Below, one piece after another: positions 1 through 64,000 of a stretch of DNA of 64,000 nucleotides. Both the position numbers and the translations under genes were made by a program. Location of the stretch: NCBI RefSeq assembly GCF_002019635.1, contig NZ_KV917371.1, forward strand, positions 1,966,001-2,030,000. The letters are read 5' to 3'. The stretch is from Metabacillus halosaccharovorans (lineage in GTDB: Bacteria > Bacillota > Bacilli > Bacillales > Bacillaceae). A model generated the notes under the pieces. It saw nothing but the letters and a program-made list of their open reading frames with translations. It made no database searches and had not been told where the DNA came from. Every line of letters begins with the position of its first letter. Position 1 is the stretch's first letter.

Positions 1-378
1 TTGAACTTCCTTAACAAGGATATCAATATCAGAAGAGGATCTTGCTGCAAAATCATCGAAGTATTTTTCAGAAAAAAGTGGACCCTTAAGCGGAATAACA
101 AAAATCCTTTTTTTCTCTAACAATGATAAAACTAAATCAGTTTGACTTTTTATTAATAAATTTTGAATGAGTTGACTTTGATATTGTGATGTAAGTGCAT
201 CTTTGAATTCAGTAGGGATCTTATCTAGATGCCTTTTTTGTTTTAAAAGAGAATATATATTTGGTCCAAGATTAAAATGGTTAAGTTCTGATTCTAGAGC
301 TTTATATTCCTCTGCACTATAGTTTAATTGTATCGAAGATCTTTCTTTATATAATTCTTTAATAAACCTACATATCAT
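1..378 (-). CDS. Nucleotidyltransferase of the RiPP cluster (3' end outside window)
   Basis: The reading frame starts at the ATG at 378 behind a GAGGTG ribosome site and runs off the left edge, so only the first 126 residues are visible. A segment reading PLKGPLFSEKYF, followed by ARSSSDIDILV, resembles the signature of the NTP_transf_5-type nucleotidyltransferases that occur in lasso-peptide clusters such as that of paeninodin; the Asp-Ile-Asp is the expected metal-binding pair. It begins 10 nt after the ABC transporter stop, so it is very probably the last visible gene of the same operon. Its substrate is unknown; modification of the mature peptide is an inference from the cluster. Confidence 0.7.
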   Translation of the reverse strand, partial: MICRFIKELYKERSSIQLNYSAEEYKALESELNHFNLGPNIYSLLKQKRHLDKIPTEFKDALTSQYQSQLIQNLLIKSQTDLVLSLLEKKRIFVIPLKGPLFSEKYFDDFAARSSSDIDILVKEVQ

Positions 379-388
379 CTGATACACC

Positions 389-2203
389 TCATAATGACAA
401 CAATTTTGCACTATTTTCCTCAAAGTTTTCTTGATTTAAAGATTGAGTAACTGTTAATTTTCTATATAAACCTGGTTGTCGCATTAATTCGTCATGATTA
501 CCTATTTGAACAATTCTACCTTCATCCAATACAACAATGACATCAGCATGTTGGATGGTCGATAATCGATGTGCAATAACTAAAGTTGTTTTTTTCTTCA
601 TTATCCGGTCTAATGCTGTTTTTACGAGGTGTTCTGACTCACTATCCAATGCGGAGGTAGCCTCATCTAACAAAAGAATAGGAGCATCCTTTAATATTGC
701 CCTGGCAATAGCGATTCTTTGTTTTTGACCACCTGAAAGTCGAACACCTCGTTCACCAATTTCTGTGTCATATTGGTCGGGTAAAGACATGATAAATTCA
801 TGAATATTTGCATGGGTTGCTGCACTAATCATCTCTAATTCTGTTATATTAGGGCGCGCTAGTAATAAGTTATCTTTAATTGTACCTCCAAAAAGGAAAG
901 TTTCTTGTGCTACTAGAGCAAACGTACTTCTTAATTCAGATAGTGTAAGTTGAGCAAGTGGTGTATCATCCATTAAAATTTGTCCTGATTGAGGTATATA
1001 AAATCCTTGTATAAGGTGAAATAATGTTGTTTTTCCGGCACCGCTAGGACCGACAAATGCGATTACCTTACCTGTTTGAATTGTAAGGTTTAAGGAATCA
1101 AAAATGATTGTTTCGGGTTCATAGGCAAATGAAACATTATGAAATTGGATCGATGTAAGTACTTTTACTGACTTTTTATATGTAGGAAGTTCATTATCCT
1201 TTAATGGGATATCTAGCACAGTTGATATTCTTTCAACGGCTGATGCCGAACTTTGAAAACTTCCCCAAATTCCAGCTAGCCCTGTTAATGGACTTATTAA
1301 ATGCTGCATGAGAGTAACAAAAGTTAACAACGAACCTACTGTGATTTGTCCATTAGAAACAAAAAAAGCACCTAAACAAAGGCTTATAATGTAAGAAAGT
1401 GAAGATATTAGTCCTCCAACAACATAAAAGGTACCACGCAGTTTTGCATTTTTCATTTCTAAGGCAAAAAAGGAGTGGTTTTGTTGATTAAACTTTCTTA
1501 TAAAAAATTGTTCAACGAGAAAAGTTCGTATGATTGAAAACCCTTGAAACGTGTCGTTCAATAGGCTATTCATATCACCAATCTTATTATAAATTTTCCT
1601 ACTATTGTTTCTAATAAGAATACCGAAGATACCACCTGTGACTACTGCAATGGGTATGATTAGAAGGCTAAGTACTGATAATTGCCAATTTATTTGGAGC
1701 ATATAAATAAAAACAGCTATAGAAATTAAAGGTAATTGAATAAGGTAAATAAGATTGCTGCCTATCACCCCATCAATGCAATTAATGTCATTTGTAAAAT
1801 GAGTCATTAGATCACCAGTACGAAATTTTGAGAGCTTATCTGGTGGTAATAACATAATTTGCTTTAGAACGTGTTCCTTTAAATCCCTTTTTATTTTACT
1901 AGTTACATAAGATTCTAAATATGTGTTAAAGAAGGTAACTAATTGCCCGATCGCTACTAGTAATATGACAATAAGAAGTAATGATTTAATTTTTTCAAAT
2001 TGTCCTGACACAGCAGCATCTGTAATTGTCCCGAAGAACCAGGCGAAGCCGATTGTTAAAAAGATATCAATGAATAAAATAAAAATTAGTCCTGTATATG
2101 ACTTCCAGCTTGAAAGAATAAAAGGGCCTAGTAGTTGGAAGGTTTTCCGGATTCCTTTTAAGTCTATTTCTCTAATAACTGATAATAATTTTGCAGTTAT
2201 CAT
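389..2203 (-). CDS. ABC exporter, fused membrane and ATPase domains
   Basis: A 604-residue half-transporter. The first ~310 residues hold about six hydrophobic segments (type I ABC exporter membrane domain); the ATPase follows, with Walker A GPSGAGKTT near residue 385, signature LSGGQKQR near 489, Walker B ILLLDEATSALD and the switch His in VIAHRLS. No C39 peptidase domain precedes the membrane region, so leader removal must be done by another protein, plausibly the adjacent S26-like peptidase. Its start codon overlaps the stop of that peptidase gene (ATGA), which indicates translational coupling. Likely role: homodimeric export of the matured peptide and self-immunity; this is inferred from context. 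Confidence 0.88.
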   Translation of the reverse strand: MITAKLLSVIREIDLKGIRKTFQLLGPFILSSWKSYTGLIFILFIDIFLTIGFAWFFGTITDAAVSGQFEKIKSLLLIVILLVAIGQLVTFFNTYLESYVTSKIKRDLKEHVLKQIMLLPPDKLSKFRTGDLMTHFTNDINCIDGVIGSNLIYLIQLPLISIAVFIYMLQINWQLSVLSLLIIPIAVVTGGIFGILIRNNSRKIYNKIGDMNSLLNDTFQGFSIIRTFLVEQFFIRKFNQQNHSFFALEMKNAKLRGTFYVVGGLISSLSYIISLCLGAFFVSNGQITVGSLLTFVTLMQHLISPLTGLAGIWGSFQSSASAVERISTVLDIPLKDNELPTYKKSVKVLTSIQFHNVSFAYEPETIIFDSLNLTIQTGKVIAFVGPSGAGKTTLFHLIQGFYIPQSGQILMDDTPLAQLTLSELRSTFALVAQETFLFGGTIKDNLLLARPNITELEMISAATHANIHEFIMSLPDQYDTEIGERGVRLSGGQKQRIAIARAILKDAPILLLDEATSALDSESEHLVKTALDRIMKKKTTLVIAHRLSTIQHADVIVVLDEGRIVQIGNHDELMRQPGLYRKLTVTQSLNQENFEENSAKLLSL

Positions 2204-2676
2204 AGTGAGGCTCCTGAACTTTTTTTATTTATGAGAACTATAGAAAGAAAGTATCTTAGTAGTTTGGAAACAATAGGGAATGAAAGCATAATATAGCTCC
2301 ACATGATAGAGGAAAGATCACTTACATATCTCTTTCTTTTTGTATTTTCTATGGTGGCGAGCTTACCGATTATTTGAGTTTTGTTAATAGGATCATCTGT
2401 AATAAGGTTTGTATCACCTTTAAGGATAAATTGCTTTTGACAAGTGTCTGTTTTTTGGACAGCTAGTAAACGATGAGCTATTAATTGACCAGAGCTGGCA
2501 TGATATAGTAAGACATCTCCTTTTTTTACATTCATTTCATCAAATTGAACAAATCGACATATGTTTCCCTTTTTTATGTAGGGGTACATACTAATTCCAT
2601 ATGAAGGAAGGTCCATCCACCCGTACTTGTTTATAGTTCGTATTAATAACTCAACTGTACCTTGATTAAACTGCAT
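2200..2676 (-). CDS. S26-family (SipW-like, Ser/His type) peptidase, RiPP cluster
   Basis: A 158-residue protein with signal-peptidase boxes: GISMYP with catalytic-candidate Ser29, KKGDVLLYH at 51-59, AHRLL with His68, and LKGDTN at 85-90. A His rather than a Lys in the fourth box is the ER/archaeal (SipW-like) arrangement, not the usual bacterial Ser/Lys one. Unlike SipW there is no N-terminal membrane anchor; a hydrophobic stretch lies near the C terminus (about 124-150). It overlaps the PqqD-like gene upstream and the exporter downstream. Canonical lasso clusters use a transglutaminase-fold B2 protease, so this is a candidate replacement leader peptidase. Function is inferred from motifs and context. 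Confidence 0.7.
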   Translation of the reverse strand: MQFNQGTVELLIRTINKYGWMDLPSYGISMYPYIKKGNICRFVQFDEMNVKKGDVLLYHASSGQLIAHRLLAVQKTDTCQKQFILKGDTNLITDDPINKTQIIGKLATIENTKRKRYVSDLSSIMWSYIMLSFPIVSKLLRYFLSIVLINKKSSGASL

Positions 2677-2932
2677 GTTGAATCAATCCAAAATCCATTA
2701 GTTCACGAAGAAAAACTTCTATATGATTAGAAAGATTTATATTATCTAAATTAAACTGTACTTTTACACTTTTGGTAAGTGCTTCAGTGGACTGAGGGCT
2801 TTCAAGTAGAGACCAGCAAAATCCGCCTATATCATTTAATTTCGTTACTGTAAATTGATTTGTGTTCATAATGATCCATTCTTGATCAAGCTGAACAGTT
2901 TCAAAATCATCTTTTTTTATATATTGTTGCAT
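2666..2932 (-). CDS. PqqD-like RiPP recognition element protein
   Basis: An 88-residue protein of PqqD fold type: the N-terminal beta-rich half (VQLDQEWIIMNTNQFTVTKLNDIGGFCWSLL) is followed by helices ending in FLRELMDFGLI, the usual PqqD pattern in which an aromatic residue sits in the turn before the helical part. Such stand-alone proteins bind leader peptides (lasso B1 proteins). I chose the ATG at 2932, which forms TAATG with the stop of the upstream kinase gene and has GGGAG 11 nt before it; a TTG at 2950 is possible but lacks its own ribosome site. It overlaps the next gene by 11 nt. Confidence 0.8.
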   Translation of the reverse strand: MQQYIKKDDFETVQLDQEWIIMNTNQFTVTKLNDIGGFCWSLLESPQSTEALTKSVKVQFNLDNINLSNHIEVFLRELMDFGLIQHAV

Positions 2933-3744
2933 TAAGAAATCATCTCCCAAAAGGTGTTGTTTTTTTGAAAATAGAGGTCATATACAGGAACTTGATTAAC
3001 TAACGAATGAAGAAGTTTAAATATTTTCCTGGCCTCTGATGAGGATTCTGTCCAGTAGAAAACTTTATCCATTAGTTGAAGCAAACTTTCACCTCTTGGT
3101 AATCTTTCTCTACTATTGGATACGGACTGATTTAATAGGTGAATACTTTTTAGTTTAAATGGACTTGGAAAGCAATCTCCATTTAATTCACTCCTAAACG
3201 GAGAATCGTATGTAACCACATCATTTGAAGTAATCTTAACAATTGTTGCTTCATCTGCCAGTAGTTCTCGGGGATAGGAAAGTCGTGCAACCGTTGATTT
3301 GCCAGCTCCCGAATGTCCGGTAAAAATATGGGCCATCCCATTATTTATTGCACAAGAAGAGTGAATTAGAAGTCCCCAATTTTGGTGGACAATGAAAGAA
3401 CTGTATAGATTCATAAGTGCATGTTTAAGAGCTAGTTCATCATGAATAAAAAGATATGCATTCTTATATGAATGATCGAGTTTAATCAGGTAATCTGCAC
3501 GTTTATAACTTATTTCATTATGGGTTTTAATAACTGAAACATCATAATCTACAAAGGGTAAACCGTATCCGTCTTCAATATAAATGGTTAAATCTGATGA
3601 TGTTTTATTACGATTTTGTATTAAATAGTTATGACGAAAAAATTCTTTGATACCAATAGAGGGTGTGTTAATAAAGAAATGATGTTCTCCAATAGTCAAG
3701 TGTAGATTGTACATACAAGAAGTACTCCTTTTTGGAGAGGTCAA
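2932..3744 (-). CDS. HPr kinase/phosphorylase-like protein of the RiPP cluster
   Basis: 270 residues with a P-loop GHSGAGKST near residue 145, then LLADEATIV as the Walker B-like element. This is the architecture of HprK-related proteins in peptide clusters, for example PadeK of the paeninodin cluster, which phosphorylates the C-terminal serine of its precursor. The precursor encoded here ends in Lys rather than Ser, so either the target residue differs or the protein has another activity. It lies 27 nt after the precursor gene and shares TAATG with the PqqD-like gene. The N-terminal ~130 residues show no catalytic motif that I recognise. Confidence 0.75.
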   Translation of the reverse strand: MTSPKRSTSCMYNLHLTIGEHHFFINTPSIGIKEFFRHNYLIQNRNKTSSDLTIYIEDGYGLPFVDYDVSVIKTHNEISYKRADYLIKLDHSYKNAYLFIHDELALKHALMNLYSSFIVHQNWGLLIHSSCAINNGMAHIFTGHSGAGKSTVARLSYPRELLADEATIVKITSNDVVTYDSPFRSELNGDCFPSPFKLKSIHLLNQSVSNSRERLPRGESLLQLMDKVFYWTESSSEARKIFKLLHSLVNQVPVYDLYFQKNNTFWEMIS

Positions 3745-3771
3745 GATAGAAATTGACCTCGAGTAAAGTTA

Positions 3772-3978
3772 TTATTTGTTTCCCTTTCCTTTGCCGTTTC
3801 CTCCGCCATTGTTATTACGTGGGCCTGTATAAGGATCATTAGGATAGTTAATCCCACCATTACCTTTACCTGGATGATCAAGGTTGCCTCGTCCCTTATT
3901 CCAACTCTGAGCAGTTTCAAACCGAATAGCCTGATGCTCTAAAACCAACGGACGATCGTTATCTGTTTTTGTAGTCAT
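3772..3978 (-). CDS. Candidate RiPP precursor peptide, Gly/Asn/Lys/Pro-rich core
   Basis: 68 residues, first gene of the operon. The N-terminal part (RPLVLEHQAIRFETAQ) matches the lasso leader spacing Y-x2-P-x-L-x3-G-x5-T in three positions: Pro10, hydrophobic Val12 and Thr22; the Tyr and Gly positions are Asn7 and Gln16. The rest is low complexity, rich in Gly, Asn, Lys and Pro with repeated GN and GK units. If Thr22 is the usual -2 residue, the core starts at Gln24 and has no Asp or Glu at positions 7-9, so a standard lasso ring is not evident; the nearest acid is Asp34 (position 11). Peptide class is undetermined. Confidence 0.6.
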   Translation of the reverse strand: MTTKTDNDRPLVLEHQAIRFETAQSWNKGRGNLDHPGKGNGGINYPNDPYTGPRNNNGGGNGKGKGNK

Positions 3979-4061
3979 TTATTCACCTCTTTCATTCACT
4001 ATAAAGAACAAAAGAGTTAAAAAAAGAAACTAATATAGTTCATTTCTCTCTTTATTGTTCT

Positions 4062-4115
4062 CAATAACATTATATATACCTAAAAAACAAAAGGAAAGTC
4101 TAAATTTTCGACAAA
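4062..4115 (-). promoter_or_regulatory. Candidate Spo0A-controlled promoter of the RiPP operon
   Basis: On the minus strand a perfect 0A box TTTGTCGAA (4107-4115) lies 32 nt upstream of a perfect TATAAT (4069-4074), with no good -35 hexamer. A box near -45 to -53 with a weak -35 is the layout of Spo0A-activated sigma-A promoters. Predicted transcription start is near 4062, about 84 nt before the precursor ATG. Confidence 0.5.
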
Positions 4116-4189
4116 ATTTTCTATTAAAAAAACAAAATATAAAGGAGAGGAGACTGATTGTTCAATATAAAGAATCCTATTAAAAACAA

Positions 4190-4229
4190 AAAGCACAACC
4201 AGCAGCCATCAAGCCGCCGATTATGCTTT
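4190..4229 (-). terminator. Terminator of sinI-sinR
   Basis: Read on the minus strand: AAGCATAA.. pairs with ..TTGTGCTT, with GGC/GCT inside, followed by TTTTTGTTTTT. It begins at the sinR stop codon. Confidence 0.65.
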
Positions 4230-4563
4230 ATTTATCATTCTCGTTCTGTAATCTCCATTTATTAAATTCCAAAAACTCTTTAAACTGTTCCTTAGACACA
4301 CCGGATTTCATTGCATCCTGTACCAGTTTTGTCCATTCTAAATCGAGCTCTTCTGGATCGGTTTCGTTTTGTTCATTTAGAAGAGTGTTTACTGATACAC
4401 CAAGAACAGATGAGACCTTTTCTAAAAATTGCACAGAAGGATTTGACTGGAGATTTCGCTCAATCGAACTTAGGTAGGATTTTGCGACTCCTGCTCGTTC
4501 TGCTAGTTCAGACAGTGATAGATTTTTTTGTGTGCGATATTTTTTTATTCTCGGACCAATCAC
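4228..4563 (-). CDS. sinR: SinR, master repressor of biofilm genes
   Basis: 111 residues, the usual SinR length. Residues 1-65 form a Cro/C1-type helix-turn-helix (LSLSELAERAGVAKSYLSSIERN); the C-terminal part (LDLEWTKLVQDAMKSGVSKEQFKEFLEFNKW) is the multimerisation and SinI-binding helical hook, and shares its pattern with SinI. SinR tetramers repress matrix operons in B. subtilis. It lies 98 nt downstream of sinI on the same strand. Downstream, where B. subtilis has tasA-sipW-tapA, there is instead the peptide operon, so the local targets of this SinR are an open question. Confidence 0.95.
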   Translation of the reverse strand: MIGPRIKKYRTQKNLSLSELAERAGVAKSYLSSIERNLQSNPSVQFLEKVSSVLGVSVNTLLNEQNETDPEELDLEWTKLVQDAMKSGVSKEQFKEFLEFNKWRLQNENDK

Positions 4564-4661
4564 GTCAAGTCACCTTCCTTATTGAAGCTATTATAACATA
4601 TAAAGAAGGGTTTGTTTTATATGCAGAACACGAAAACAAAAAAATTTACATTCACTTAATA

Positions 4662-4814
4662 CTATAATGATGATTTTAAAACGGCATCTGACTTTTTGGA
4701 TAAGAACTCTTTAATCTCTTCTACACTGATTCCTAGTTCGAGTGCCTCTAGTATAAGCTCAACCCATTCTTGATCAAGCTGCCCATCGTGTGTGATTTCT
4801 CCAATTATTCCCAT
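4662..4814 (-). CDS. sinI: SinI, antagonist of SinR
   Basis: A 50-residue protein. The segment LDQEWVELILEALELGISVEEIKEFL is the SinI dimerisation/SinR-binding motif and parallels the C terminus of SinR. Start ATG at 4814 is preceded by AGGAGG with good spacing. SinI binds SinR one-to-one and removes it from operators. The gene has a leader of roughly 190 nt that contains a c-di-GMP riboswitch, and a promoter with a Spo0A box, so its expression probably integrates phosphorelay and second-messenger signals (inference). Confidence 0.93.
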   Translation of the reverse strand: MGIIGEITHDGQLDQEWVELILEALELGISVEEIKEFLSKKSDAVLKSSL

Positions 4815-4844
4815 TATCCTTTTCCTCCTAAAATACTAATCTGT

Positions 4845-4930
4845 ATTTCAGGCAGCCCAGCCGTCTTAGTTGTCAACCTGAAGACCCGTGACTTTGCGTC
4901 CCTACTTTTCAATAGGTTTGCCTTTGTACT
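4845..4930 (-). ncRNA. Class I cyclic-di-GMP riboswitch (GEMM-I) in the sinI leader
   Basis: On the minus strand the leader reads GGCAAACC, a hairpin closed by a TTGAAAAG loop (CCTA/TAGG), then GGGACGCAAAG, CACGGGTCT, ACTAAGACGG and GGGCTGCC. These are the GEMM-I landmarks in their normal order and spacing: the GCAAACC strand, the tetraloop hairpin P2, the ACGCAAAG ligand-binding segment, the receptor hairpin P3 (GGGTCT..ACTAAGACGG) and the closing strand. The 3' end lies about 30 nt before the sinI ATG. No U-tract terminator follows, so control may be at translation, stability or an overlapping fold; direction of control cannot be read from the sequence. Confidence 0.9.
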
Positions 4931-5004
4931 GATTAAGTTGGCATCAATTGTTAATAGTATATTTCTATTGTCCTTTATTTATGTATAACTATTTAACTAT
5001 TGAC

Positions 5005-5060
5005 AATGTCTATTATAAAAGAGAATTGTTATCATTGTTTGCAGAACTTTGTCGACGAAA
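5005..5060 (-). promoter_or_regulatory. sinI promoter with Spo0A box
   Basis: TATAAT on the minus strand (5012-5017) has a palindromic 0A-like element TTTGTCGACGAAA (5048-5060) centred near -49. A second, perfect TTTGTCGAA lies at 5192-5200. B. subtilis sinI is also activated by Spo0A~P. The rest of 4931-5253 shows nothing else that I recognise. Confidence 0.5.
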
Positions 5061-5229
5061 TAAATTTTTTTCATTTATCTGTAATTTTTACAATGAATTT
5101 ACAAACGTAAGTGGGGAGTATAGTTTTTATAAGTTTTTCCTACATGAGATTTACAAAAAATTATTAAAGTTAAGAAATGATAAAAATAAAATTTGTCGAA
5201 CGAAAATTCCATTTTCATCATTTGTGTTT

Positions 5230-5260
5230 CTCCTAAGTAATTTGTATCATTACTTAGGAG
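5230..5260 (-). terminator. 12-bp perfect inverted repeat at the 3' end of yqhG
   Basis: CTCCTAAGTAAT (5230-5241) and ATTACTTAGGAG (5249-5260) with a 7-nt loop overlap the yqhG stop. There is no T-run, so it may be a weak terminator or an mRNA 3'-end stabiliser. Confidence 0.45.
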
Positions 5261-6054
5261 TTCAAAATTCCTTCAGGAGTCAAATAAAAGATGCCGCCAT
5301 TTTGAATGGAAATATGGATTTGTGGTTCATACAACTCTTGTAATGCTTGTTTTTCAACTTCGTAGCATTCGGGTTTTTCTTCTAGATCTTCGTAAAAATG
5401 ATTTAATAGTTCTAAATCTTTGTTCCATCTTTCTCGCGCTTTGTCTGCCCATGAATGATCATGATTGTGTATATCTTGTAAAATGAATTGTTCAATCCGT
5501 TTTAACCCGCTTTGCGGCTTTATGAGGGGTGTCATGGTAAAGCAAAGGTCTGGAATTTTTGGTGTTAACTCTAAATTTTCAAGTTTTTCTTGGAATTTTT
5601 CTACTATCACTCCACTTACTAAGTGTAACCCGATGGAATAGAGTTGATCTTTTTTCATATCACATTGATAGGAAACCATGATATTGACTCCGATCCAAGG
5701 GTGGAGGGGAACATTTCCTCCACGTGGTTTGACGTGCTCAAAAAGTCTGATATAGCTTCCTAACTCTTTTGTTGATTGAAAAATTTGGTGAAGACGAGGG
5801 GCTCCAAAATGCATAACCTCACCTTTTAGGTCTTTTGGTGCGCGATTCTGGTCTGTGATGAGCGTAAGCTTCATTGGGTTTGGGACCCCGTTTGTTTTTT
5901 CAAGGTAATGCCAGTAAAAAGGTCTGTTCATTAACAGCTTATCCATTTCAATAGTAAGTTGTACGGTTATATATCCTTCTTTGTTTTCAAGAACTTCACA
6001 GGAGTTGGATGTGAAAAAACTTTCTAAAAAGTGATGAATTTGCGCTTGTTGCAT
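5254..6054 (-). CDS. yqhG: YqhG family protein
   Basis: 266 residues, soluble, no membrane segment or catalytic motif that I recognise. Identification rests on position (between sinI and yqhH, as in B. subtilis) and on family-like sequence such as FYWHYLEKTNGVPNPMKLTLITD. The ATG at 6054 follows yqhH by 15 nt, so the two form an operon. The family is widely kept in Bacillaceae next to the helicase YqhH, which hints at a shared but unknown role. Confidence 0.85.
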   Translation of the reverse strand: MQQAQIHHFLESFFTSNSCEVLENKEGYITVQLTIEMDKLLMNRPFYWHYLEKTNGVPNPMKLTLITDQNRAPKDLKGEVMHFGAPRLHQIFQSTKELGSYIRLFEHVKPRGGNVPLHPWIGVNIMVSYQCDMKKDQLYSIGLHLVSGVIVEKFQEKLENLELTPKIPDLCFTMTPLIKPQSGLKRIEQFILQDIHNHDHSWADKARERWNKDLELLNHFYEDLEEKPECYEVEKQALQELYEPQIHISIQNGGIFYLTPEGILNS

Positions 6055-6069
6055 ACTTCAGCCGCCTTT

Positions 6070-7755
6070 CTACTTATCTCCGCTTGCTGCTTTACGTTGT
6101 TCTTGTGAAGCTTGAGCATAATCAAGAATTGATGTTAAATTCTCCATTTTAATTTTCATTTCTCTGTCATTTTTTGAATGATACATAATGTCTTGTATAT
6201 GTTCTTCAAAGTTTTTTATTTCTAATCGAGTGAGAATTTCATCAAGGTCACCTATGACTTTTTCAAATAAATGTATTTTGTCGTATAAAAGAGTTAATAT
6301 ATGTTCTTCAACCGTGTTTTTAGTTGCCATATTGTATATGTTAACGTCTTGTTCTTGTCCTAAACGGTGGATACGGCCAATTCGTTGTTCTAATCGCATT
6401 GGGTTCCATGGTAAATCATAATTGATAATATTATGACAAAATTGAAGGTTGATTCCTTCACCACCGGCTTCTGTTGCAATTAGTACCTGAACACGATTTT
6501 TAAAGAGTTCCTTCATCCAATCTTTTTTTCCTCTTTTAAAGCCTCCACGAAAAGGAACAGACGTAATGCCATGCTGCTGAAGAAACCATTGTAAATAAAA
6601 TTGAGTTGCGCGGTATTCGGTGAAAATAATGACTTTATCATCCAGTTGCTTTATCAATTCTACTACCTTTAAAGCTTTCGAATTTTGAGTAACACCGTCA
6701 ATGGCCATCATAATATCTTTGATCACATCATTAGAGAGTACTGTTTCCTCTTCTTCAGGCCGATCAAGCATTTTTTTTAGCGTCATATAGACAGCTTCAC
6801 GACTACTGCAGGCTTCTCGCTGTAGGGTCATGATGGAGAAGGTGTTTGCAGCATATTGTGAAGATGACTTTAGAGCAGTGATAGTGTCATAAAGATGTTG
6901 TTCAGTTTCAGAAAATTCAATTGGCACTGTTTCAACATTACGCTTTGGCCAATCAATACCAGTGTCACCGCGTCGATTTCGAATCATAACCTTATTAATG
7001 AGCTCGCGTAATTGCTCGTGGTCTTCGATTGAACGTTCCTTCGCAGAAAAAACATCTGAAAAATAAGCTTCGTTTCCGAGATGACCCGGCTTTAATAAAG
7101 ATACTAAGTTAAAAATTTCTTCTACTCTGTTCTGAACAGGTGTTGCTGTTAATAGTAAACAATATTTCTTCTTTAAATTTTGAACAAATTCATAGTTTTT
7201 TGTTTTATTATTTTTTAGCTTGTGTGCTTCATCAATAATGACTAAATCATAGTTCTGGTTATAGACAATGTCTCGGTGTGGGCTTCTTTTGGCTGTATCA
7301 ATAGACGAAACAACCACATCACATGCTTCCCACACATAGCTTTTCTTTTGTTCTACAGCAGGTATAAAGAATTTTTCATTTAATTCACGGGCCCATTGTG
7401 AAACAAGTGATGCCGGGACGAGAATGAGTACTTTTTTGACCAGTCCTCGAATCATATATTCTTTTAAAATGAGGCCTGCTTCAATTGTTTTTCCTAATCC
7501 GACTTCATCAGCAAGGATTGCTTTTCCATTCATGTTTTCAACTACTCTTTGCGCTACCTCCAATTGATGAGGAAGAGGTGTGAAGTGTGGCAAGTGTTTT
7601 GGAGCTTGTAAGCCTTCAAATGAAGGTACTTGTGTGTTTTTTTGTACTTCATAGGCAAGCTTATATAGCTCCCAATTTGACCACGGACCATCATTATCTA
7701 ATTTTTCCATAAACCCCTTCTGCCATGAAGAATCGAAGTTCGTCTTTATATTCAT
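6070..7755 (-). CDS. yqhH: SNF2-family DNA/RNA-dependent ATPase
   Basis: 561 residues with the complete SNF2 helicase set: motif I DEVGLGKTIEAGL, motif II DEAH, motif III LTATP, and in the C-terminal domain IFTEYRATQFYL, EAGGEGINLQFC and QRIGRIHRLGQ. It resembles the RapA/HepA branch that acts on RNA polymerase or protein-DNA complexes, but lacks long accessory domains. Divergent from gcvT, 613 nt away; the pair yqhH-yqhG keeps its B. subtilis order. Confidence 0.9.
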   Translation of the reverse strand: MNIKTNFDSSWQKGFMEKLDNDGPWSNWELYKLAYEVQKNTQVPSFEGLQAPKHLPHFTPLPHQLEVAQRVVENMNGKAILADEVGLGKTIEAGLILKEYMIRGLVKKVLILVPASLVSQWARELNEKFFIPAVEQKKSYVWEACDVVVSSIDTAKRSPHRDIVYNQNYDLVIIDEAHKLKNNKTKNYEFVQNLKKKYCLLLTATPVQNRVEEIFNLVSLLKPGHLGNEAYFSDVFSAKERSIEDHEQLRELINKVMIRNRRGDTGIDWPKRNVETVPIEFSETEQHLYDTITALKSSSQYAANTFSIMTLQREACSSREAVYMTLKKMLDRPEEEETVLSNDVIKDIMMAIDGVTQNSKALKVVELIKQLDDKVIIFTEYRATQFYLQWFLQQHGITSVPFRGGFKRGKKDWMKELFKNRVQVLIATEAGGEGINLQFCHNIINYDLPWNPMRLEQRIGRIHRLGQEQDVNIYNMATKNTVEEHILTLLYDKIHLFEKVIGDLDEILTRLEIKNFEEHIQDIMYHSKNDREMKIKMENLTSILDYAQASQEQRKAASGDK

Positions 7756-8072
7756 TGTAAAGACAGTCCTTTCGTGATAATTACTTTTTTAGAATGTTCA
7801 CGATTTTTTCTTTAATGTGTGAAAAATAATATAAAAATAGAATTTAATTAATAAAAACCGAACGATTAACCACAAAAAACTTTTATTGTTAAGATAAAAA
7901 ATGATTGTCGAAAGGCTGATCACATGGTAGGATGTTAGTAAGAAAGTTCATCATTTTCATATCTTTCAGTCAGCTTAACGCTTTCATTTCGATATGAAAT
8001 GCAAATGTTTAAAATGTCAAATGTCATAATTCAGGTTTTAGTAGTATAACCAACACAAAAACAAAATATGTG

Positions 8073-8300
8073 CGGATGAGAATAAGGGGAGAGACTATAG
8101 CTAAGTATAGCGCCGAAGGAGCAAACAATTGTGAATCTCTCAGGCAAAAAGACTCTTATTTGACGCGACTCTGGAGAGTGTTTGCATGAGTTCATGTAAA
8201 CTACCAAAGGGGAAAGCCATATGAGGTGGTAGATGTCTTTTTACAAGACATCTATCAGCATGCATAAGGTAAACTTTCAGGTGAAAAGGACAGAGACTTC
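8073..8300 (+). ncRNA. Tandem glycine riboswitch upstream of gcvT
   Basis: Two aptamers in series. The first (about 8073-8177) contains GGGGAGAG, AGCGCCGAAGGAGCAA, CTCTCAGGCAAAAAGAC and GACTCTGGAGAG; the second (about 8178-8300) contains ACTACCAAAGGGGAAAGCC, GAGGTGGTAG, CTTTCAGGTGAAAAGGACAGAGA. These are the hallmark glycine-aptamer segments, including the GCCGAAGGAGCAA and CTCAGGCAAAA pair. A terminator follows directly, so glycine binding presumably permits read-through into the gcv operon, as in B. subtilis. The rest of 7756-8072 holds no gene. Confidence 0.95.
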
Positions 8301-8332
8301 CATTTGTAATTGGGAGTGCTATGTCCTTTTTT
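8285..8332 (+). terminator. Riboswitch expression-platform terminator
   Basis: AAAGGACA pairs with TGTCCTTT across a GC-containing stem, followed by TTTTTTT, 36 nt before gcvT. The 5' arm overlaps the end of the second aptamer, as needed for ligand-dependent switching. Confidence 0.85.
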
Positions 8333-8368
8333 TGATGCCATTTTTTAAAAACGGAAGGAGTAGTCCAC

Positions 8369-9469
8369 ATGTCAGAACTACATCGAACACCTTTATTCGA
8401 TCTTTATAAGGAGCATGGTGCCAAGATAATTGATTTTGGAGGCTGGGATTTACCTGTTCAATTTACTTCTATTAAGGATGAACATGAAGCAGTTCGAACA
8501 AAAGCAGGGTTATTCGACGTATCACATATGGGTGAGGTCGAGGTTCGAGGTGAAGATAGTTTAGCTTTTTTACAAAAGGTTGTCACAAATGATGTGTCAC
8601 TACTTAAGTCTGGCGGCGCTCAATATACAGCTATGTGCTATGAAGATGGCGGAACAGTGGATGATTTACTTATCTATAAAAGAGCGGAAAATGATTATTT
8701 ACTAGTGATTAATGCTTCGAACATCGAAAAAGATCTTGAGTGGCTACTATCCAATAAGAATGGAAATATCTCAATCGAAAACAAATCGGAAGAATATGCA
8801 CTACTTGCTCTGCAAGGACCAGTGGCTGAAGATGTTCTCCAAATATTAACTGATACAGACCTATCTGAGATCAAGTTTTTTAAGTTTAAGAATGGCATAA
8901 AAATTGCTGGTGTTGATGTGCTAATTTCAAGAACGGGTTACACAGGTGAGGATGGGTTTGAGCTATATTGTGATTCAAATGATGCTGTGACGTTATGGAA
9001 AAACATCCTTGAGGCAGGCAAAAGTAAAGGAGTTATACCATGTGGACTTGGTGCTAGAGATACATTGCGATTTGAAGCAGCGTTACCATTATATGGACAA
9101 GAACTATCAAAAGACATAACTCCGATAGAAGCGGGTATTGGATTTGCGGTGAAAACGAACAAAGAAGCTGAGTTTAACGGAAAAGCAGCTTTAATGAAAC
9201 AAAAGGAAAAGGGAACAGCTCGTAAGTTAGTTGGAATTGAGTTAGTGGAAAAAGGGATTCCACGCCATGGCTATGAGGTCTTTGCCGGTGAAGAATTAAT
9301 AGGTGTTGTCACAACAGGAACTCAATCACCGACTTTAAAGAAGAATATTGGTTTAGCTCTACTAAAATCTGAATTTACACAACTAGGTACGGAGATCGAA
9401 GTTCAAATTAGAAAAAAACGCTTAAAGGCTAAAGTGATTGCCACACCTTTTTATAAAAGATCCAAATAA
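8369..9469 (+). CDS. gcvT: Aminomethyltransferase (glycine cleavage T protein)
   Basis: 366 residues, full length. It transfers the methylene group of the aminomethyl-lipoyl H protein to tetrahydrofolate, releasing ammonia. Visible signatures are [38 protein letters not shown] (folate-binding region) and [21 protein letters not shown]. The ATG at 8369 lies behind AAGGAG. First gene of the riboswitch-controlled operon, 46 nt before gcvPA. The lipoate-bearing GcvH is not in the window. Confidence 0.97.
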
Positions 9470-9515
9470 TTACGCTTTATATATCCGAATGTAATCTGAG
9501 AGGAGATTTTTAGCT

Positions 9516-10862
9516 ATGAATCATCGTTACCTACCAATGACAGATCAAGACAAGCAGGAAATGCTTCATGCAATTGGTGTTCAATCAGTTGATGAGCTGT
9601 TTCAGGATATTCCTGAGAGTGTTCGTTTTAAGGGAGAGTATAAGATTAAACAAGCAAAATCTGAAACAGAGCTCCTTAAAGAATTATCACAACTTGCAGC
9701 AAAAAATAAAGATTTACGCAAGAACGCTTCATTCCTAGGTGCAGGAGTTTACGATCATTACATGCCGATAATTGTTGACCATGTGATATCCCGCTCGGAA
9801 TTTTACACGGCGTATACTCCTTATCAACCTGAGATATCTCAAGGTGAACTACAGGCAATCTTTGAATTTCAAACGATGATTTGTGAGCTAACCGGAATGG
9901 ATGTGGCGAACTCATCCATGTATGATGGAGGAACAGCATTGGCTGAAGCAGCAATGCTTGCAGCAGGACAAACCAAAAAGAAGAAAGTCCTTATTTCGAA
10001 GGCTGTTAATCCGGAAACACGTGATGTGGTAAGGACATATGCGGCAGGACAATATATTGAAGTGATCGAAATACCTGTAAAAAACGGTGTAACAGATATA
10101 GATGCATTAAAGCAAGAAATGGATGAGGATGTAGCAGCGGTTTTAGTTCAATATCCAAACTTTTTTGGTTCTATTGAGCCATTAAAAGAGATTGAGCCGG
10201 TTGCACATACTGGCAAAAGTATGTTTATTGTTTCATCAAACCCTCTTGCTTTAGGTGCATTAACGCCTCCGGGAGCGTTTGGTGCTGATATTGTTGCAGG
10301 TGATGCGCAACCATTTGGAATTCCTACAGCATTTGGAGGACCACATTGCGGTTATTTTGCTGTAACAACTAAATTACTACGTAAAGTTCCAGGCAGACTT
10401 GTTGGTCAAACAACAGATGAAAACGGAAAACGCGGGTTTGTTTTAACACTTCAAGCACGTGAACAGCATATTCGACGAGATAAAGCGACTTCTAATATTT
10501 GCTCAAATCAAGCATTAAATGCTCTTGCTGCCTCTGTAGCTATGACAGCTTTAGGGAAAAAGGGTGTTAAGGAAATGGCGATTCAAAATATCCAAAAAGC
10601 CAACTATGCAAAAAGAGCTTGTATAAAGGCTGGTTTAGAAATTCCATTTGATCAACCTATATTTAATGAGTTTGTAGTTAAGCTGGCTAAACCTATTGTT
10701 GAGGTTAATAAGCACCTTTTGGAAAAAGGTATTATCGGTGGATTTGATTTAGGGAAAGTCGATCCTGAACTTGAAAATCATATGCTGATTGCGGTGACAG
10801 AGCTGAGAACAAAGGACGAAATCGACACACTTGTGAAGGAATTGGGGGATGACAATGAGTAA
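9516..10862 (+). CDS. gcvPA: Glycine dehydrogenase (decarboxylating) subunit 1
   Basis: 448 residues, the N-terminal half of the split P protein found in Gram-positive bacteria. Start [17 protein letters not shown] follows a GAGAGGAG site; family segments [29 protein letters not shown] and [10 protein letters not shown] are present. Subunit 1 lacks the PLP lysine, which is in subunit 2; the two form the glycine decarboxylase heterotetramer. The 3' end overlaps the next reading frame by 8 nt. Confidence 0.97.
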
Positions 10863-12312
10863 TCAAGATCAAGCATTAATCTTTGAATTAAGCAAAGAAG
10901 GACGTATTGGGTATAGCTTACCAGAGCTTGAAGTCGATGAATTGTCGTTAGATGAACTAATTCCTGCTGATTATATTCGTACAGAAGAGGCATTGCTCCC
11001 TGAAGTGTCAGAGCTGGATATTATGAGACATTACACAGCTTTATCGAAGCGAAACCATGGAGTTGATTCCGGTTTTTACCCATTAGGTTCATGCACGATG
11101 AAGTATAACCCGAAAATCAATGAAAATGTTGCGCGAATTGCAGGTCTTGCACATATCCACCCTCTACAGGACGAGTCAACAGTACAGGGAGCAATGGAGT
11201 TGCTATTTGACCTGCAGGAGCATTTAAAAGAAATTACGGGAATGGACGAAGTTACTCTTCAACCTGCGGCAGGTGCACATGGGGAGTGGACTGGTCTTAT
11301 GATGATCCGTGCCTTTCATGAAGCAAACAATGATACGAAAAGAACAAAGGTCATTGTTCCTGACTCAGCACATGGTACAAATCCAGCATCTGCTACGGTA
11401 GCTGGTTTTGAAACAATTACAGTTAAGTCAGATGAAAATGGATTAGTGGATTTGGAGGATTTACGTCGTGTAGTAGATGATCAGACGGCTGCATTAATGT
11501 TAACAAACCCAAATACGTTGGGATTATTTGAAGCACATATTTTAGAAATGGCTCAAATTGTTCATGATGCCGGCGGTAAGCTTTATTACGATGGAGCTAA
11601 CTTAAATGCTGTTTTAAGTAAAGCAAGACCGGGAGATATGGGATTTGATGTTGTTCACCTTAATCTTCATAAAACATTTACTGGTCCTCACGGTGGCGGT
11701 GGTCCTGGTTCTGGTCCGGTTGGTGTAAAATCTGATTTAATCCCGTACTTACCGAAGCCGGTATTAATAAAGACAGAAGAAGGATATCATTTTGATTACA
11801 ACCGACCTGATTCGATAGGTCGTGTGAAGCCATTCTACGGGAACTTCGGGATCAATGTCCGAGCATATACGTACATCCGTACAATGGGCCCTGACGGCTT
11901 AAAGGCTGTAACAGAATATGCTGTGTTAAATGCGAACTATATGATGCGCCGTCTAGCACCATATTATGACCTTCCATTTGATCAGCATTGTAAACATGAG
12001 TTTGTTTTATCAGGTAGACGTCAGAAGAAATTAGGTGTTCGTACACTTGATATTGCGAAGAGATTACTCGACTTTGGTTACCATCCTCCAACGATTTATT
12101 TCCCGTTAAATGTTGAGGAATGTATCATGATCGAACCAACCGAAACAGAATCAAAGGAAACACTTGATGCATTTGTTGATGCAATGATTCAGATCGCAAA
12201 AGAAGCAGAAGAAACACCAGAAGTTGTGCAAGAAGCACCACATACAACTGTCGTAAAAAGACTGGATGAAACAACAGCAGCAAGAAAGCCGATTTTAAAA
12301 TTTCAGCGATAA
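10855..12312 (+). CDS. gcvPB: Glycine dehydrogenase (decarboxylating) subunit 2, PLP-binding
   Basis: 485 residues. The PLP lysine lies in [21 protein letters not shown]. Of two in-frame ATGs I chose 10855 because GGGGG (10844-10848) abuts the ATG at 10849 directly and would give that codon no spacing. It decarboxylates glycine and loads the aminomethyl group on the lipoyl arm of GcvH together with subunit 1. The C-terminal 30 residues are a Glu/Thr-rich tail of variable type. Confidence 0.97.
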
Positions 12313-12317
12313 ATGTG

Positions 12318-12347
12318 AAAATGACCTACTTGTATGTAGGTCATTTT
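12318..12347 (+). terminator. Terminator of the gcv operon
   Basis: AAAATGACCTAC and GTAGGTCATTTTT form a 12-bp stem with a short loop and a T-run; it may serve both strands. Confidence 0.85.
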
Positions 12348-12367
12348 TCGTAATGTTTTTCAGGACA

Positions 12368-13189
12368 TTATAATTTATGCGCATATTCATTCAGACGTTT
12401 CGAGAGTTGTTCAATCTCCATTACTGATTTGGAAATTTGCTGCATGGATGTTGCTTGATTACTTCCGATCTGATCCATTTCCTTAATTGAGTTTGCCATT
12501 TGCTTTGTAACTTTTTGAATTTGTCCGGTAATTTCATTGACCTTTTGGGTAGAAGAAACAGTTTCTCTGGAAAACTTTCTGATTTCATTTGCTACAACTT
12601 CAAATCCTTTTCCTTTTTCACCTGCACGTGCTGCTTCTATTGCTGCATTTAGCCCAAGCAGATTTGTTTGATCGGCAACCTTCTTAATCATGGCTAATAC
12701 GACATCAGTTTCTTTTACATTATCTCCAGCTTGTGCGGATTGAATAATAAGCTCTTGTATATACTTCGCTAGTGTATGGGAACCTTCAGCAACAGTTTTA
12801 ATTTGATCGTTCGCTTCAGAAAGTGCTTGTGCGATTTGTTCAGCTATATTCTTTAATTCTGTTTGCTTTCGAATTTGGACTGCAATTCCTCCAATAACGT
12901 TATTATTAACATCAAAAAGGGGGAGAGCTGTACCTGTAAATTCAAAACCATAGAACTCAGCAGGAACATCGGCTTGTAATCGCTTCTTTTCGCGGATAGC
13001 GATAGACAGTGGTTCTTCAGGATTTATTTTTTGTCCGCCCTTAATATTGAGGTTGATTTGTTCTCCTGGATGATAAGAAAGGAATTGCTCTAAATCACAA
13101 ACTGCTATGGATAAATCAGCTGGAACGGCTGCTTTTATAACGGGGATTAATTTAATTAAGCTTTCTAAAGAATCTATTTTGTTGATCAT
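12368..13189 (-). CDS. Soluble methyl-accepting chemotaxis-type protein (YfmS-like)
   Basis: 273 residues with no membrane segment. The C-terminal ~140 residues are an MCP signalling hairpin with the conserved tip [27 protein letters not shown] split around residue 190. The N-terminal ~120 residues form a small PAS/YfmS-type sensor domain ([31 protein letters not shown]). This matches B. subtilis YfmS in size and architecture; the ligand is unknown. It stands alone, convergent with gcvPB, with no other chemotaxis gene nearby. Confidence 0.85.
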
Positions 13190-13392
13190 TTGATATTACT
13201 CCATTCATTGTAATCTTCTACATCATACATAATACCCTATTTTATAGTAACTTTCTTCTTAAACAAAACTCACAGTTAGTTATTTGGCGGTCGTACATTG
13301 TCTTAAACATACAATTCATGCCGAAATAATGTTAATCTGCAAACATTATGACTACTTTTTAGAACCTTTGTCGAGAGGGAGGAATTGAGTAC

Positions 13393-14124
13393 ATGATTAG
13401 TAGAACTAGTAGTATTAAGAAAAATAGACAAAGGTTGGTGTTCAGATTGGCAGCAAAATATATAACGATTTCAAAAGCGGCCGCATTAATCGGCGAAAAA
13501 GTATTTGTGTTAAAGCAGTGGGAGGATGATTTTTGTGAGCTTATCACCATAAAAAGAGATGAAAGAAATATGCGGCTATTTACTGGAGAGAACATTGAAT
13601 TTCTTCAAAAAATTAAAGCGTATAAAGATAGAAATTTAGATAATGAGACGATTAAACAACTTCTGCAGCAGCAATCCGTAAGTTCACCAGTTCAAGAAAG
13701 CCTGGATCAGGCAGAAGTTGCTGAGCTGAAAGCAACTCTGTCAAAAATTACTTCATTTATTGAATCCAAACAAGTTCAGTCTGCCTTCCAAATGGAGGAA
13801 CGACTTGATTTGCTTGAGAAAAATGTGATTTCATCCGTTTCAGAGAAAATAAGTGAAACAGCTAAATTGCAAACAGAGGTAGCACGGATTGAGTTTTCAG
13901 ATCTCCAAGACATGATTACAAGTTTAGAAGTGACAGCTGAGGCGGAAAGGGAGTCTTTTAAAGAAGAAGTTCATCAGGAAAGAGAAATAGCACAACGAAA
14001 AACAGATGAGCGTGAAGAGCGATTCTTGGCATTTGTAAGAGAGCATCAATACAAGCAAGAAAAAATGAAGCAAGATAAATCGGGATTTGGATTTTTAAAA
14101 CAAATATTAAGCTTTGCCAGATAA
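13393..14124 (+). CDS. MerR-like helix-turn-helix protein with long coiled coil
   Basis: 243 residues. Residues about 20-75 (YITISKAAALIGEKVFVLKQWEDDF, then RLFTGENIEFLQKIKAYKD) form a MerR-type winged helix; the remaining ~150 residues are Glu/Lys/Gln-rich and predicted coiled coil, ending in a hydrophobic GFLKQILSFAR. This arrangement recalls RacA-type chromosome-organising proteins and DUF3967-type proteins, but I cannot assign a function. ATG 13393 has GAGGGAGG about 11 nt upstream. It is not part of the standard yqh gene order. Confidence 0.65.
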   Translation: MISRTSSIKKNRQRLVFRLAAKYITISKAAALIGEKVFVLKQWEDDFCELITIKRDERNMRLFTGENIEFLQKIKAYKDRNLDNETIKQLLQQQSVSSPVQESLDQAEVAELKATLSKITSFIESKQVQSAFQMEERLDLLEKNVISSVSEKISETAKLQTEVARIEFSDLQDMITSLEVTAEAERESFKEEVHQEREIAQRKTDEREERFLAFVREHQYKQEKMKQDKSGFGFLKQILSFAR

Positions 14125-14127
14125 ATG

Positions 14128-14158
14128 AAAAGGGTCGCTTTAAATCGCGACCTTTTTT
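14128..14158 (+). terminator. Bidirectional terminator between convergent genes
   Basis: AAAGGGTCGC and GCGACCTTTTTT with an A-run and a T-run on opposite sides. Confidence 0.85.
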
Positions 14159-14176
14159 ATGTATGTTCAGGCATTT

Positions 14177-15400
14177 CTATTTTTTCTCGATTTTAATTCG
14201 TTTTAGCTTATTGTCTTCAACATTCATGATAATAAAGTGCAGATTCTCGTAATCGTGGGATTCCCCTTCATCAGGGAAACGTCCTAATTCTTTCAGAAGA
14301 AATCCTGACACAATGTCCTCCTGCTCAGGGATCTTCGTTTTGAAAACTTCATTTAAACGTCTTAATGCCAGTTTTCCATTACATATAATATGATCTTCTG
14401 TTATTTCTTCAATTAGGATCTCTTCATCCTGATCTGTTTCATCTTTTATTTCTTGACCAATCATCGCCTCAATTATGTCCTCATGGCTTATAATCCCTTT
14501 TGTTCCTCCATATTCATCGAGAACAATGGCTAAGTGTCTTTGCTTTTTTAACATTAATTTGAATACGGTTTCGATTGAGTGAAATTCAAAAACAAAGAGC
14601 GGATCATCATCCATAAAATCTTCCAGTTTTTTATGTGGCTCTAAAGACCAGTTTAACAATGATTTAGCATGCAGAACGCCGATGATTTCATCCATGCTTT
14701 CCTTATATACCGGATAGCGTGTGTGACGACCTTCTAATACAATATCTCTCGTTTCTTCATAGGTAGAACCTGATGCAATCCCTTGAATTTCGGTTCTTGG
14801 TACTTTTAGTGCGTCACGAACATCCAGATCATAAAAATCGATTGCACCCTTAATCCGTTTCGTTTCATCTGTTTGCAGGATTCCTTCAGATGTAGCGATA
14901 TTTACCATTGTAATCAGTTCTTCTCTTGAAATTGAAGCGGTTTTGCCTTCTTCTTTTGAGAGGATATTAATTACCATTCTTGTGAATCTTGATAGGAGAA
15001 AAATCAATGGTTTTAAAATGAAAATGATGATACGAATGACCGGGAAAACCATATATGCTATCTTGTCTGCAAAAGTGGCAGCGATAGACTTTGGTAAAAC
15101 TTCAGCAAAAATAATCAGGACAACCGTTAAGATCCCTGTAGCAACACCTACACTAATACCATATTCAATTGCAATGACTGTAACAAGAGTTGGCAACATG
15201 ATGTTGGCTATGTTGTTTCCAATTAAGATACCTGTGATAATTTCATCAGGTTTTGAGACAAAATTCAGTAATTTTTGTGATTTCTTATCATTGTTTTCCG
15301 CTTTTGATTTTAATTTCATTTTGTTTACAGCAGTAAGTGCTGTTTCACTGCCGGATAAGAAAAACGACATCAATAGAAAAAACACTATGGCAATAATCAA
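14177..15400 (-). CDS. CNNM/HlyC-CorC family transport protein with CBS domains
   Basis: 407 residues. N-terminal DUF21/CNNM membrane domain (about four hydrophobic segments, start MIIAIVFFLLMSFFLSGSETAL), two CBS domains (about 195-320, including KVPRTEIQGIASGSTYEETRD and HLAIVLDEYGGTKGIIS), and a C-terminal CorC_HlyC domain ending in HFIIMNVEDNKLKRIKI. Members are linked to Mg2+ or Co2+ transport; B. subtilis paralogues include MpfA (YhdP) and YrkA, and I cannot tell which is the orthologue. Confidence 0.88.
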   Translation of the reverse strand: MIIAIVFFLLMSFFLSGSETALTAVNKMKLKSKAENNDKKSQKLLNFVSKPDEIITGILIGNNIANIMLPTLVTVIAIEYGISVGVATGILTVVLIIFAEVLPKSIAATFADKIAYMVFPVIRIIIFILKPLIFLLSRFTRMVINILSKEEGKTASISREELITMVNIATSEGILQTDETKRIKGAIDFYDLDVRDALKVPRTEIQGIASGSTYEETRDIVLEGRHTRYPVYKESMDEIIGVLHAKSLLNWSLEPHKKLEDFMDDDPLFVFEFHSIETVFKLMLKKQRHLAIVLDEYGGTKGIISHEDIIEAMIGQEIKDETDQDEEILIEEITEDHIICNGKLALRRLNEVFKTKIPEQEDIVSGFLLKELGRFPDEGESHDYENLHFIIMNVEDNKLKRIKIEKK

Positions 15401-15526
15401 GACTTAATTCCTCCAACAACTAATTCATTTTTATTTCTATCTCTTATCTTACCTTATTTTTGGTTTTGAAGTCGATAAATGTGATACATGTTATAAATTT
15501 TGAACAGAAAAAAGAACTCATGAAAA

Positions 15527-15590
15527 GGAAAAAGCAACTCCCAATTTCACCCACATGTAAGAAGATGAGGTTGTAGTTGCTTCCTGTATA
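15527..15590 (-). terminator. Probable terminator downstream of yqhL
   Basis: On the minus strand AAGCAACT pairs with AGTTGCTTTTT across a long loop; the T-run continues as TTTTTCC. Confidence 0.5.
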
Positions 15591-15600
15591 AATTATTTAG

Positions 15601-15984
15601 TTATTTTTTCTTTACTTTTCCTGTCCAGCCTTTAAAACCGCCTTTTAGACAATGGAGGTTATTATAGCCTTTTCGCTTTAACATTTGTGCAGCTCGGCCG
15701 CTTCGTACCGTATTTTGGCAATAGAAGTAAACCGGTTGGTCAGGACGGATTTCTTTGTAGCGTTGACGTAACTGAGAAAGCGGAATATTTCTAGCTCCTA
15801 AAATATGTCCACCTTCAAATTCATTCGGTTCACGAACATCGATTAATTGTGCTTTACGATAGCCAGCACGAAAATCTTCTTCTGTAAGTTGCTTCATAAT
15901 TTTTCGTTGATAGAAAAAATTAAACGTAATGTAGGCAATCAGGGCAACTGCTACGATGATTAGTAAAATGGTTGATGTTGTCAA
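15601..15984 (-). CDS. yqhL: Membrane-anchored rhodanese-like sulfurtransferase
   Basis: 127 residues: an N-terminal membrane anchor (about residues 4-24, STILLIIVAVALIAYITFNF) followed by a single rhodanese domain with LIDVREPNEFEGGHI and the active-site loop FYCQNTVRSGRAA carrying the candidate catalytic Cys. It is divergent from lipM, as in B. subtilis. The sulfur acceptor is unknown. Confidence 0.9.
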   Translation of the reverse strand: MTTSTILLIIVAVALIAYITFNFFYQRKIMKQLTEEDFRAGYRKAQLIDVREPNEFEGGHILGARNIPLSQLRQRYKEIRPDQPVYFYCQNTVRSGRAAQMLKRKGYNNLHCLKGGFKGWTGKVKKK

Positions 15985-16165
15985 TATTCTCGACCCCTTT
16001 TTTATAGGTTATTTCATTGTAAGCTCATAAGAACTCATATACAGACTTCTATTATTATATAAGAGCTTATGAAAATTGTCATCAGGTTGTATGCATTATT
16101 ATTTTCTTCCAAATAAACTTCTGCTAGACTTAGGATGTAAAAAAAATAACAAAGAGGGTTACAAC

Positions 16166-17002
16166 ATGGCGAAAGAATTATGGAGATATATTGATTCTGG
16201 AAACTGCTCTCCAGCATTTAATATGGCATTGGATGAAGCACTTTTAGAATGGCATAGCGAAGGCAAGATTCCACCTACCATTCGATTTTATGGCTGGAAT
16301 CCAGCAACACTTTCAATTGGTTACTTTCAAAAAGTTGAAAAAGAAATAGATTTAGAAGCGGTGAAAAGATATGGTTTAGGCTTCGTTAGGAGACCTACAG
16401 GGGGCAGAGGAGTTCTTCATGATCAAGAACTTACATACAGTGTCATTGTATCAGAGGAACACCCTGAAATGCCCAAGACAGTAACAGAGGCTTATCGGGT
16501 GATTTCAGAAGGAGTTTTAGAGGGGTTTAAAAATCTCGGTCTTGAAGCATACTTCGCTATTCCTCGTACTGATGAAGAAAAAGCAGGTCTTAAATCACCT
16601 AGGTCAGCTGTTTGCTTTGATGCTCCTTCCTGGTATGAGCTTGTTGTTGAAGGGCGTAAAGTTGCAGGTAGTGCACAAACCCGACAAAAAGGAGTTATCT
16701 TACAACACGGATCAATTTTACTAGATCTAGATGAGGATATGCTTTTTGATTTATTTAAATATCCAAACGATCGTGTAAAAGAAAGAATGCAAAGGGCATT
16801 TAAAAACAAGGCCGTTGCAACGAATAGTCTTAGAAAAGAGCCGGTTACAATTGATGAAGCAAAAAAAGCTTTTAAGGAAGGTTTTGAAAAAGGTCTAGAT
16901 ATTGACCTTGAGCCTTATAAGTTAACAGGTGAAGAACTAGAGTATGTAAATCAACTTGCGAAAAATAAATATGAAAGTGATGAATGGAATTTCAAAAGAT
17001 AG
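16166..17002 (+). CDS. lipM: Octanoyl-[GcvH]:protein octanoyltransferase LipM
   Basis: 278 residues from ATG 16166, which sits behind AGAGGG; the longer frame from 16076 has no ribosome site and adds unrelated residues. BPL/LplA-type fold with [21 protein letters not shown], the Cys of [20 protein letters not shown] (acyl-thioester nucleophile in LipM) and [16 protein letters not shown]. It moves octanoate from acyl carrier protein to GcvH, the first step of lipoate assembly, which ties it functionally to the gcv operon upstream. Confidence 0.96.
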
Positions 17003-17031
17003 AGACGTGATCTTAGGATTACGTCTATTTT
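17001..17031 (+). terminator. Terminator of lipM
   Basis: AGACGTGATC and GATTACGTCT form a stem followed by ATTTTC; the T-run is short. Confidence 0.55.
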
Positions 17032-17241
17032 CATCTAGCATGGTATATTTGTAGAAATTTGACGAAAGAAATTTTTTATCTATTTAATTTAAAAACGTTG
17101 ATTTCAAAGGTTTTTAATACATTCAAATAGATGCAAGTGACAAAATTCTTCAAAATCCCCCTTTTACGAGTCAAAACCATCATAAATCTCTTTAAAGCTT
17201 CTTTTTTTAATAAGTTATCCATTTGACAAAAAGAGAAATAG

Positions 17242-17297
17242 TTGACCTTAAAACTATATATAGTATTATTCGTTAAAAAGTAAACACTATATATTGA
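17242..17297 (+). promoter_or_regulatory. nrdJ promoter with two NrdR boxes
   Basis: TTGACC (17242-17247) and TATTAT (17264-17269) are spaced 16 nt. Two NrdR-type boxes with a common CTATATAT core occur: one within the promoter (AACTATATATAGTA, 17252-17265) and one at the expected start point (ACACTATATATTGA, 17284-17297). Core-to-core distance is 33 bp, about three helical turns, the usual spacing for paired NrdR boxes. The rest of 17032-17366 shows nothing else. Confidence 0.75.
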
Positions 17298-17366
17298 ATT
17301 GTGGGGTTGTATATGATAAATTAAATCAGGAGATTTACAAGAAAGATAGATAGAGGAGTTGTTACA

Positions 17367-20174
17367 ATGACAGTTGTTACTGAGCAAAAGATGAGCGTTG
17401 ATGTGGAGAAGCTTAACAAAGATATTTCTGCATTTCCGCAGGTTCATCCTATTACTAACGATATGAAATTAACACATAAGGGTGTTTCGAGACTTGTTAT
17501 GCTTGATCGTTATACATTTAAAGACACAGAAAAAATTACGTTATCTGAAGGAGACTTTGTTGTTTTAACGATCAAGGAAGACCCTAAATTCCCGGCAAGA
17601 GGGCTAGGGTTTATCAAGAGTATTGATTGGGAAGCAAAAACAGCAAATGTCCTAGTTGATGAAGAATATAGACACTCATTAGATAAACCTGAGGAAGTGG
17701 AGACAGGGATCGTAAAACGCTCGTTAGATGTCATTGAAAAACCACTTGAAATCTTTTACGAACAAATCGCGAAACGTAATGCAACAGGATTAGCATCGGT
17801 TGAGAAAACAGAAGAAAAACGTCTAGAATGGTTCGAAAAGTTTTATCAAGAGCTTGTTAACTTAAACTTTATTCCGGCAGGACGTGTTTTATATGGTGCA
17901 GGTGCTGGAACAGAAGTAACTTATTTTAACTGCTATGTTATGCCATTTGTGAAGGATTCACGCGAAGGGATCTCTGAGCATCGTAAACAGGTAATGGAGA
18001 TCATGAGTCGCGGTGGCGGTGTAGGAACGAACGGGTCAACATTACGCCCTCGTAATACATTAGCAAAAGGTGTAAACGGAAAATCATCAGGCTCTGTATC
18101 ATGGTTGGATGATATTGCGAAGCTAACACATCTAGTTGAACAAGGTGGCTCAAGACGCGGAGCGCAAATGATCATGCTGGCCGACTGGCATCCGGATATT
18201 ATTGAGTTCATTATTTCAAAAATGCAAAATCCTAGAATTCTACGTTTCCTTATTGAAAACACCAATGATGAAGCGATTAAAAAATATGCACAGGATAAAT
18301 TAAAGTTCACACCACTTACACAACAGGAAATTGATATGTACCAAGGAATAGTTAACTACAAACAAATTCCAGGAACAGGTGGATTTAGTGAAAAAATTAT
18401 AAAAGATGCTGAATTAAAGCTGCGTACTGGCGGTACTTACAGTGTTCACAACTCTGAGTTCTTAACAGGTGCGAATATTTCTGTTACGTTAACAAAAGAC
18501 TTTATGGATGCAGTAGAAAAAGATGCTGAATATGAACTTCGTTTCCCTGATGTAGAAAGCTATAATGAAAAGGAAATGACTGAATACAATGAAAACTGGC
18601 ACAAGGTTGGAGATGTACGTGAATGGAAGAAGCAAGGCTATAAAGTACGTACGTACCGTAAAATTAAAGCAAAAGAGCTTTGGAACCTGGTCAATATCTG
18701 TGCAACATATTCAGCAGAGCCGGGAATTTTCTTTATTGATAATGCAAACGACATGACAAATGCTAAAGCATATGGTCAACAGGTCGTAGCAACAAATCCG
18801 TGTGGTAAAGTGGCTTAGTTTGCCTCACGTAAAAAACTGCGGAATAAAGCGGGAAGGCTGAGATGCTAATCCGAACCGAAGGTATGGAGTAACGAACATA
18901 CCAGGGGCAGAGCATAGGTAGTGAAACTGGATATCAGAATATAATCTACCCACGAGGCCGCAGCAGTATGAAGTACTGAAAATATATGCCGACCTTACAC
19001 GAATGAGAAGTGTAAGAACTATTGGATAAAAAGCCAATAGGATAACAAACTACTGGAACAACCACTTGCACCATATTCTGTCTGTAACTTAGCAGCGGTA
19101 AACCTTGCAGAAATGGCAAATAAAGAAACAAAAACAGTTGACTTTGATAAGCTTCGTAAAACAGTTGAAGTTGGCGTGAGAATGCAGGATAACGTCATTG
19201 ACGCAACTCCATATTTCTTACCTGAAAACAAACACCAAGCACTTGGCGAACGCCGTGTTGGGTTGGGTGTAATGGGCTTACATGATCTTCTTATTTACTG
19301 TGAAACGGAATATGGTTCTGAAGAAGGAAATGTATTAGTTGATAAGGTCTTTGAAACAATTGCTACTACAGCATACCGTGCATCAATTGAATTAGCGAAG
19401 GAAAAGGGAAGCTTCCCGTTCTTAGTTGGAGAAGAAGATGGTGAAACAAACCGCCTTCGTGAAGCATTTACACAAACAGGGTTTATGAAAAAAATGCCTG
19501 AAGATATTTTAGAAGGTGTAAAAGAGCACGGAATCCGTAACTCACATCTATTAACTGTTGCTCCTACGGGATCCACAGGGACGATGGTTGGTGTTGCAAC
19601 AGGACTTGAACCTTACTTCTCATTCTCGTACTTCCGTAGTGGAAGACTCGGTAAATTTATCGAAGTAAAGGCAGATATTGTGCAGGAATATTTAGATTCA
19701 CATCCAGAAGCAGATGCAAACAACCTACCGTCATGGTTTGTTTCGGCAATGGAATTAGCTCCTGAGGCACATGCAGATGTACAATGTGTCATCCAACGTT
19801 GGATTGATAGCTCAATTAGTAAAACAGTTAATGCTCCAAAGGGCTATACTGTTGATCAAGTAGAAAAAGTGTATGAGCGCCTGTACAAAGGGGGAGCAAA
19901 AGGCGGTACAGTCTATGTAGACGGTAGCCGTGATACGCAAGTATTGACACTTAAAGCTGAAGAAAATACTTTTGATGAAAATGAAGATGTAGTACCAAAA
20001 GAAAAAGGGAAAGTTGTTCTTGTTGATACAATCAATGATCTTCGTTCAACAGATGTAACGATTGGGAATGAAGTTGGTAATACTTGCCCGGTTTGTCGTG
20101 AAGGTACGGTTGAAGATTTGGGCGGCTGTAATACATGTACGAGCTGTGGTGCACAATTAAAGTGTGGACTGTAA
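17367..20174 (+). CDS. nrdJ: Adenosylcobalamin-dependent (class II) ribonucleotide reductase, split by a group I intron
   Basis: Two exons, 17367-18806 (480 codons) and 19056-20174 (372 codons plus stop), join in frame to an 852-residue class II reductase. Exon 1 ends in NPCG and exon 2 begins EQPLAPYSVCNLAAVNL, restoring the active-site motif N-x-C-x-E that carries the thiyl-radical cysteine; the splice falls between Gly480 and the catalytic Glu481. Unspliced message would stop four codons into the intron. The C terminus ends in a Cys-rich tail (TCPVCREG..CNTCTSCGAQLKCGL), the dithiol tail expected in this class. The enzyme makes deoxynucleotides without oxygen. It lies between lipM and mntR, an accessory insertion relative to B. 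subtilis. Confidence 0.95.
18807..19055 (+). ncRNA. Group I self-splicing intron in nrdJ (249 nt, no homing endonuclease)
   Basis: Exon 1 ends in U and the intron ends in G. P1: exon CGTGTGGT pairs with intron GCCTCACG (18822-18829) with one U-U mismatch and the expected U-G pair at the splice site. P10: GTTT just 5' of this guide can pair with GAAC of exon 2. P3: CTGCGG (18837-18842) with CCGCAG (18958-18963). P7: GCATA in GGCAGAGCATA (18912-18916) with TATGC in AAAATATATGCC (18985-18989), the standard R and S elements. P8: CAGTA/TACTG (18964-18978). Two 3' hairpins (CTTACAC/GTGTAAG and CTATTGG/CCAATAG) are P9-type. A GGTAG/CTACC stem between P7 and P3 suggests subgroup IA. Confidence 0.93.
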
Positions 20175-20184
20175 TCTAAAGCTT

Positions 20185-20213
20185 AAAGGATCTGACAATG
20201 TCAGGTCCTTTTC
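20185..20213 (+). terminator. Terminator of nrdJ
   Basis: AAAGGATCTGACA and TCAGGTCCTTTTC form a strong stem ending in a T-run. Confidence 0.8.
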
Positions 20214-20311
20214 TTTGCTGCAATTCAACCAATACCTTGTCATGATCATCAAACTCATGTAAAATTGTAATGATTTCGTTTAAAAAGTTCGGCGAATATG
20301 GAGGGAACAAC

Positions 20312-20734
20312 ATGCCAACACCAAGTATGGAAGATTATATAGAACAGATATATTTACTTATTGAAGACAAAGGATATGCTCGAGTTTCCGATATAGCCGA
20401 AGCATTGGCCGTACATCCCTCCTCTGTTACAAAGATGGTTCAAAAACTTGATAAAGATGAATATCTCATATATGAAAAATATCGAGGTCTCGTTTTAACA
20501 AATAAAGGGAAGAAAACAGGTAAGCGTTTAGTTTACCGACATGAACTTTTGGAGCAATTTCTTCAAATAATCGGTGTTGATCAAGATAAGATTTATGATG
20601 ATGTGGAAGGGATTGAACATCACTTAAGTTGGAATGCTATTGACCGAATTGGAGACTTAGTTCAGTACTTCGAAGAAAATGAAGAAAGAGTCAATACTCT
20701 GCGTAACATACAAAAGAATAATGAAGAATCATAA
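20312..20734 (+). CDS. mntR: Manganese-responsive transcriptional regulator MntR
   Basis: 140 residues of the DtxR/MntR family: N-terminal winged helix ([41 protein letters not shown]) and C-terminal dimer domain. The metal ligands Asp8 and Glu11 are in place, and candidate His ligands occur in [10 protein letters not shown] and EGIEHHLSW. The ATG at 20312 has GGAGGG six nt upstream; the frame extends to 20270 but without a site. MntR represses manganese uptake genes when Mn2+ is bound. Position after lipM agrees with B. subtilis apart from the inserted nrdJ. Confidence 0.95.
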
Positions 20735-20777
20735 AAAGCGATGGGAAGTAGAACCACTACAACCCATCGCTTTTTTT
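20733..20777 (+). terminator. Terminator of mntR
   Basis: AAAAGCGATGGG pairs with CCCATCGCTTTTTTT; overlaps the mntR stop codon. Confidence 0.85.
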
Positions 20778-21060
20778 ATATAGTCGAAACGAAGAGGGAA
20801 ATTATATCAATTATTATTTTAATAAAAAGTATACAGAAAAATATGCAAGTCTCATATTTCATACTAGAATGATAGAATTTAATCCTTTAATATGCATCAG
20901 CTTTAATGCGTTAAACAAGGAAGTGAAATCATTGTCGAACGAAACTTAAGTGTAAACGACCGATTATGACAATGAGCATAAACGTATTATGCAATAATAT
21001 TCAGTACTTTCATTATATTTTAATAGTTTTTCGTTTTAATAAAATAATGGTGGTGAGAAT
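20778..21060. other. Intergenic leader of the peptide-transport operon
   Basis: No gene seen. An 8/9 match to the Spo0A box (ATTGTCGAA, 20931-20939) is present, and the 3' end has GGTGGTGAG as the ribosome site of the first gene. I could not choose a promoter with confidence. Confidence 0.3.
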
Positions 21061-22080
21061 ATGAGTAAACAACCAATACTCCAAATAAGAAATTTAAGTG
21101 TATCTTTTAGATCTGAAAAAAAGATAGTGCCAGCCGTAAAAGATATTAGTTTTGATTTATACAAGGGAGAAATAGTAGGGATTGTGGGAGAGTCTGGTAG
21201 TGGAAAGAGTGTAACATCCTTAGCTGCAATGGGGTTAATTCCCAGTCCTCCAGGTTTGATCGAAAACGGTGAAATTTTGCTTGAAGGGAAAGATTTGATC
21301 AAACTAAATGAAAAAAACATGAGGAAAATTAGAGGGAATCAAATATCAATGATTTTCCAAGAACCAATGACCTCATTAAATCCACTGTTTTCAATAGGAA
21401 ATCAATTAACAGAAGCACTACGATTACATACTGATATAACAAAAAAGGGCGCCAGGTTGAAGGCAATTGAATTGTTGAAATTAGTAGGAATTCCTAGAGT
21501 AGAAGAAATAATAAATGAGTATCCACACCAACTATCCGGCGGAATGCGACAAAGAGTTATGATCGCTATGGCGATGGCTTGTAATCCCCGTGTCTTAATA
21601 GCAGACGAGCCCACAACAGCTCTTGATGTGACGATTCAAGCGCAAATTTTAACACTTATGAAAGAACTAAATACAAACATGAATACCTCGATTATTTTCA
21701 TCACACATGATTTGGGTGTAGTTGCAGAGATTTGTGATAGGGTACTTGTTATGTATTCAGGCCAAATTGTTGAACAAGGTAATGTTAAGACAATTTTAAA
21801 AGATCCTAAGCATCCATATACCAAGGGGTTAATAAAATCCATCCCTGATATAAGAGGGAAAATAGAGCGCTTATATAGTATACCCGGCCAAATTCAGAGT
21901 CATGGCAGTTCACATCAAGGATGCCGTTTTGCCCCGCGATGTGAGGATGCATTTGGTGAATGCCTAGAAGGAGTGCCAAATTTATATAAAATGATGAAGG
22001 AAGGACATGATGTTCGGTGCTTTTTACATAAAAAGAGTGGGGAGGTTGATAACAATGACAGAATTTCTTCTTCAAGTTGA
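21061..22080 (+). CDS. Oligopeptide/dipeptide ABC transporter ATPase, OppD/DppD type
   Basis: 339 residues. Walker A GESGSGKSVT, Q-loop FQEPMTSLNPL, signature LSGGMRQRVMIAMA, Walker B LIADEPTTALDVT, and the C-terminal oligopeptide-transporter extension with clustered Cys (GCRFAPRCEDAFGECLEG), which in this family can bind an iron-sulfur cluster. First gene of a five-gene import operon. The next gene starts inside its 3' end (26-nt overlap). The substrate cannot be deduced from the ATPase. Confidence 0.92.
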   Translation: MSKQPILQIRNLSVSFRSEKKIVPAVKDISFDLYKGEIVGIVGESGSGKSVTSLAAMGLIPSPPGLIENGEILLEGKDLIKLNEKNMRKIRGNQISMIFQEPMTSLNPLFSIGNQLTEALRLHTDITKKGARLKAIELLKLVGIPRVEEIINEYPHQLSGGMRQRVMIAMAMACNPRVLIADEPTTALDVTIQAQILTLMKELNTNMNTSIIFITHDLGVVAEICDRVLVMYSGQIVEQGNVKTILKDPKHPYTKGLIKSIPDIRGKIERLYSIPGQIQSHGSSHQGCRFAPRCEDAFGECLEGVPNLYKMMKEGHDVRCFLHKKSGEVDNNDRISSSS

Positions 22081-23023
22081 GGGATTGAAAAAAAACTTCC
22101 CAATCAATAATGGATTACTAGGAAAACAAACGGGGGAAGTGAGGGCGGTTGATGATCTATCCTTCTATGTGAAAAAAGGAGAGACTTTAGGCATTGTTGG
22201 TGAAAGTGGCTGCGGAAAATCAACTACAGGTCGTCTCTTAATGAGATTAATAGAGGCAAGTGATGGAAAAATTGTATTTGAAGATAAAGAGATAACGAAA
22301 ATGACAAAGAATGAATTAAGAAAGATACGGAGAGATATCCAAATGGTTTTTCAAGATCCCTATGCCTCCTTGAATCCAAGACACTCGATTGAAAAAATTT
22401 TGGAAGAGCCATTGATTGTCCATCGAATAGGGACAAAGGAGGAAAGAAAGAAAAGGGTAAATGAGATGTTGGAAATTGTCGGTTTGAGTAGTCACCATGC
22501 TAGAAGGTATCCACACCAGTTTAGTGGTGGGCAACGACAAAGAATTGGGATAGCAAGGGCCCTCATGACAAAACCAAAATTAATTATTGCGGATGAGCCT
22601 GTTTCAGCTCTGGATGTATCAATTCAGGCCCAAGTATTAAATCTGATGAAAGATATTCAGGTGGAATTCCAACTTACCTATATTTTTATCGCACATGACC
22701 TTGGTGTTGTTCGTCATATAAGTGACAGGGTAGGAGTGATGTATTTAGGTAGATTGATTGAATTAGCAGATAGTGAGGAACTTTATAAAAAGGCGATGCA
22801 TCCATATACAAAAGCACTATTGTCTGCTGTTCCAATCGCTGATCCTGATGTTATTCGTCATAACATTCCTCTATCAGGAGAAATGCCAAGTCCTTCAAAC
22901 CCACCTTCAGGATGTGCCTTTCATACACGGTGTACAGAAGGTATGGACATTTGTAAATCGATTAGACCTAATGATCAAAACATTGATGGTCATTTTGTTG
23001 CTTGTCATCTATACAATGGCTGA
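22055..23023 (+). CDS. Oligopeptide/dipeptide ABC transporter ATPase, OppF/DppF type
   Basis: 322 residues from ATG 22055, preceded by GGGGAGG; the longer frame from 22007 lies wholly inside the previous gene. Walker A GESGCGKSTT, Q-loop FQDPYASLNPR, signature FSGGQRQRIGIARAL, Walker B LIIADEPVSALDVS, and a C-terminal Cys motif (GCAFHTRCTEGMDIC). It pairs with the preceding ATPase to energise the importer. Confidence 0.92.
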   Translation: MTEFLLQVEGLKKNFPINNGLLGKQTGEVRAVDDLSFYVKKGETLGIVGESGCGKSTTGRLLMRLIEASDGKIVFEDKEITKMTKNELRKIRRDIQMVFQDPYASLNPRHSIEKILEEPLIVHRIGTKEERKKRVNEMLEIVGLSSHHARRYPHQFSGGQRQRIGIARALMTKPKLIIADEPVSALDVSIQAQVLNLMKDIQVEFQLTYIFIAHDLGVVRHISDRVGVMYLGRLIELADSEELYKKAMHPYTKALLSAVPIADPDVIRHNIPLSGEMPSPSNPPSGCAFHTRCTEGMDICKSIRPNDQNIDGHFVACHLYNG

Positions 23024-23062
23024 CAAGAAGCATTGATGATAAATAATTAATGGGGGTACGAA

Positions 23063-24682
23063 ATGGAAATGAAAAAGAATATGAAGTGGTTACTAGTTTC
23101 ATTGTTAGCAATAAGCATGCTGCTGGTTGGATGTAGTGGAAATTCAAATCAAGAAACGGGTGGAGAAGAACAGCCTTCAAACAATACGGAAACCAAAAAA
23201 GACACACTGGTATTTGGGCGTGGAGGGGATTCTACATCACTGGATCCTATTACAACGACTGAGGGAGAAACCTTTAAAGTAACGGAAAATATTTTTGAAA
23301 CACTACTTGAATATGGTGAGCAAGATACGACCTTACATCCTGGTCTTGCCGAATCATGGGTGGTATCAGATGATGCATTAACTTACACTTTAAAGCTCCG
23401 TCAGGGTGTGAAGTTCCATGATGGGACAGATTTTAATGCAGATGCTGTTGTTTTTAACTTTAATCGTTGGATGAGTGGGAATGCAGATGATTTTCCTTAC
23501 TACACGATGTTTGGCGGATTTAAAGGAGAAGAAGGCCATGTCATTAAAGAAATTAAAGCTATAGACGAGTATACAGTTGAATTTACACTTAACCGTCCCC
23601 AAGCTCCATTTTTGAAAAATTTAGCCATGTCCCCATTTGGCATTGCAAGTCCAACAGCTGTTGAGGAACATGGTGATGATTTCAGGAAAAATCCAGTCGG
23701 TACAGGTCCTTTTAAATTCGTAGAATGGAAGCAGAATGACCGAATTGTTTTGGAGAAAAATGAAAGCTACTGGATGGAAGGATTCCCGAAGTTAAATCAA
23801 GTAATATTCAGAGTTATTCCTGAAAATACGGCAAGGCTAAATGCTTTAACGAACGGAGAAATTGATTTAATGGATGGAGTTAATAATTCTGATGAAGCGA
23901 CCGTCACTAATAATGATCAATTACAATTAATTGAGCGACCATCTATGAATGTTGGATACTTAGGTTTTACGACTAATCGACCGCCATTTGATAATAAGCT
24001 TGTTCGCCAAGCATTAAATCATGCGATTGATAAGCAAGGAATAATTGATGCGTTTTATGGTGGCAAAGCGGAGGCGGCGAAGAATCCAATGCCACCTTCA
24101 ATTGAAGGATATAACAAAGAAATTGAAGATTATCCTTATGATTTAGAAAAGGCGAAAGAGTTGTTGGCGGAAGCTGGATATCCAGATGGATTTGACATGG
24201 ACCTATGGGCTATGCCGGTAGCACGACCTTATATGCCGGAAGGAATGAAGGTTGCGGAGGTTATTCAGGCATCTTTTGCGGAAATTGGCGTCAAAGCAGA
24301 AATTCAGTCAGTTGATTGGGCAACATATTTGGAAAAAGCAGCAAAAGGGGAATTTGATGCATACATGTTAGGCTGGACCGGTGATAATGGTGATCCTGAT
24401 AACTTCTTATATACCCTCTTAGATAAAGATAGTATCGGAAGCAACAACTATTCTTACTATAGTAATGATGAACTTCATGATGTATTAATTAATGCTCAAA
24501 AAGAGACAGAACAAGATAAACGAAATGAATTATATAAGCAGGCTCAAGAGATTATTCATGAAGATGCACCTTGGGTTCCACTTGTTCACTCTACACCTTT
24601 ATTAGCTGGAACGAGTGATATTGTTAATTACTTCCCACATCCCACCGGCTCAGAAGCATTGACAAAAGTTGAATTTAAATAA
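23063..24682 (+). CDS. Peptide ABC transporter substrate-binding lipoprotein
   Basis: 539 residues. Lipoprotein signal peptide with lipobox LLVGC (Cys near residue 24), then a Ser/Asn/Glu-rich linker and a family 5 (SBP_bac_5) solute-binding domain: FGRGGDSTSLDPITTTEGETFKVTENIFETLLEY, LKLRQGVKFHDGTDFNADAVVFNFNRW, and YNLPYD-like YPYDLEKAKELLAEAGYPDGF. The FNADAVVFNFNRW wording resembles DppA/GsiB-type dipeptide or glutathione receptors. Ligand remains unproved. Confidence 0.9.
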   Translation: MEMKKNMKWLLVSLLAISMLLVGCSGNSNQETGGEEQPSNNTETKKDTLVFGRGGDSTSLDPITTTEGETFKVTENIFETLLEYGEQDTTLHPGLAESWVVSDDALTYTLKLRQGVKFHDGTDFNADAVVFNFNRWMSGNADDFPYYTMFGGFKGEEGHVIKEIKAIDEYTVEFTLNRPQAPFLKNLAMSPFGIASPTAVEEHGDDFRKNPVGTGPFKFVEWKQNDRIVLEKNESYWMEGFPKLNQVIFRVIPENTARLNALTNGEIDLMDGVNNSDEATVTNNDQLQLIERPSMNVGYLGFTTNRPPFDNKLVRQALNHAIDKQGIIDAFYGGKAEAAKNPMPPSIEGYNKEIEDYPYDLEKAKELLAEAGYPDGFDMDLWAMPVARPYMPEGMKVAEVIQASFAEIGVKAEIQSVDWATYLEKAAKGEFDAYMLGWTGDNGDPDNFLYTLLDKDSIGSNNYSYYSNDELHDVLINAQKETEQDKRNELYKQAQEIIHEDAPWVPLVHSTPLLAGTSDIVNYFPHPTGSEALTKVEFK

Positions 24683-24689
24683 TGTTGTT

Positions 24690-24712
24690 AAAGGGGGAGA
24701 CATAGTCTCCCT
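24690..24712 (+). terminator. Intercistronic hairpin after the binding-protein gene
   Basis: GGGGGAGAC and GTCTCCCTT form a short stem without a T-run, eight nt after the stop. In such operons this type of hairpin often reduces read-through or protects the 3' end, giving more binding protein than permease. The gap to the next gene is 192 nt. Confidence 0.45.
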
Positions 24713-24874
24713 TAGATCGCCTGAAAACATTGAATTGGCACACTTTTCTCTCCTAGTAAACTTAATCCCTATTTGAACTTTACTTTAAGGCTAGCTGCTT
24801 GATTTCTTTCTCCTCTATAAAAAGGGGGCGTTAAAATACAAAAACCAATATGTTAATAAAAAAGAGGTGAGCAT

Positions 24875-25882
24875 ATGTTGTCCTATACCGTTCGTCGACT
24901 GTTTTCACTCATACCTGTTTTGTTTGGAATGACATTGGTTGTTTTTGCTATTATTCGAGCAATTCCTGGGGATCCTGCACAGGTTATTCTCGGGCAAAAG
25001 GCTACAAAAGAGGCGATTGCTACATTAACGAAAGAATTAGGGTTAGATAAACCGTGGTATATCCAATATGTCGATTATTTACAAGCTCTATTTTCAGGGG
25101 ATCTTGGTACATCATTACGGACAAGAGGGCCGATAAATGAAGAAATATGGTCATATCTGGCTGCAACCATTGAACTAACACTTGTAGCTATGATTATAGC
25201 GATCTTCATTGGAGTCAATGCAGGGATTATCAGTGCGTGGTTTTCAAATTCATGGTTTGATTACCTTGCCATGATTTTGGCATTAATAGGTGTGTCAATG
25301 CCTATATTCTGGCTTGGTTTAATGGAGCAATGGGTGTTTTCGATCGAATTAGGATGGTTACCGTCAACTGGAAGGGAAGATGTAAGAAATCCTGTTGAGG
25401 CGATAACGAATATTTATATGGTTGATACAATTCTTCAAGGTAGAGCAGATCAATTTGTACAGGTTATCCAACACTTGATTCTTCCCAGCTTTGCCCTTGC
25501 TACCATTCCAATGGCTATTATCGCAAGAATGACACGTTCTACCATGCTTGAAGTAATGAAATCAGACTATATTCGTACTGCGAAAGCAAAAGGATTAAAC
25601 ATGTTTTGGGTTGTATATAAACATGCATTAAAAAATGCCATTATACCCGTTTTAACAGTTATTGGGTTGCAGACAGGTCTCCTTTTAGGCGGAGCGATTT
25701 TGACTGAAACAATCTTTGGATGGCCTGGTATTGGCCGCTATCTCTATGATGCCATTAGTTACCGTGATTACCCAGTTATTCAATCAGGAATTTTAATGAT
25801 CGCAGCGATTTTTGTTTTTATTAATCTAGTCGTTGATCTATTATATGCCGTTATCGATCCGCGAATTAAATATCATCAATAA
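24875..25882 (+). CDS. Peptide ABC transporter permease, DppB/OppB type
   Basis: 335 residues, about six membrane segments, start MLSYTVRRLFSLIPVLFGMTLVVFAIIRAIPGDPA, typical of DppB. The EAA loop is ARMTRSTMLEVMKSDYIRTAKAKGL. AAAGAGGTGAG precedes the ATG. It forms the transmembrane channel with the next gene. Confidence 0.92.
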   Translation: MLSYTVRRLFSLIPVLFGMTLVVFAIIRAIPGDPAQVILGQKATKEAIATLTKELGLDKPWYIQYVDYLQALFSGDLGTSLRTRGPINEEIWSYLAATIELTLVAMIIAIFIGVNAGIISAWFSNSWFDYLAMILALIGVSMPIFWLGLMEQWVFSIELGWLPSTGREDVRNPVEAITNIYMVDTILQGRADQFVQVIQHLILPSFALATIPMAIIARMTRSTMLEVMKSDYIRTAKAKGLNMFWVVYKHALKNAIIPVLTVIGLQTGLLLGGAILTETIFGWPGIGRYLYDAISYRDYPVIQSGILMIAAIFVFINLVVDLLYAVIDPRIKYHQ

Positions 25883-25900
25883 CGAAAAGAGGGGATACCA

Positions 25901-26800
25901 ATGGCAGAGATTGCTAAAAATAAACCTCATACTTTGAATAAGATAGCAGAAGAACAGGTTACACCACCATGGAAAGAGGCATGGCAAACCTTTTGTAAAA
26001 ATAAATTAGCCTTGATTGGATTAGGTCTTGTGATTTTTTTCCTTATCCTGGCGTTTCTTGCTCCAATTATTGCTCCATATGGTTTTAAAGACCAAGAACT
26101 GTCAAAACGATTACTAGCCCCTTCAAGTGAGCACTGGTTTGGGACTGATGATTTCGGTAGAGATATTTTTTCCCGCGTTCTTTACGGTGCAAGAATATCT
26201 CTCTGGGTTGGTTTCTTTTCAGTATTAGGGTCTGCGGTAATTGGTACGTTTCTTGGTATTATCGCAGGTTATTACGGAAGATGGGTTGATACAATCATCT
26301 CAAGGATATTTGATATTATGTTAGCATTTCCTAGTATATTGCTAGCTATTGCAGTTGTAGCTATTCTTGGGCCATCCTTGCAAAATGCCCTGATTGCAAT
26401 CGCTATTATAAATATTCCAAATTTTGGTCGACTTGTAAGATCAAAAGTACTGAGTGTCAAACAGGAGGAATACATAATGGCAGCAAAAGCAATAGGGATG
26501 CGGGACAATAGAATTCTTTTTCGGCATATTTTACCGAACAGTATGACACCAATTATTGTGCAGGGGACATTAGCCATTGCAACAGCTATTATTGAGGCGG
26601 CAGCACTAGGCTTCCTCGGATTAGGAGCTCAAGCGCCAAATCCGGAATGGGGAAAAATGTTATCAGATTCAAAGCAATACCTTATGCAGGCTCCTTGGAC
26701 TTTGTTCTTTCCAGGTTTAGCCATTATGCTAACAGTTTTAGGTTTTAATTTAATGGGAGATGGATTACGAGATGTTCTGGATCCAAAAATGAAACAGTAG
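25901..26800 (+). CDS. Peptide ABC transporter permease, DppC/OppC type
   Basis: 299 residues, about six membrane segments, with the N-terminal OppC_N region (WQTFCKNKLALIGLGLVIFFLILAFLAPIIAPYG), the motif HWFGTDDFGRDIFSRVLYGARISL and the EAA loop VLSVKQEEYIMAAKAIGMRD. Last gene of the operon, 18 nt after the partner permease. Confidence 0.92.
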   Translation: MAEIAKNKPHTLNKIAEEQVTPPWKEAWQTFCKNKLALIGLGLVIFFLILAFLAPIIAPYGFKDQELSKRLLAPSSEHWFGTDDFGRDIFSRVLYGARISLWVGFFSVLGSAVIGTFLGIIAGYYGRWVDTIISRIFDIMLAFPSILLAIAVVAILGPSLQNALIAIAIINIPNFGRLVRSKVLSVKQEEYIMAAKAIGMRDNRILFRHILPNSMTPIIVQGTLAIATAIIEAAALGFLGLGAQAPNPEWGKMLSDSKQYLMQAPWTLFFPGLAIMLTVLGFNLMGDGLRDVLDPKMKQ

Positions 26801-26824
26801 AAAAATTACACATTATTATTTTTC

Positions 26825-26852
26825 AAAAAACTCCAAGTTGCAGGAGTTTTTT
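26825..26852 (+). terminator. Terminator of the peptide-transport operon
   Basis: AAAAAACTCC and GGAGTTTTTT with an 8-nt loop. Confidence 0.85.
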
Positions 26853-26960
26853 ATTTTTTACTCCAAGAAATATCGTAACCAAATTGCTTTCTAATGACAA
26901 TTCGATTGGTCTATTTTTCCTCCCCATCTCTTACACTATATAGGAGGAAGGTGAGGAGAT

Positions 26961-27848
26961 ATGCAAATAGATGGTGTATTTTCAGGTGGTGGAATAAAGG
27001 GGTTTGCTCTAATTGGAGCATATGAGGCGATTGAAAAGAGAGGGTTCGAGTTTAAACGTCTTGCAGGTACAAGTGCAGGATCTATTATTTGTGCCTTTGT
27101 CATGGCTGGTTATAAAAGTGATGAAATTTTAGAAATGATGGACGAATTAGACCTGAAAATGTTATTAGATGCCCGAAAATCATTTCTACCGCTCCCCTTT
27201 ACAAAATGGATTTCACTTTATTGGAATTTGGGTTTATATCGTGGAGTCAAACTGGAAGAGTGGATCTGTCAAAAATTAAAAAATAAAGGGATTTCTACAT
27301 TTGCGGATTTGCCGGTAGGTAGTTTAAGAGTTGTTGCATCAGATTTAACAAATGGTCGTTTAATCGTGTTGCCTGATGATCTTCTTAAATATGGAATCGA
27401 ACCATTATCTTTTTCAGTTGCAAAAGCAGTGAGAATGAGCTGCAGTCTCCCTTATTTTTTTGAACCTGTAAAATTAACAACTTCAAAAGGTGTTAATATT
27501 TTTGTTGACGGTGGCGTACTTAGTAACTTTCCAATTTGGCTTTTTCAGCAAAATAGTAAACATGCCAAAAAAAGGCCTGTTCTAGGTATAAAATTGAGTT
27601 CTAGTGAACAGGAAAGACCCGCTAAAGAAATTCATAATGCAATTGATATGTTTAATGCTCTATTTGAAACAATGAAAGATGCACATGATAGCAGACATAT
27701 TTCTAAAAGACATGAAAAAGATATTGTATTTATTCCTGTTGAAAACATTGTCACAACAGAATTCGAAATAAATGAACAAAAAAAACTAGCTCTAATAGAG
27801 CTAGGTCGAAGACGAACAAACGAATTTTTGAAAAATTGGTCATTTTAG
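26961..27848 (+). CDS. yqhO: Patatin-like phospholipase YqhO
   Basis: 295 residues. Oxyanion-hole motif FSGGGIKGFA at 7-16, nucleophile motif GTSAGS (Ser near 42), and the DGG catalytic-Asp motif in FVDGGVLSNFP. These define a patatin-type Ser/Asp lipid acyl hydrolase. No signal peptide. Its stop overlaps the stop of yqhP, which runs in the opposite direction. B. subtilis has the same neighbour yqhP. Confidence 0.9.
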   Translation: MQIDGVFSGGGIKGFALIGAYEAIEKRGFEFKRLAGTSAGSIICAFVMAGYKSDEILEMMDELDLKMLLDARKSFLPLPFTKWISLYWNLGLYRGVKLEEWICQKLKNKGISTFADLPVGSLRVVASDLTNGRLIVLPDDLLKYGIEPLSFSVAKAVRMSCSLPYFFEPVKLTTSKGVNIFVDGGVLSNFPIWLFQQNSKHAKKRPVLGIKLSSSEQERPAKEIHNAIDMFNALFETMKDAHDSRHISKRHEKDIVFIPVENIVTTEFEINEQKKLALIELGRRRTNEFLKNWSF

Positions 27849-28240
27849 AAAAACGCTCGGTTTTTCTTTTTTCCTTTCTTTCCTTCAATCACTGTTAAAT
27901 GTGAAGGTTGTTGCTTTTTCTTTTTAATGGCAGAGGCTTTTTTTGTTTTCTTTACTTGAGATATGTTTCTTACATTTGAACCTTTATTGCTTCGGTCATC
28001 AAAACGTCTTTTGGATTGTTTCGCAGCTTTTAAATAGGAAGATTGCTCTTTCCCCATTTTTCTTCTAGAAACTAATCGATAAATAAGGTAAATTAACCCG
28101 GCGATTGCTGCATAGATTGCAATTTGTTTTAAAAGCCATAGAGGCTCTGACACGAGGGTTGTGACAAAACCTATTACTCCTAATAAAATAATAACCATGA
28201 CGATCCAATTAGTACGACGAGTCATCCTGACCACCTCCAA
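27845..28240 (-). CDS. yqhP: YqhP, small membrane protein with basic tail
   Basis: 131 residues. Two hydrophobic segments near the N terminus (IVMVIILLGVIGFVTTLVS and LLKQIAIYAAIAGLIYLIYRLV), followed by a strongly basic, Lys/Arg/Gln-rich cytoplasmic tail ending KGKKKNRAFF. Function unknown. Assigned by position between yqhO and yqhQ. 29 nt downstream of yqhQ. Confidence 0.8.
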   Translation of the reverse strand: MEVVRMTRRTNWIVMVIILLGVIGFVTTLVSEPLWLLKQIAIYAAIAGLIYLIYRLVSRRKMGKEQSSYLKAAKQSKRRFDDRSNKGSNVRNISQVKKTKKASAIKKKKQQPSHLTVIEGKKGKKKNRAFF

Positions 28241-28269
28241 GGAAAGATACCAATCAAAATACGCTCAAA

Positions 28270-29217
28270 TTACACGATTTGCTCTGCGGATGTCTGAGTC
28301 TCTTTTTCCATCCGAAGAAGTTCATTAAAACTTGCGATTGCTACTTCAACTTGGTCATTTGTAGGTTCTTTTGTTGTTAAGAGCTGTAACCATAAACCCG
28401 GATACCCTAAAAATCGCAAAACCGGAATGTGGCGAACCTTATTTGTGAGCTGTAGTACTTCAAAAGAAATACCAAGTACGACAGGTATTAAAGCCAAGCG
28501 ATTTACGATTCTTAACCATAATGGATCTGTCGGAACAAGTGTGTAAACAAAAACACCAACAATGACAGTGAAGAGAATAAAGCTACTGCCGCATCTGTAA
28601 TGCAATCGTGATTGGCTTTGAACATTTTCAACTGTTAGCTCTAGATTGTTTTCGTATGTGTTAATTACTTTATGCTCTGCCCCGTGGTATTGAAACACGC
28701 GTCTTATCAAAGGTGTAAATGAGATAGCATATATGTATGCTAAAAGTAACGCGAGTTTGAAAGCACCTTCTATGAGAATTTGCCCGAAATCTGAAGAGAT
28801 AAGGGGACGGAAAAATTCTGCTAAGAAAACAGGTAAAAGCGTAAAGATAACTTTACCAAAGAAAAAGGAAAGAACCCCTACTGCTGCAATGCCGAGCCAC
28901 ATTGTTAATTTTGAATCACTTTTCTTTTGTTCTTCAATCATTTGCTCGTCATCCGCCGGATCAACTTCAAAGCGCTCAGTAGCGAAATTCAAGTGCTTTG
29001 ACCCATTAGCACTTGCCTCGATGATTGCCACAATTCCCCGTAAAAAAGGAATCTTTTTCAAAGAAGATAACGTTTTCTGATTTTTCCTAGGTAGATGGAA
29101 ATAATCAATGGAGCTATCTGTTCGACGAATGGCTGTTACGTAGTGGTGTTTTCCACCAAACATAACGCCTTCGATAACAGCTTGCCCACCATATGCAGGT
29201 TTTTTTTCATTTGCCAT
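28270..29217 (-). CDS. yqhQ: YqhQ, DUF1385 membrane protein
   Basis: 315 residues. Start MANEKKPAYGGQAVIEGVMFGGKHHYVTAIRR is the DUF1385 hallmark (GGQAVIEGVMMRG-like). Several membrane segments in the middle (LTMWLGIAAVGVLSFFFGKVIFTLLPVFLAEF and others) and the conserved FQYHGAEHKVINTYE. Function not established. Operon with yqhP. Confidence 0.9.
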   Translation of the reverse strand: MANEKKPAYGGQAVIEGVMFGGKHHYVTAIRRTDSSIDYFHLPRKNQKTLSSLKKIPFLRGIVAIIEASANGSKHLNFATERFEVDPADDEQMIEEQKKSDSKLTMWLGIAAVGVLSFFFGKVIFTLLPVFLAEFFRPLISSDFGQILIEGAFKLALLLAYIYAISFTPLIRRVFQYHGAEHKVINTYENNLELTVENVQSQSRLHYRCGSSFILFTVIVGVFVYTLVPTDPLWLRIVNRLALIPVVLGISFEVLQLTNKVRHIPVLRFLGYPGLWLQLLTTKEPTNDQVEVAIASFNELLRMEKETQTSAEQIV

Positions 29218-29599
29218 GTGACACCAACCTATCTAATTCTTATTATGGAAGTAAACAATGTTTAATCAGAGTTTAGCTATTATCTCTATAATACAGAATT
29301 TAGAAAGAAACCTCTACAGTGATGTTTAGAAATAAACATTATAAGAGCCAGCATATTACAAGGAACGATTAAACTGTTTATTTGGATGGTAATAATGGAC
29401 AAATGATCATGATTCTTCCTTTTTCTAACGTTTAGTTTAAACGAATTGTTGGAAATTATTCCTATACTAACATTATACCCACGCATTTTTTTACTAGACA
29501 TGATTAAGTTGAAAAAAAGTGTAAATTTCAGGCCACAAGATCTTTAAGGAAACATGCATACGCAAAAATTGGACATAGTAAGAATGGAGGTGTTGGAAA
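29218..29599. other. Intergenic region between divergent yqhQ and yqhR
   Basis: 382 bp with no convincing gene, repeat or RNA. It must hold the two divergent promoters, but I could not pick them reliably. The ribosome site of yqhR is GGAGGTG at its right end. Confidence 0.4.
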
Positions 29600-30121
29600 A
29601 TGGCAGCTAAAAAAGAGGATAAAAAGAAAAAAGATCAACCAGATTTAGAGCAGAATAAAAAAGAAGAACCGATGTCTTTGATGGGGAAGTCGATTGTAAC
29701 GGGATTTATTGGTGGTGTTTTTTGGAGTGCATTGGCCTATCTTGCTTACATCTTGAATTTCACAGAAGTAAGTCCTAACCTGATATTACAACCATTCGCA
29801 TTAGGAAATTGGAAAGATGGCGTTGTTGGTAACGTGATAAGTATTATTATTATAGGAATAATTTCCATTGGAGCAGCATTAGTGTATTATGCAATCTTAA
29901 GACGTTTCGATGGCATATGGCTTGGTCTTGCTTACGGAGTCGCATTGTGGGCGCTGGTATTTTTTGTTCTGAATCCGATTTTTCCAAATGTAGAAACTGT
30001 TTTAGAATTATCTCGTGGAACCATAGTAACAACAATATGTCTTTATATATTGTACGGAGTGTTTATCGGATACTCGATTTCATTTGAGTATAAAGAATTC
30101 AATACCAGGTTAGAAAGCTAA
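29600..30121 (+). CDS. yqhR: YqhR, integral membrane protein
   Basis: 173 residues. A charged N terminus (about 25 residues, Lys/Glu-rich) precedes four hydrophobic segments beginning SIVTGFIGGVFWSALAYLAYIL. YqhR family, function unknown; assigned by position before aroQ and by its membrane topology. Confidence 0.85.
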   Translation: MAAKKEDKKKKDQPDLEQNKKEEPMSLMGKSIVTGFIGGVFWSALAYLAYILNFTEVSPNLILQPFALGNWKDGVVGNVISIIIIGIISIGAALVYYAILRRFDGIWLGLAYGVALWALVFFVLNPIFPNVETVLELSRGTIVTTICLYILYGVFIGYSISFEYKEFNTRLES

Positions 30122-30144
30122 GGAAAACAATAGCTTGATATGGT

Positions 30145-30174
30145 AGAATGTTCATGTGATGAACATTCTTTTTT
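30145..30174 (+). terminator. Terminator of yqhR
   Basis: AGAATGTTCAT and ATGAACATTCTTTTTT with a 3-nt loop. Confidence 0.85.
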
Positions 30175-30262
30175 ATGTAATTAAAAACGTATCTAATAAT
30201 ATAAGTGCACATCACATTTAGGCACTACATCCTTGCTTATGAAAAGAGGTGTAAAATCATAT

Positions 30263-30706
30263 ATGAGAGTGTTAGTTATAAATGGACCGAATTTAAATCG
30301 ATTAGGCGTACGTGAACCAGGAGTTTACGGGTCAAATACATTAACAGATCTTGAAAAGGATCTCTTAACATTTGGTGAAAAGTTCAACTCTGAAGTGACT
30401 TGTTTTCAATCAAATCATGAAGGTGATTTAATTGACGCGATTCATGAAGCAGATGAACAGTATGATGGAATTGTGATCAATCCTGGTGCTTTTACACATT
30501 ATAGTTATGCCATTCGAGATGCAATTGCGAGTATCACTGTTCCAGTTATTGAAGTCCATATCTCAAATGTTCATGCAAGAGAGGACTTCCGCCATACATC
30601 AGTTACAGCTCCCGTTACAGCCGGTCAAATTATTGGGTTAGGGTTTAAAGGGTATGAATTAGCCATTCTTGCATTAAAAGACAAGATAGGAGGCAGTAGA
30701 ACATGA
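30263..30706 (+). CDS. aroQ: Type II 3-dehydroquinate dehydratase
   Basis: 147 residues from ATG 30263 (GAGGTG 13 nt upstream); an extension to 30233 would add ten residues not typical of the family. Motifs: LVINGPNLNRLGVREPGVYG (flexible lid with the catalytic Arg and Tyr), NPGAFTHYSYAIRDA and EVHISNVHAREDFRHTS with the catalytic His. Third step of the shikimate pathway. Its stop overlaps the yqhT start by four nt (ATGA). Confidence 0.95.
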   Translation: MRVLVINGPNLNRLGVREPGVYGSNTLTDLEKDLLTFGEKFNSEVTCFQSNHEGDLIDAIHEADEQYDGIVINPGAFTHYSYAIRDAIASITVPVIEVHISNVHAREDFRHTSVTAPVTAGQIIGLGFKGYELAILALKDKIGGSRT

Positions 30707-31764
30707 AATTAGAAAACATTCGCAAACGCTTTAAAGAGTTATCCATTGAAGGGCTTGTTATAACAAGTAGTTACAATAGAAGATATATGACAGGTTTTAC
30801 AGGTACAGCTGGAGTAGCCGTTATTTCTGAAGAAAAAGCTGTGTTTATTACAGATTTCCGTTATACAGAACAAGCTGCAAAAGAGATAGATGGTTTTGAA
30901 ATTGTCCAACATACGGGTCCTATCGTTGAGGAAGTTGCAACTCAAGTTGAGAAACTGGGAATTAAGAGATTGGGATTTGAGCAAGATCATGTTACATATC
31001 AAACATATACAGCGTATAAAAATGCCTTGAAAAATACAGAGTTTATTCCGGTATCTGGTGCAGTAGAAAAGTTACGCTTGATAAAGTCCCCTTCAGAGAT
31101 TAAGATATTAAAGGAAGCGGCTGAGATTGCTGATGCTGCGTATAAACATATTCTTACTTTTGTCAAACCGGGTTTAAAGGAGATCGACGTAGCAAATGAG
31201 CTCGAATTTTTTATGAGAAAAAACGGAGCTGTTTCTTCATCTTTTGATATTATTGTAGCATCGGGGTATCGTTCCGCATTACCACATGGTGTAGCAAGCG
31301 AAAAAGAAATTGAAAAAGGTGATTTTGTTACACTTGATTTTGGTGCATACTACAAAGGATACTGTTCAGACATTACGAGAACGTTTGCTGTAGGTGAACC
31401 GAGTGATGAACTGAAAAATATATACTCTGTAGTACTTGAAGCACAATTGCGCGGAATGAATGGTATTAAACCGGGAATGACAGGCAAGCAAGCGGACGCT
31501 TTGACTCGTGATTACATAAAAGATCAAGGCTATGGTGAGTATTTTGGTCATTCAACAGGACATGGTCTTGGAATGGAAGTACATGAAGGGCCGGCTTTAT
31601 CTTTTAGATCTGATACAATTCTAGAACCAGGGATGGTTGTAACCGTTGAACCAGGTATTTATGTAGCTGGTCTTGGCGGGGTGAGAATTGAAGACGATAC
31701 AGTCATAACCGCTAATGGTAATGAGTCTTTAACACATTCGCCAAAAGATCTTATTATTTTATAA
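30703..31764 (+). CDS. yqhT: M24-family Xaa-Pro aminopeptidase-like protein YqhT
   Basis: 353 residues. N-terminal creatinase-like domain, then a pita-bread catalytic domain with all metal ligands: the two Asp of LDFGAYYKGYCSDITRTF, the His of HSTGHGLGMEVHEGP and the Glu residues of VEPGIYV and VRIEDD. Cleaves N-terminal residues next to proline. Coupled to aroQ and followed by efp, in the usual order. Confidence 0.94.
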   Translation: MKLENIRKRFKELSIEGLVITSSYNRRYMTGFTGTAGVAVISEEKAVFITDFRYTEQAAKEIDGFEIVQHTGPIVEEVATQVEKLGIKRLGFEQDHVTYQTYTAYKNALKNTEFIPVSGAVEKLRLIKSPSEIKILKEAAEIADAAYKHILTFVKPGLKEIDVANELEFFMRKNGAVSSSFDIIVASGYRSALPHGVASEKEIEKGDFVTLDFGAYYKGYCSDITRTFAVGEPSDELKNIYSVVLEAQLRGMNGIKPGMTGKQADALTRDYIKDQGYGEYFGHSTGHGLGMEVHEGPALSFRSDTILEPGMVVTVEPGIYVAGLGGVRIEDDTVITANGNESLTHSPKDLIIL

Positions 31765-31856
31765 TAGGGAAGACATGTTCTTTACATATAAGAATGAGGT
31801 TATGAGTGAAATGCTCATGTTTCCTTATTTATTTACCAACTTAGGAGGACTATTTC

Positions 31857-32414
31857 ATGATTTCAGTAAATGACTTTCGTACAGGATTAACGATTGAGGT
31901 GGACAACGGTATTTGGCGTGTAATGGATTTCCAACACGTGAAACCTGGAAAAGGTGCTGCATTTGTTCGTTCAAAATTACGTAATCTACGTACCGGAGCG
32001 GTTCAAGAAAAAACATTTCGTGCGGGTGAAAAAGTAGCGAAAGCTCAAATCGAAACTCGTAGAATGCAATACCTTTATGCAAATGGTGATCAGCATGCAT
32101 TCATGGATACAGAAACATATGATCAAATTGAATTACCATCATCTCAAATCGAGTATGAATTGAAATTTCTTAAAGAAAATATGGAAGTTCAAATTATGAT
32201 GTTTGGTACAGAAACACTCGGCGTAGAGCTTCCAAACACTGTTGAGCTGGAAGTAACAGACACTGAGCCTGGTATTAAAGGTGATACAGCTTCAGGCGGT
32301 TCTAAACCAGCTACCCTTGAAACAGGTTTAACTGTACAAGTACCATTCTTTATTAACCAAGGTGATCGTTTACTTATTAATACAACTGAAGGTAGTTACG
32401 TATCACGTGCGTAA
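31857..32414 (+). CDS. efp: Translation elongation factor P
   Basis: 185 residues, standard three-domain EF-P. The modifiable lysine lies at the tip of [14 protein letters not shown] (Lys32 by count); in B. subtilis this residue carries 5-aminopentanol. C-terminal signature [29 protein letters not shown]. Ribosome site TAGGAGG nine nt before ATG. It relieves stalling at polyproline stretches. Confidence 0.97.
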
Positions 32415-32425
32415 TGACTTTATTG

Positions 32426-32460
32426 AAAAAAGATGCTGCTTTTGTTAGCATCTTTTTTTT
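32426..32460 (+). terminator. Terminator of efp
   Basis: AAAAGATGCT and AGCATCTTTTTTTT with a loop of nine nt. Confidence 0.85.
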
Positions 32461-32609
32461 ATTGGCTTCTTCCTTATCCCCAATATAAATAACAATGTAA
32501 CAAACCTCATGATAATTCATTCATTATATTTTATCTTCTGCCATCTTTTCTGTCTAAAATACTTCTCTTTGGCATATGGTGTACAAACTTATGCTTTTAG
32601 GAGGACAAC

Positions 32610-32891
32610 ATGAAACGTTTATTTTCACATATTGATTCAACAGTATTCGCTATGGCAGGTCTTCGTTTTTTATCAGCTGGAATTGAATTAACAGCTGCTA
32701 TTTTAATGTTGGTTTTTAATGATGTAAAAAAAGCAGTAACGATTAATTCATTATTGGCGATTGTTGGTCCTGTTATTTTTATTGTAACGATGACAATAGG
32801 GATTTTTCATATTGCCGATCAACTGTCTTATGCAAAACTACTATTTATTGGATTAGGTGTTTTTTTTATCCTCTTTGGAATCTACAAATAG
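32610..32891 (+). CDS. yqhV: YqhV, small membrane protein
   Basis: 93 residues with three hydrophobic segments (LRFLSAGIELTAAILMLVF, INSLLAIVGPVIFIVTMTIGIF, LLFIGLGVFFILFGIY). DUF2619-type family next to spoIIIAA throughout Bacillus; function unknown. AGGAGG precedes the ATG. Confidence 0.88.
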   Translation: MKRLFSHIDSTVFAMAGLRFLSAGIELTAAILMLVFNDVKKAVTINSLLAIVGPVIFIVTMTIGIFHIADQLSYAKLLFIGLGVFFILFGIYK

Positions 32892-32997
32892 ATGAATAGC
32901 CCATATGCTTCACAATAAATCTCCGGGCTTTTATGTCATGAATGTGGTCAAGCATGCATAGATTAAAGTAACGAATAGGTTAATAGGAGGAAGCGGT

Positions 32998-33915
32998 ATG
33001 AAAGAGTTGCTAGAAATGCTTCCGGAATCCATAAGAAAAGAAATCTTAAAGCTTCATCCTGCAAGTTTGTCTCGAGTAGAAGAAATTCGTATTCGTATCC
33101 TGAAAAAGGTTGAAGTCATCATAGCCGGGAAACCCATTTTTCTCTCATCTATGACAACATATGAAGATTCAATCAATCTATTAAACGAGCTAAGCCATTA
33201 TTCAATTTATACGTTAGAAGATGAATTGAAGAAGGGCTATATCACAGTTCGAGGTGGTCACCGTGTCGGGTTAGCCGGCCGGGTGATTACAGAAAATGGA
33301 CGAGTTAAAGCGATACGTGATGTAACATCTTTTAATATTCGAATTGCAAGAGAGAAGCTGGGAATTGCGGAACCATTTGTTTCATATGTCTACCATCAAA
33401 AGTGGTTAAATACCCTTATTATTGGTCCACCACAAACTGGAAAAACCACCTTGTTGCGGGATTTTGCCCGATTAATTAGCAGCGGCTATCAACATATTCC
33501 TTCAAGAAAAGTCGGAATTGTCGATGAGCGATCTGAAATAGCAGGATGTGTTAAGGGAGTACCACAGCACAGATTAGGAGATAGAGTGGATGTCCTTGAT
33601 GCATGCCCTAAAGCTGAGGGAATGATGATGCTGATCAGATCGATGAGTCCGGACGTACTTGTGGTTGATGAAATCGGTACTGCTGAAGATGCAGAAGCTG
33701 TTTTAGAAGCTGTACATGCAGGTGTTCAGTTATTTGTTTCTGTACATGGATATAAAGCTAGTGAATTAATGAATCGCCCAAGCATCAGATCGTTGGTAGA
33801 GGCAAATGTTTTTGATCGGTATCTTGAATTATCAAGAAGAGATGGACCGGGAACTGTCCAGCAAATCCTAAATCATCAAGGTAAACACTTACTAAAAGAA
33901 GGAAGTGTGTCGTAA
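32998..33915 (+). CDS. spoIIIAA: SpoIIIAA, stage III sporulation ATPase
   Basis: 305 residues. P-loop GPPQTGKTTLLRD, Walker B VLVVDEIGT, in a secretion-ATPase fold related to type II/IV secretion motors. It is made in the mother cell and powers the SpoIIIA-SpoIIQ feeding channel across the forespore membranes. First gene of the complete eight-gene operon; the next gene follows immediately. AGGAGG ribosome site. Confidence 0.96.
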   Translation: MKELLEMLPESIRKEILKLHPASLSRVEEIRIRILKKVEVIIAGKPIFLSSMTTYEDSINLLNELSHYSIYTLEDELKKGYITVRGGHRVGLAGRVITENGRVKAIRDVTSFNIRIAREKLGIAEPFVSYVYHQKWLNTLIIGPPQTGKTTLLRDFARLISSGYQHIPSRKVGIVDERSEIAGCVKGVPQHRLGDRVDVLDACPKAEGMMMLIRSMSPDVLVVDEIGTAEDAEAVLEAVHAGVQLFVSVHGYKASELMNRPSIRSLVEANVFDRYLELSRRDGPGTVQQILNHQGKHLLKEGSVS

Positions 33916-34431
33916 ATGATCAAATGGATGGGTGCGTTCCTTATCATTATTGCTACAACTTGGGCCGGATTTGAGGCAGCAAAGCATTTAAGTCAGCGAA
34001 CAAGACAACTTCGTCAGCTAAAAGTTGCCCTTCAATCCTTGGAGGCAGAAATTATGTATGGTCATACCTCGCTTATTGTGGCAGCACAGAATATTTCAAA
34101 ACAGCTTCCAAAGCCATTATCAGGCTTTTTTGAACAGTTTGCTGAAAAGCTAATAAAAGGACACACAAGTGTAAAGGGTGCATGGGAGGAAAGTTTAAAG
34201 GAGATATGGCGCTTAACGGCTTTTAAACAGGGAGAATATGAGGTGTTAAAGCAATTTGGTGAAACACTCGGTCAGCATGATCGTGTTTCACAGCAAAAGC
34301 ACATTAGACTTGCACTCACCCATTTAGAAAGAGAAGAAGCAGATGCTATTGATCGACAAAACCGATATGAACGTATGGTCAAAAGCTTGGGAGTCTTAAC
34401 GGGGTTGTTATTAGTCATTTTATTGATGTAG
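33916..34431 (+). CDS. spoIIIAB: SpoIIIAB, stage III sporulation protein
   Basis: 171 residues: an N-terminal membrane segment, a helical cytoplasmic domain (QRTRQLRQLKVALQSLEAEIMYGHTSL), and a C-terminal membrane segment (GVLTGLLLVILLM). Related to type II secretion F proteins, the platform of such motors. Its ATG abuts the stop of spoIIIAA. Confidence 0.95.
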   Translation: MIKWMGAFLIIIATTWAGFEAAKHLSQRTRQLRQLKVALQSLEAEIMYGHTSLIVAAQNISKQLPKPLSGFFEQFAEKLIKGHTSVKGAWEESLKEIWRLTAFKQGEYEVLKQFGETLGQHDRVSQQKHIRLALTHLEREEADAIDRQNRYERMVKSLGVLTGLLLVILLM

Positions 34432-34450
34432 GTGAAAGGGAGTTGTCGCA

Positions 34451-34657
34451 ATGGGCGTAGATATAAACACCATTTTTCAAATTGCAGGGATAGGAATCGT
34501 CGTTGCATTCCTTCACACAATTTTAGATCAAATGGGCAAGAAGGAGTATGCACAATGGGTCACATTAATTGGCTTCATCTATATTTTGTTTATGGTGGCA
34601 TCAATTGTAGATGATTTATTTAAAAAGATTAAATCAGTCTTTCTTTTTCAAGGGTAA
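34451..34657 (+). CDS. spoIIIAC: SpoIIIAC, small membrane component
   Basis: 68 residues with two membrane helices (IFQIAGIGIVVAFLHTILDQM and WVTLIGFIYILFMVASIVDDLF). Start ATG 34451 with GAAAGGGAG upstream. Part of the SpoIIIA channel; similar in pattern to SpoIIIAD. Confidence 0.95.
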   Translation: MGVDINTIFQIAGIGIVVAFLHTILDQMGKKEYAQWVTLIGFIYILFMVASIVDDLFKKIKSVFLFQG

Positions 34658-34665
34658 GGGGGGCG

Positions 34666-35064
34666 ATTTTTATCGAGATCATACAAATTGTCGGACTAGG
34701 ATTAATTGCAACCTTTCTTGCCCTTATCGTAAAGGAGCAAAAACCTACTTTTGCATTTATGCTTGTTGTATTTGTGGGATGTGTGATTTTTCTTTTTTTA
34801 ATTGATCAAGTGTATGAAATTGTCCGAATGGTTGAACGGATTGCTCTGAATGCAAATGTAAATTTGATTTATGTTGAAACAATCCTAAAAATAATCGGCA
34901 TCGCTTATATAGCAGAGTTTGGTGCGCAAATTACAAAAGACGCAGGACAAGGTGCCATTGCTTCTAAGATTGAATTAGGTGGGAAAATTCTAATTCTTAC
35001 TATGGCTATCCCCATTTTAACGGTTATTATTGAGACGGTTCTAGGGATGATACCAGGAACATAA
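34666..35064 (+). CDS. spoIIIAD: SpoIIIAD, with a non-canonical start codon
   Basis: 132 residues if read from the ATT at 34666. Family sequence IVGLGLIATFLALIVKEQKPTFAF lies upstream of the first ATG (34759), so a start there would remove the conserved first helix. No ATG, GTG or TTG occurs between the in-frame upstream region and that helix; the ribosome site AAGGGGGGCGAT overlaps the spoIIIAC stop and is followed by ATT (34666) and ATC (34672). One of these must initiate unless the sequence has an error. Four hydrophobic segments in total. Confidence 0.85.
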   Translation: MFIEIIQIVGLGLIATFLALIVKEQKPTFAFMLVVFVGCVIFLFLIDQVYEIVRMVERIALNANVNLIYVETILKIIGIAYIAEFGAQITKDAGQGAIASKIELGGKILILTMAIPILTVIIETVLGMIPGT

Positions 35065-35131
35065 TCCATTCTTAACAAGAAGAAAGGCTGAATGAAGAGA
35101 GAAAGAAGCTGAATAAGTTGGAGGTGTGTGA

Positions 35132-36343
35132 ATGCGGCAAATACTTACTTTCGTATTCTTTGTTTCTATTTTTCTAGTAGTCCCGATAAATGTACAAGCC
35201 TCCACGACTCCACAGCAAACATCAGAAGAAGCCAATTCGGATTTGGAAATAAATGCCGAGAGCTTTGTTAATGAACAGGTTGAAAATCTTGAAATCACAG
35301 ATATCAAAACCTATTGGGATGAGGTCATGACAAAATACGGAGGATTTTTACCCGAAAGTCAAAAAGGTAGTCTTCTTCAATTCCTAAATGGTGAAAAAGA
35401 ACTTTCTTTTCAAGAATGGATAAAAGCTTTTTTGAAATTTATGTTTCATGAATTAATAGCGAATGGAAAATTACTGGGCACACTTATTTTGCTAACAATT
35501 TTTAGTATGCTTTTGCAGTTATTGCAAAATGCCTTCAATCAAAGCGCTGTAAGCAAAGTGGCATATGCTTTGGTTTATATGGTATTAATCATTATTGCCC
35601 TAAATAGTTTTCATGTGGCCATTGAGTATACAAATGAAGCGATCCATGCAATGACGAACTTTATTTTGGCACTGATTCCACTTTTATTAGCACTAATGGC
35701 TTCTTCCGGTGGACTAGCCTCTGCAGCATTTTTTCATCCTGTCATCATTTTTCTTATGAATACAAGCGGCCTATTGATTCAGAATGTTGTGTTGCCGCTA
35801 TTATTTTTATCTGCCCTTTTGAATATCGTAAGCACACTAACAGATCAATACAAAGTCACCCAGCTTGCTAACTTGTTAAGGAATATAAGTATCGGTTTAT
35901 TAGCCTCCTTTCTTACGATTTTTCTAGGTGTCATATCTGTCCAGGGAGCCTCGGCGGCTGTAACAGACGGAATTACGATCCGAACGGCAAAATTTATTAC
36001 GGGGAATTTTATTCCTGTCCTAGGAAGAATGTTTACAGATGCTACGGACACAGTCATAAGTGCATCTGTTTTATTGAAAAACACAGTTGGCGTACTTGGA
36101 GTAGCGGTACTGTTGTTTATCGTCGCTTTCCCTGCGATTAAAGTATTATCTCTTGCATTAATCTATAAGTTTGCAGCAGCAATTCTACAACCACTTGGCG
36201 GGGGACCTGTCATTTCCTGTTTAGACATCATTAGTAAAAGTGTCATTTATATATTTGCTGCATTGGCTATTGTGTCGTTAATGTTTTTCTTAAGTTTAAC
36301 AGTTATTATCGCTGCCAGTAATTTAACAATCATGATGCGTTAA
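35132..36343 (+). CDS. spoIIIAE: SpoIIIAE, polytopic membrane component
   Basis: 403 residues. Cleavable-type signal sequence (ILTFVFFVSIFLVVPINVQASTT), an extracytoplasmic helical region, then about seven membrane helices with SGGLASAAFFHPVIIFLMNTSG and the conserved LQPLGGGPVISCLD. Largest membrane protein of the SpoIIIA complex. GGAGGTG before the ATG. Confidence 0.95.
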   Translation: MRQILTFVFFVSIFLVVPINVQASTTPQQTSEEANSDLEINAESFVNEQVENLEITDIKTYWDEVMTKYGGFLPESQKGSLLQFLNGEKELSFQEWIKAFLKFMFHELIANGKLLGTLILLTIFSMLLQLLQNAFNQSAVSKVAYALVYMVLIIIALNSFHVAIEYTNEAIHAMTNFILALIPLLLALMASSGGLASAAFFHPVIIFLMNTSGLLIQNVVLPLLFLSALLNIVSTLTDQYKVTQLANLLRNISIGLLASFLTIFLGVISVQGASAAVTDGITIRTAKFITGNFIPVLGRMFTDATDTVISASVLLKNTVGVLGVAVLLFIVAFPAIKVLSLALIYKFAAAILQPLGGGPVISCLDIISKSVIYIFAALAIVSLMFFLSLTVIIAASNLTIMMR

Positions 36344-36358
36344 AAGGGAGGAGATAAA

Positions 36359-37012
36359 ATGTCGTTTCTAACAGAATGGATAACCAATATCATTGTTTTT
36401 ATTTTACTGGCCGTTGTTATCGACCTTTTATTACCGAATTCCTCTATGCAAAAATACGCAAAAATGGTCATTAGTTTACTGTTAATCATTGTCATTATCA
36501 ATCCGATTTTTAAAATTTTTTCAACAGATATGAATGACGTACTAGCGGAATTCAATCTTCAAGCGGCTTCAGAGGATGAAAACGGAAAAAATTTAATAGA
36601 ATTTCAGAAAAAAGAAATACAAGCCTCACAACGTGCATATATTTTAGAACAAATGGCTGTCCAAATGAAAACGATGGCAGAAGAGGAGCTGGTGCAAAAA
36701 TATGATGTGATGATTGAATCAATCCTTCTTTCCGAATCAGAAAATGTAGGAGACATTGCCTCTCAAAAGGATTTGCAACATATTCAGGTAATCTTAAAAC
36801 CAAAAGAAGCAACAGAAGTAGCAGGGGATGGAACAGTGGAAGTTATTGAGCCGGTCAATATTGATGCATCTAAAGACATAACAAAAAATGAATCTGTAGA
36901 TAACATTCATACAGAAGTAATCGCAGCATCGTTAGCAAAAATTTGGGAAGTCGAAGAAGAAAAAATCACATTGGATCTGGAAAGGGGGGAGGAGTCATTA
37001 AATGAGCAATAA
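36359..37012 (+). CDS. spoIIIAF: SpoIIIAF, stage III sporulation protein
   Basis: 217 residues: two N-terminal membrane helices (WITNIIVFILLAVVIDLLLPNS and MVISLLLIIVIINPIF) and an extracytoplasmic ring-building-type domain. The last 11 nt overlap spoIIIAG, indicating coupling. Confidence 0.93.
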   Translation: MSFLTEWITNIIVFILLAVVIDLLLPNSSMQKYAKMVISLLLIIVIINPIFKIFSTDMNDVLAEFNLQAASEDENGKNLIEFQKKEIQASQRAYILEQMAVQMKTMAEEELVQKYDVMIESILLSESENVGDIASQKDLQHIQVILKPKEATEVAGDGTVEVIEPVNIDASKDITKNESVDNIHTEVIAASLAKIWEVEEEKITLDLERGEESLNEQ

Positions 37013-37661
37013 AGAAAGCTTTATAGATAAACTTAAAGCAATTCTTGGTCAGTCAAACTCGAAGAAACCATCAAAATATCATTATTTTATTCTAGTGTTT
37101 GTTCTAGGAGTTGCCTTTATGCTAGTAAGCAATCTTTTTACAAGCAGTCCGGAACAATCACAGAACTCAATACAAACATCCGCTAATACCTCAGCAAATG
37201 AAGAAACTGAGGTATTTAAACAGACAAATGGTGATAAGACTGACTCCATCTCTGATTATGAAGCTGAATATGAGAATCAATTAAAGGAAGTGCTAGAAAC
37301 AATATCAGGGGTTGGTGAGGTACATGTCGTTGTAAATGTGGATTCCACCTCAAAGAAGATTGTTGAGAAAAACACCGTCACGCAGAGCCAAACAACTACA
37401 GAGACAGATCGTGAAGGTGGTAAACGTGAAGTAGAGGATTCTTCAACAGATGAACAAGTTGTCATTATCCAAGATGGTGAAAAAGAGGCACCCATTGTCA
37501 TTCAAACAAAAAAGCCTGAGATTCGCGGTGTCTTAGTCGTTGCCGGTGGTGCTGACAACATTCACATAAAAAAGACCATTGTAGAATCGGTTACGAGAGT
37601 GTTGGGAGTACCCAGCCACCGAGTAGCTGTAGCATCGAAAAAAATGAAGGAGGATGAATAG
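37002..37661 (+). CDS. spoIIIAG: SpoIIIAG, ring-forming channel component
   Basis: 219 residues. One N-terminal membrane helix (YFILVFVLGVAFMLVSNLF), a Ser/Gln/Asn/Thr-rich linker, then a ring-building motif domain (LKEVLETISGVGEVHVVVNVDST ... GVLVVAGGADNIHIKKTIVESVTRVLGVPSHRVAV), as in secretin/YscJ-type rings. It forms the large oligomeric ring of the channel in the intermembrane space. Confidence 0.95.
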   Translation: MSNKESFIDKLKAILGQSNSKKPSKYHYFILVFVLGVAFMLVSNLFTSSPEQSQNSIQTSANTSANEETEVFKQTNGDKTDSISDYEAEYENQLKEVLETISGVGEVHVVVNVDSTSKKIVEKNTVTQSQTTTETDREGGKREVEDSSTDEQVVIIQDGEKEAPIVIQTKKPEIRGVLVVAGGADNIHIKKTIVESVTRVLGVPSHRVAVASKKMKEDE

Positions 37662-38381
37662 ATGATGTTGAAAAAGCAAACGGTTTGGCTATTAACAATG
37701 CTAAGTTTAGTGGTGGTATTATCTGTATATTATGTTACTTCTCCGGAGGGTGGATCCAGTAATGTTGTTATGACTGGTGACGATCAAAAAGTGAGTGAAA
37801 ATGCAAAAACTGAGGATGGTCAGGAGGTAGCGAAAGAAGAGGGGACAGAAGCTGAAAATGCTGAAGCTACTGAAACAACAGAAGAATCAGAAGCAACAGA
37901 AGAATCCCAAGCAACTGACACAGATGAAACATCAGAAAAAACTGAAGGTACTGAAGCTGGTGAAGAAGGTGAAGTACAAACTGAAGAGTTAGAAGATGGA
38001 ACTGTTATCTCAAGCTCCAGTGTTTCAAGTGATGAATTATTTACTGAACTTCGTTTGCAATTAGATGATCAACGAAATGAGTTAAAAGAGCAATTACAAA
38101 CGATCGTTGCAAGTAATGATGCATCTGCAACAGAGAAAAGCGACGCTTATGATGAAATGGAAGCATTGAATGATGCAGCAAGAAAGGAAATGCTTCTTGA
38201 AACATTAATTAAATCAAAAGGATTTGACGATGCACTTGTTCGTGCGGATGGGAATAATGTGAAAATTACTGTAAAAGCAAAAGAACATAATGCATCTTCA
38301 GCTAACCAAATCATGACACTTGTAAGAGATGAAATGGAAAATATGGAAGATGTTATTGTAACTTTCGAGCCTGCTCAATAA
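37662..38381 (+). CDS. spoIIIAH: SpoIIIAH, partner of SpoIIQ
   Basis: 239 residues: N-terminal membrane helix (TVWLLTMLSLVVVLSVYYVTS), an acidic low-complexity linker from about residue 38 to 110 with repeated EATE/TEE units, and a C-terminal YscJ/FliF-like domain (RKEMLLETLIKSKGFDDALVRADGNNVKITVKAKE) that binds forespore SpoIIQ. B. subtilis SpoIIIAH is about 218 residues, so the linker accounts for the extra length. Last gene of the operon. Confidence 0.95.
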   Translation: MMLKKQTVWLLTMLSLVVVLSVYYVTSPEGGSSNVVMTGDDQKVSENAKTEDGQEVAKEEGTEAENAEATETTEESEATEESQATDTDETSEKTEGTEAGEEGEVQTEELEDGTVISSSSVSSDELFTELRLQLDDQRNELKEQLQTIVASNDASATEKSDAYDEMEALNDAARKEMLLETLIKSKGFDDALVRADGNNVKITVKAKEHNASSANQIMTLVRDEMENMEDVIVTFEPAQ

Positions 38382-38396
38382 AGATGGTATAATAGG

Positions 38397-38427
38397 AAGG
38401 GTCAATCCATAAAGGGTTGATCCTTTT
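38397..38427 (+). terminator. Terminator of the spoIIIA operon
   Basis: AAGGGTCAATCC and GGGTTGATCCTTTT around a five-nt loop. Confidence 0.75.
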
Positions 38428-38581
38428 CCTGTTCTATCCATATTCTTCAAATTTTTATGAGAAAAGATCATCCAATAAGAAAAATATTCTCGCTCCTTCA
38501 GTAGAATTGCTCATAAATGGGAAGAATTAATGTTGAATTTCTTCTATTATGTATCGTAAGATGGTATTATGGGACTAAGTT

Positions 38582-38598
38582 TTAGTACTAGATTATAA
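38582..38598 (+). promoter_or_regulatory. FapR-like operator upstream of accB
   Basis: TTAGTACTAGATTATAA matches one complete FapR half-site (TTAGTAC) and about 13 of 17 consensus positions, 55 nt before the accB ATG. A single, degenerate match; treat as tentative. Confidence 0.3.
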
Positions 38599-38652
38599 AA
38601 TAAAAGATCATGAGTTTTACCATGGTCACATGAATTAAAGGGGTGCTTAAGC

Positions 38653-39153
38653 ATGCTAAAGATCCAGGAAATCAGAGAAATTATTAAATTAATTGATCAT
38701 TCCTCTATTAATGAATTTACATTTGAACAAGATGGTTCAAAAATAAAAATGAAAAAACAAACAAATGAGGTTGAAACAGTCGTACGTAATGTAGTGGCTG
38801 CTCCACCAGCTGAAGCTGTCCATGTGCAGCAAGAAACACAAGCAGCACCTGCACAACCAGCAACACTTGAGGTTGCCGCACCGATAGAGGAGTCTAAAGC
38901 AGACACCGCAAATTTACATAAAATTACGTCTCCAATGGTTGGGACATTCTATGCAGCTTCATCTCCTGAGGCAGGAAATTATGTTGAAGTTGGCTCTAAA
39001 GTTACAAATGATTCTGTTGTTTGTATCGTAGAAGCGATGAAACTTTTTAATGAAATCGAAGCAGAAGTAAAAGGTGAGATTGTTGAAATACTCGCAGAAA
39101 ATGGACAACTTGTTGAGTATGGTCAACCTCTATTCCTTGTAAAGCCTGAGTAA
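38653..39153 (+). CDS. accB: Biotin carboxyl carrier protein of acetyl-CoA carboxylase
   Basis: 166 residues. N-terminal helical part, an Ala/Pro/Gln-rich flexible linker (about 45-85) and the C-terminal biotinyl domain with the thumb and [11 protein letters not shown], whose Lys is biotinylated. AMKL in place of AMKM is common in Bacillus. Ten nt before accC. AccB carries CO2 from AccC to the carboxyltransferase AccAD, which is not in this window. Confidence 0.97.
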
Positions 39154-39165
39154 GGAGCTAAAATG

Positions 39166-40518
39166 ATGATTAAGAAATTATTAATAGCCAATCGAGGCGA
39201 GATTGCTGTTCGAATAATCCGAGCATGTAAAGAGCTTGATATTGAAACAGTTGCTGTTTTTTCAGAAGCGGACAGAGAAGCCCTGCATGTACAGTTAGCT
39301 GACGAAGCTTATTGTATTGGTCCAACAGCTTCAAAAGACAGCTATTTAAACTTTACGAATATTATTAGCGTAGCTAAGCTAACGGGAAGTGATGCGATAC
39401 ACCCGGGATACGGCTTTTTAGCAGAAAATGCCGACTTTGCTGAGCTTTGTAAAGAATGTAATATTATCTTCGTAGGTCCTAGTGCTGACGCAATTTCGAA
39501 AATGGGAACAAAAGATGTTGCAAGGGAAACGATGCGCCAAGCCGGTGTTCCGATTGTCCCGGGCTCAAAAGGAATTATTGAGAACATTAATGATGCGAAA
39601 AAATTAGCCAACGATATGGGATATCCTGTTATAATTAAAGCAACTGCTGGCGGAGGAGGTAAAGGTATCCGTGTTGCTCAAGACGAGCAGGCACTTATAA
39701 AAGGAATCGAAATCACCCAGCAAGAGGCAGCAACTGCGTTTGGAAATCCTGGAGTATATATTGAAAAATACATTGAAGATTTCCGTCACGTAGAAATTCA
39801 GGTGTTAGCTGATACCCATGGTAATACAATACATCTAGGTGAACGTGATTGTTCAATTCAACGTAGACTTCAAAAATTAATAGAAGAAACTCCATCACCA
39901 GCTCTTGACGAAGATATTCGTTCGCAAATGGGAGAAGCGGCAGTTAAGGCAGCTGAAGCAGTTCAATATACTGGTGCAGGAACAGTTGAATTCATTTTTG
40001 ACCATGTAAATAAGAAGTATTATTTTATGGAAATGAATACTCGTATCCAAGTTGAACATCCAGTAACTGAAATGGTAACGGGCATAGACTTAATAAAAGA
40101 ACAAATTAAAGTAGCTTCCGGTGAGAAATTGTCTGTATCACAAGATGAAGTAACATTTAATGGCTGGTCTATTGAGTGTCGTATTAATGCAGAAAATCCA
40201 GAAAAGAACTTCATGCCGTCTCCAGGCAGAATTGAGATGTACTTACCTCCGGGAGGTTTGGGTGTAAGAGTGGATTCAGCAGCATATCCCGGATATTCAA
40301 TTCCGCCATATTATGATTCAATGATTGCAAAGCTAATAACATATGGTGCTACCAGAGAAGAAGCAATCTCTCGAATGAAACGTGCATTAAGTGAATTTGT
40401 GATAGAAGGTGTATCTACTACAATTCCATTCCATTTGAGACTTCTTGATCACGAAAAATTTGTTAGCGGAGAGTTTAATACAAAATTTTTAGAACTGCAT
40501 AAAGTGATGGAATCATAA
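39166..40518 (+). CDS. accC: Biotin carboxylase of acetyl-CoA carboxylase
   Basis: 450 residues from the second of two adjacent ATGs (39163, 39166); the second gives [17 protein letters not shown] with better spacing from AGGAG. ATP-grasp enzyme with [34 protein letters not shown] and [20 protein letters not shown]. Full length. Carboxylates AccB-biotin, first step of fatty-acid synthesis. Confidence 0.97.
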
Positions 40519-40539
40519 AAATACACGGAGGTGCGATTC

Positions 40540-40950
40540 TTGAAAGAGACAAATAATGTGTTAGAAATGAATCCTGAGAATAATGGTTTAGGTAAAGTTG
40601 AAATTGCTCCGGAAGTCATTGAAGTGATAGCAGGTATTGCTGCTTCTGAAATTGAAGGTGTTGCTTCAATGCGAGGTAATTTTGCAGCAGGGGTTGTAGA
40701 GCGTTTAGGAAAGAAAAACCATGGTAAAGGTGTAAAAGTTGATTTAACTGACGTAGGAATCATTATCGACGTATATTGTGTAATGATCTTTGGTGTATCC
40801 ATTCCGACTGTTGCTCAAAAAATTCAAGATAATATTCGTCAAGCATTATTGAATATGACAGCATTAGAAGTGAACGAAGTGAATATTCACGTTGTGGGTG
40901 TTCAATTTGAAACTAAAACTCAAGATGTTGAAGTAGATCAAGAAATGTAA
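40540..40950 (+). CDS. yqhY: Asp23/Gls24 family protein YqhY
   Basis: 136 residues from TTG 40540; the in-frame GTG at 40531 lies within the ribosome site GGAGGTG and is unlikely. Contains IEVIAGIAASEIEGVASMRG and DVYCVMIFGVSIPTVAQKIQDNIRQAL, typical of the family. Co-transcribed with accBC in B. subtilis, where its loss disturbs acetyl-CoA carboxylase control. 21 nt after accC. Confidence 0.93.
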   Translation: MKETNNVLEMNPENNGLGKVEIAPEVIEVIAGIAASEIEGVASMRGNFAAGVVERLGKKNHGKGVKVDLTDVGIIIDVYCVMIFGVSIPTVAQKIQDNIRQALLNMTALEVNEVNIHVVGVQFETKTQDVEVDQEM

Positions 40951-40952
40951 TG

Positions 40953-41004
40953 AAGAAACCAAGTTTCAAAAAAGCCAAGGGTTATACCTTTGGTTTCTTT
41001 TTTT
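40953..41004 (+). terminator. Terminator of accB-accC-yqhY
   Basis: AAGAAACCA pairs with TGGTTTCTT, with an inner GGGTTATACCT fold, then TTTTTTG. Confidence 0.7.
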
Positions 41005-41024
41005 GTGTAAGATCAGATAGTATA

Positions 41025-41076
41025 AGAAAAACTAAGGCGTTCGACATAAGGACTTGGCGATTAGCCAAGTTTTTCT
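41025..41076. repeat. Repeat family B, copy 1 (52-bp inverted repeat)
   Basis: Arms AGAAAAACTAAGGC and AGCCAAGTTTTTCT; an inner ACTTGGC/GCCAAGT hairpin also forms. Related copies at 56683-56732 and 59057-59108. Each follows the stop of a gene closely or lies in a short intergenic gap and ends in a T-run, so it may act as a terminator. Confidence 0.7.
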
Positions 41077-41093
41077 AATCGTCTAGGAAATTA

Positions 41094-41219
41094 TGTGGAT
41101 AAGGGCGCGACATCCAGCTCCAGCGCCTAGCCACAAAGGAATTGAAGACAAAGAACGTCTTCTATTGCTTTGCGTCTTATTTGCCCTAGGCTGATCAAGG
41201 CGCTTGCGCTTTTGTTCTT
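41094..41219. repeat. Repeat family A, copy 1 (126 bp, with DnaA box)
   Basis: Begins with TGTGGATAA (a perfect DnaA box on the opposite strand), then CATCCAGCTCCAGCGCCTAG, an inner stem GAAGAC/GTCTTC with loop AAAGAAC, and ends CTAGGCTGATCAAGGCGCTT. GCGCC..CTAG pairs with the 3' CTAG..GGCGC. Copies 2 and 3 are at 50816-50953 and 56230-56371. The remainder of 41220-41434 shows only the nusB promoter region. Confidence 0.9.
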
Positions 41220-41434
41220 ACATAGTATTTAGTTAAATTGGTTTATAGTATAGTTATCACTGGTTATATTGTTAATAGGATATATTTAAACAACGAATGT
41301 TTATTTGGATAAAAGCCTTTTCATTCGGGATATAACAAAAAACATATGAAATTACGAATGAATCTGCTAGTTAGATATGGTATGATCACTTTATGACATT
41401 CGACATTTTTAAACATTAAAGGAGCAAGTATAGA

Positions 41435-41827
41435 ATGAAGCGTAGAACAGCAAGGGAAAAGGCCCTGCAGGCACTATTTCAAGTAAATGTTAGCCAAACA
41501 GACCCAAATGAAGCAATTGAGCATGCGTTGGAAGAGGAACGATCAGACGCGTTTTTGAACCAGCTCGTTTTCGGAACAATAGAACATCAAAAGGAGTTGG
41601 ATGAGCTCATTGCTCCACACCTTGTTAACTGGACAATTGAGCGTTTAGCAAATATCGATAAAACGATATTACGTATGGCTGCATATGAACTGAAATTTGC
41701 AGAAGATGTTCCTGCAAATGTAGCGATTGATGAAGCTGTTGAATTAGCAAAGGCATTTGGTGATGACCATTCAAGTAAGTTTGTTAATGGTGTACTTTCT
41801 AAAATTAAACAAAATCTAGAGAGATAA
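41435..41827 (+). CDS. nusB: Transcription antitermination factor NusB
   Basis: 130 residues, full length, start MKRRTAREKALQALFQVN; conserved IDKTILRMAAYEL and VAIDEAVELAKAFGDDHSSKFVNGVL. Binds boxA RNA with NusE (S10) during rRNA transcription. 18 nt before folD, beginning a run of closely spaced housekeeping genes. Confidence 0.97.
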   Translation: MKRRTAREKALQALFQVNVSQTDPNEAIEHALEEERSDAFLNQLVFGTIEHQKELDELIAPHLVNWTIERLANIDKTILRMAAYELKFAEDVPANVAIDEAVELAKAFGDDHSSKFVNGVLSKIKQNLER

Positions 41828-41845
41828 CTTTAGGAGGAATTAGGA

Positions 41846-42703
41846 ATGGCTGCAACAATCATTGATGGTAAAGAATTATCAAAAACAAAAAGAAGTGAGC
41901 TGGCGGTAGAGGTAGAACAAATTAAGTCAAGGGGATTACTGCCGAAGCTCGTTGTTATTTTAGTAGGAGATAACCCTGCATCTGTTTCTTACATCAGAGG
42001 AAAGCAAAAAGCTGCTGAAGAAATCGGTGTCGGATTTAAATTGGAACATTTCCCTGAGTCTCTAAGTGAAAATGAACTTCTTGATGTTATTGAGAGCTAT
42101 AATAACAATAATGAATATCACGGGATTTTAGTTCAACTTCCATTACCGGGACATATTAATGAAACAGCTGTTGTAGAAAAAATATCACCTCTAAAAGATG
42201 TTGACGGCTTCCACCCAATCAATATCGGTAGAATGATGACTGGACAAGATACATTTTTACCATGCACACCTGCAGGTATTGTTGAAATGATCAAATCAGT
42301 AGGTGTTGAAATAGCCGGAAAAAATGTGGTAGTAGTTGGAAGAAGTAATATTGTCGGTAAACCGGTAGGTCAATTACTATTAAACGAACATGCAACAGTT
42401 ACTTATTGCCATTCAAAAACAAAAGATTTAACTTCTTATACAAAAGAAGCGGATATTTTGGTTGCAGCTGTTGGACGAGCTAATTTTATTAAGGGGAACC
42501 AAATCAAACCTGGTGCAGTCGTGATTGATGTTGGTGTAAATCGATTAGATACTGGGAAATTGGTTGGGGATGTAGTATTTGATGAGGCGAAGGAAGTGGC
42601 TAGTTTCTTAACACCTGTTCCAGGGGGAGTAGGCCCAATGACGATCACAATGCTTGCCCATAACACTGTACAATCAGCAAAAAATTCCTTGGAAAGCAAA
42701 TAA
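41846..42703 (+). CDS. folD: Methylenetetrahydrofolate dehydrogenase/cyclohydrolase
   Basis: 285 residues. Catalytic region SYIRGKQKAAEEIG with the active Lys, YHGILVQLPLPGH, KDVDGFHPINIGRM and the NADP-binding GRSNIVGKPVGQLLL; C terminus TPVPGGVGPMTITML. Interconverts methylene-, methenyl- and formyl-tetrahydrofolate, the one-carbon pool that the glycine-cleavage genes feed. Confidence 0.97.
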   Translation: MAATIIDGKELSKTKRSELAVEVEQIKSRGLLPKLVVILVGDNPASVSYIRGKQKAAEEIGVGFKLEHFPESLSENELLDVIESYNNNNEYHGILVQLPLPGHINETAVVEKISPLKDVDGFHPINIGRMMTGQDTFLPCTPAGIVEMIKSVGVEIAGKNVVVVGRSNIVGKPVGQLLLNEHATVTYCHSKTKDLTSYTKEADILVAAVGRANFIKGNQIKPGAVVIDVGVNRLDTGKLVGDVVFDEAKEVASFLTPVPGGVGPMTITMLAHNTVQSAKNSLESK

Positions 42704-42720
42704 GCCTTCTATTAATTAAG

Positions 42721-42768
42721 AAAGTTTTGGGCGGAATGAGGCTTAGCATTCTGTCCTTAACTTTTTTT
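42721..42768 (+). terminator. Terminator or attenuator between folD and xseA
   Basis: AAGTTTTGGGCGGAATG pairs imperfectly with CATTCTGTCCTTAACTT, followed by TTTTTT, 33 nt before xseA. Confidence 0.7.
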
Positions 42769-42800
42769 AGGATCTATATGATTGGAAAGGAGGCAAATAT

Positions 42801-44153
42801 ATGAGTGAACCCAGGTATGTGACAGTTACAGCACTTACAAAATATATAAAACGTAAGTTTGATGTTGATCCTCATCTGACTGATATATGGATTAAAGGAG
42901 AAATTTCAAATTTCAATCTACATAGTCGGGGACATATGTACTTTACGCTAAAGGATGAAAAAGCAAGAATCCAAGCTGTGATGTTTGCTGGAGCTAATAA
43001 ATCCTTGAAATTTAAGCCTGAAAACGGCATGAAGGTTCTATTACGTGGTGAAATCACTGTATATGAACAAAGTGGCGGATATCAAGTATATGTTAAAGAG
43101 ATGCAGCCCGATGGGATCGGCAGTCTTTATTTGGCTTATGAAGAATTAAAGAAAAAGCTTCAACTAGAAGGTCTTTTTGAAGAGAAATATAAAAAACCAA
43201 TACCAAGATATCCTAATGAAGTCGGGGTTATCACTTCACCAACCGGAGCGGCGATTCGAGATATTTTAACAACAATAAATAGAAGATATCCAATGGCTAA
43301 GGTCATATTAATTCCAGCGCTTGTTCAAGGTGTTCAAGCAGGTCCGTCCGTTGCTAAGGCAATAAAAATGGCAAACCGATTAGGAACCCTAGATGTATTA
43401 ATTGTTGGTCGTGGTGGAGGATCAATTGAGGAATTATGGGCATTTAATGAAGAAATAGTTGCTCGTGAGATATTCTCTTCACAAGTGCCGATCATTTCAG
43501 CAGTTGGACATGAAACAGATTTTACAATTGCAGATTTTGTAGCCGATTTACGTGCACCCACACCTACTGGTGCTGCAGAGATGGCTGTTCCACATTCTAC
43601 AGAATTGTTGGAAAGAATTTTAGAACGAAAAAACCGATTAACAAGAGCAATGACAGAAAAATTGAGTACACAAAAGGAAAAGCTGAATCATTATAGAACA
43701 TCCTATGCGTTTCGATATCCTAAACAGCTTTATTTGCAAAAGGAACAACAGCTTGACAACATAATTGATCGATTGCATAAAGAAGGAGAAAGAGTGATCC
43801 TTCGTAAAAAAGAAACGTATACATATGTTAAAAACCGACTTGAAAAAGTTCATCCAAAGGATCAGGTAAAACGCTCGAATGAAGCATATGAGACTTTGTT
43901 AAGAAAGCTTAACAGGGAAATGTCATCAATCATCACACATAAACATTCGCAATTTCATGCTACAATTGATAAACTAAATGCATTAAGTCCGTTAAAAATT
44001 ATGGACCGCGGGTATAGCCTGGTTTACCAAGAAGATAAGCTGATCAAAAGCGTAAATCAAATTTCTAAAGGTCAAGTATTAAAGGTGCAATTAAAAGATG
44101 GACAACTTGATTGTGAAGTTCAGGGAATAGAGGAGCGTAAGATTCATGAGTAA
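42801..44153 (+). CDS. xseA: Exodeoxyribonuclease VII large subunit
   Basis: 450 residues: N-terminal OB-fold ([33 protein letters not shown]), catalytic domain with [32 protein letters not shown] and [31 protein letters not shown] split across it, then a coiled-coil C-terminal region that binds XseB. Degrades single-stranded DNA. Overlaps xseB by eight nt. Confidence 0.97.
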
Positions 44154-44400
44154 TGAAAAACAAAGTAAAGATGAAGAATTATCATTCGAACAGGCCATGC
44201 AACAGCTCGAGGAGATTGTTGGAAAGCTTGAAGAAGGTGATGTTCCGTTAGAAAAAGCAATCGAATATTTTCAAAATGGTATGGAACTTTCCAAGCTTTG
44301 TCATGATAAGCTGCAGCATGTTGAAAAACAGATGGATTATATATTGCGTGAAGATGGTGAATTAAAGCCGTTTGAGCTTCAGGAGGAAGAAAAATCGTGA
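44146..44400 (+). CDS. xseB: Exodeoxyribonuclease VII small subunit
   Basis: 84 residues, helical hairpin: [45 protein letters not shown] is the family signature. Several copies decorate one XseA. Overlaps both neighbours (xseA and ispA), implying translational coupling. Confidence 0.96.
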
Positions 44401-45281
44401 ATATAAATGTGAACGATTTTCTAATCTCTCGTAAAAAGAAAATTGAAGAAGCTTTGCCGCTATTTATTAGCGATTTATCTACTCCTCAATCAATTAAAGA
44501 ATCAATGCTTTATTCATTAAAAGCAGGTGGGAAGCGCTTACGACCAGCGCTGGTCTTGGCTTTACTTCATACGTATAAAAAGCCTGAGGACATAGGAATT
44601 GCGACTGCCTGTGCAATTGAAATGATTCATACATACTCATTAGTACATGATGACTTACCTTGTATGGATGATGATGATTTGAGAAGAGGAAAGCCGACTA
44701 ATCATAAAGTATTCGGAGAAGCAGTTGCCGTTTTAGCAGGTGATGGTTTATTAACACAGAGTTTTTCTCTGATCGTTGATGATCCAGCTATAAAAGCTGA
44801 GAATAAGTTAAGACTAGTATCTGAACTTGTTAAAGCAGCTGGTGCAGAAGGAATGGTTGGCGGACAAGTTGCAGATATGGAAGGTGAAGCAAAAAGTCTA
44901 AGCCTTGAGGAACTTCAATATATCCATGAAAATAAAACGGCTAAATTATTAGGCTTTAGTATACTTGCTGGAGCAATATTAGCAGAAGCCCCAGAAGAAG
45001 ATATTGAAAAACTAAGAGAATTTTCTTATCATATTGGAATTGCGTTCCAAATTAGAGATGATATTTTGGATATTGAGGGCAGTCAAGATAAGCTTGGGAA
45101 GCCTGTAGGATCAGATACGCTTAATGAAAAAACAACATATCCTTCTATTCTTTCTATGCAGGGGGCTAAAGAAAAACTTCAAGATCATATTAAGCAAGCG
45201 AAAGAATTGCTTCAGCACCTATCAACAAAAACCGAATTATTGGAACAGTTTTGTGATTTAATTGCCAAAAGAGATCATTAA
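44397..45281 (+). CDS. ispA: Geranyl/farnesyl diphosphate synthase
   Basis: 294 residues from GTG 44397, with GGAGGAAG upstream. First aspartate-rich motif [14 protein letters not shown], second motif [12 protein letters not shown], plus [14 protein letters not shown]. Two residues between the aspartates plus CM insertion (DDxx(xx)D) fit bacterial farnesyl-type enzymes. Chain elongation of isoprenoids, downstream of dxs in the pathway. Confidence 0.96.
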
Positions 45282-45297
45282 TTTATGATTAACATCT

Positions 45298-45327
45298 AAC
45301 CGTTTTCCATTTGGAGACGGTTTTTTA
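45298..45327 (+). terminator. Terminator of the nusB-ispA run
   Basis: AACCGTTTTCC and GGAGACGGTT around ATTT, followed by TTTTT. The following stretch to 45606 holds no other feature that I recognise. Confidence 0.8.
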
Positions 45328-45606
45328 TTAGTTGTTTCTTTACCTGTAATGACGGGTAAACCATATATGAAAAGTTGTATAGAAAATCATGATTATGATA
45401 GCGTCCCAGGTAATGTTATGCATAAAACATTGTAATTAGTGCTTTTTTATGGTAAGTTTTTTTTGCTTACTAAAAGTCATCATAAACAATTGTTTTTAAA
45501 AATATTTTAACCTTGGTGATTTATACGTTAAAATAGATAGATAAGAATATAATAGAACTAAAGTATATAGTAGAGAAGTAAACTGAATTGAAAGTGAGTG
45601 ATCCAT

Positions 45607-47508
45607 TTGGATCTTCTATCCATTAAAGACCCAAGCTTTTTGAAAAAATTATCAAATAATGAACTTGAACAATTAAGTGCGGACATTCGAAAATTTCTTA
45701 TAGAAAAATTATCTGGAACAGGTGGACATATTGGTCCTAACCTGGGTGTCGTTGAATTAACTATTGCACTTCATAAAGTATTTAACAGTCCAAAAGACAA
45801 ATTTATTTGGGATGTTGGTCATCAATCATATGTACATAAAATCCTAACCGGACGAGCTGGTGATTTTGATACATTACGTCAATATAAAGGGTTATCGGGT
45901 TTTCCGAAGCGTGATGAAAGTCCTCATGATGTATGGGAAACCGGTCATAGCTCTACATCATTATCCGCTGCAATGGGGATGGTTATAGCAAGAGATATTA
46001 AACAAACAAAAGAGCATATTATCCCGATTATCGGAGACGGAGCATTAACAGGCGGTATGGCACTTGAAGCTCTCAACCACATAGGACATGAACAAAAGGA
46101 TGTTATTGTGGTCCTCAATGATAATGAAATGTCTATAGCGCCGAATGTCGGTGCTCTCCATAATGTGCTTGGCAGACTTAGAACAGCAGGGAAGTATCAT
46201 TGGGTAAAAGATGAGCTCGAATACCTTTTGAAAAGGATTCCAGCCGTTGGAGGAAAGCTTGCTTCAACAGCTGAGCGTGTAAAAGACAGTTTAAAATATA
46301 TGCTTGTCTCTGGAATCTTTTTTGAAGAATTAGGGTTTACTTATTTAGGTCCTGTAGATGGTCATAATTATGATAATTTATTTGAAAATCTTCAATACGC
46401 AAAAAAAACATCAGGACCCGTACTACTTCATGTTATTACGAAAAAAGGAAAAGGATATAAGCCTGCTGAGTCTGATACAATCGGAACTTGGCATGGAACA
46501 GGTCCTTACAAAATTGAAACAGGTGATTTTGTAAAACCTAAGGTCATTGGGCCTGCTTGGAGTAAGTTAGTAAGTGATACCGTTCAAAAAGTTGCACGTG
46601 AAGATAAACGTGTAGTGGCCATTACACCGGCAATGCCTGTTGGATCTAAACTTGAAGCTTTCGCAGAAGAATTCCCGGATCGAATGTTCGATGTCGGAAT
46701 TGCCGAGCAGCATGCTACAACAATGGCTGCAGGTTTAGCAACGCAAAATATGAAGCCGTTTTTAGCGATATATTCGACCTTCCTTCAAAGGGCATATGAT
46801 CAAGTGCTTCATGATATTTGCCGCCAAAATTTAAATGTATTTATTGGTATCGACCGTTCAGGACTTGTAGGTGCTGATGGAGAAACACATCAGGGTGTAT
46901 TTGATATTGCCTTCTTAAGACATTTACCGAATATGGTCATAATGATGGCAAAAGATGAAAACGAAGGACAACATTTAGTAAATACTGCATTAAAATATGA
47001 GGATGGACCAATTGCGCTTCGATATGCAAGAGGAAACGGTATTGGAGTACCTATGGATGAAGATCTTAAAGTGATACCGATTGGTACGTGGGAAGTGTTA
47101 AAAGAAGGTCGAGATGCTGTTATCCTTACATTTGGAACAACCATTGAGATGGCGATGGAAGCAGCAGATAAATTAGCTGAACAAGGAAAATCTATCCGGG
47201 TAGTGAATGCTCGTTTTATTAAACCTTTAGATGAAAAAATGCTTCATAAAGTATTCGCGGAAAAGATTCCGATCCTAACCATTGAAGAAGCCGTATTACA
47301 AGGAGGATTTGGAAGTTCAATCCTTGAATTTGCACAAGAGCATAATTACACTCAAACAATTATTTCTCGTATTGGAATTCCTGACAAATTTATTGAACAT
47401 GGAAGTGTATCAAAATTACTTGAAGAAATAGGAATGACAACAGAGCAGGTAGTAGACAAATTGATGACATTGTTACCTGAACAAGAGAAAAGAGTTTTAC
47501 GATCATGA
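45607..47508 (+). CDS. dxs: 1-deoxy-D-xylulose-5-phosphate synthase
   Basis: 633 residues from TTG 45607, which gives [15 protein letters not shown] and the same length as the B. subtilis enzyme; the in-frame GTG at 45598 overlaps the ribosome site. Thiamine-diphosphate enzyme: [46 protein letters not shown], and the transketolase C-terminal half with [18 protein letters not shown]. Condenses pyruvate and glyceraldehyde 3-phosphate at the head of the MEP pathway. Overlaps yqxC by four nt. Confidence 0.97.
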
Positions 47509-48353
47509 GTAATAAAAAGGAAAGACTAGATATCCTTCTAGTTGAAAATGGATTATTTGAAACAAGAGAAAAAGCAAAACGTGCTATTATGGCAGGTGTA
47601 GTATACGGTAATGAAGAGCGGCTTGATAAGCCTGGTGAAAAAGTATCTCGGGATTTAGTGCTAACAGTTAAAGGACAAACTCTTCCATACGTTAGTCGCG
47701 GAGGATTAAAATTAGAAAAAGCAATAAATGAATTTAATGTTAATGTTCAAGATAAAATTATGATAGATATCGGATCTTCTACAGGAGGATTTACAGACTG
47801 CGCTCTTCAGAATGGAGCAAAACTGTCGTATGCACTTGATGTTGGCTATAATCAACTAGCATGGAAACTACGTCAAGATGATCGTGTAGTTGTAATGGAA
47901 AGAACAAACTTTCGTTACGTAACACCTTCTGATTTTCAAGAAGGAATGCCGGAATTTGCATCAATTGATGTTTCCTTTATATCATTACGATTAATTTTCC
48001 CTGTTCTAAAAACAATTCTTTGTCCTGAGAGTGATGTAGTTGCTTTAATTAAGCCACAATTCGAGGCAGGGAGAGAGTTTGTTGGAAAAAAAGGGATTGT
48101 CCGAGATCCTTCAGTACATGAATTTGTCTTAAAAGAAATGTTGGCTTTTGTATTGAAGCAAGGATACGATGTTCATAATCTTTCTTACTCACCTATTACA
48201 GGCGGGGATGGCAATATCGAGTTTCTTCTTCACTTAAGTTGGGAAGGAAGCCAAGCGGAAGGAACGAATTATCTTGAAAAAACAGAAAGACAAATTGTCG
48301 ATGAGGCACATTTAATATTAAAAGAAAAAAAACAAACTGAAAAACAGGAGTAG
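47505..48353 (+). CDS. yqxC: TlyA/FtsJ-type RNA methyltransferase-like protein YqxC
   Basis: 282 residues: an N-terminal S4 RNA-binding domain ([31 protein letters not shown]) and a Rossmann methyltransferase domain with [19 protein letters not shown] and [18 protein letters not shown]. TlyA homologues methylate rRNA 2'-OH groups; whether this one does is unproved. Coupled to dxs. Confidence 0.92.
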
Positions 48354-48378
48354 CAGGTTCGCTATTTCCTGTTTTTTT
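48343..48378 (+). terminator. Terminator of yqxC
   Basis: AAACAGGA and TCCTGTTTTTTT flank a 14-nt loop and overlap the yqxC stop codon. Confidence 0.75.
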
Positions 48379-48575
48379 GATGAAAGAATAGTCTGTATAT
48401 TCATGCAAAACTTAGGTTAAGTCTTACATCCATTATCTTTCATTTGTTTAATTTTATGCACTTTTTCAGTGTGCGTTTGAATAAATCTGTACAATTAAAG
48501 GGATTTAATATAAGATAAAAGGTATAAACATACAGAGATAATTGATTCGCAGCAACGAAAAAAGGGGTGCCTTAG

Positions 48576-49025
48576 ATGAATAAAGGACAAAGACATATAA
48601 AAATACGTGAAATTATCACGAATAATGATATTGAAACACAAGATGAATTAGTTGATTTATTAAAAGGAATGGGCTTTAATGTTACACAAGCCACTGTTTC
48701 TCGAGATATAAAAGAGCTTCACTTGGTGAAGGTTCCGATGTTGGATGGCCGTTATAAGTATAGTTTACCAGCAGATCAGCGTTTTAATCCTTTACAAAAG
48801 TTGAAAAGGGCGCTAATGGATGCTTTTGTGAAAATTGATTCCGCAGGACATATGCTTGTCATGAAAACACTGCCAGGTAACGCCAATGCTATCGGTGCAT
48901 TAATTGATAATCTTGATTGGGATGAAGTACTAGGTACAATTTGTGGTGATGATACGATTCTGATTATATGTAGAACACCGCTTGATACCGAGAACATTAC
49001 ACAGCGATTTTTAGATATGCTTTAA
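48576..49025 (+). CDS. ahrC: Arginine repressor AhrC/ArgR
   Basis: 149 residues: N-terminal winged helix with the specificity motif [19 protein letters not shown] and a C-terminal arginine-binding domain with [30 protein letters not shown]. Hexameric, represses biosynthesis and activates catabolism of arginine. Between yqxC and recN, as in B. subtilis. AAAGGGGTG precedes the ATG. Confidence 0.96.
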
Positions 49026-49057
49026 TTAAAAGAATAAATATAAGAGGTGGATTCTGT

Positions 49058-50758
49058 TTGTTAGCGGAATTATCAATAAAAAACTTTGCTATTATTGAAT
49101 CTTTGACTGTTTCCTTTGAAAAAGGTTTAACTGTTTTAACAGGTGAAACAGGGGCAGGTAAATCAATTATAATAGATGCGATTCATTTATTGGCTGGAGC
49201 ACGGGGCTCTTCTGAATTTGTGCGATATGGTGAAAAACGGGCAGAGTTAGAAGCGCTTTTTCTATTAGATGAGGATCAACACCCGGTTTATGAACGTTGT
49301 GAAGAATTTGGCATTGATATGAGTGACGGTATGATTATTCTCCGTAGAGATATGAGTTCCTCAGGAAAAAGTATTTGTCGTATAAATGGAAAGCTCGTGA
49401 CTATAGCAGTATTAAGAGAGATAGGTCAGTTATTAGTTGATATCCATGGACAACATGATAACCAGGAGCTAATGAATGAGGAAAATCACTTATCATTGTT
49501 AGATCAATATAGTGGTAAAGAAGTCAAAAGTGCTCTTATTGCTTATTTAGAGCTTTATCAACGTTACGATGGGTTAAAAAGAAAAATTATTCAGCTTTCG
49601 GAAAATGAACAAGAGATGGCTCATCGCCTTGATTTGCTTCAATTTCAACTTGAAGAAATTGAAAATGCTGAATTACAACCTAAAGAAGATGAGCTGCTTC
49701 AGGAAGAGAAGCATCAAATTTCAAATTATGAAAAAATCTATGATTCATTAAACAACAGTTACAATTCATTGCATGGTGAGCAAAGAGGGTTGGACTGGGT
49801 TGGCCTAGCGATGAGCCATCTTGAAAATGTAAGTCATATAAATATAAAATTAAAAGAATTATCCGAGACAATTTCAAATGCGTTTTATATGATAGAAGAT
49901 CTCTCATATGAAGTTCGGAATGAATTAGACTCATTGGAATTTGACCCGGAGAGATTAAACTATGTTGAAAGTCGTTTAAATGAAATTAATCATTTAAAAC
50001 GTAAATATGGACAATCAGTTGAAGAGATTTTAACCTACTCTGCGAAAATCGAAGAAGAAATTGATACAATTCAAAACAAAGATAGTCATTTAACCAAATT
50101 GCAAAAAGAACTTGAATCAGTGCTGGAAGACCTTTCTGTTGAAGCAAAAAACATTTCAGCTATACGCAAGAAACACGCGAAGGTATTAATTAATGAAATA
50201 CATCAAGAATTAAAAGAACTGTATATGGAAAAAACAAGCTTTGATGTAAATATTGATGAGAGGCGTACACCGTCACATGAGTTAAAATATAGTTCTAACG
50301 GTGTCGATGAAATCGAATTTTATATATCAACAAATCCGGGGGAACCGCTTAAACCACTTAGTAAAACAGCATCAGGTGGAGAGCTTTCAAGAATTATGCT
50401 TGCGATGAAAAGTATTTTCTCCCAACACCAAGGGATTACTTCAATTATATTCGATGAAGTAGATACAGGTGTAAGCGGGCGGGTTGCCCAAGCAATAGCG
50501 GAAAAAATTTATCGTGTCTCAAGTGGTTCACAAGTATTATGTATTACACACTTACCGCAAGTTGCAGCAATGGCAGATACCCACTTATATATCGCAAAAG
50601 AAACAAAAGCCGGTAGAACAAAAACAAGTGTAAAACCTTTAAATGAAGAAGAAAAAATTAAAGAAATTGGTCGTATGATTGCAGGTGTTGAAGTGACTGA
50701 ATTATCTAAAGAACATGCTAAAGAACTTCTTTCTCTTGCACACACGGCAAAACGATAA
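49058..50758 (+). CDS. recN: DNA repair ATPase RecN
   Basis: 566 residues from TTG 49058 (GAGGTGG upstream), giving MLAELSIKNFAIIESL. SMC-like: Walker A LTGETGAGKSIIIDAI, a long coiled coil (about 150-370), signature TASGGELSRIMLAMKSIF and Walker B SIIFDEVDTGVSG. Early responder to DNA double-strand breaks. Confidence 0.96.
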   Translation: MLAELSIKNFAIIESLTVSFEKGLTVLTGETGAGKSIIIDAIHLLAGARGSSEFVRYGEKRAELEALFLLDEDQHPVYERCEEFGIDMSDGMIILRRDMSSSGKSICRINGKLVTIAVLREIGQLLVDIHGQHDNQELMNEENHLSLLDQYSGKEVKSALIAYLELYQRYDGLKRKIIQLSENEQEMAHRLDLLQFQLEEIENAELQPKEDELLQEEKHQISNYEKIYDSLNNSYNSLHGEQRGLDWVGLAMSHLENVSHINIKLKELSETISNAFYMIEDLSYEVRNELDSLEFDPERLNYVESRLNEINHLKRKYGQSVEEILTYSAKIEEEIDTIQNKDSHLTKLQKELESVLEDLSVEAKNISAIRKKHAKVLINEIHQELKELYMEKTSFDVNIDERRTPSHELKYSSNGVDEIEFYISTNPGEPLKPLSKTASGGELSRIMLAMKSIFSQHQGITSIIFDEVDTGVSGRVAQAIAEKIYRVSSGSQVLCITHLPQVAAMADTHLYIAKETKAGRTKTSVKPLNEEEKIKEIGRMIAGVEVTELSKEHAKELLSLAHTAKR

Positions 50759-50762
50759 ATTG

Positions 50763-50794
50763 AGGCTACCATACTTTATATGGTAGCTTTTTTA
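50763..50794 (+). terminator. Terminator of recN
   Basis: GGCTACCATA and TATGGTAGC around TTTA, followed by TTTTTTAT. Confidence 0.85.
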
Positions 50795-50815
50795 TCGTCC
50801 AAGAAAATATAAAAT

Positions 50816-50953
50816 TGTGGATAAGGGTGCGACATCCAGCTCCAGCGCCTAGCCCCTCAGGTCATAAGCCAATTTAGAAATGAAGGCAAAGAACACCTTC
50901 TATTCTAAATCGTCTTATGCTTGTCGGGGCTGATCAAGGCGCTTGCGCTCTTA
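50816..50953. repeat. Repeat family A, copy 2 (138 bp, with DnaA box)
   Basis: Starts TGTGGATAAGGGTGCGACAT, contains CCAGCTCCAGCGCCTAGCCC, inner stem GAAGG/CCTTC with loop including AAAGAAC, TTTAGAA/TTCTAAA below it, and ends GGGGCTGATCAAGGCGCTTG. GCGCCTAGCCCC pairs with GGGGCT..GGCGC. The rest of 50954-51186 shows no gene. Confidence 0.9.
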
Positions 50954-51186
50954 AAGTAACTACCAAGATTAACATTGCCAACACGGCAAAAGACTATACG
51001 ATGGGAACGGATTTTGCCAAATTTTAAAATCTTCAAGAGGATATACGTAAAATCCTGCTAAAACATGCAACAAATCCTTCATTTTTCTAGTTATTCAAGT
51101 TATAAATAAGCTTCCAAAAGGCTACATTAAAACTGTAGCCATAAAGACTTTATGGTGTGGGTTAGGAGCGAGGAGAGTGAAGGTTT

Positions 51187-52479
51187 TTGCAGACAGATAA
51201 AATGAGAAAATTAGTTGGTGTACTTCTCCTTGTGTTAGTAATGAGTTTAGGTTTTATAAAAGAAGTTCAAGAATATGTAAAGATGCCAAAAACGGTAACA
51301 GTATTTCAGTCTCAAACAATGAGTGTTGACAATTCTTTACCTGTAAATGCTAATCAACCTTCTGAGGAAGCATTTACTGTTCAAAAAAATAATGATGGTA
51401 AAACACTTGATATACATGGGAAACAAGCAGGTGAAGGTGAAGTTGTTTTTGATCTTGCAGGCTTTCCTGTGAAAAAAGCCGGTGTAAAGGTTTTACCTGA
51501 TTTTAAGGTTATACCTGGTGGGCAGTCAATAGGTGTAAAACTAAATACTCTTGGCGTATTGGTGGTAGGCCACCATCAAATTGATACAACTGACGGTAAA
51601 AAATCTCCCGGTGAACTAGCAGGTGTTGAAATAGGAGACATTATTACTCATATTAATGGAAAAAAAATTGAACAGATGAGTGATGTTACTCCGTTTATTC
51701 AAAAAGCTGGAAAAACTGGAGAACCTCTTGACTTAGTTTTAAACAGGGAACAAGTAGAAGTAAAGACCAAATTGTATCCTCTTAAAGACGAACATGATCA
51801 TTCCTATCGTATTGGATTATATATTCGAGATTCTGCAGCTGGAATTGGAACAATGACATTTTATGACCCTAAGTCGAAAAAATACGGTGCATTAGGACAT
51901 GTTATATCTGATATGGATACGAAAAAACCGATTGTTGTTGACAATGGACAAATTGTTCGTTCTACAGTTACCTCAATTGAAAAAGGAAGCAATGGTAATC
52001 CTGGTGAGAAATTAGCAAGATTTTCAAGTGATCGTCAAGTAATTGGGAATATTACGAGAAACAGTCCTTTTGGAATTTTTGGTGAATTAAATCAGGGTAT
52101 TAATAATGGTGTAATGGATAAAGCGATGCCTATTGCCTTATCAAATGAAGTGAAAGAAGGACCGGCTAAAATTTTAACTGTAGTAGATCAAGACAAAGTT
52201 GAGGAATTTGAAGTTGAAGTAGTTAGTTCTGTTCCTCAAAAATTCCCGGCAACAAAAGGAATGGTTATAAAGATTACCGATCAACGACTACTTGATAAAA
52301 CAGGTGGCATTGTTCAAGGAATGAGCGGTAGTCCTATTATCCAAAACGGTAAAGTAATAGGAGCCGTGACACATGTTTTTGTTAACGATCCAACTTCAGG
52401 ATATGGAGTTCATATAGAATGGATGTTAAATGAAGCAGGTATAGATATATATGGAAATCAAGAACAAAAAGCGAGCTAA
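51187..52479 (+). CDS. spoIVB: SpoIVB peptidase (S55)
   Basis: 430 residues from TTG 51187. N-terminal membrane anchor ([16 protein letters not shown]), PDZ domain ([22 protein letters not shown]), and a chymotrypsin-like domain with His in [12 protein letters not shown] and Ser in [22 protein letters not shown]. Made in the forespore; cleaves SpoIVFA to activate pro-sigma-K processing in the mother cell. Length close to the B. subtilis protein. Confidence 0.96.
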
Positions 52480-52485
52480 ACTCTT

Positions 52486-52535
52486 ACTGTCAAGAAATTT
52501 AATTTCTTGACAGTTTTTTTTTTTTTTTTTTTTTT
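52486..52535 (+). terminator. Terminator of spoIVB with a 22-T tract
   Basis: ACTGTCAAGAAATT and TTTCTTGACAG form an 11-bp stem; the T-run (52514-52535) is 22 nt, far longer than needed. Confidence 0.9.
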
Positions 52536-52603
52536 CTTTTTGCACTCCCTAATTTAACCTTTTCATTTTTGACAAATTTATGTACAATAAAAGAGAAAGA
52601 TTT

Positions 52604-52743
52604 TTCGACAAAACCATGTGTTTAGTTAATTGTCAAATGATGCAATAAGTCGAAAAACGAAGTAAAATGAAGAAAATCGTAGTTTACCTCCATTTTTTAA
52701 AGTTTTTTTGAAAAAATAAAGGGTTTTTTATAGGATTGTCGAA
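52604..52743 (+). promoter_or_regulatory. Cluster of Spo0A boxes before spo0A
   Basis: TTCGACAAA (52604-52612, perfect on the reverse strand), ATTGTCAAA (52629-52637) and ATTGTCGAA (52735-52743). Autoregulatory 0A boxes upstream of spo0A are also known in B. subtilis. I could not fix the sigma-A or sigma-H promoter elements. Confidence 0.6.
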
Positions 52744-52814
52744 ATTATTTATTATGTAATCATATGTAAAGATATCAGACATATTGGCAAATCAACACTG
52801 AGGAGGAAGTTTTT

Positions 52815-53603
52815 GTGGGAAAAATAAAAGTTTGTATAGTTGATGATAACCGAGAGCTTGTAGGTTTATTGGAGGAGTATCTTTCAAGTCAGGATGATAT
52901 TGAAGTTCTTGGTGTAGCATATAATGGTCAAGAATGTTTAACAATGTTAAAAGATAAAGATCCCGATGTATTAGTATTAGATATTATTATGCCTCACTTA
53001 GACGGTTTAGGTGTTTTAGAAAAACTTAGACAAATGGATCGTCCCCAACCGAATGTTATCATGCTAACAGCATTTGGCCAGGAGGATGTAACAAAGAAAG
53101 CTGTTGATTTAGGGGCTGCTTACTTTATTTTAAAACCATTTGATATGGAAGGGCTGGCAAGTCACATCCGTCAAGTCAGTGGAAATGCAGCACCAATTAT
53201 AAAGCGATCAAGTTCATCCATTAGAACAAGTGAACCTCAATCTAAAGGGAAAAACTTAGATGCAAGTATTACAAGTATTATCCATGAAATTGGAGTTCCT
53301 GCACATATTAAAGGGTATTTATATTTACGTGAAGCTATTTCTATGGTTTACAATGATATTGAATTATTAGGTTCAATTACAAAAGTATTGTATCCGGACA
53401 TTGCGAAAAAATATAATACAACTGCATCCAGAGTGGAGCGTGCCATTCGCCATGCAATTGAGGTAGCATGGAGCCGAGGTAACATCGAATCAATCTCATC
53501 TCTTTTTGGTTACACGGTAAGCATGACAAAAGCAAAACCAACAAATTCAGAGTTTATTGCAATGGTAGCTGATAAACTTCGTTTGGAACATAAAGCAAGC
53601 TAA
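52815..53603 (+). CDS. spo0A: Spo0A, master response regulator of sporulation
   Basis: 262 residues from GTG 52815 with AGGAGG upstream. Receiver domain: acidic pocket Asp10/Asp11, phosphoacceptor Asp56 in [13 protein letters not shown], Thr in VIMLTAFGQ and Lys in FILKPFD. A linker near 130-150, then the Spo0A-specific effector domain with [16 protein letters not shown]-type recognition helix (here [19 protein letters not shown]). Binds 0A boxes, several of which are seen in this window before sinI, the peptide operon and its own gene. Confidence 0.98.
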
Positions 53604-53673
53604 TCTCGCAAATCAAGCGGTTGAAGTTAATTGTACATGTGTCCGATAAATACATTTTTAGTACTAACTAATT

Positions 53674-53720
53674 AAAGGTCTCCTATTAATCGAAGGATTG
53701 AGGAATAAGGAGGCCTTTTT
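53674..53720 (+). terminator. Terminator of spo0A
   Basis: AAAGGTCTCCT pairs with AGGAGGCCTTTTT across a 24-nt loop. Confidence 0.7.
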
Positions 53721-53753
53721 GTTTTTTTTTTAAAAAAAAAAGAGTGAATCTAA

Positions 53754-53972
53754 TCACTCTCCGGCAACCTTCCAAACATAAAGGTCTTCTATATTACAAT
53801 TTAGTGCTTTTGAGATTGTCATTGCATTGTTCAAGTTCATGACTTTTTTGTCTAAATAGCCATGTAATTGTTCCAGTGGAATGTTTGTATTTGCCGCCAA
53901 AACATCAAGCTCAGTGTTACTTTTGGTTAAAAGTGCTTTTAAATTACTTTTCTTTGCTTTATATGCTGCCAA
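53754..53972 (-). CDS. Small XRE-family helix-turn-helix protein
   Basis: 72 residues from the TTG at 53972, which has GAGGTG upstream; a frame extension to 54005 lacks a site. The sequence LKALLTKSNTELDVLAANTNIPLEQLHGYLDKKVMNLNNAMTISKALNCNIEDLYVWKV has the Cro/C1 helix-turn-helix layout, and resembles small regulators in phage and conjugative elements. No partner gene is adjacent. Function unknown. Confidence 0.7.
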   Translation of the reverse strand: MAAYKAKKSNLKALLTKSNTELDVLAANTNIPLEQLHGYLDKKVMNLNNAMTISKALNCNIEDLYVWKVAGE

Positions 53973-54065
53973 ATTTGACACCTCGCTTCTAGTCAAGCAT
54001 AGCACAATACAAAATAAATTGAAACTTTTATATGGGGTATTTACATTTTTTGTAATTTATTAAAC

Positions 54066-55049
54066 CTAACCCCATTTTATAACCTGACCGGAATGAGAAA
54101 GACCACCACCAAAGCCGTAGAGTAATAATGTATCTCCAACTTTAATTTGTCCTTCTTTAATTCCTAAATCTAAAGATAATGGGATTGAAGCTGCTGATGT
54201 ATTTCCGTAATTGACCATACTGTAAATAGTCTTTTCTATACTAAATCCGCTTTTCTCACAGATGGATTCGATCATTCTTAAATTCGCACTATGTGGAATA
54301 AACCAATCTATATCGTCTATTGTCAGGTTTGTTGTTGAAAGCAGGGTATTCATATACTTAGGGACAGTTGTAACAGCCCATTTATATACTTCTCTGCCAT
54401 TTTGGACAAGTTGTCTTTTATGTTCAAGATTTTGTTGAAACATAGTATGTGATAAGTTTGTACTATAAAGGTGAATCGCTTTTTCTCCTTCGGAATGAAC
54501 AGAAGAGGCAAGGAAATGCCCATTTTGATCTTCTTCAACAAGTACTACCCCTGCACCATCTCCAAATAAGATGCAAGTGGTCCGATCAGAAAAATCTGTC
54601 ATTTTTGAGATGGTTTCTGCCCCAATGACAAGAACCTTTTTATGAATTCCACTAGTAATTAATGCATTTGCCATATGAAGTCCATAGGTAAAACCAGCAC
54701 AAGCTGCATTTAAATCAATTGCTCCTGCATTTTGAATGCCTAATTTTCCTTGTATATAGGAAGCTACACTTGGTGTTTGATAATCCGGTGAAATGGTACT
54801 TACAATTATAAAATCAACATCACTAATTTCTTTGTTATAGCGTATGATTAAATCTTCTATTGCCTTCATACAAAGATCACTTGTAAATTCATTTTCTGCT
54901 GCGAATCTTCGCTCTTTAATGCCTGTTCTCTTTGTTATCCACTCATCATTTGTATCGATCATTTTTTCGAAATCATGGTTCGTTATCACTCGTTCAGGTA
55001 CATAAGATCCAATAGCTGTTATTCGAGCATTTGAAAACATTTGATTCAC
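54066..55049 (-). CDS. fabH: Beta-ketoacyl-ACP synthase III
   Basis: 327 residues. Thiolase fold with catalytic Cys in NAACAGFTYGLHMAN, His in IDWFIPHSANLRMIE and Asn in VNYGNTSAASIPLSL. Starts fatty-acid chains from acyl-CoA; in Bacillaceae it prefers branched primers made by the bkd pathway, whose genes lie 4 kb away. A FapR-like operator precedes it. B. subtilis has two paralogues (FabHA, FabHB); I cannot say which this matches. Confidence 0.94.
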   Translation of the reverse strand: MNQMFSNARITAIGSYVPERVITNHDFEKMIDTNDEWITKRTGIKERRFAAENEFTSDLCMKAIEDLIIRYNKEISDVDFIIVSTISPDYQTPSVASYIQGKLGIQNAGAIDLNAACAGFTYGLHMANALITSGIHKKVLVIGAETISKMTDFSDRTTCILFGDGAGVVLVEEDQNGHFLASSVHSEGEKAIHLYSTNLSHTMFQQNLEHKRQLVQNGREVYKWAVTTVPKYMNTLLSTTNLTIDDIDWFIPHSANLRMIESICEKSGFSIEKTIYSMVNYGNTSAASIPLSLDLGIKEGQIKVGDTLLLYGFGGGLSHSGQVIKWG

Positions 55050-55088
55050 CTCATCGGGGTTTTAATAACCTTATCATAACATCTATTT

Positions 55089-55105
55089 CTATTACTTGGT
55101 ACTAA
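55089..55105 (-). promoter_or_regulatory. FapR-like operator of fabH
   Basis: CTATTACTTGGTACTAA matches the FapR palindrome at about 14 of 17 positions, including a complete GGTACTAA half-site, 40 nt upstream of the fabH start. FapR controls fatty-acid genes in Bacillus through malonyl-CoA. Confidence 0.55.
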
Positions 55106-55190
55106 TTTAGATATTAATTGTTGTCATAAAGGAAAAGATGATATGTACGGAGAATGTTATAAAGGGAAAAAAATGAGGAAGGAGTGTATA

Positions 55191-55229
55191 GCAAACCCCT
55201 TACTTTTATTAGAAAAATAAGGGGTTTGC
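55191..55229 (-). terminator. 12-bp perfect hairpin terminator
   Basis: GCAAACCCCTTA and TAAGGGGTTTGC flank a 15-nt loop, immediately 3' of the 48-residue gene on the minus strand. Confidence 0.7.
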
Positions 55230-55233
55230 AGGA

Positions 55234-55380
55234 TTATTTCTTTTCTTCTTCGCTTTTGTTAAGTTCAGCAAGCTTTGAAATAAGGATATGCTGTGGCATA
55301 TGCATAATTTGTTCGAGAGGAACATTGAGTGATTTGGCCAGCTTCTGAGCTGTCTCAGCAGAAATTTGCAATGGTTTCAT
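55234..55380 (-). CDS. Conserved-looking 48-residue protein
   Basis: The frame reads MKPLQISAETAQKLAKSLNV and continues PLEQIMHMPQHILISKLAEL before a charged tail of Lys and Glu. An excellent AGGAGGTTGATC ribosome site lies eight nt before the ATG and a strong hairpin terminator follows, so the gene is almost certainly real. It looks like a compact helical protein, resembling part of a DNA-binding or SinI-like helical hairpin only in general terms. Function unknown. Divergent from glpQ. Confidence 0.75.
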   Translation of the reverse strand: MKPLQISAETAQKLAKSLNVPLEQIMHMPQHILISKLAELNKSEEEKK

Positions 55381-55429
55381 AAGATCAACCTCCTACATTT
55401 ATTTTACATGAAAAGAAGGTGTATTCAAG

Positions 55430-56179
55430 ATGACATTAATTTTTGGACATCGGGGAGCAGCTGGTACTTACCCTGAAAATACGATGACATCGTTTATTGC
55501 AGCTTATCAGGCTGGGGCAGATGGTATTGAGTTAGATGTTCAAATGACAAAAGACGGTGAACTTGTTGTTATTCACGATGAGACAGTTGATCGAACGACA
55601 GATGGGTCCGGTTTTGTTGGGGAGTTGTTATTATCTGACATTTTAAAGTTAGACGCAAGCTATACTTTTTCACAATATACTGGACAAGTCAAAATTCCTA
55701 CTCTTGAGGAAGTATTAAAATGGGTAGCGACTCTTCCTTCATTTTTAATCAATATCGAATTAAAGAATGGAATAATTGAATATCCTATGATTGAGGAAAG
55801 AACGATTGAACTAGTTCAAAAATTTAATCTTGAAAAACGGACGATTATATCCTCTTTTAATCATTATAGCTTAGTGAAATGTGCGGAGCTTACAGGTGAG
55901 ATCGAAACGGCTATATTGTATATGGAGAGGCTATATAAGCCTTGGGAATACGTGAAGGAGGTTGGTGCTTCAGGGGTGCACCCGCATTATTACGCTGTAA
56001 ACCGGGAAATCATTGAGAATTCTAAACTTCATCAAGTTTCCGTAAGACCGTTTACAGTCAATGAAGAGAAGATAATGATCGATTTAATGAAAAATGAGTG
56101 TACCGCTTTTATTACGGACTTTCCCGAAAGGGCTATCGAGCAGAGAAAAAATACAAACAAAAAGAGTGATCCAATTTAG
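55430..56179 (+). CDS. yqiK: Glycerophosphodiester phosphodiesterase (YqiK-type)
   Basis: 249 residues, a GDPD TIM barrel without signal peptide, hence cytoplasmic. Catalytic HRGAAGTYPENTMTSF with its His, IELDVQMTKDGELVVIHDETVDRTTDGSG with metal ligands and the second catalytic His. Hydrolyses glycerophosphodiesters to glycerol 3-phosphate. Position downstream of spo0A agrees with B. subtilis yqiK. Confidence 0.9.
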   Translation: MTLIFGHRGAAGTYPENTMTSFIAAYQAGADGIELDVQMTKDGELVVIHDETVDRTTDGSGFVGELLLSDILKLDASYTFSQYTGQVKIPTLEEVLKWVATLPSFLINIELKNGIIEYPMIEERTIELVQKFNLEKRTIISSFNHYSLVKCAELTGEIETAILYMERLYKPWEYVKEVGASGVHPHYYAVNREIIENSKLHQVSVRPFTVNEEKIMIDLMKNECTAFITDFPERAIEQRKNTNKKSDPI

Positions 56180-56193
56180 GTTCACTCTTTTTG
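56158..56193 (+). terminator. Terminator of yqiK
   Basis: AAAAAGAGTGA and TCACTCTTTTTG form a stem that includes the stop codon region. Confidence 0.8.
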
Positions 56194-56229
56194 TTTTATT
56201 GCTTAGGAAAACTATAAAATTCTTTGTAC

Positions 56230-56371
56230 TGTGGATAAGTCTCGGAATCCAGCTCCATCGCCTAGCCCCTCGAGGTCATAAGCCAACTTAGAATGGAAGG
56301 CAAAGAACGCCTTCCATTCTGAATCGTCTTATTTGCCCTAGGCTGATCAAGGCGCTTGCGCTTTTGTTCTT
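56230..56371. repeat. Repeat family A, copy 3 (142 bp, with DnaA box)
   Basis: Starts CTGTGGATAAG, then AATCCAGCTCCATCGCCTAG, CCCTCGAGGTCATAAGCC, inner stem GAATGGAAGGC/GCCTTCCATTC with loop AAAGAAC, and ends CCTAGGCTGATCAAGGCGCT. The longest and best-paired of the three copies. It ends six nt before the yqzF stop. Confidence 0.9.
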
Positions 56372-56377
56372 GAAATT

Positions 56378-56620
56378 CTATTTCTGGACTCTGCTGAATT
56401 TTTTTTGAACCTTATTTCGTTTTCGATCTCTGTAAAAAATAAATCCTGCGACAAATGAAAGACCGCCAAGAAAAAATAGTAGTCCTATTAAAAACTGTAC
56501 CCATAAAAAGGGGATAGGAGGCTGAAGAATTCCAAATGTCATATCACGCATAAGTTTAATACCGTAAGCAGCAATTAATCCTGGAATAACCATAATAATT
56601 AGAGCAATGATTCTTGACAT
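56378..56620 (-). CDS. yqzF: DUF2627 small membrane protein YqzF
   Basis: 80 residues, two membrane helices (IIALIIMVIPGLIAAYGIKLM and WVQFLIGLLFFLGGLSFVAGFIFY) and a basic tail. DUF2627 family, kept beside bkdR in Bacillus. Function unknown. AAAGGACG precedes the ATG at a suitable distance. Confidence 0.8.
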   Translation of the reverse strand: MSRIIALIIMVIPGLIAAYGIKLMRDMTFGILQPPIPFLWVQFLIGLLFFLGGLSFVAGFIFYRDRKRNKVQKKFSRVQK

Positions 56621-56682
56621 AAAGCAGGCGTCCTTTCTTCTATACGATAAGAAATTATATATATTTTATGGATGATAGTATA

Positions 56683-56732
56683 AGGAAACTGAGGCTTTCT
56701 CCAATTAGAACTTGGCAACAAGCTAAGTTTCT
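56683..56732. repeat. Repeat family B, copy 2 (50-bp inverted repeat)
   Basis: Outer arms AGGAAACTGAGGCT and AAGCTAAGTTTCT, inner ACTTGGC-like arm. Preceded by GATAGTATA as in copy 1, which extends the similarity beyond the palindrome. Confidence 0.6.
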
Positions 56733-56874
56733 CAAACTATAAATAATTGTCTGTTTCTTCTCCTTGTTTGTCAAGTAGCATTCTTATGCGATATGATAAA
56801 GGTGTGCAAAAAATTGCAAATGTTTGAATTTAAGAGTACGGTCATTCCGATGTGTACAAAGGGGATAGATTTTT

Positions 56875-58947
56875 ATGCAGCGAGTTATGATAGTTGGGGC
56901 AGGTAAAGCTGGTTTGGCGCTATTAAAGAGAATGGTTGAAACATCAATTATGAAAGTAGTTGCTGTTATTGACCAAAATGAGCTAGCACCAGGGATAGAA
57001 TATGCAAAAAAGCGAGGCATACAAACAAGTACAAAATGGGAACCGTTCATGAATTCTAACCTCAATATAATTATTGAGGCAACAGGTTCTAACGAAGTGA
57101 TGCAAAAATTACAAAATGTAAAGCATTCTGATATGATGATCATTCCCGGATCTGTAGCACTAATCATTTCTGAGCTTGTTGAAGAAAAAGAGGAATTGAT
57201 TGCAAGACTTAAAGAAGAAACGTATAAACAGCAAACGATCTTTAATTCGACAAATGATGGAATGATTGTTATTGATATAAACGAAAAAATCATTTTGTTC
57301 AATAAAATGGCTGAAAAAATTACCGGTTTTCCCCGCGAAAAAGCAATAGGTTTAAATATAAAAAAGGTAATCTCATCAAGTAAGCTTGGCAGAACATTAA
57401 AAACCCGTGAAGTTGAAATAAATCAAGAACAAGTCCTGGAAAATGGTTTGAAGATTATTACAACGAGAATTCCAATGATCGATGAATCTGGAAATCTGCT
57501 TGGTGCATTGTCGTTGTTTAAAGATATTACCGAGGTTGTGAATTTAGCAGAGGAAGTCACAAATTTAAAAGATATTCAGATGATGCTTGAAGCGATTATT
57601 CAATCTTCTGAAGAAGCTATTTCGGTTGTTGATGAGGAAGGTAGAGGAATCCTTATTAACCGTGCATATTCAAGGTTAACAGGGCTAACTGAAGATCAAG
57701 TAATAGGTAAACCTGCAACAGCTGATATTTCAGAGGGTGAGAGTATGCATATGAAGGTATTACAAACGAGGCGTGCTGTACGCGGGGCCAGAATGAAAGT
57801 TGGACCGGCTAAAAAAGATGTGATTGTTAATGTTGCACCAGTTATTGTTAGCGGTAAGCTAAAAGGAAGTGTTGGAGTCATTCATGATATGTCTGAAATA
57901 CAGACCTTAACAACTGAACTAAACAGGGCTCGGCAAATTATTCGAACGTTAGAAGCGAAATATTCATTTGAAGATATTATTGGTGTAAGTGACGAAATGA
58001 AAATGGCAATTGAACAAGCGAAATTAGGAGCCAAAACACCTGCAACTGTCTTGCTGAGAGGGGAATCGGGTACAGGAAAAGAGCTATTTGCCCATGCAAT
58101 CCATAATGCAAGTGACAGGAAATACAATAAGTTTATTCGAGTTAATTGTGCTGCGATTTCCGAGAACCTTCTTGAAAGTGAACTGTTTGGTTATGATGAG
58201 GGGGCTTTTTCAGGAGCTAAACGAGGCGGAAAAAAGGGATTCTTCGAAGAATCGAATAATGGAAGTATCTTTTTAGACGAGATAGGTGAGCTTTCAGCTA
58301 ATATGCAGGCAAAGCTATTACGGGTATTGCAAGAAAATGAAATTGTCAGAGTTGGAGGAACTAAGCCAATTGCTGTAAATGTACGCGTAATTGCAGCTAC
58401 AAATGTAAATATTGAAAAGGCGATGGCTGAAGGAAGCTTTAGGGAGGATTTGTATTATCGACTAAATCGATATCCAATCTCCATTCCACCATTAAGAGAT
58501 CGTAAGGAAGATATACCGGCATTATGTGAACGTTTGCTTCGAAAATTAAATCAAGATTATGGAAGGAATATTGAAAGCTTAACTTCACAGGCCATCAATC
58601 AGCTTATTCAGTATCATTGGCCGGGAAATGTTAGGGAGCTTGAAAATGTCTTGGGAAGAGCAATTATTTTTATGGAATATCAAGAAACTACGATAAGTGA
58701 AAAGCATATTCCAATACTTCAACTTTCTCGACATGAAAGAAAAGTACAAGAAAATAAATCATTTGTCCATAATAATGAAGAAACACTTGCTGAGGCAGTT
58801 GAACGAGTTGAGGCAGATGTTATAAAACGATCTTTGGAGTTTCATGAATATAATCGAACACAAACAGCAAAAGCTTTAGGAATTTCATTAAGAAGTCTTT
58901 ATTACAAAATGGAAAAATATAATCTTGCAAACAATAGCATGCAATAG
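56875..58947 (+). CDS. bkdR: BkdR, sigma-54-dependent activator of the bkd operon
   Basis: 690 residues. An N-terminal Rossmann-like domain ([17 protein letters not shown], first ~110 residues), two PAS domains (about 115-230 and 240-350), the AAA+ domain with Walker [10 protein letters not shown] near 397 and GAFSGA near 443 (a Ser variant of the sigma-54-contacting GAFTGA loop), Walker [10 protein letters not shown], and a Fis-type helix-turn-helix at the C terminus ([19 protein letters not shown]). The signal sensed by the N-terminal domains is unknown. Directly upstream of its target operon. Confidence 0.94.
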
Positions 58948-59056
58948 AATTCATAGTTTGCAAAAAGGTGCATGATCGTTATATGATAAAGAAGGATAAA
59001 TGAAGAAGTCTCTCTTTGCATAATTGAAAGTGTAAGAAATCTATGGATCATGCTTT

Positions 59057-59108
59057 AGAAAAGCTATGGCTTTCGTAAATAAATATAGCGACAAGCCACG
59101 GTTTTTCT
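59057..59108. repeat. Repeat family B, copy 3; probable bkdR terminator
   Basis: AGAAAAGCTATGGCTTTCG pairs imperfectly with CGACAAGCCACGGTTTTTCT. 52 bp, ending in a T-run 160 nt after bkdR. The rest of 58948-59184 shows no gene; BkdR binding sites should lie there but I could not define them. Confidence 0.65.
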
Positions 59109-59184
59109 ACTCTTTTTTTCATACATAAATGTGATTGAGTATTTTTTAATCACTCAACTTAAAATGGGGACAAGGTTTACTATT

Positions 59185-59200
59185 TTGGCATACTTCTTGC
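59185..59200 (+). promoter_or_regulatory. Sigma-54 (-24/-12) promoter of the bkd operon
   Basis: TTGGCATACTTCTTGC has the invariant GG and GC separated by exactly 10 nt and matches TGGCAC-N5-TTGC in all but one position. It lies 65 nt before the ptb start and just after the gene for its activator BkdR. Confidence 0.92.
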
Positions 59201-59264
59201 TTATATTTATTTAAGAACAATTAGTTGATGGTCAAACTGATGTTTTGGAAGGAAATGAATGTGA

Positions 59265-60161
59265 ATGAAGTTGGAAAACCTGCTTATAGAAGCAGCAAAA
59301 ATAAAAGGTCAAAGTGTAGCTGTGGCATCAGCTGAGGATGAAGAGGTCATAGAAGCGGTAGCAGAGGCAATTAATCGAGATTTAGCTCATTTCATGCTTT
59401 TTGGCCAAAAGGATGAAATTGAACTTTTGTTGGACAAAAAAGGAATAAAAAAAGAAATGGTTCAAATCATTCAATCTCGATCTCAACAACAAGCTGCAGA
59501 GCTTGCTGTAAGAGCTGTTCATCAAAATGAGGCATCAGTTCTTATGAAAGGACATATCCCAACATCAATTCTTTTAAAGGCTGTTTTAAATAAGGAATAT
59601 GGCTTAAGGACAAGAAGAGTTTTATCTCATGTTGCTATGTTTGACATTCCAGGATTTTCTAAAGCAGTTTTTGTGACAGATGCAGCAATGAACATTGAAC
59701 CGGATTTACAACAAAAAGAGCAGATCGTTGTAAATGCTATAAATGTTGCGCGGTCAATCGGAGTATCTGTACCAAAGGTTGCAGCAATCGCAGCCGTAGA
59801 GGTTGTTAATTCATCTATGAAAGCAACCCTTGATGCAGCAGCACTTACAATGATGTATAAGAGAGGTCAAATTCAAAATTGTGTGATTGATGGCCCTTTA
59901 GCACTTGATAATGCGGTCTCTCTTCTTGCGGCACAACATAAAGGAATCACAAGTGAAGTTGCAGGGCAAGTTGACATCCTCTTGGTTCCTAGCATTGAGG
60001 CAGGAAATGTTCTCTATAAATCATTGATTTATTTTGCAAAAGCTAAGGTGGGAGCAGTAATCGCGGGAGCAAAGGCTCCAATTGTCCTAACAAGCCGATC
60101 TGACAATTCTGAAAGTAAACTATATTCGTTAGCCTTGGCGCTATGTTCTTCAGAAAAGTAA
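59265..60161 (+). CDS. ptb: Phosphate butyryltransferase
   Basis: 298 residues of the PTA/PTB family, full length, start MKLENLLIEAAKIKGQSVAVASAEDEEVIEAV. Converts butyryl-, isobutyryl- or isovaleryl-CoA and phosphate to the acyl phosphate. Conserved MKGHIPTSILLKAVLN and HVAMFDIPGF. First gene of ptb-bcd-buk-lpdV; with Buk it allows ATP formation from branched-chain acyl-CoA. Confidence 0.95.
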   Translation: MKLENLLIEAAKIKGQSVAVASAEDEEVIEAVAEAINRDLAHFMLFGQKDEIELLLDKKGIKKEMVQIIQSRSQQQAAELAVRAVHQNEASVLMKGHIPTSILLKAVLNKEYGLRTRRVLSHVAMFDIPGFSKAVFVTDAAMNIEPDLQQKEQIVVNAINVARSIGVSVPKVAAIAAVEVVNSSMKATLDAAALTMMYKRGQIQNCVIDGPLALDNAVSLLAAQHKGITSEVAGQVDILLVPSIEAGNVLYKSLIYFAKAKVGAVIAGAKAPIVLTSRSDNSESKLYSLALALCSSEK

Positions 60162-60182
60162 AACCTTAGGAGGAAACACATC

Positions 60183-61280
60183 ATGGAAATTTTCAAATAT
60201 ATGGAGCAATATGACTATGAACAATTGGTATTTTGCCAAGATAAACAATCTGGATTAAAAGCCATTATTGCTATTCACGATACAACATTAGGCCCTGCCC
60301 TAGGTGGAACACGAATGTGGACATATGCTTCAGAGGAAGAAGCAATAGAGGATGCACTTCGTCTTGCTCGTGGGATGACATATAAAAATGCTGCGGCAGG
60401 TTTAAATCTGGGAGGCGGAAAAACAGTTATAATTGGCGACCCTAGAAAAGATAAAAATGAAGAATTGTTCAGAGCATTCGGCCGGTATATTCAAGGACTG
60501 AATGGTCGCTATATTACTGCTGAGGATGTTGGGACTACTGTTGCAGATATGGATCTCATTCATGAGGAAACAGATTATGTAACAGGAATTTCTCCTGCAT
60601 TTGGTTCATCGGGCAATCCTTCACCGGTTACGGCTTTTGGAGTATACAGAGGGATGAAAGCTGCTGCAAAAGAAGCATTTGGTACAGATTCTCTTGAAGG
60701 AAAAGTTGTCGCAGTACAAGGTGTAGGAAATGTTGCATATAATCTTTGCAAGCATCTCCATGAAGAGGGAGCAAAATTAATAGTAACGGATATTAATCAG
60801 GAAGCTGTTCGAAGAGCTGTAGAAGATTTTAATGCTAAGGCTGTTGAACCAAACGATATTTATAGTGTTGATTGCGATATTTATGCACCATGTGCATTAG
60901 GAGCAACAATAAATGATGTTACGATTCCCCAATTAAAAGCAAAAGTTATTGCGGGTGCGGCAAATAATCAATTAAAAGATACAAAGCATGGTGATGTAAT
61001 TCATGAATTGGGCATTGTATATGCCCCTGATTATGTTATTAATGCAGGCGGTGTAATCAATGTTGCTGACGAATTGTATGGTTACAATAGTGAAAGAGCG
61101 CTCAAAAAAGTGGAAACAATCTACAATAATATCTCACGGGTTATTGAAATAGCAAAACGAGATGGTATTCCAACATACAAAGCTGCTGATCGTTTGGCAG
61201 AAGAAAGAATTGAGAGAATGAGAAACTCCCGTAGCCAATTCTTACAAAACGGTCATCATATTTTAAGTCGAAGATCTTAA
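60183..61280 (+). CDS. bcd: Leucine (branched-chain amino acid) dehydrogenase
   Basis: 365 residues. Catalytic Lys in [15 protein letters not shown], substrate region [13 protein letters not shown], and NAD-binding [20 protein letters not shown]. Deaminates leucine, valine and isoleucine to keto acids. AGGAGG 7 nt before ATG. 194 nt before buk, a gap that holds an inverted repeat. Confidence 0.96.
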
Positions 61281-61308
61281 TGATCTTAATAATGAACAAA
61301 ATTAGGGG

Positions 61309-61374
61309 ATTAACCTTAACAACTAGTACATTTTAATTCAGTAAATGTCCGGAAGCCATTTTGTTGAGGTTAAT
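61309..61374 (+). other. Inverted repeat in the bcd-buk gap
   Basis: ATTAACCTTAACAA (61309-61322) and TTGTTGAGGTTAAT (61361-61374) form a 14-bp arm with one G-U pair and a 38-nt loop. No T-run follows, so it is more likely a processing or stabilising structure than a terminator. Confidence 0.5.
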
Positions 61375-61474
61375 TCAGTGCATTAATCTTCATCTCAAAA
61401 AAACCTCAGGGAAGAAGCTGTACATATAGAAGTAATAAATAAAATGATTGAATGACTACGGAGGTTTTGGCCAA

Positions 61475-62581
61475 TTGCTGAGCAATGAATATCGAATACT
61501 TGTCATAAATCCAGGTTCAACCTCAACAAAAATTGGTGTGTTTGACAATAAAAGATCTATATTTGAGAAAACACTTCGGCATGATGCTGAAAAACTTAAT
61601 ACGTTTTCGACTATTATTGATCAATACGAATTTCGGAAACAAACCATCCTTGAAACATTAGATGAAGAAGGGATTAACATCTCAAAATTAAATGCGGTCT
61701 GTGCCCGCGGTGGACTCCTTCGTCCAATTGAGGGCGGCACATACACAGTTAATGACGAGATGATTGAGGATTTAAGAAAAGGTTTTGCTGGACAGCATGC
61801 TTGTAATTTAGGTGGCATTATAGCTTTTGAAATTGCTGCTGCCTTAAATATCCCAGCTTATATCGTAGACCCGGTGGTTGTGGATGAAATGCAAGAAATC
61901 GCGAAAATATCAGGTATTCCTTCTATTCAGAGAAGAAGTATTTTTCATGCATTAAATCAAAAAGCAGTTGCACGTAGAGTGGCGGCAGATCTCAATAAAA
62001 AATATGAAGATTTAAACTTAATCATTACTCATATGGGTGGAGGTATCACTGTTGGTGCTCATAAGAACGGTCGTGTTATTGATGTGAATAACGGTTTGCA
62101 TGGTGACGGACCATTTAGTCCCGAGAGAGCAGGGACTGTACCGGCAGGGGACCTTGTAGCAATGTGTTATTCTGGAGACTTTTACCGGGAAGAAATGATG
62201 AAGAAGCTTGTAGGACATGGCGGATTAGTCGGATATTTAGGCACGAATGATGCAACAAAGGTAGAGAAAATGATTAAAGCAGGGGATCAAAAAGCAACAT
62301 TAATTTATAATGCAATGGCCTATCAAATTGCAAAAGAAATTGGCTCTGCAAGTGCAGTTTTAAAAGGTAAGGTTGATGCAATCGTATTAACTGGAGGATT
62401 AGCATATGGAAAAACCTTTGTGAAGGAGATTTCATCGTATGTTGATTGGATTGCAGATGTTTATGTGTTTCCGGGTGAAAATGAGCTGCAGGCGTTAGCT
62501 GAAGGTGCACTCCGAGTATTAAGAAAAGAAGAGGAAGCCAAACATTATCCGAATGAGAAAATGGTGTCAAAGGTTTTTTAA
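61475..62581 (+). CDS. buk: Butyrate kinase
   Basis: 368 residues from TTG 61475, ten nt after CGGAGG; the frame opens earlier (TTG 61448) but that start lies upstream of the ribosome site. Acetokinase-family fold with [27 protein letters not shown] and [13 protein letters not shown]. Forms ATP and the branched-chain or butyric acid from the acyl phosphate made by Ptb. Confidence 0.94.
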
Positions 62582-62706
62582 ATGTTAAAGCAACATCGGA
62601 CACCTTAGCCTAACTGGCATAAAGAAGTGGTAGAAAAGATGTAGAACAGCAGATGTTCTTTATAAAAAATATTTGTTGCTTCCTACAAATGAAGGAGTGT
62701 ATGAAA

Positions 62707-64000
62707 GTGGCTACTGATTACGATTTGGTTATTCTTGGTGGAGGGACCGGTGGCTATGTTGCTGCAATACGGGCTTCACAGCTTGGGCTTAAAACAGCGA
62801 TTGTGGAGAAGGGAAAGCTTGGAGGAACCTGCCTTCATAAAGGGTGTATCCCTAGTAAAGCATTATTAAGAAGTGCAGAAGTTTTCACCACTGCAAAAAA
62901 AGGTGATCAATTCGGTGTAGAAACATCAGATGTTAAGCTTAATTTTTTGAAGGTACAAGAGCGAAAACAAGCAATTGTTGATCAATTGCATCAAGGTGTT
63001 CAGCAATTAATGAAAAAAGGAAAAATTGATATTTATGAAGGATTCGGACGAATTCTAGGCCCATCCATTTTCTCACCAATGCCCGGTACGATTTCGGTAG
63101 AGATGAACAATGGAACTGAAAATGAAATGCTTATTCCTAAGAATGTCATTATTGCTACGGGTTCAAGGCCTAGAAGTCTTGATGGACTAGAAATCGATGG
63201 TAAAACGATTATAAGTTCTGATGAAGCTCTGGAATTAACATCCCTACCAAAATCAGTCATTATTGTTGGTGGTGGTGTGATCGGTATTGAATGGGCTTCA
63301 ATGCTTTCAGACTTTGGAGTTAGTGTAACTCTTTGTGAATATGCTGACCGCATCCTTCCGACAGAAGATAAAGAAATTTCAAAAGAAATGACTCGATTAA
63401 TGACAAAAAAGGGTGTAAACATTTATACAAGTACAAGGGTATTACCGGAGACAATTAACAAGGAAAATGGTGTAACCATTCACGCTGAGTATCAGGGTGA
63501 ACAAATAGAATTTGCAGCAGATATTATGCTCATATCTGTTGGTCGAAATCCAAATGTCGAGGGAATTGGTCTTGAAAATACAGATATTCAGCTAGAAAAA
63601 GGTTTTATAAACACTAATCAGTTTTATCAAACGAAGGAAACTCACATTTATGCAATTGGTGATGTTATTGGTGGATTACAGTTAGCACATGTAGCCTCAC
63701 ATGAAGGGATTATTGCTGTGGAGCATATAGCAGGAAAGAATCCAATCCCTATGGATCAGACATTGATATCCAAATGTATTTACAGCTCGCCTGAGGCATC
63801 TAGTGTAGGGTTTACTGAAGATGAAGCGAAAGAAAAAGGATATAAAGTGAAGATTGGTAAATTTCCTTTTAAGGCGATTGGGAAGGCCCTTGTATTTGGC
63901 GAGACAGATGGATTTGTCAAACTTGTCGTAGATGAGGAATCAGATGACTTATTAGGAGTCCATATGATTGGACCACATGTAACAGACATGATATCTGAAG
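62707..64000 (+). CDS. lpdV: Dihydrolipoyl dehydrogenase of the branched-chain complex (3' end outside window)
   Basis: 431 codons visible, open to the right edge. GTG 62707 is nine nt after AAGGAG and gives MATDYDLVILGGGTGGYVAA, matching family N termini; an ATG at 62701 is also in frame but too close to the site. FAD motif GGGTGGYVAA, redox disulfide GGTCLHKGCIPSK, NAD motif IIVGGGVIGIEWASML and second FAD motif IYAIGDVIGG. E3 subunit that reoxidises lipoate of the keto-acid dehydrogenase encoded further downstream. Confidence 0.95.
   Translation, partial: MATDYDLVILGGGTGGYVAAIRASQLGLKTAIVEKGKLGGTCLHKGCIPSKALLRSAEVFTTAKKGDQFGVETSDVKLNFLKVQERKQAIVDQLHQGVQQLMKKGKIDIYEGFGRILGPSIFSPMPGTISVEMNNGTENEMLIPKNVIIATGSRPRSLDGLEIDGKTIISSDEALELTSLPKSVIIVGGGVIGIEWASMLSDFGVSVTLCEYADRILPTEDKEISKEMTRLMTKKGVNIYTSTRVLPETINKENGVTIHAEYQGEQIEFAADIMLISVGRNPNVEGIGLENTDIQLEKGFINTNQFYQTKETHIYAIGDVIGGLQLAHVASHEGIIAVEHIAGKNPIPMDQTLISKCIYSSPEASSVGFTEDEAKEKGYKVKIGKFPFKAIGKALVFGETDGFVKLVVDEESDDLLGVHMIGPHVTDMISE

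Follow-up and report, generated by a model that had tools for sequence, protein, structure and literature searches.

The SinI/SinR pair is the textbook switch by which Bacillus subtilis decides between biofilm and motility; in that organism SinI is driven by Spo0A, and c-di-GMP plays a small part in its biofilms. Among class I (GEMM) c-di-GMP riboswitches, Vc2 and Vc1 of Vibrio cholerae share with the element analysed here both the architecture of the aptamer and the bases that contact the ligand, and differ from it in their targets and expression platforms (PMC4744006). Bc2, of cap/cbpA in Bacillus thuringiensis, is likewise of class I, and is an ON switch with a surface- or biofilm-related output, as we propose below for sinI; it differs in that its target is a collagen-binding protein and its response that of a transcriptional fusion, whereas here the target is SinI and the platform looks translational (PMC11218506, PMC7423583). 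In B. thuringiensis, sinI is also reported to be up at high c-di-GMP, on array data described in that article as unpublished (PMC7793685), and in Paenibacillus an “antisense-acting” c-di-GMP-I riboswitch has been placed on a SinR-like gene (PMC9943018).

A single prior statement of an aptamer paired with sinI was found in the open-licence literature: an RNA-seq study of Bacillus methanolicus MGA3 lists a “(c-di-GMP)-sinI” riboswitch upstream of BMMGA3_08510, the same arrangement of c-di-GMP riboswitch and sinI as the one described here (PMC4342826). The listing consists of a table row and part of a sentence, and the portion of the article around them does not discuss class, mechanism, distribution or a loss in B. 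subtilis. Beyond that annotation, the present analysis adds the breadth of the pairing, a probable mechanism of translational ON control and, for the Bacillus genus, the remnant; the open-licence literature that was searched gave no mention of a sinI-leader remnant in B. subtilis.

We refer to the whole 64 kb stretch of Metabacillus halosaccharovorans DNA that was analysed as the window. Its sinI lies downstream of yqhG, in the order yqhG-sinI-sinR, and the genes and aptamer features of the locus are as follows.

4228..4563, minus strand: sinR, 111-aa biofilm repressor (Pfam HTH_3 and SinI domains; PDB 1b0n chain A, 2.6e-44)
4662..4814, minus strand: sinI, 50-aa SinI anti-repressor (Pfam PF08671, 4.2e-13; PDB 1b0n chain B, 5.4e-6)
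4847..4931, minus strand: class I c-di-GMP aptamer, P2/P3 core (RF03167, 62.5 bits; RF01051, 69.0 bits)
4910-4907, minus strand: GAAA tetraloop of P2, read from the sequence within the full-length model match
4922, minus strand: G equivalent to the ligand contact G20 of Vc2, invariant in 19 Metabacillus leaders
4895, minus strand: A, counterpart of Vc2 A47 and spaced 27 nt from the G20 equivalent, invariant in the 19 leaders
4852, minus strand: C equivalent to Vc2 C92 and also the first base of the anti-Shine-Dalgarno (anti-SD) hairpin, invariant in the 19 leaders

The two genes form a SinI/SinR pair, in that a SinI-domain protein adjoins a SinR bearing both helix-turn-helix and SinI domains; chain A of 1b0n is B. 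subtilis SinR. Against the NCBIfam SinI equivalog the SinI of the window scores 39.7 of the 80 bits required, under the cut-off. Among the best 80 of 219 loci it is closest to the SinI of Bacillus sp. J37 and of Metabacillus niabensis (96% each), and the named relatives that follow are mostly from Metabacillus.

The original prediction was of a class I c-di-GMP aptamer in the minus-strand leader of sinI at 4845-4930, to be checked against the Rfam covariance model. Rfam places a full-length aptamer at 4931..4847 (minus strand), no more than two bases away, and the score of RF01051 searched against the 5.40 Mb genome is 69.0 bits for a gathering cut-off of 35 (E 3.9e-13, match 1-87); the genome has eight class I aptamers in all, this one counted; RF03167, searched against the 64 kb window, gives 62.5 bits for a gathering cut-off of 59 (E 2.3e-12). 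The landmarks then listed, GGCAAACC, the GAAA-loop P2 hairpin, GGGACGCAAAG, the P3 side and GGGCTGCC, are all seen in the sequence. We placed the equivalents of G20, A47 and C92 at 4922, 4895 and 4852 by counting, on an assumed Vc2 numbering in which G20 and A47 lie 27 nt apart, as their equivalents do in the window. In Vc2 these three bases contact the ligand (PMC4744006). We judge the predicted element to be a genuine class I c-di-GMP riboswitch of a known kind.

The label that Rfam reports for the site is c-di-GMP-I-GGC, we take it because a single family per clan is retained at each site. That name presumably denotes a G in place of A47, and such a G is visible in the RF03167 consensus. 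Taken at face value the label is rejected, because in the printed alignment the window has A where the RF03167 consensus has G, and because RF01051 outscores RF03167 (69.0 against 62.5 bits). The same observations bear on whether the aptamer might be a variant for another ligand, of the c-di-GMP-I-GGC family or of the cGAMP type, a reading that has the reported label in its favour. Aptamers of the cGAMP type carry an A at the G20 equivalent, where the window has G, and this, together with the A at the A47 equivalent and the higher RF01051 score, makes a change of ligand very unlikely. The genome encodes 11 GGDEF domains.

Between the aptamer and the sinI start codon lie two helices that compete for one strand, at the following positions.

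4929..4932, minus strand: 5' strand of P1, UCAG, pairing with CUGA at 4851-4848 (arm-swap comparison over 108 leaders)
4848..4851, minus strand: 3' strand of P1, CUGA, common to P1 and the anti-SD hairpin and hence the toggle (arm-swap and blocking tests)
4843..4852, minus strand: 5' arm of the anti-SD hairpin, CCUGAAAUAC, forming 10 bp with 4836-4827, conserved in relatives
4827..4836, minus strand: 3' arm of the anti-SD hairpin, GUAUUUUAGG, forming 10 bp with 4852-4843, conserved in relatives
4824..4829, minus strand: Shine-Dalgarno sequence of sinI, AGGAGG, its first three bases inside the anti-SD hairpin

P1 and the anti-SD hairpin are mutually exclusive, since both use CUGA at 4851-4848, so that the helix a ligand would stabilise and the helix that covers the Shine-Dalgarno sequence have one strand in common, which is the arrangement of a translational ON switch; the hairpin covers only the first half of the Shine-Dalgarno sequence. 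We infer the ligand, the direction of the response, its translational level and its effect on biofilm, and we consider it very probable that the sinI leader contains a class I c-di-GMP riboswitch that switches translation ON. In the ligand-free state, P1 would give up its 3' strand to the 10-bp hairpin CCUGAAAUAC/GUAUUUUAGG downstream, which would sequester the first half of the Shine-Dalgarno sequence, and little SinI would be made. With c-di-GMP bound, P1 (UCAG/CUGA) would be held, the base of the hairpin blocked and the Shine-Dalgarno sequence left free for SinI to be made; SinI would then bind SinR and release the biofilm genes that SinR represses. c-di-GMP favours biofilm formation, and this sign matches that of the proposed switch.

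Conservation and modelling both bear on the toggle. Across the 19 Metabacillus leaders neither the contact bases nor the two hairpin arms vary, apart from an A-to-G substitution in the 5' arm at a base that faces U, and the aptamer flanks do vary. We compared the pairing of each leader's own arms with that of arms exchanged between genera in 108 distinct leaders (123 of 145 were parsed and 22 left out). Own arms paired better than swapped arms by 1.46 kcal/mol for the hairpin (85 of 108 leaders, p 7e-13) and by 1.02 kcal/mol for P1 (88 of 108, p 4e-12), in statistics that, like those of the blocking test below, count related leaders as independent. In the 54 divergent leaders whose 5' arm had changed, own arms were the better in 39 for the hairpin and in 43 for P1. 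When the 3' strand of P1 was barred from pairing, the modelled openness of the Shine-Dalgarno sequence rose from 0.32 to 0.54, with an increase in 83 of 108 leaders, and blocking four random bases as a control gave 0.31.

This blocking test, with leaders cut near the start codon and a random-block control, was set up after a null result obtained with coding sequence included: with the first 40 nt of coding sequence in the fold, the Shine-Dalgarno sequence of the window was unpaired at 0.60 against 0.56 in shuffled sequences, and 160 of 300 shuffles were as low, because the coding bases compete with the anti-SD hairpin. In the same fold, forcing P1 cost 11.6 kcal/mol relative to the free fold (-22.8 instead of -34.4), a modelled difference that the ligand and tertiary contacts would have to make up. 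Together, the arm-swap and blocking tests support a predicted toggle between P1 and the hairpin.

The aptamer could instead bind c-di-GMP and yet act as an OFF switch, or work through transcription termination or RNA stability, and other class I types show that such platforms occur, with Bc2 responding as an ON switch in a transcriptional fusion and Bc1 associated with terminators in B. thuringiensis (PMC11218506). We nevertheless regard this as unlikely here: between aptamer and Shine-Dalgarno sequence there is no terminator-like T-run in 107 of 108 leaders (one has such a run), and the conserved hairpin, whose 5' arm contains the P1 strand, runs into the Shine-Dalgarno sequence. An effect through RNA stability may still play a part.

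Upstream of the aptamer, the region that would drive sinI transcription contains three short candidate elements.

5012..5017, minus strand: TATAAT, probable -10 box of the sinI promoter, found upstream of the aptamer in 19 Metabacillus regions
5048..5056, minus strand: Spo0A-box-like site GTCGACAAA, matching the assumed consensus at 8 of 9 positions
5192..5200, minus strand: Spo0A-box-like site TTCGACAAA, matching at 9 of 9 positions

With TTTGTCRAA as what we take to be the Spo0A-box consensus, the 19 regions (at most 300 nt each) hold 26 Spo0A-box-like sites with at most one mismatch, against 5.9 expected from single-base shuffles. The TATAAT and these sites, upstream of the aptamer, suggest that Spo0A would set the transcription of sinI and c-di-GMP its translation. 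That c-di-GMP could act directly on SinI levels, besides Spo0A, had been part of the original prediction, and the anatomy of the aptamer supports it in so far as it fits such control.

Other elements surround the locus. Directly downstream of sinR, at 389-3978 (minus strand), lies a lasso-peptide-like cluster that includes a weak HprK-related match, a PqqD-like ORF, a signal-peptidase-like ORF, a putative ABC-transporter-like ORF and the following feature.

3978-3772, minus strand: precursor-like ORF, 68 aa, no Pfam match

A GTTCTTT resembling a SinR box, on an assumed consensus, stands 31 nt ahead of the start of this ORF. Of the 19 loci of the genus (L011-L029), 9, this genome counted, have homologues of the precursor close to sinR. 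Two TasA-like genes are found elsewhere on the contig that carries sinI, and a glycine riboswitch (RF00504, 71.9 bits) lies at 8076-8165 (plus strand) ahead of a gcvT-like ORF.

A search of related sinI leaders for the same aptamer, which had also been proposed, returned it widely. In Metabacillus the aptamer is just upstream of the best SinI gene in 19 of 21 genomes (all except G004 and G009), and SinR comes next after sinI in 18 of these 19 loci. At locus L024, of genome G020, the aptamer and sinI are still beside yqhG and SinR is non-adjacent, some 3.5-3.6 kb off. In four sister genera of the same family the aptamer is at sinI in every genome (7/7, 6/6, 1/1 and 1/1; 15/15 together).

Across the order, the sample comprised 159 genomes, 108 of them with a SinR at 1e-30 and 103 of those outside the family. 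Searched with a leader model built from Metabacillus, 62 of the 103 carried, next to sinR, a leader scoring at least 40 bits, and extending the stretch added two (64/103); these 64 genomes span 26 of 35 families and 34 of 56 genera. The remaining 39 of 103 yielded no such leader next to sinR; in 21 of them the sequence fetched includes another ORF with a SinI domain, still without an aptamer. Locus L323 (genome G158) reached 34.1 bits, under the 40-bit threshold, and was scored negative; a model made from Metabacillus sequences may overlook divergent leaders. The order-level loci show two layouts, tandem and convergent, the latter with sinI running towards the end of sinR, and YqhG is upstream, within the fetched flank, in 7 of the 44 tandem loci outside the family. 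The convergent loci (L301-L315) have the aptamer and sinI aimed at the tail of sinR, and the “antisense-acting” riboswitch of Paenibacillus could have the same layout, its sinI having escaped annotation (PMC9943018).

Among the best 80 of 219 named SinI loci, Rfam finds c-di-GMP-I directly upstream of the matched gene in 59. Leader-model matches of at least 40 bits number 63 in the same set: 29 in tandem with SinR, 5 convergent, and the remaining 29 lacking SinR in the 450 nt that follow, and therefore SinI genes away from SinR have the aptamer too. These SinR-distant leaders (L085, L094, L104, L105, L117 and 24 more named loci) mostly precede a SinI-domain gene, and one of the loci, L148, has SinR at 903 nt. 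On this gene arrangement, c-di-GMP may feed several SinR-like repressors within one cell. Two genomes of one other family (f18; loci L162 and L166) carry two consecutive aptamer-sinI units upstream of sinR. By these counts the predicted pairing of aptamer and sinI is common across the order and not special to this genome.

The Bacillus genus departs from this pattern. Its sinI-sinR loci, that of B. subtilis included, have the same yqhG-sinI-sinR order and the same anti-SD hairpin sequence as the window, but the Rfam aptamer is at sinI in none of 44 genomes, one of which (locus L269) encodes a SinI identical over 57 of 57 residues to that of 1b0n. The earlier remark that no riboswitch controls sinI in B. 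subtilis thus holds as far as the Rfam aptamer is concerned, with the qualification that the output hairpin persists in the leader. Searched as an exact pattern, the hairpin with its Shine-Dalgarno sequence has a single site in each of 70 of 80 family genomes (37 of 44 for the Bacillus genus); the pattern reversed, as a control, has none in any of the 80. For 69 of these 70 sites sinR follows on the same strand at a distance of 205-277 nt, and the last, in G020, is upstream of its sinI, with sinR about 3.5-3.6 kb away. A looser pattern recovers the hairpin at 43 of 44 Bacillus-genus loci, the exception being L300. An origin of the hairpin by chance in the Bacillus genus was rejected on the 70 genomes against none for the reversed pattern and on the placement of the sites near sinR.

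The Metabacillus leader model also picks up 43 of the 44 Bacillus-genus loci at E up to 1, with low scores (11 to 35.5 bits) that come in part from the hairpin. Resemblance to the aptamer further upstream is less secure than the hairpin. Seventeen of the 44 loci bear the GACGCAAGC mark and have aptamer pieces upstream (AUCAG, AAAAGCAA and GACGCAA), a leader type that is presumably that of the B. pumilus group. For remnant scoring, 11 of the 44 loci were taken and 7 scored (L290, L276, L297 and L281, whose variant hairpins the pattern missed, were left out), with the aptamers of Metabacillus and of genera g3 and g5 as queries and 500 shuffles each. The shuffles scoring as high, in that order of queries, numbered 1/3/71 for L288 and 5/4/79 for L256; 94/0/50 for L275, 77/41/69 for L268 and 266/390/405 for L254; and 500/477/77 for L274 and 36/212/15 for L292. 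Among the seven, then, L288 and L256 alone represent a leader type clearly above chance, in two of three queries. In the B. subtilis-like leaders L268 and L254 aptamer similarity was not above that of the 500 shuffles, and the hairpin and a few preceding bases are all that they have in common with aptamer leaders. The long leaders of L256, L288 and 15 loci like them resemble one another strongly over the 17 genomes, and in them the remnant may have become part of a new structured RNA.

As background only, a SinR tree of 88 rows and 109 columns, with many weak forks, was made from 8 Metabacillus, 7 sister-genus and 11 Bacillus-genus sequences and otherwise one row per genus and state. It makes the Bacillus genus one clade (100/100), placed with weak support (83/73, 92/73) among aptamer-bearing genera; presence of the aptamer requires 23 changes on it against a shuffled mean of 29.0, and the tree does not decide between one gain and several. 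Most likely, to judge from these leaders, the Bacillus genus lost the aptamer and retained the output hairpin.

In genus g28, of the leaders of the sister loci L252 and L253 one is intact (56.1 bits) and the other decayed (27.5 bits), a possible second case of aptamer decay. Such a decayed copy in the sister species of an intact one, albeit in another genus, and the hairpin without aptamer in the Bacillus genus both lend something to the idea that the aptamer of the window is itself a non-functional relic, as is apparently the state in that genus. Its score lies well over the RF01051 cut-off, however, and contact bases and hairpin arms have been kept in 19 genomes whose flanks vary, so that we hold a relic to be extremely unlikely and a working switch at sinI to be the preferred reading.

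On balance we lean, with some reserve, towards a broader picture in which ON control of SinI by c-di-GMP would be old and general wiring of the Bacillales, the Bacillus genus would have lost the sensor and kept its sinI leader as a fossil, possibly reused for another signal, and orphan aptamer-SinI genes would give SinR-like repressors additional inputs from c-di-GMP. If this is true in many relatives, c-di-GMP enters the biofilm decision at its core, the anti-repressor, and the model organism B. subtilis has lost that input, which would help explain the unequal weight of c-di-GMP on biofilms among the Bacillales.
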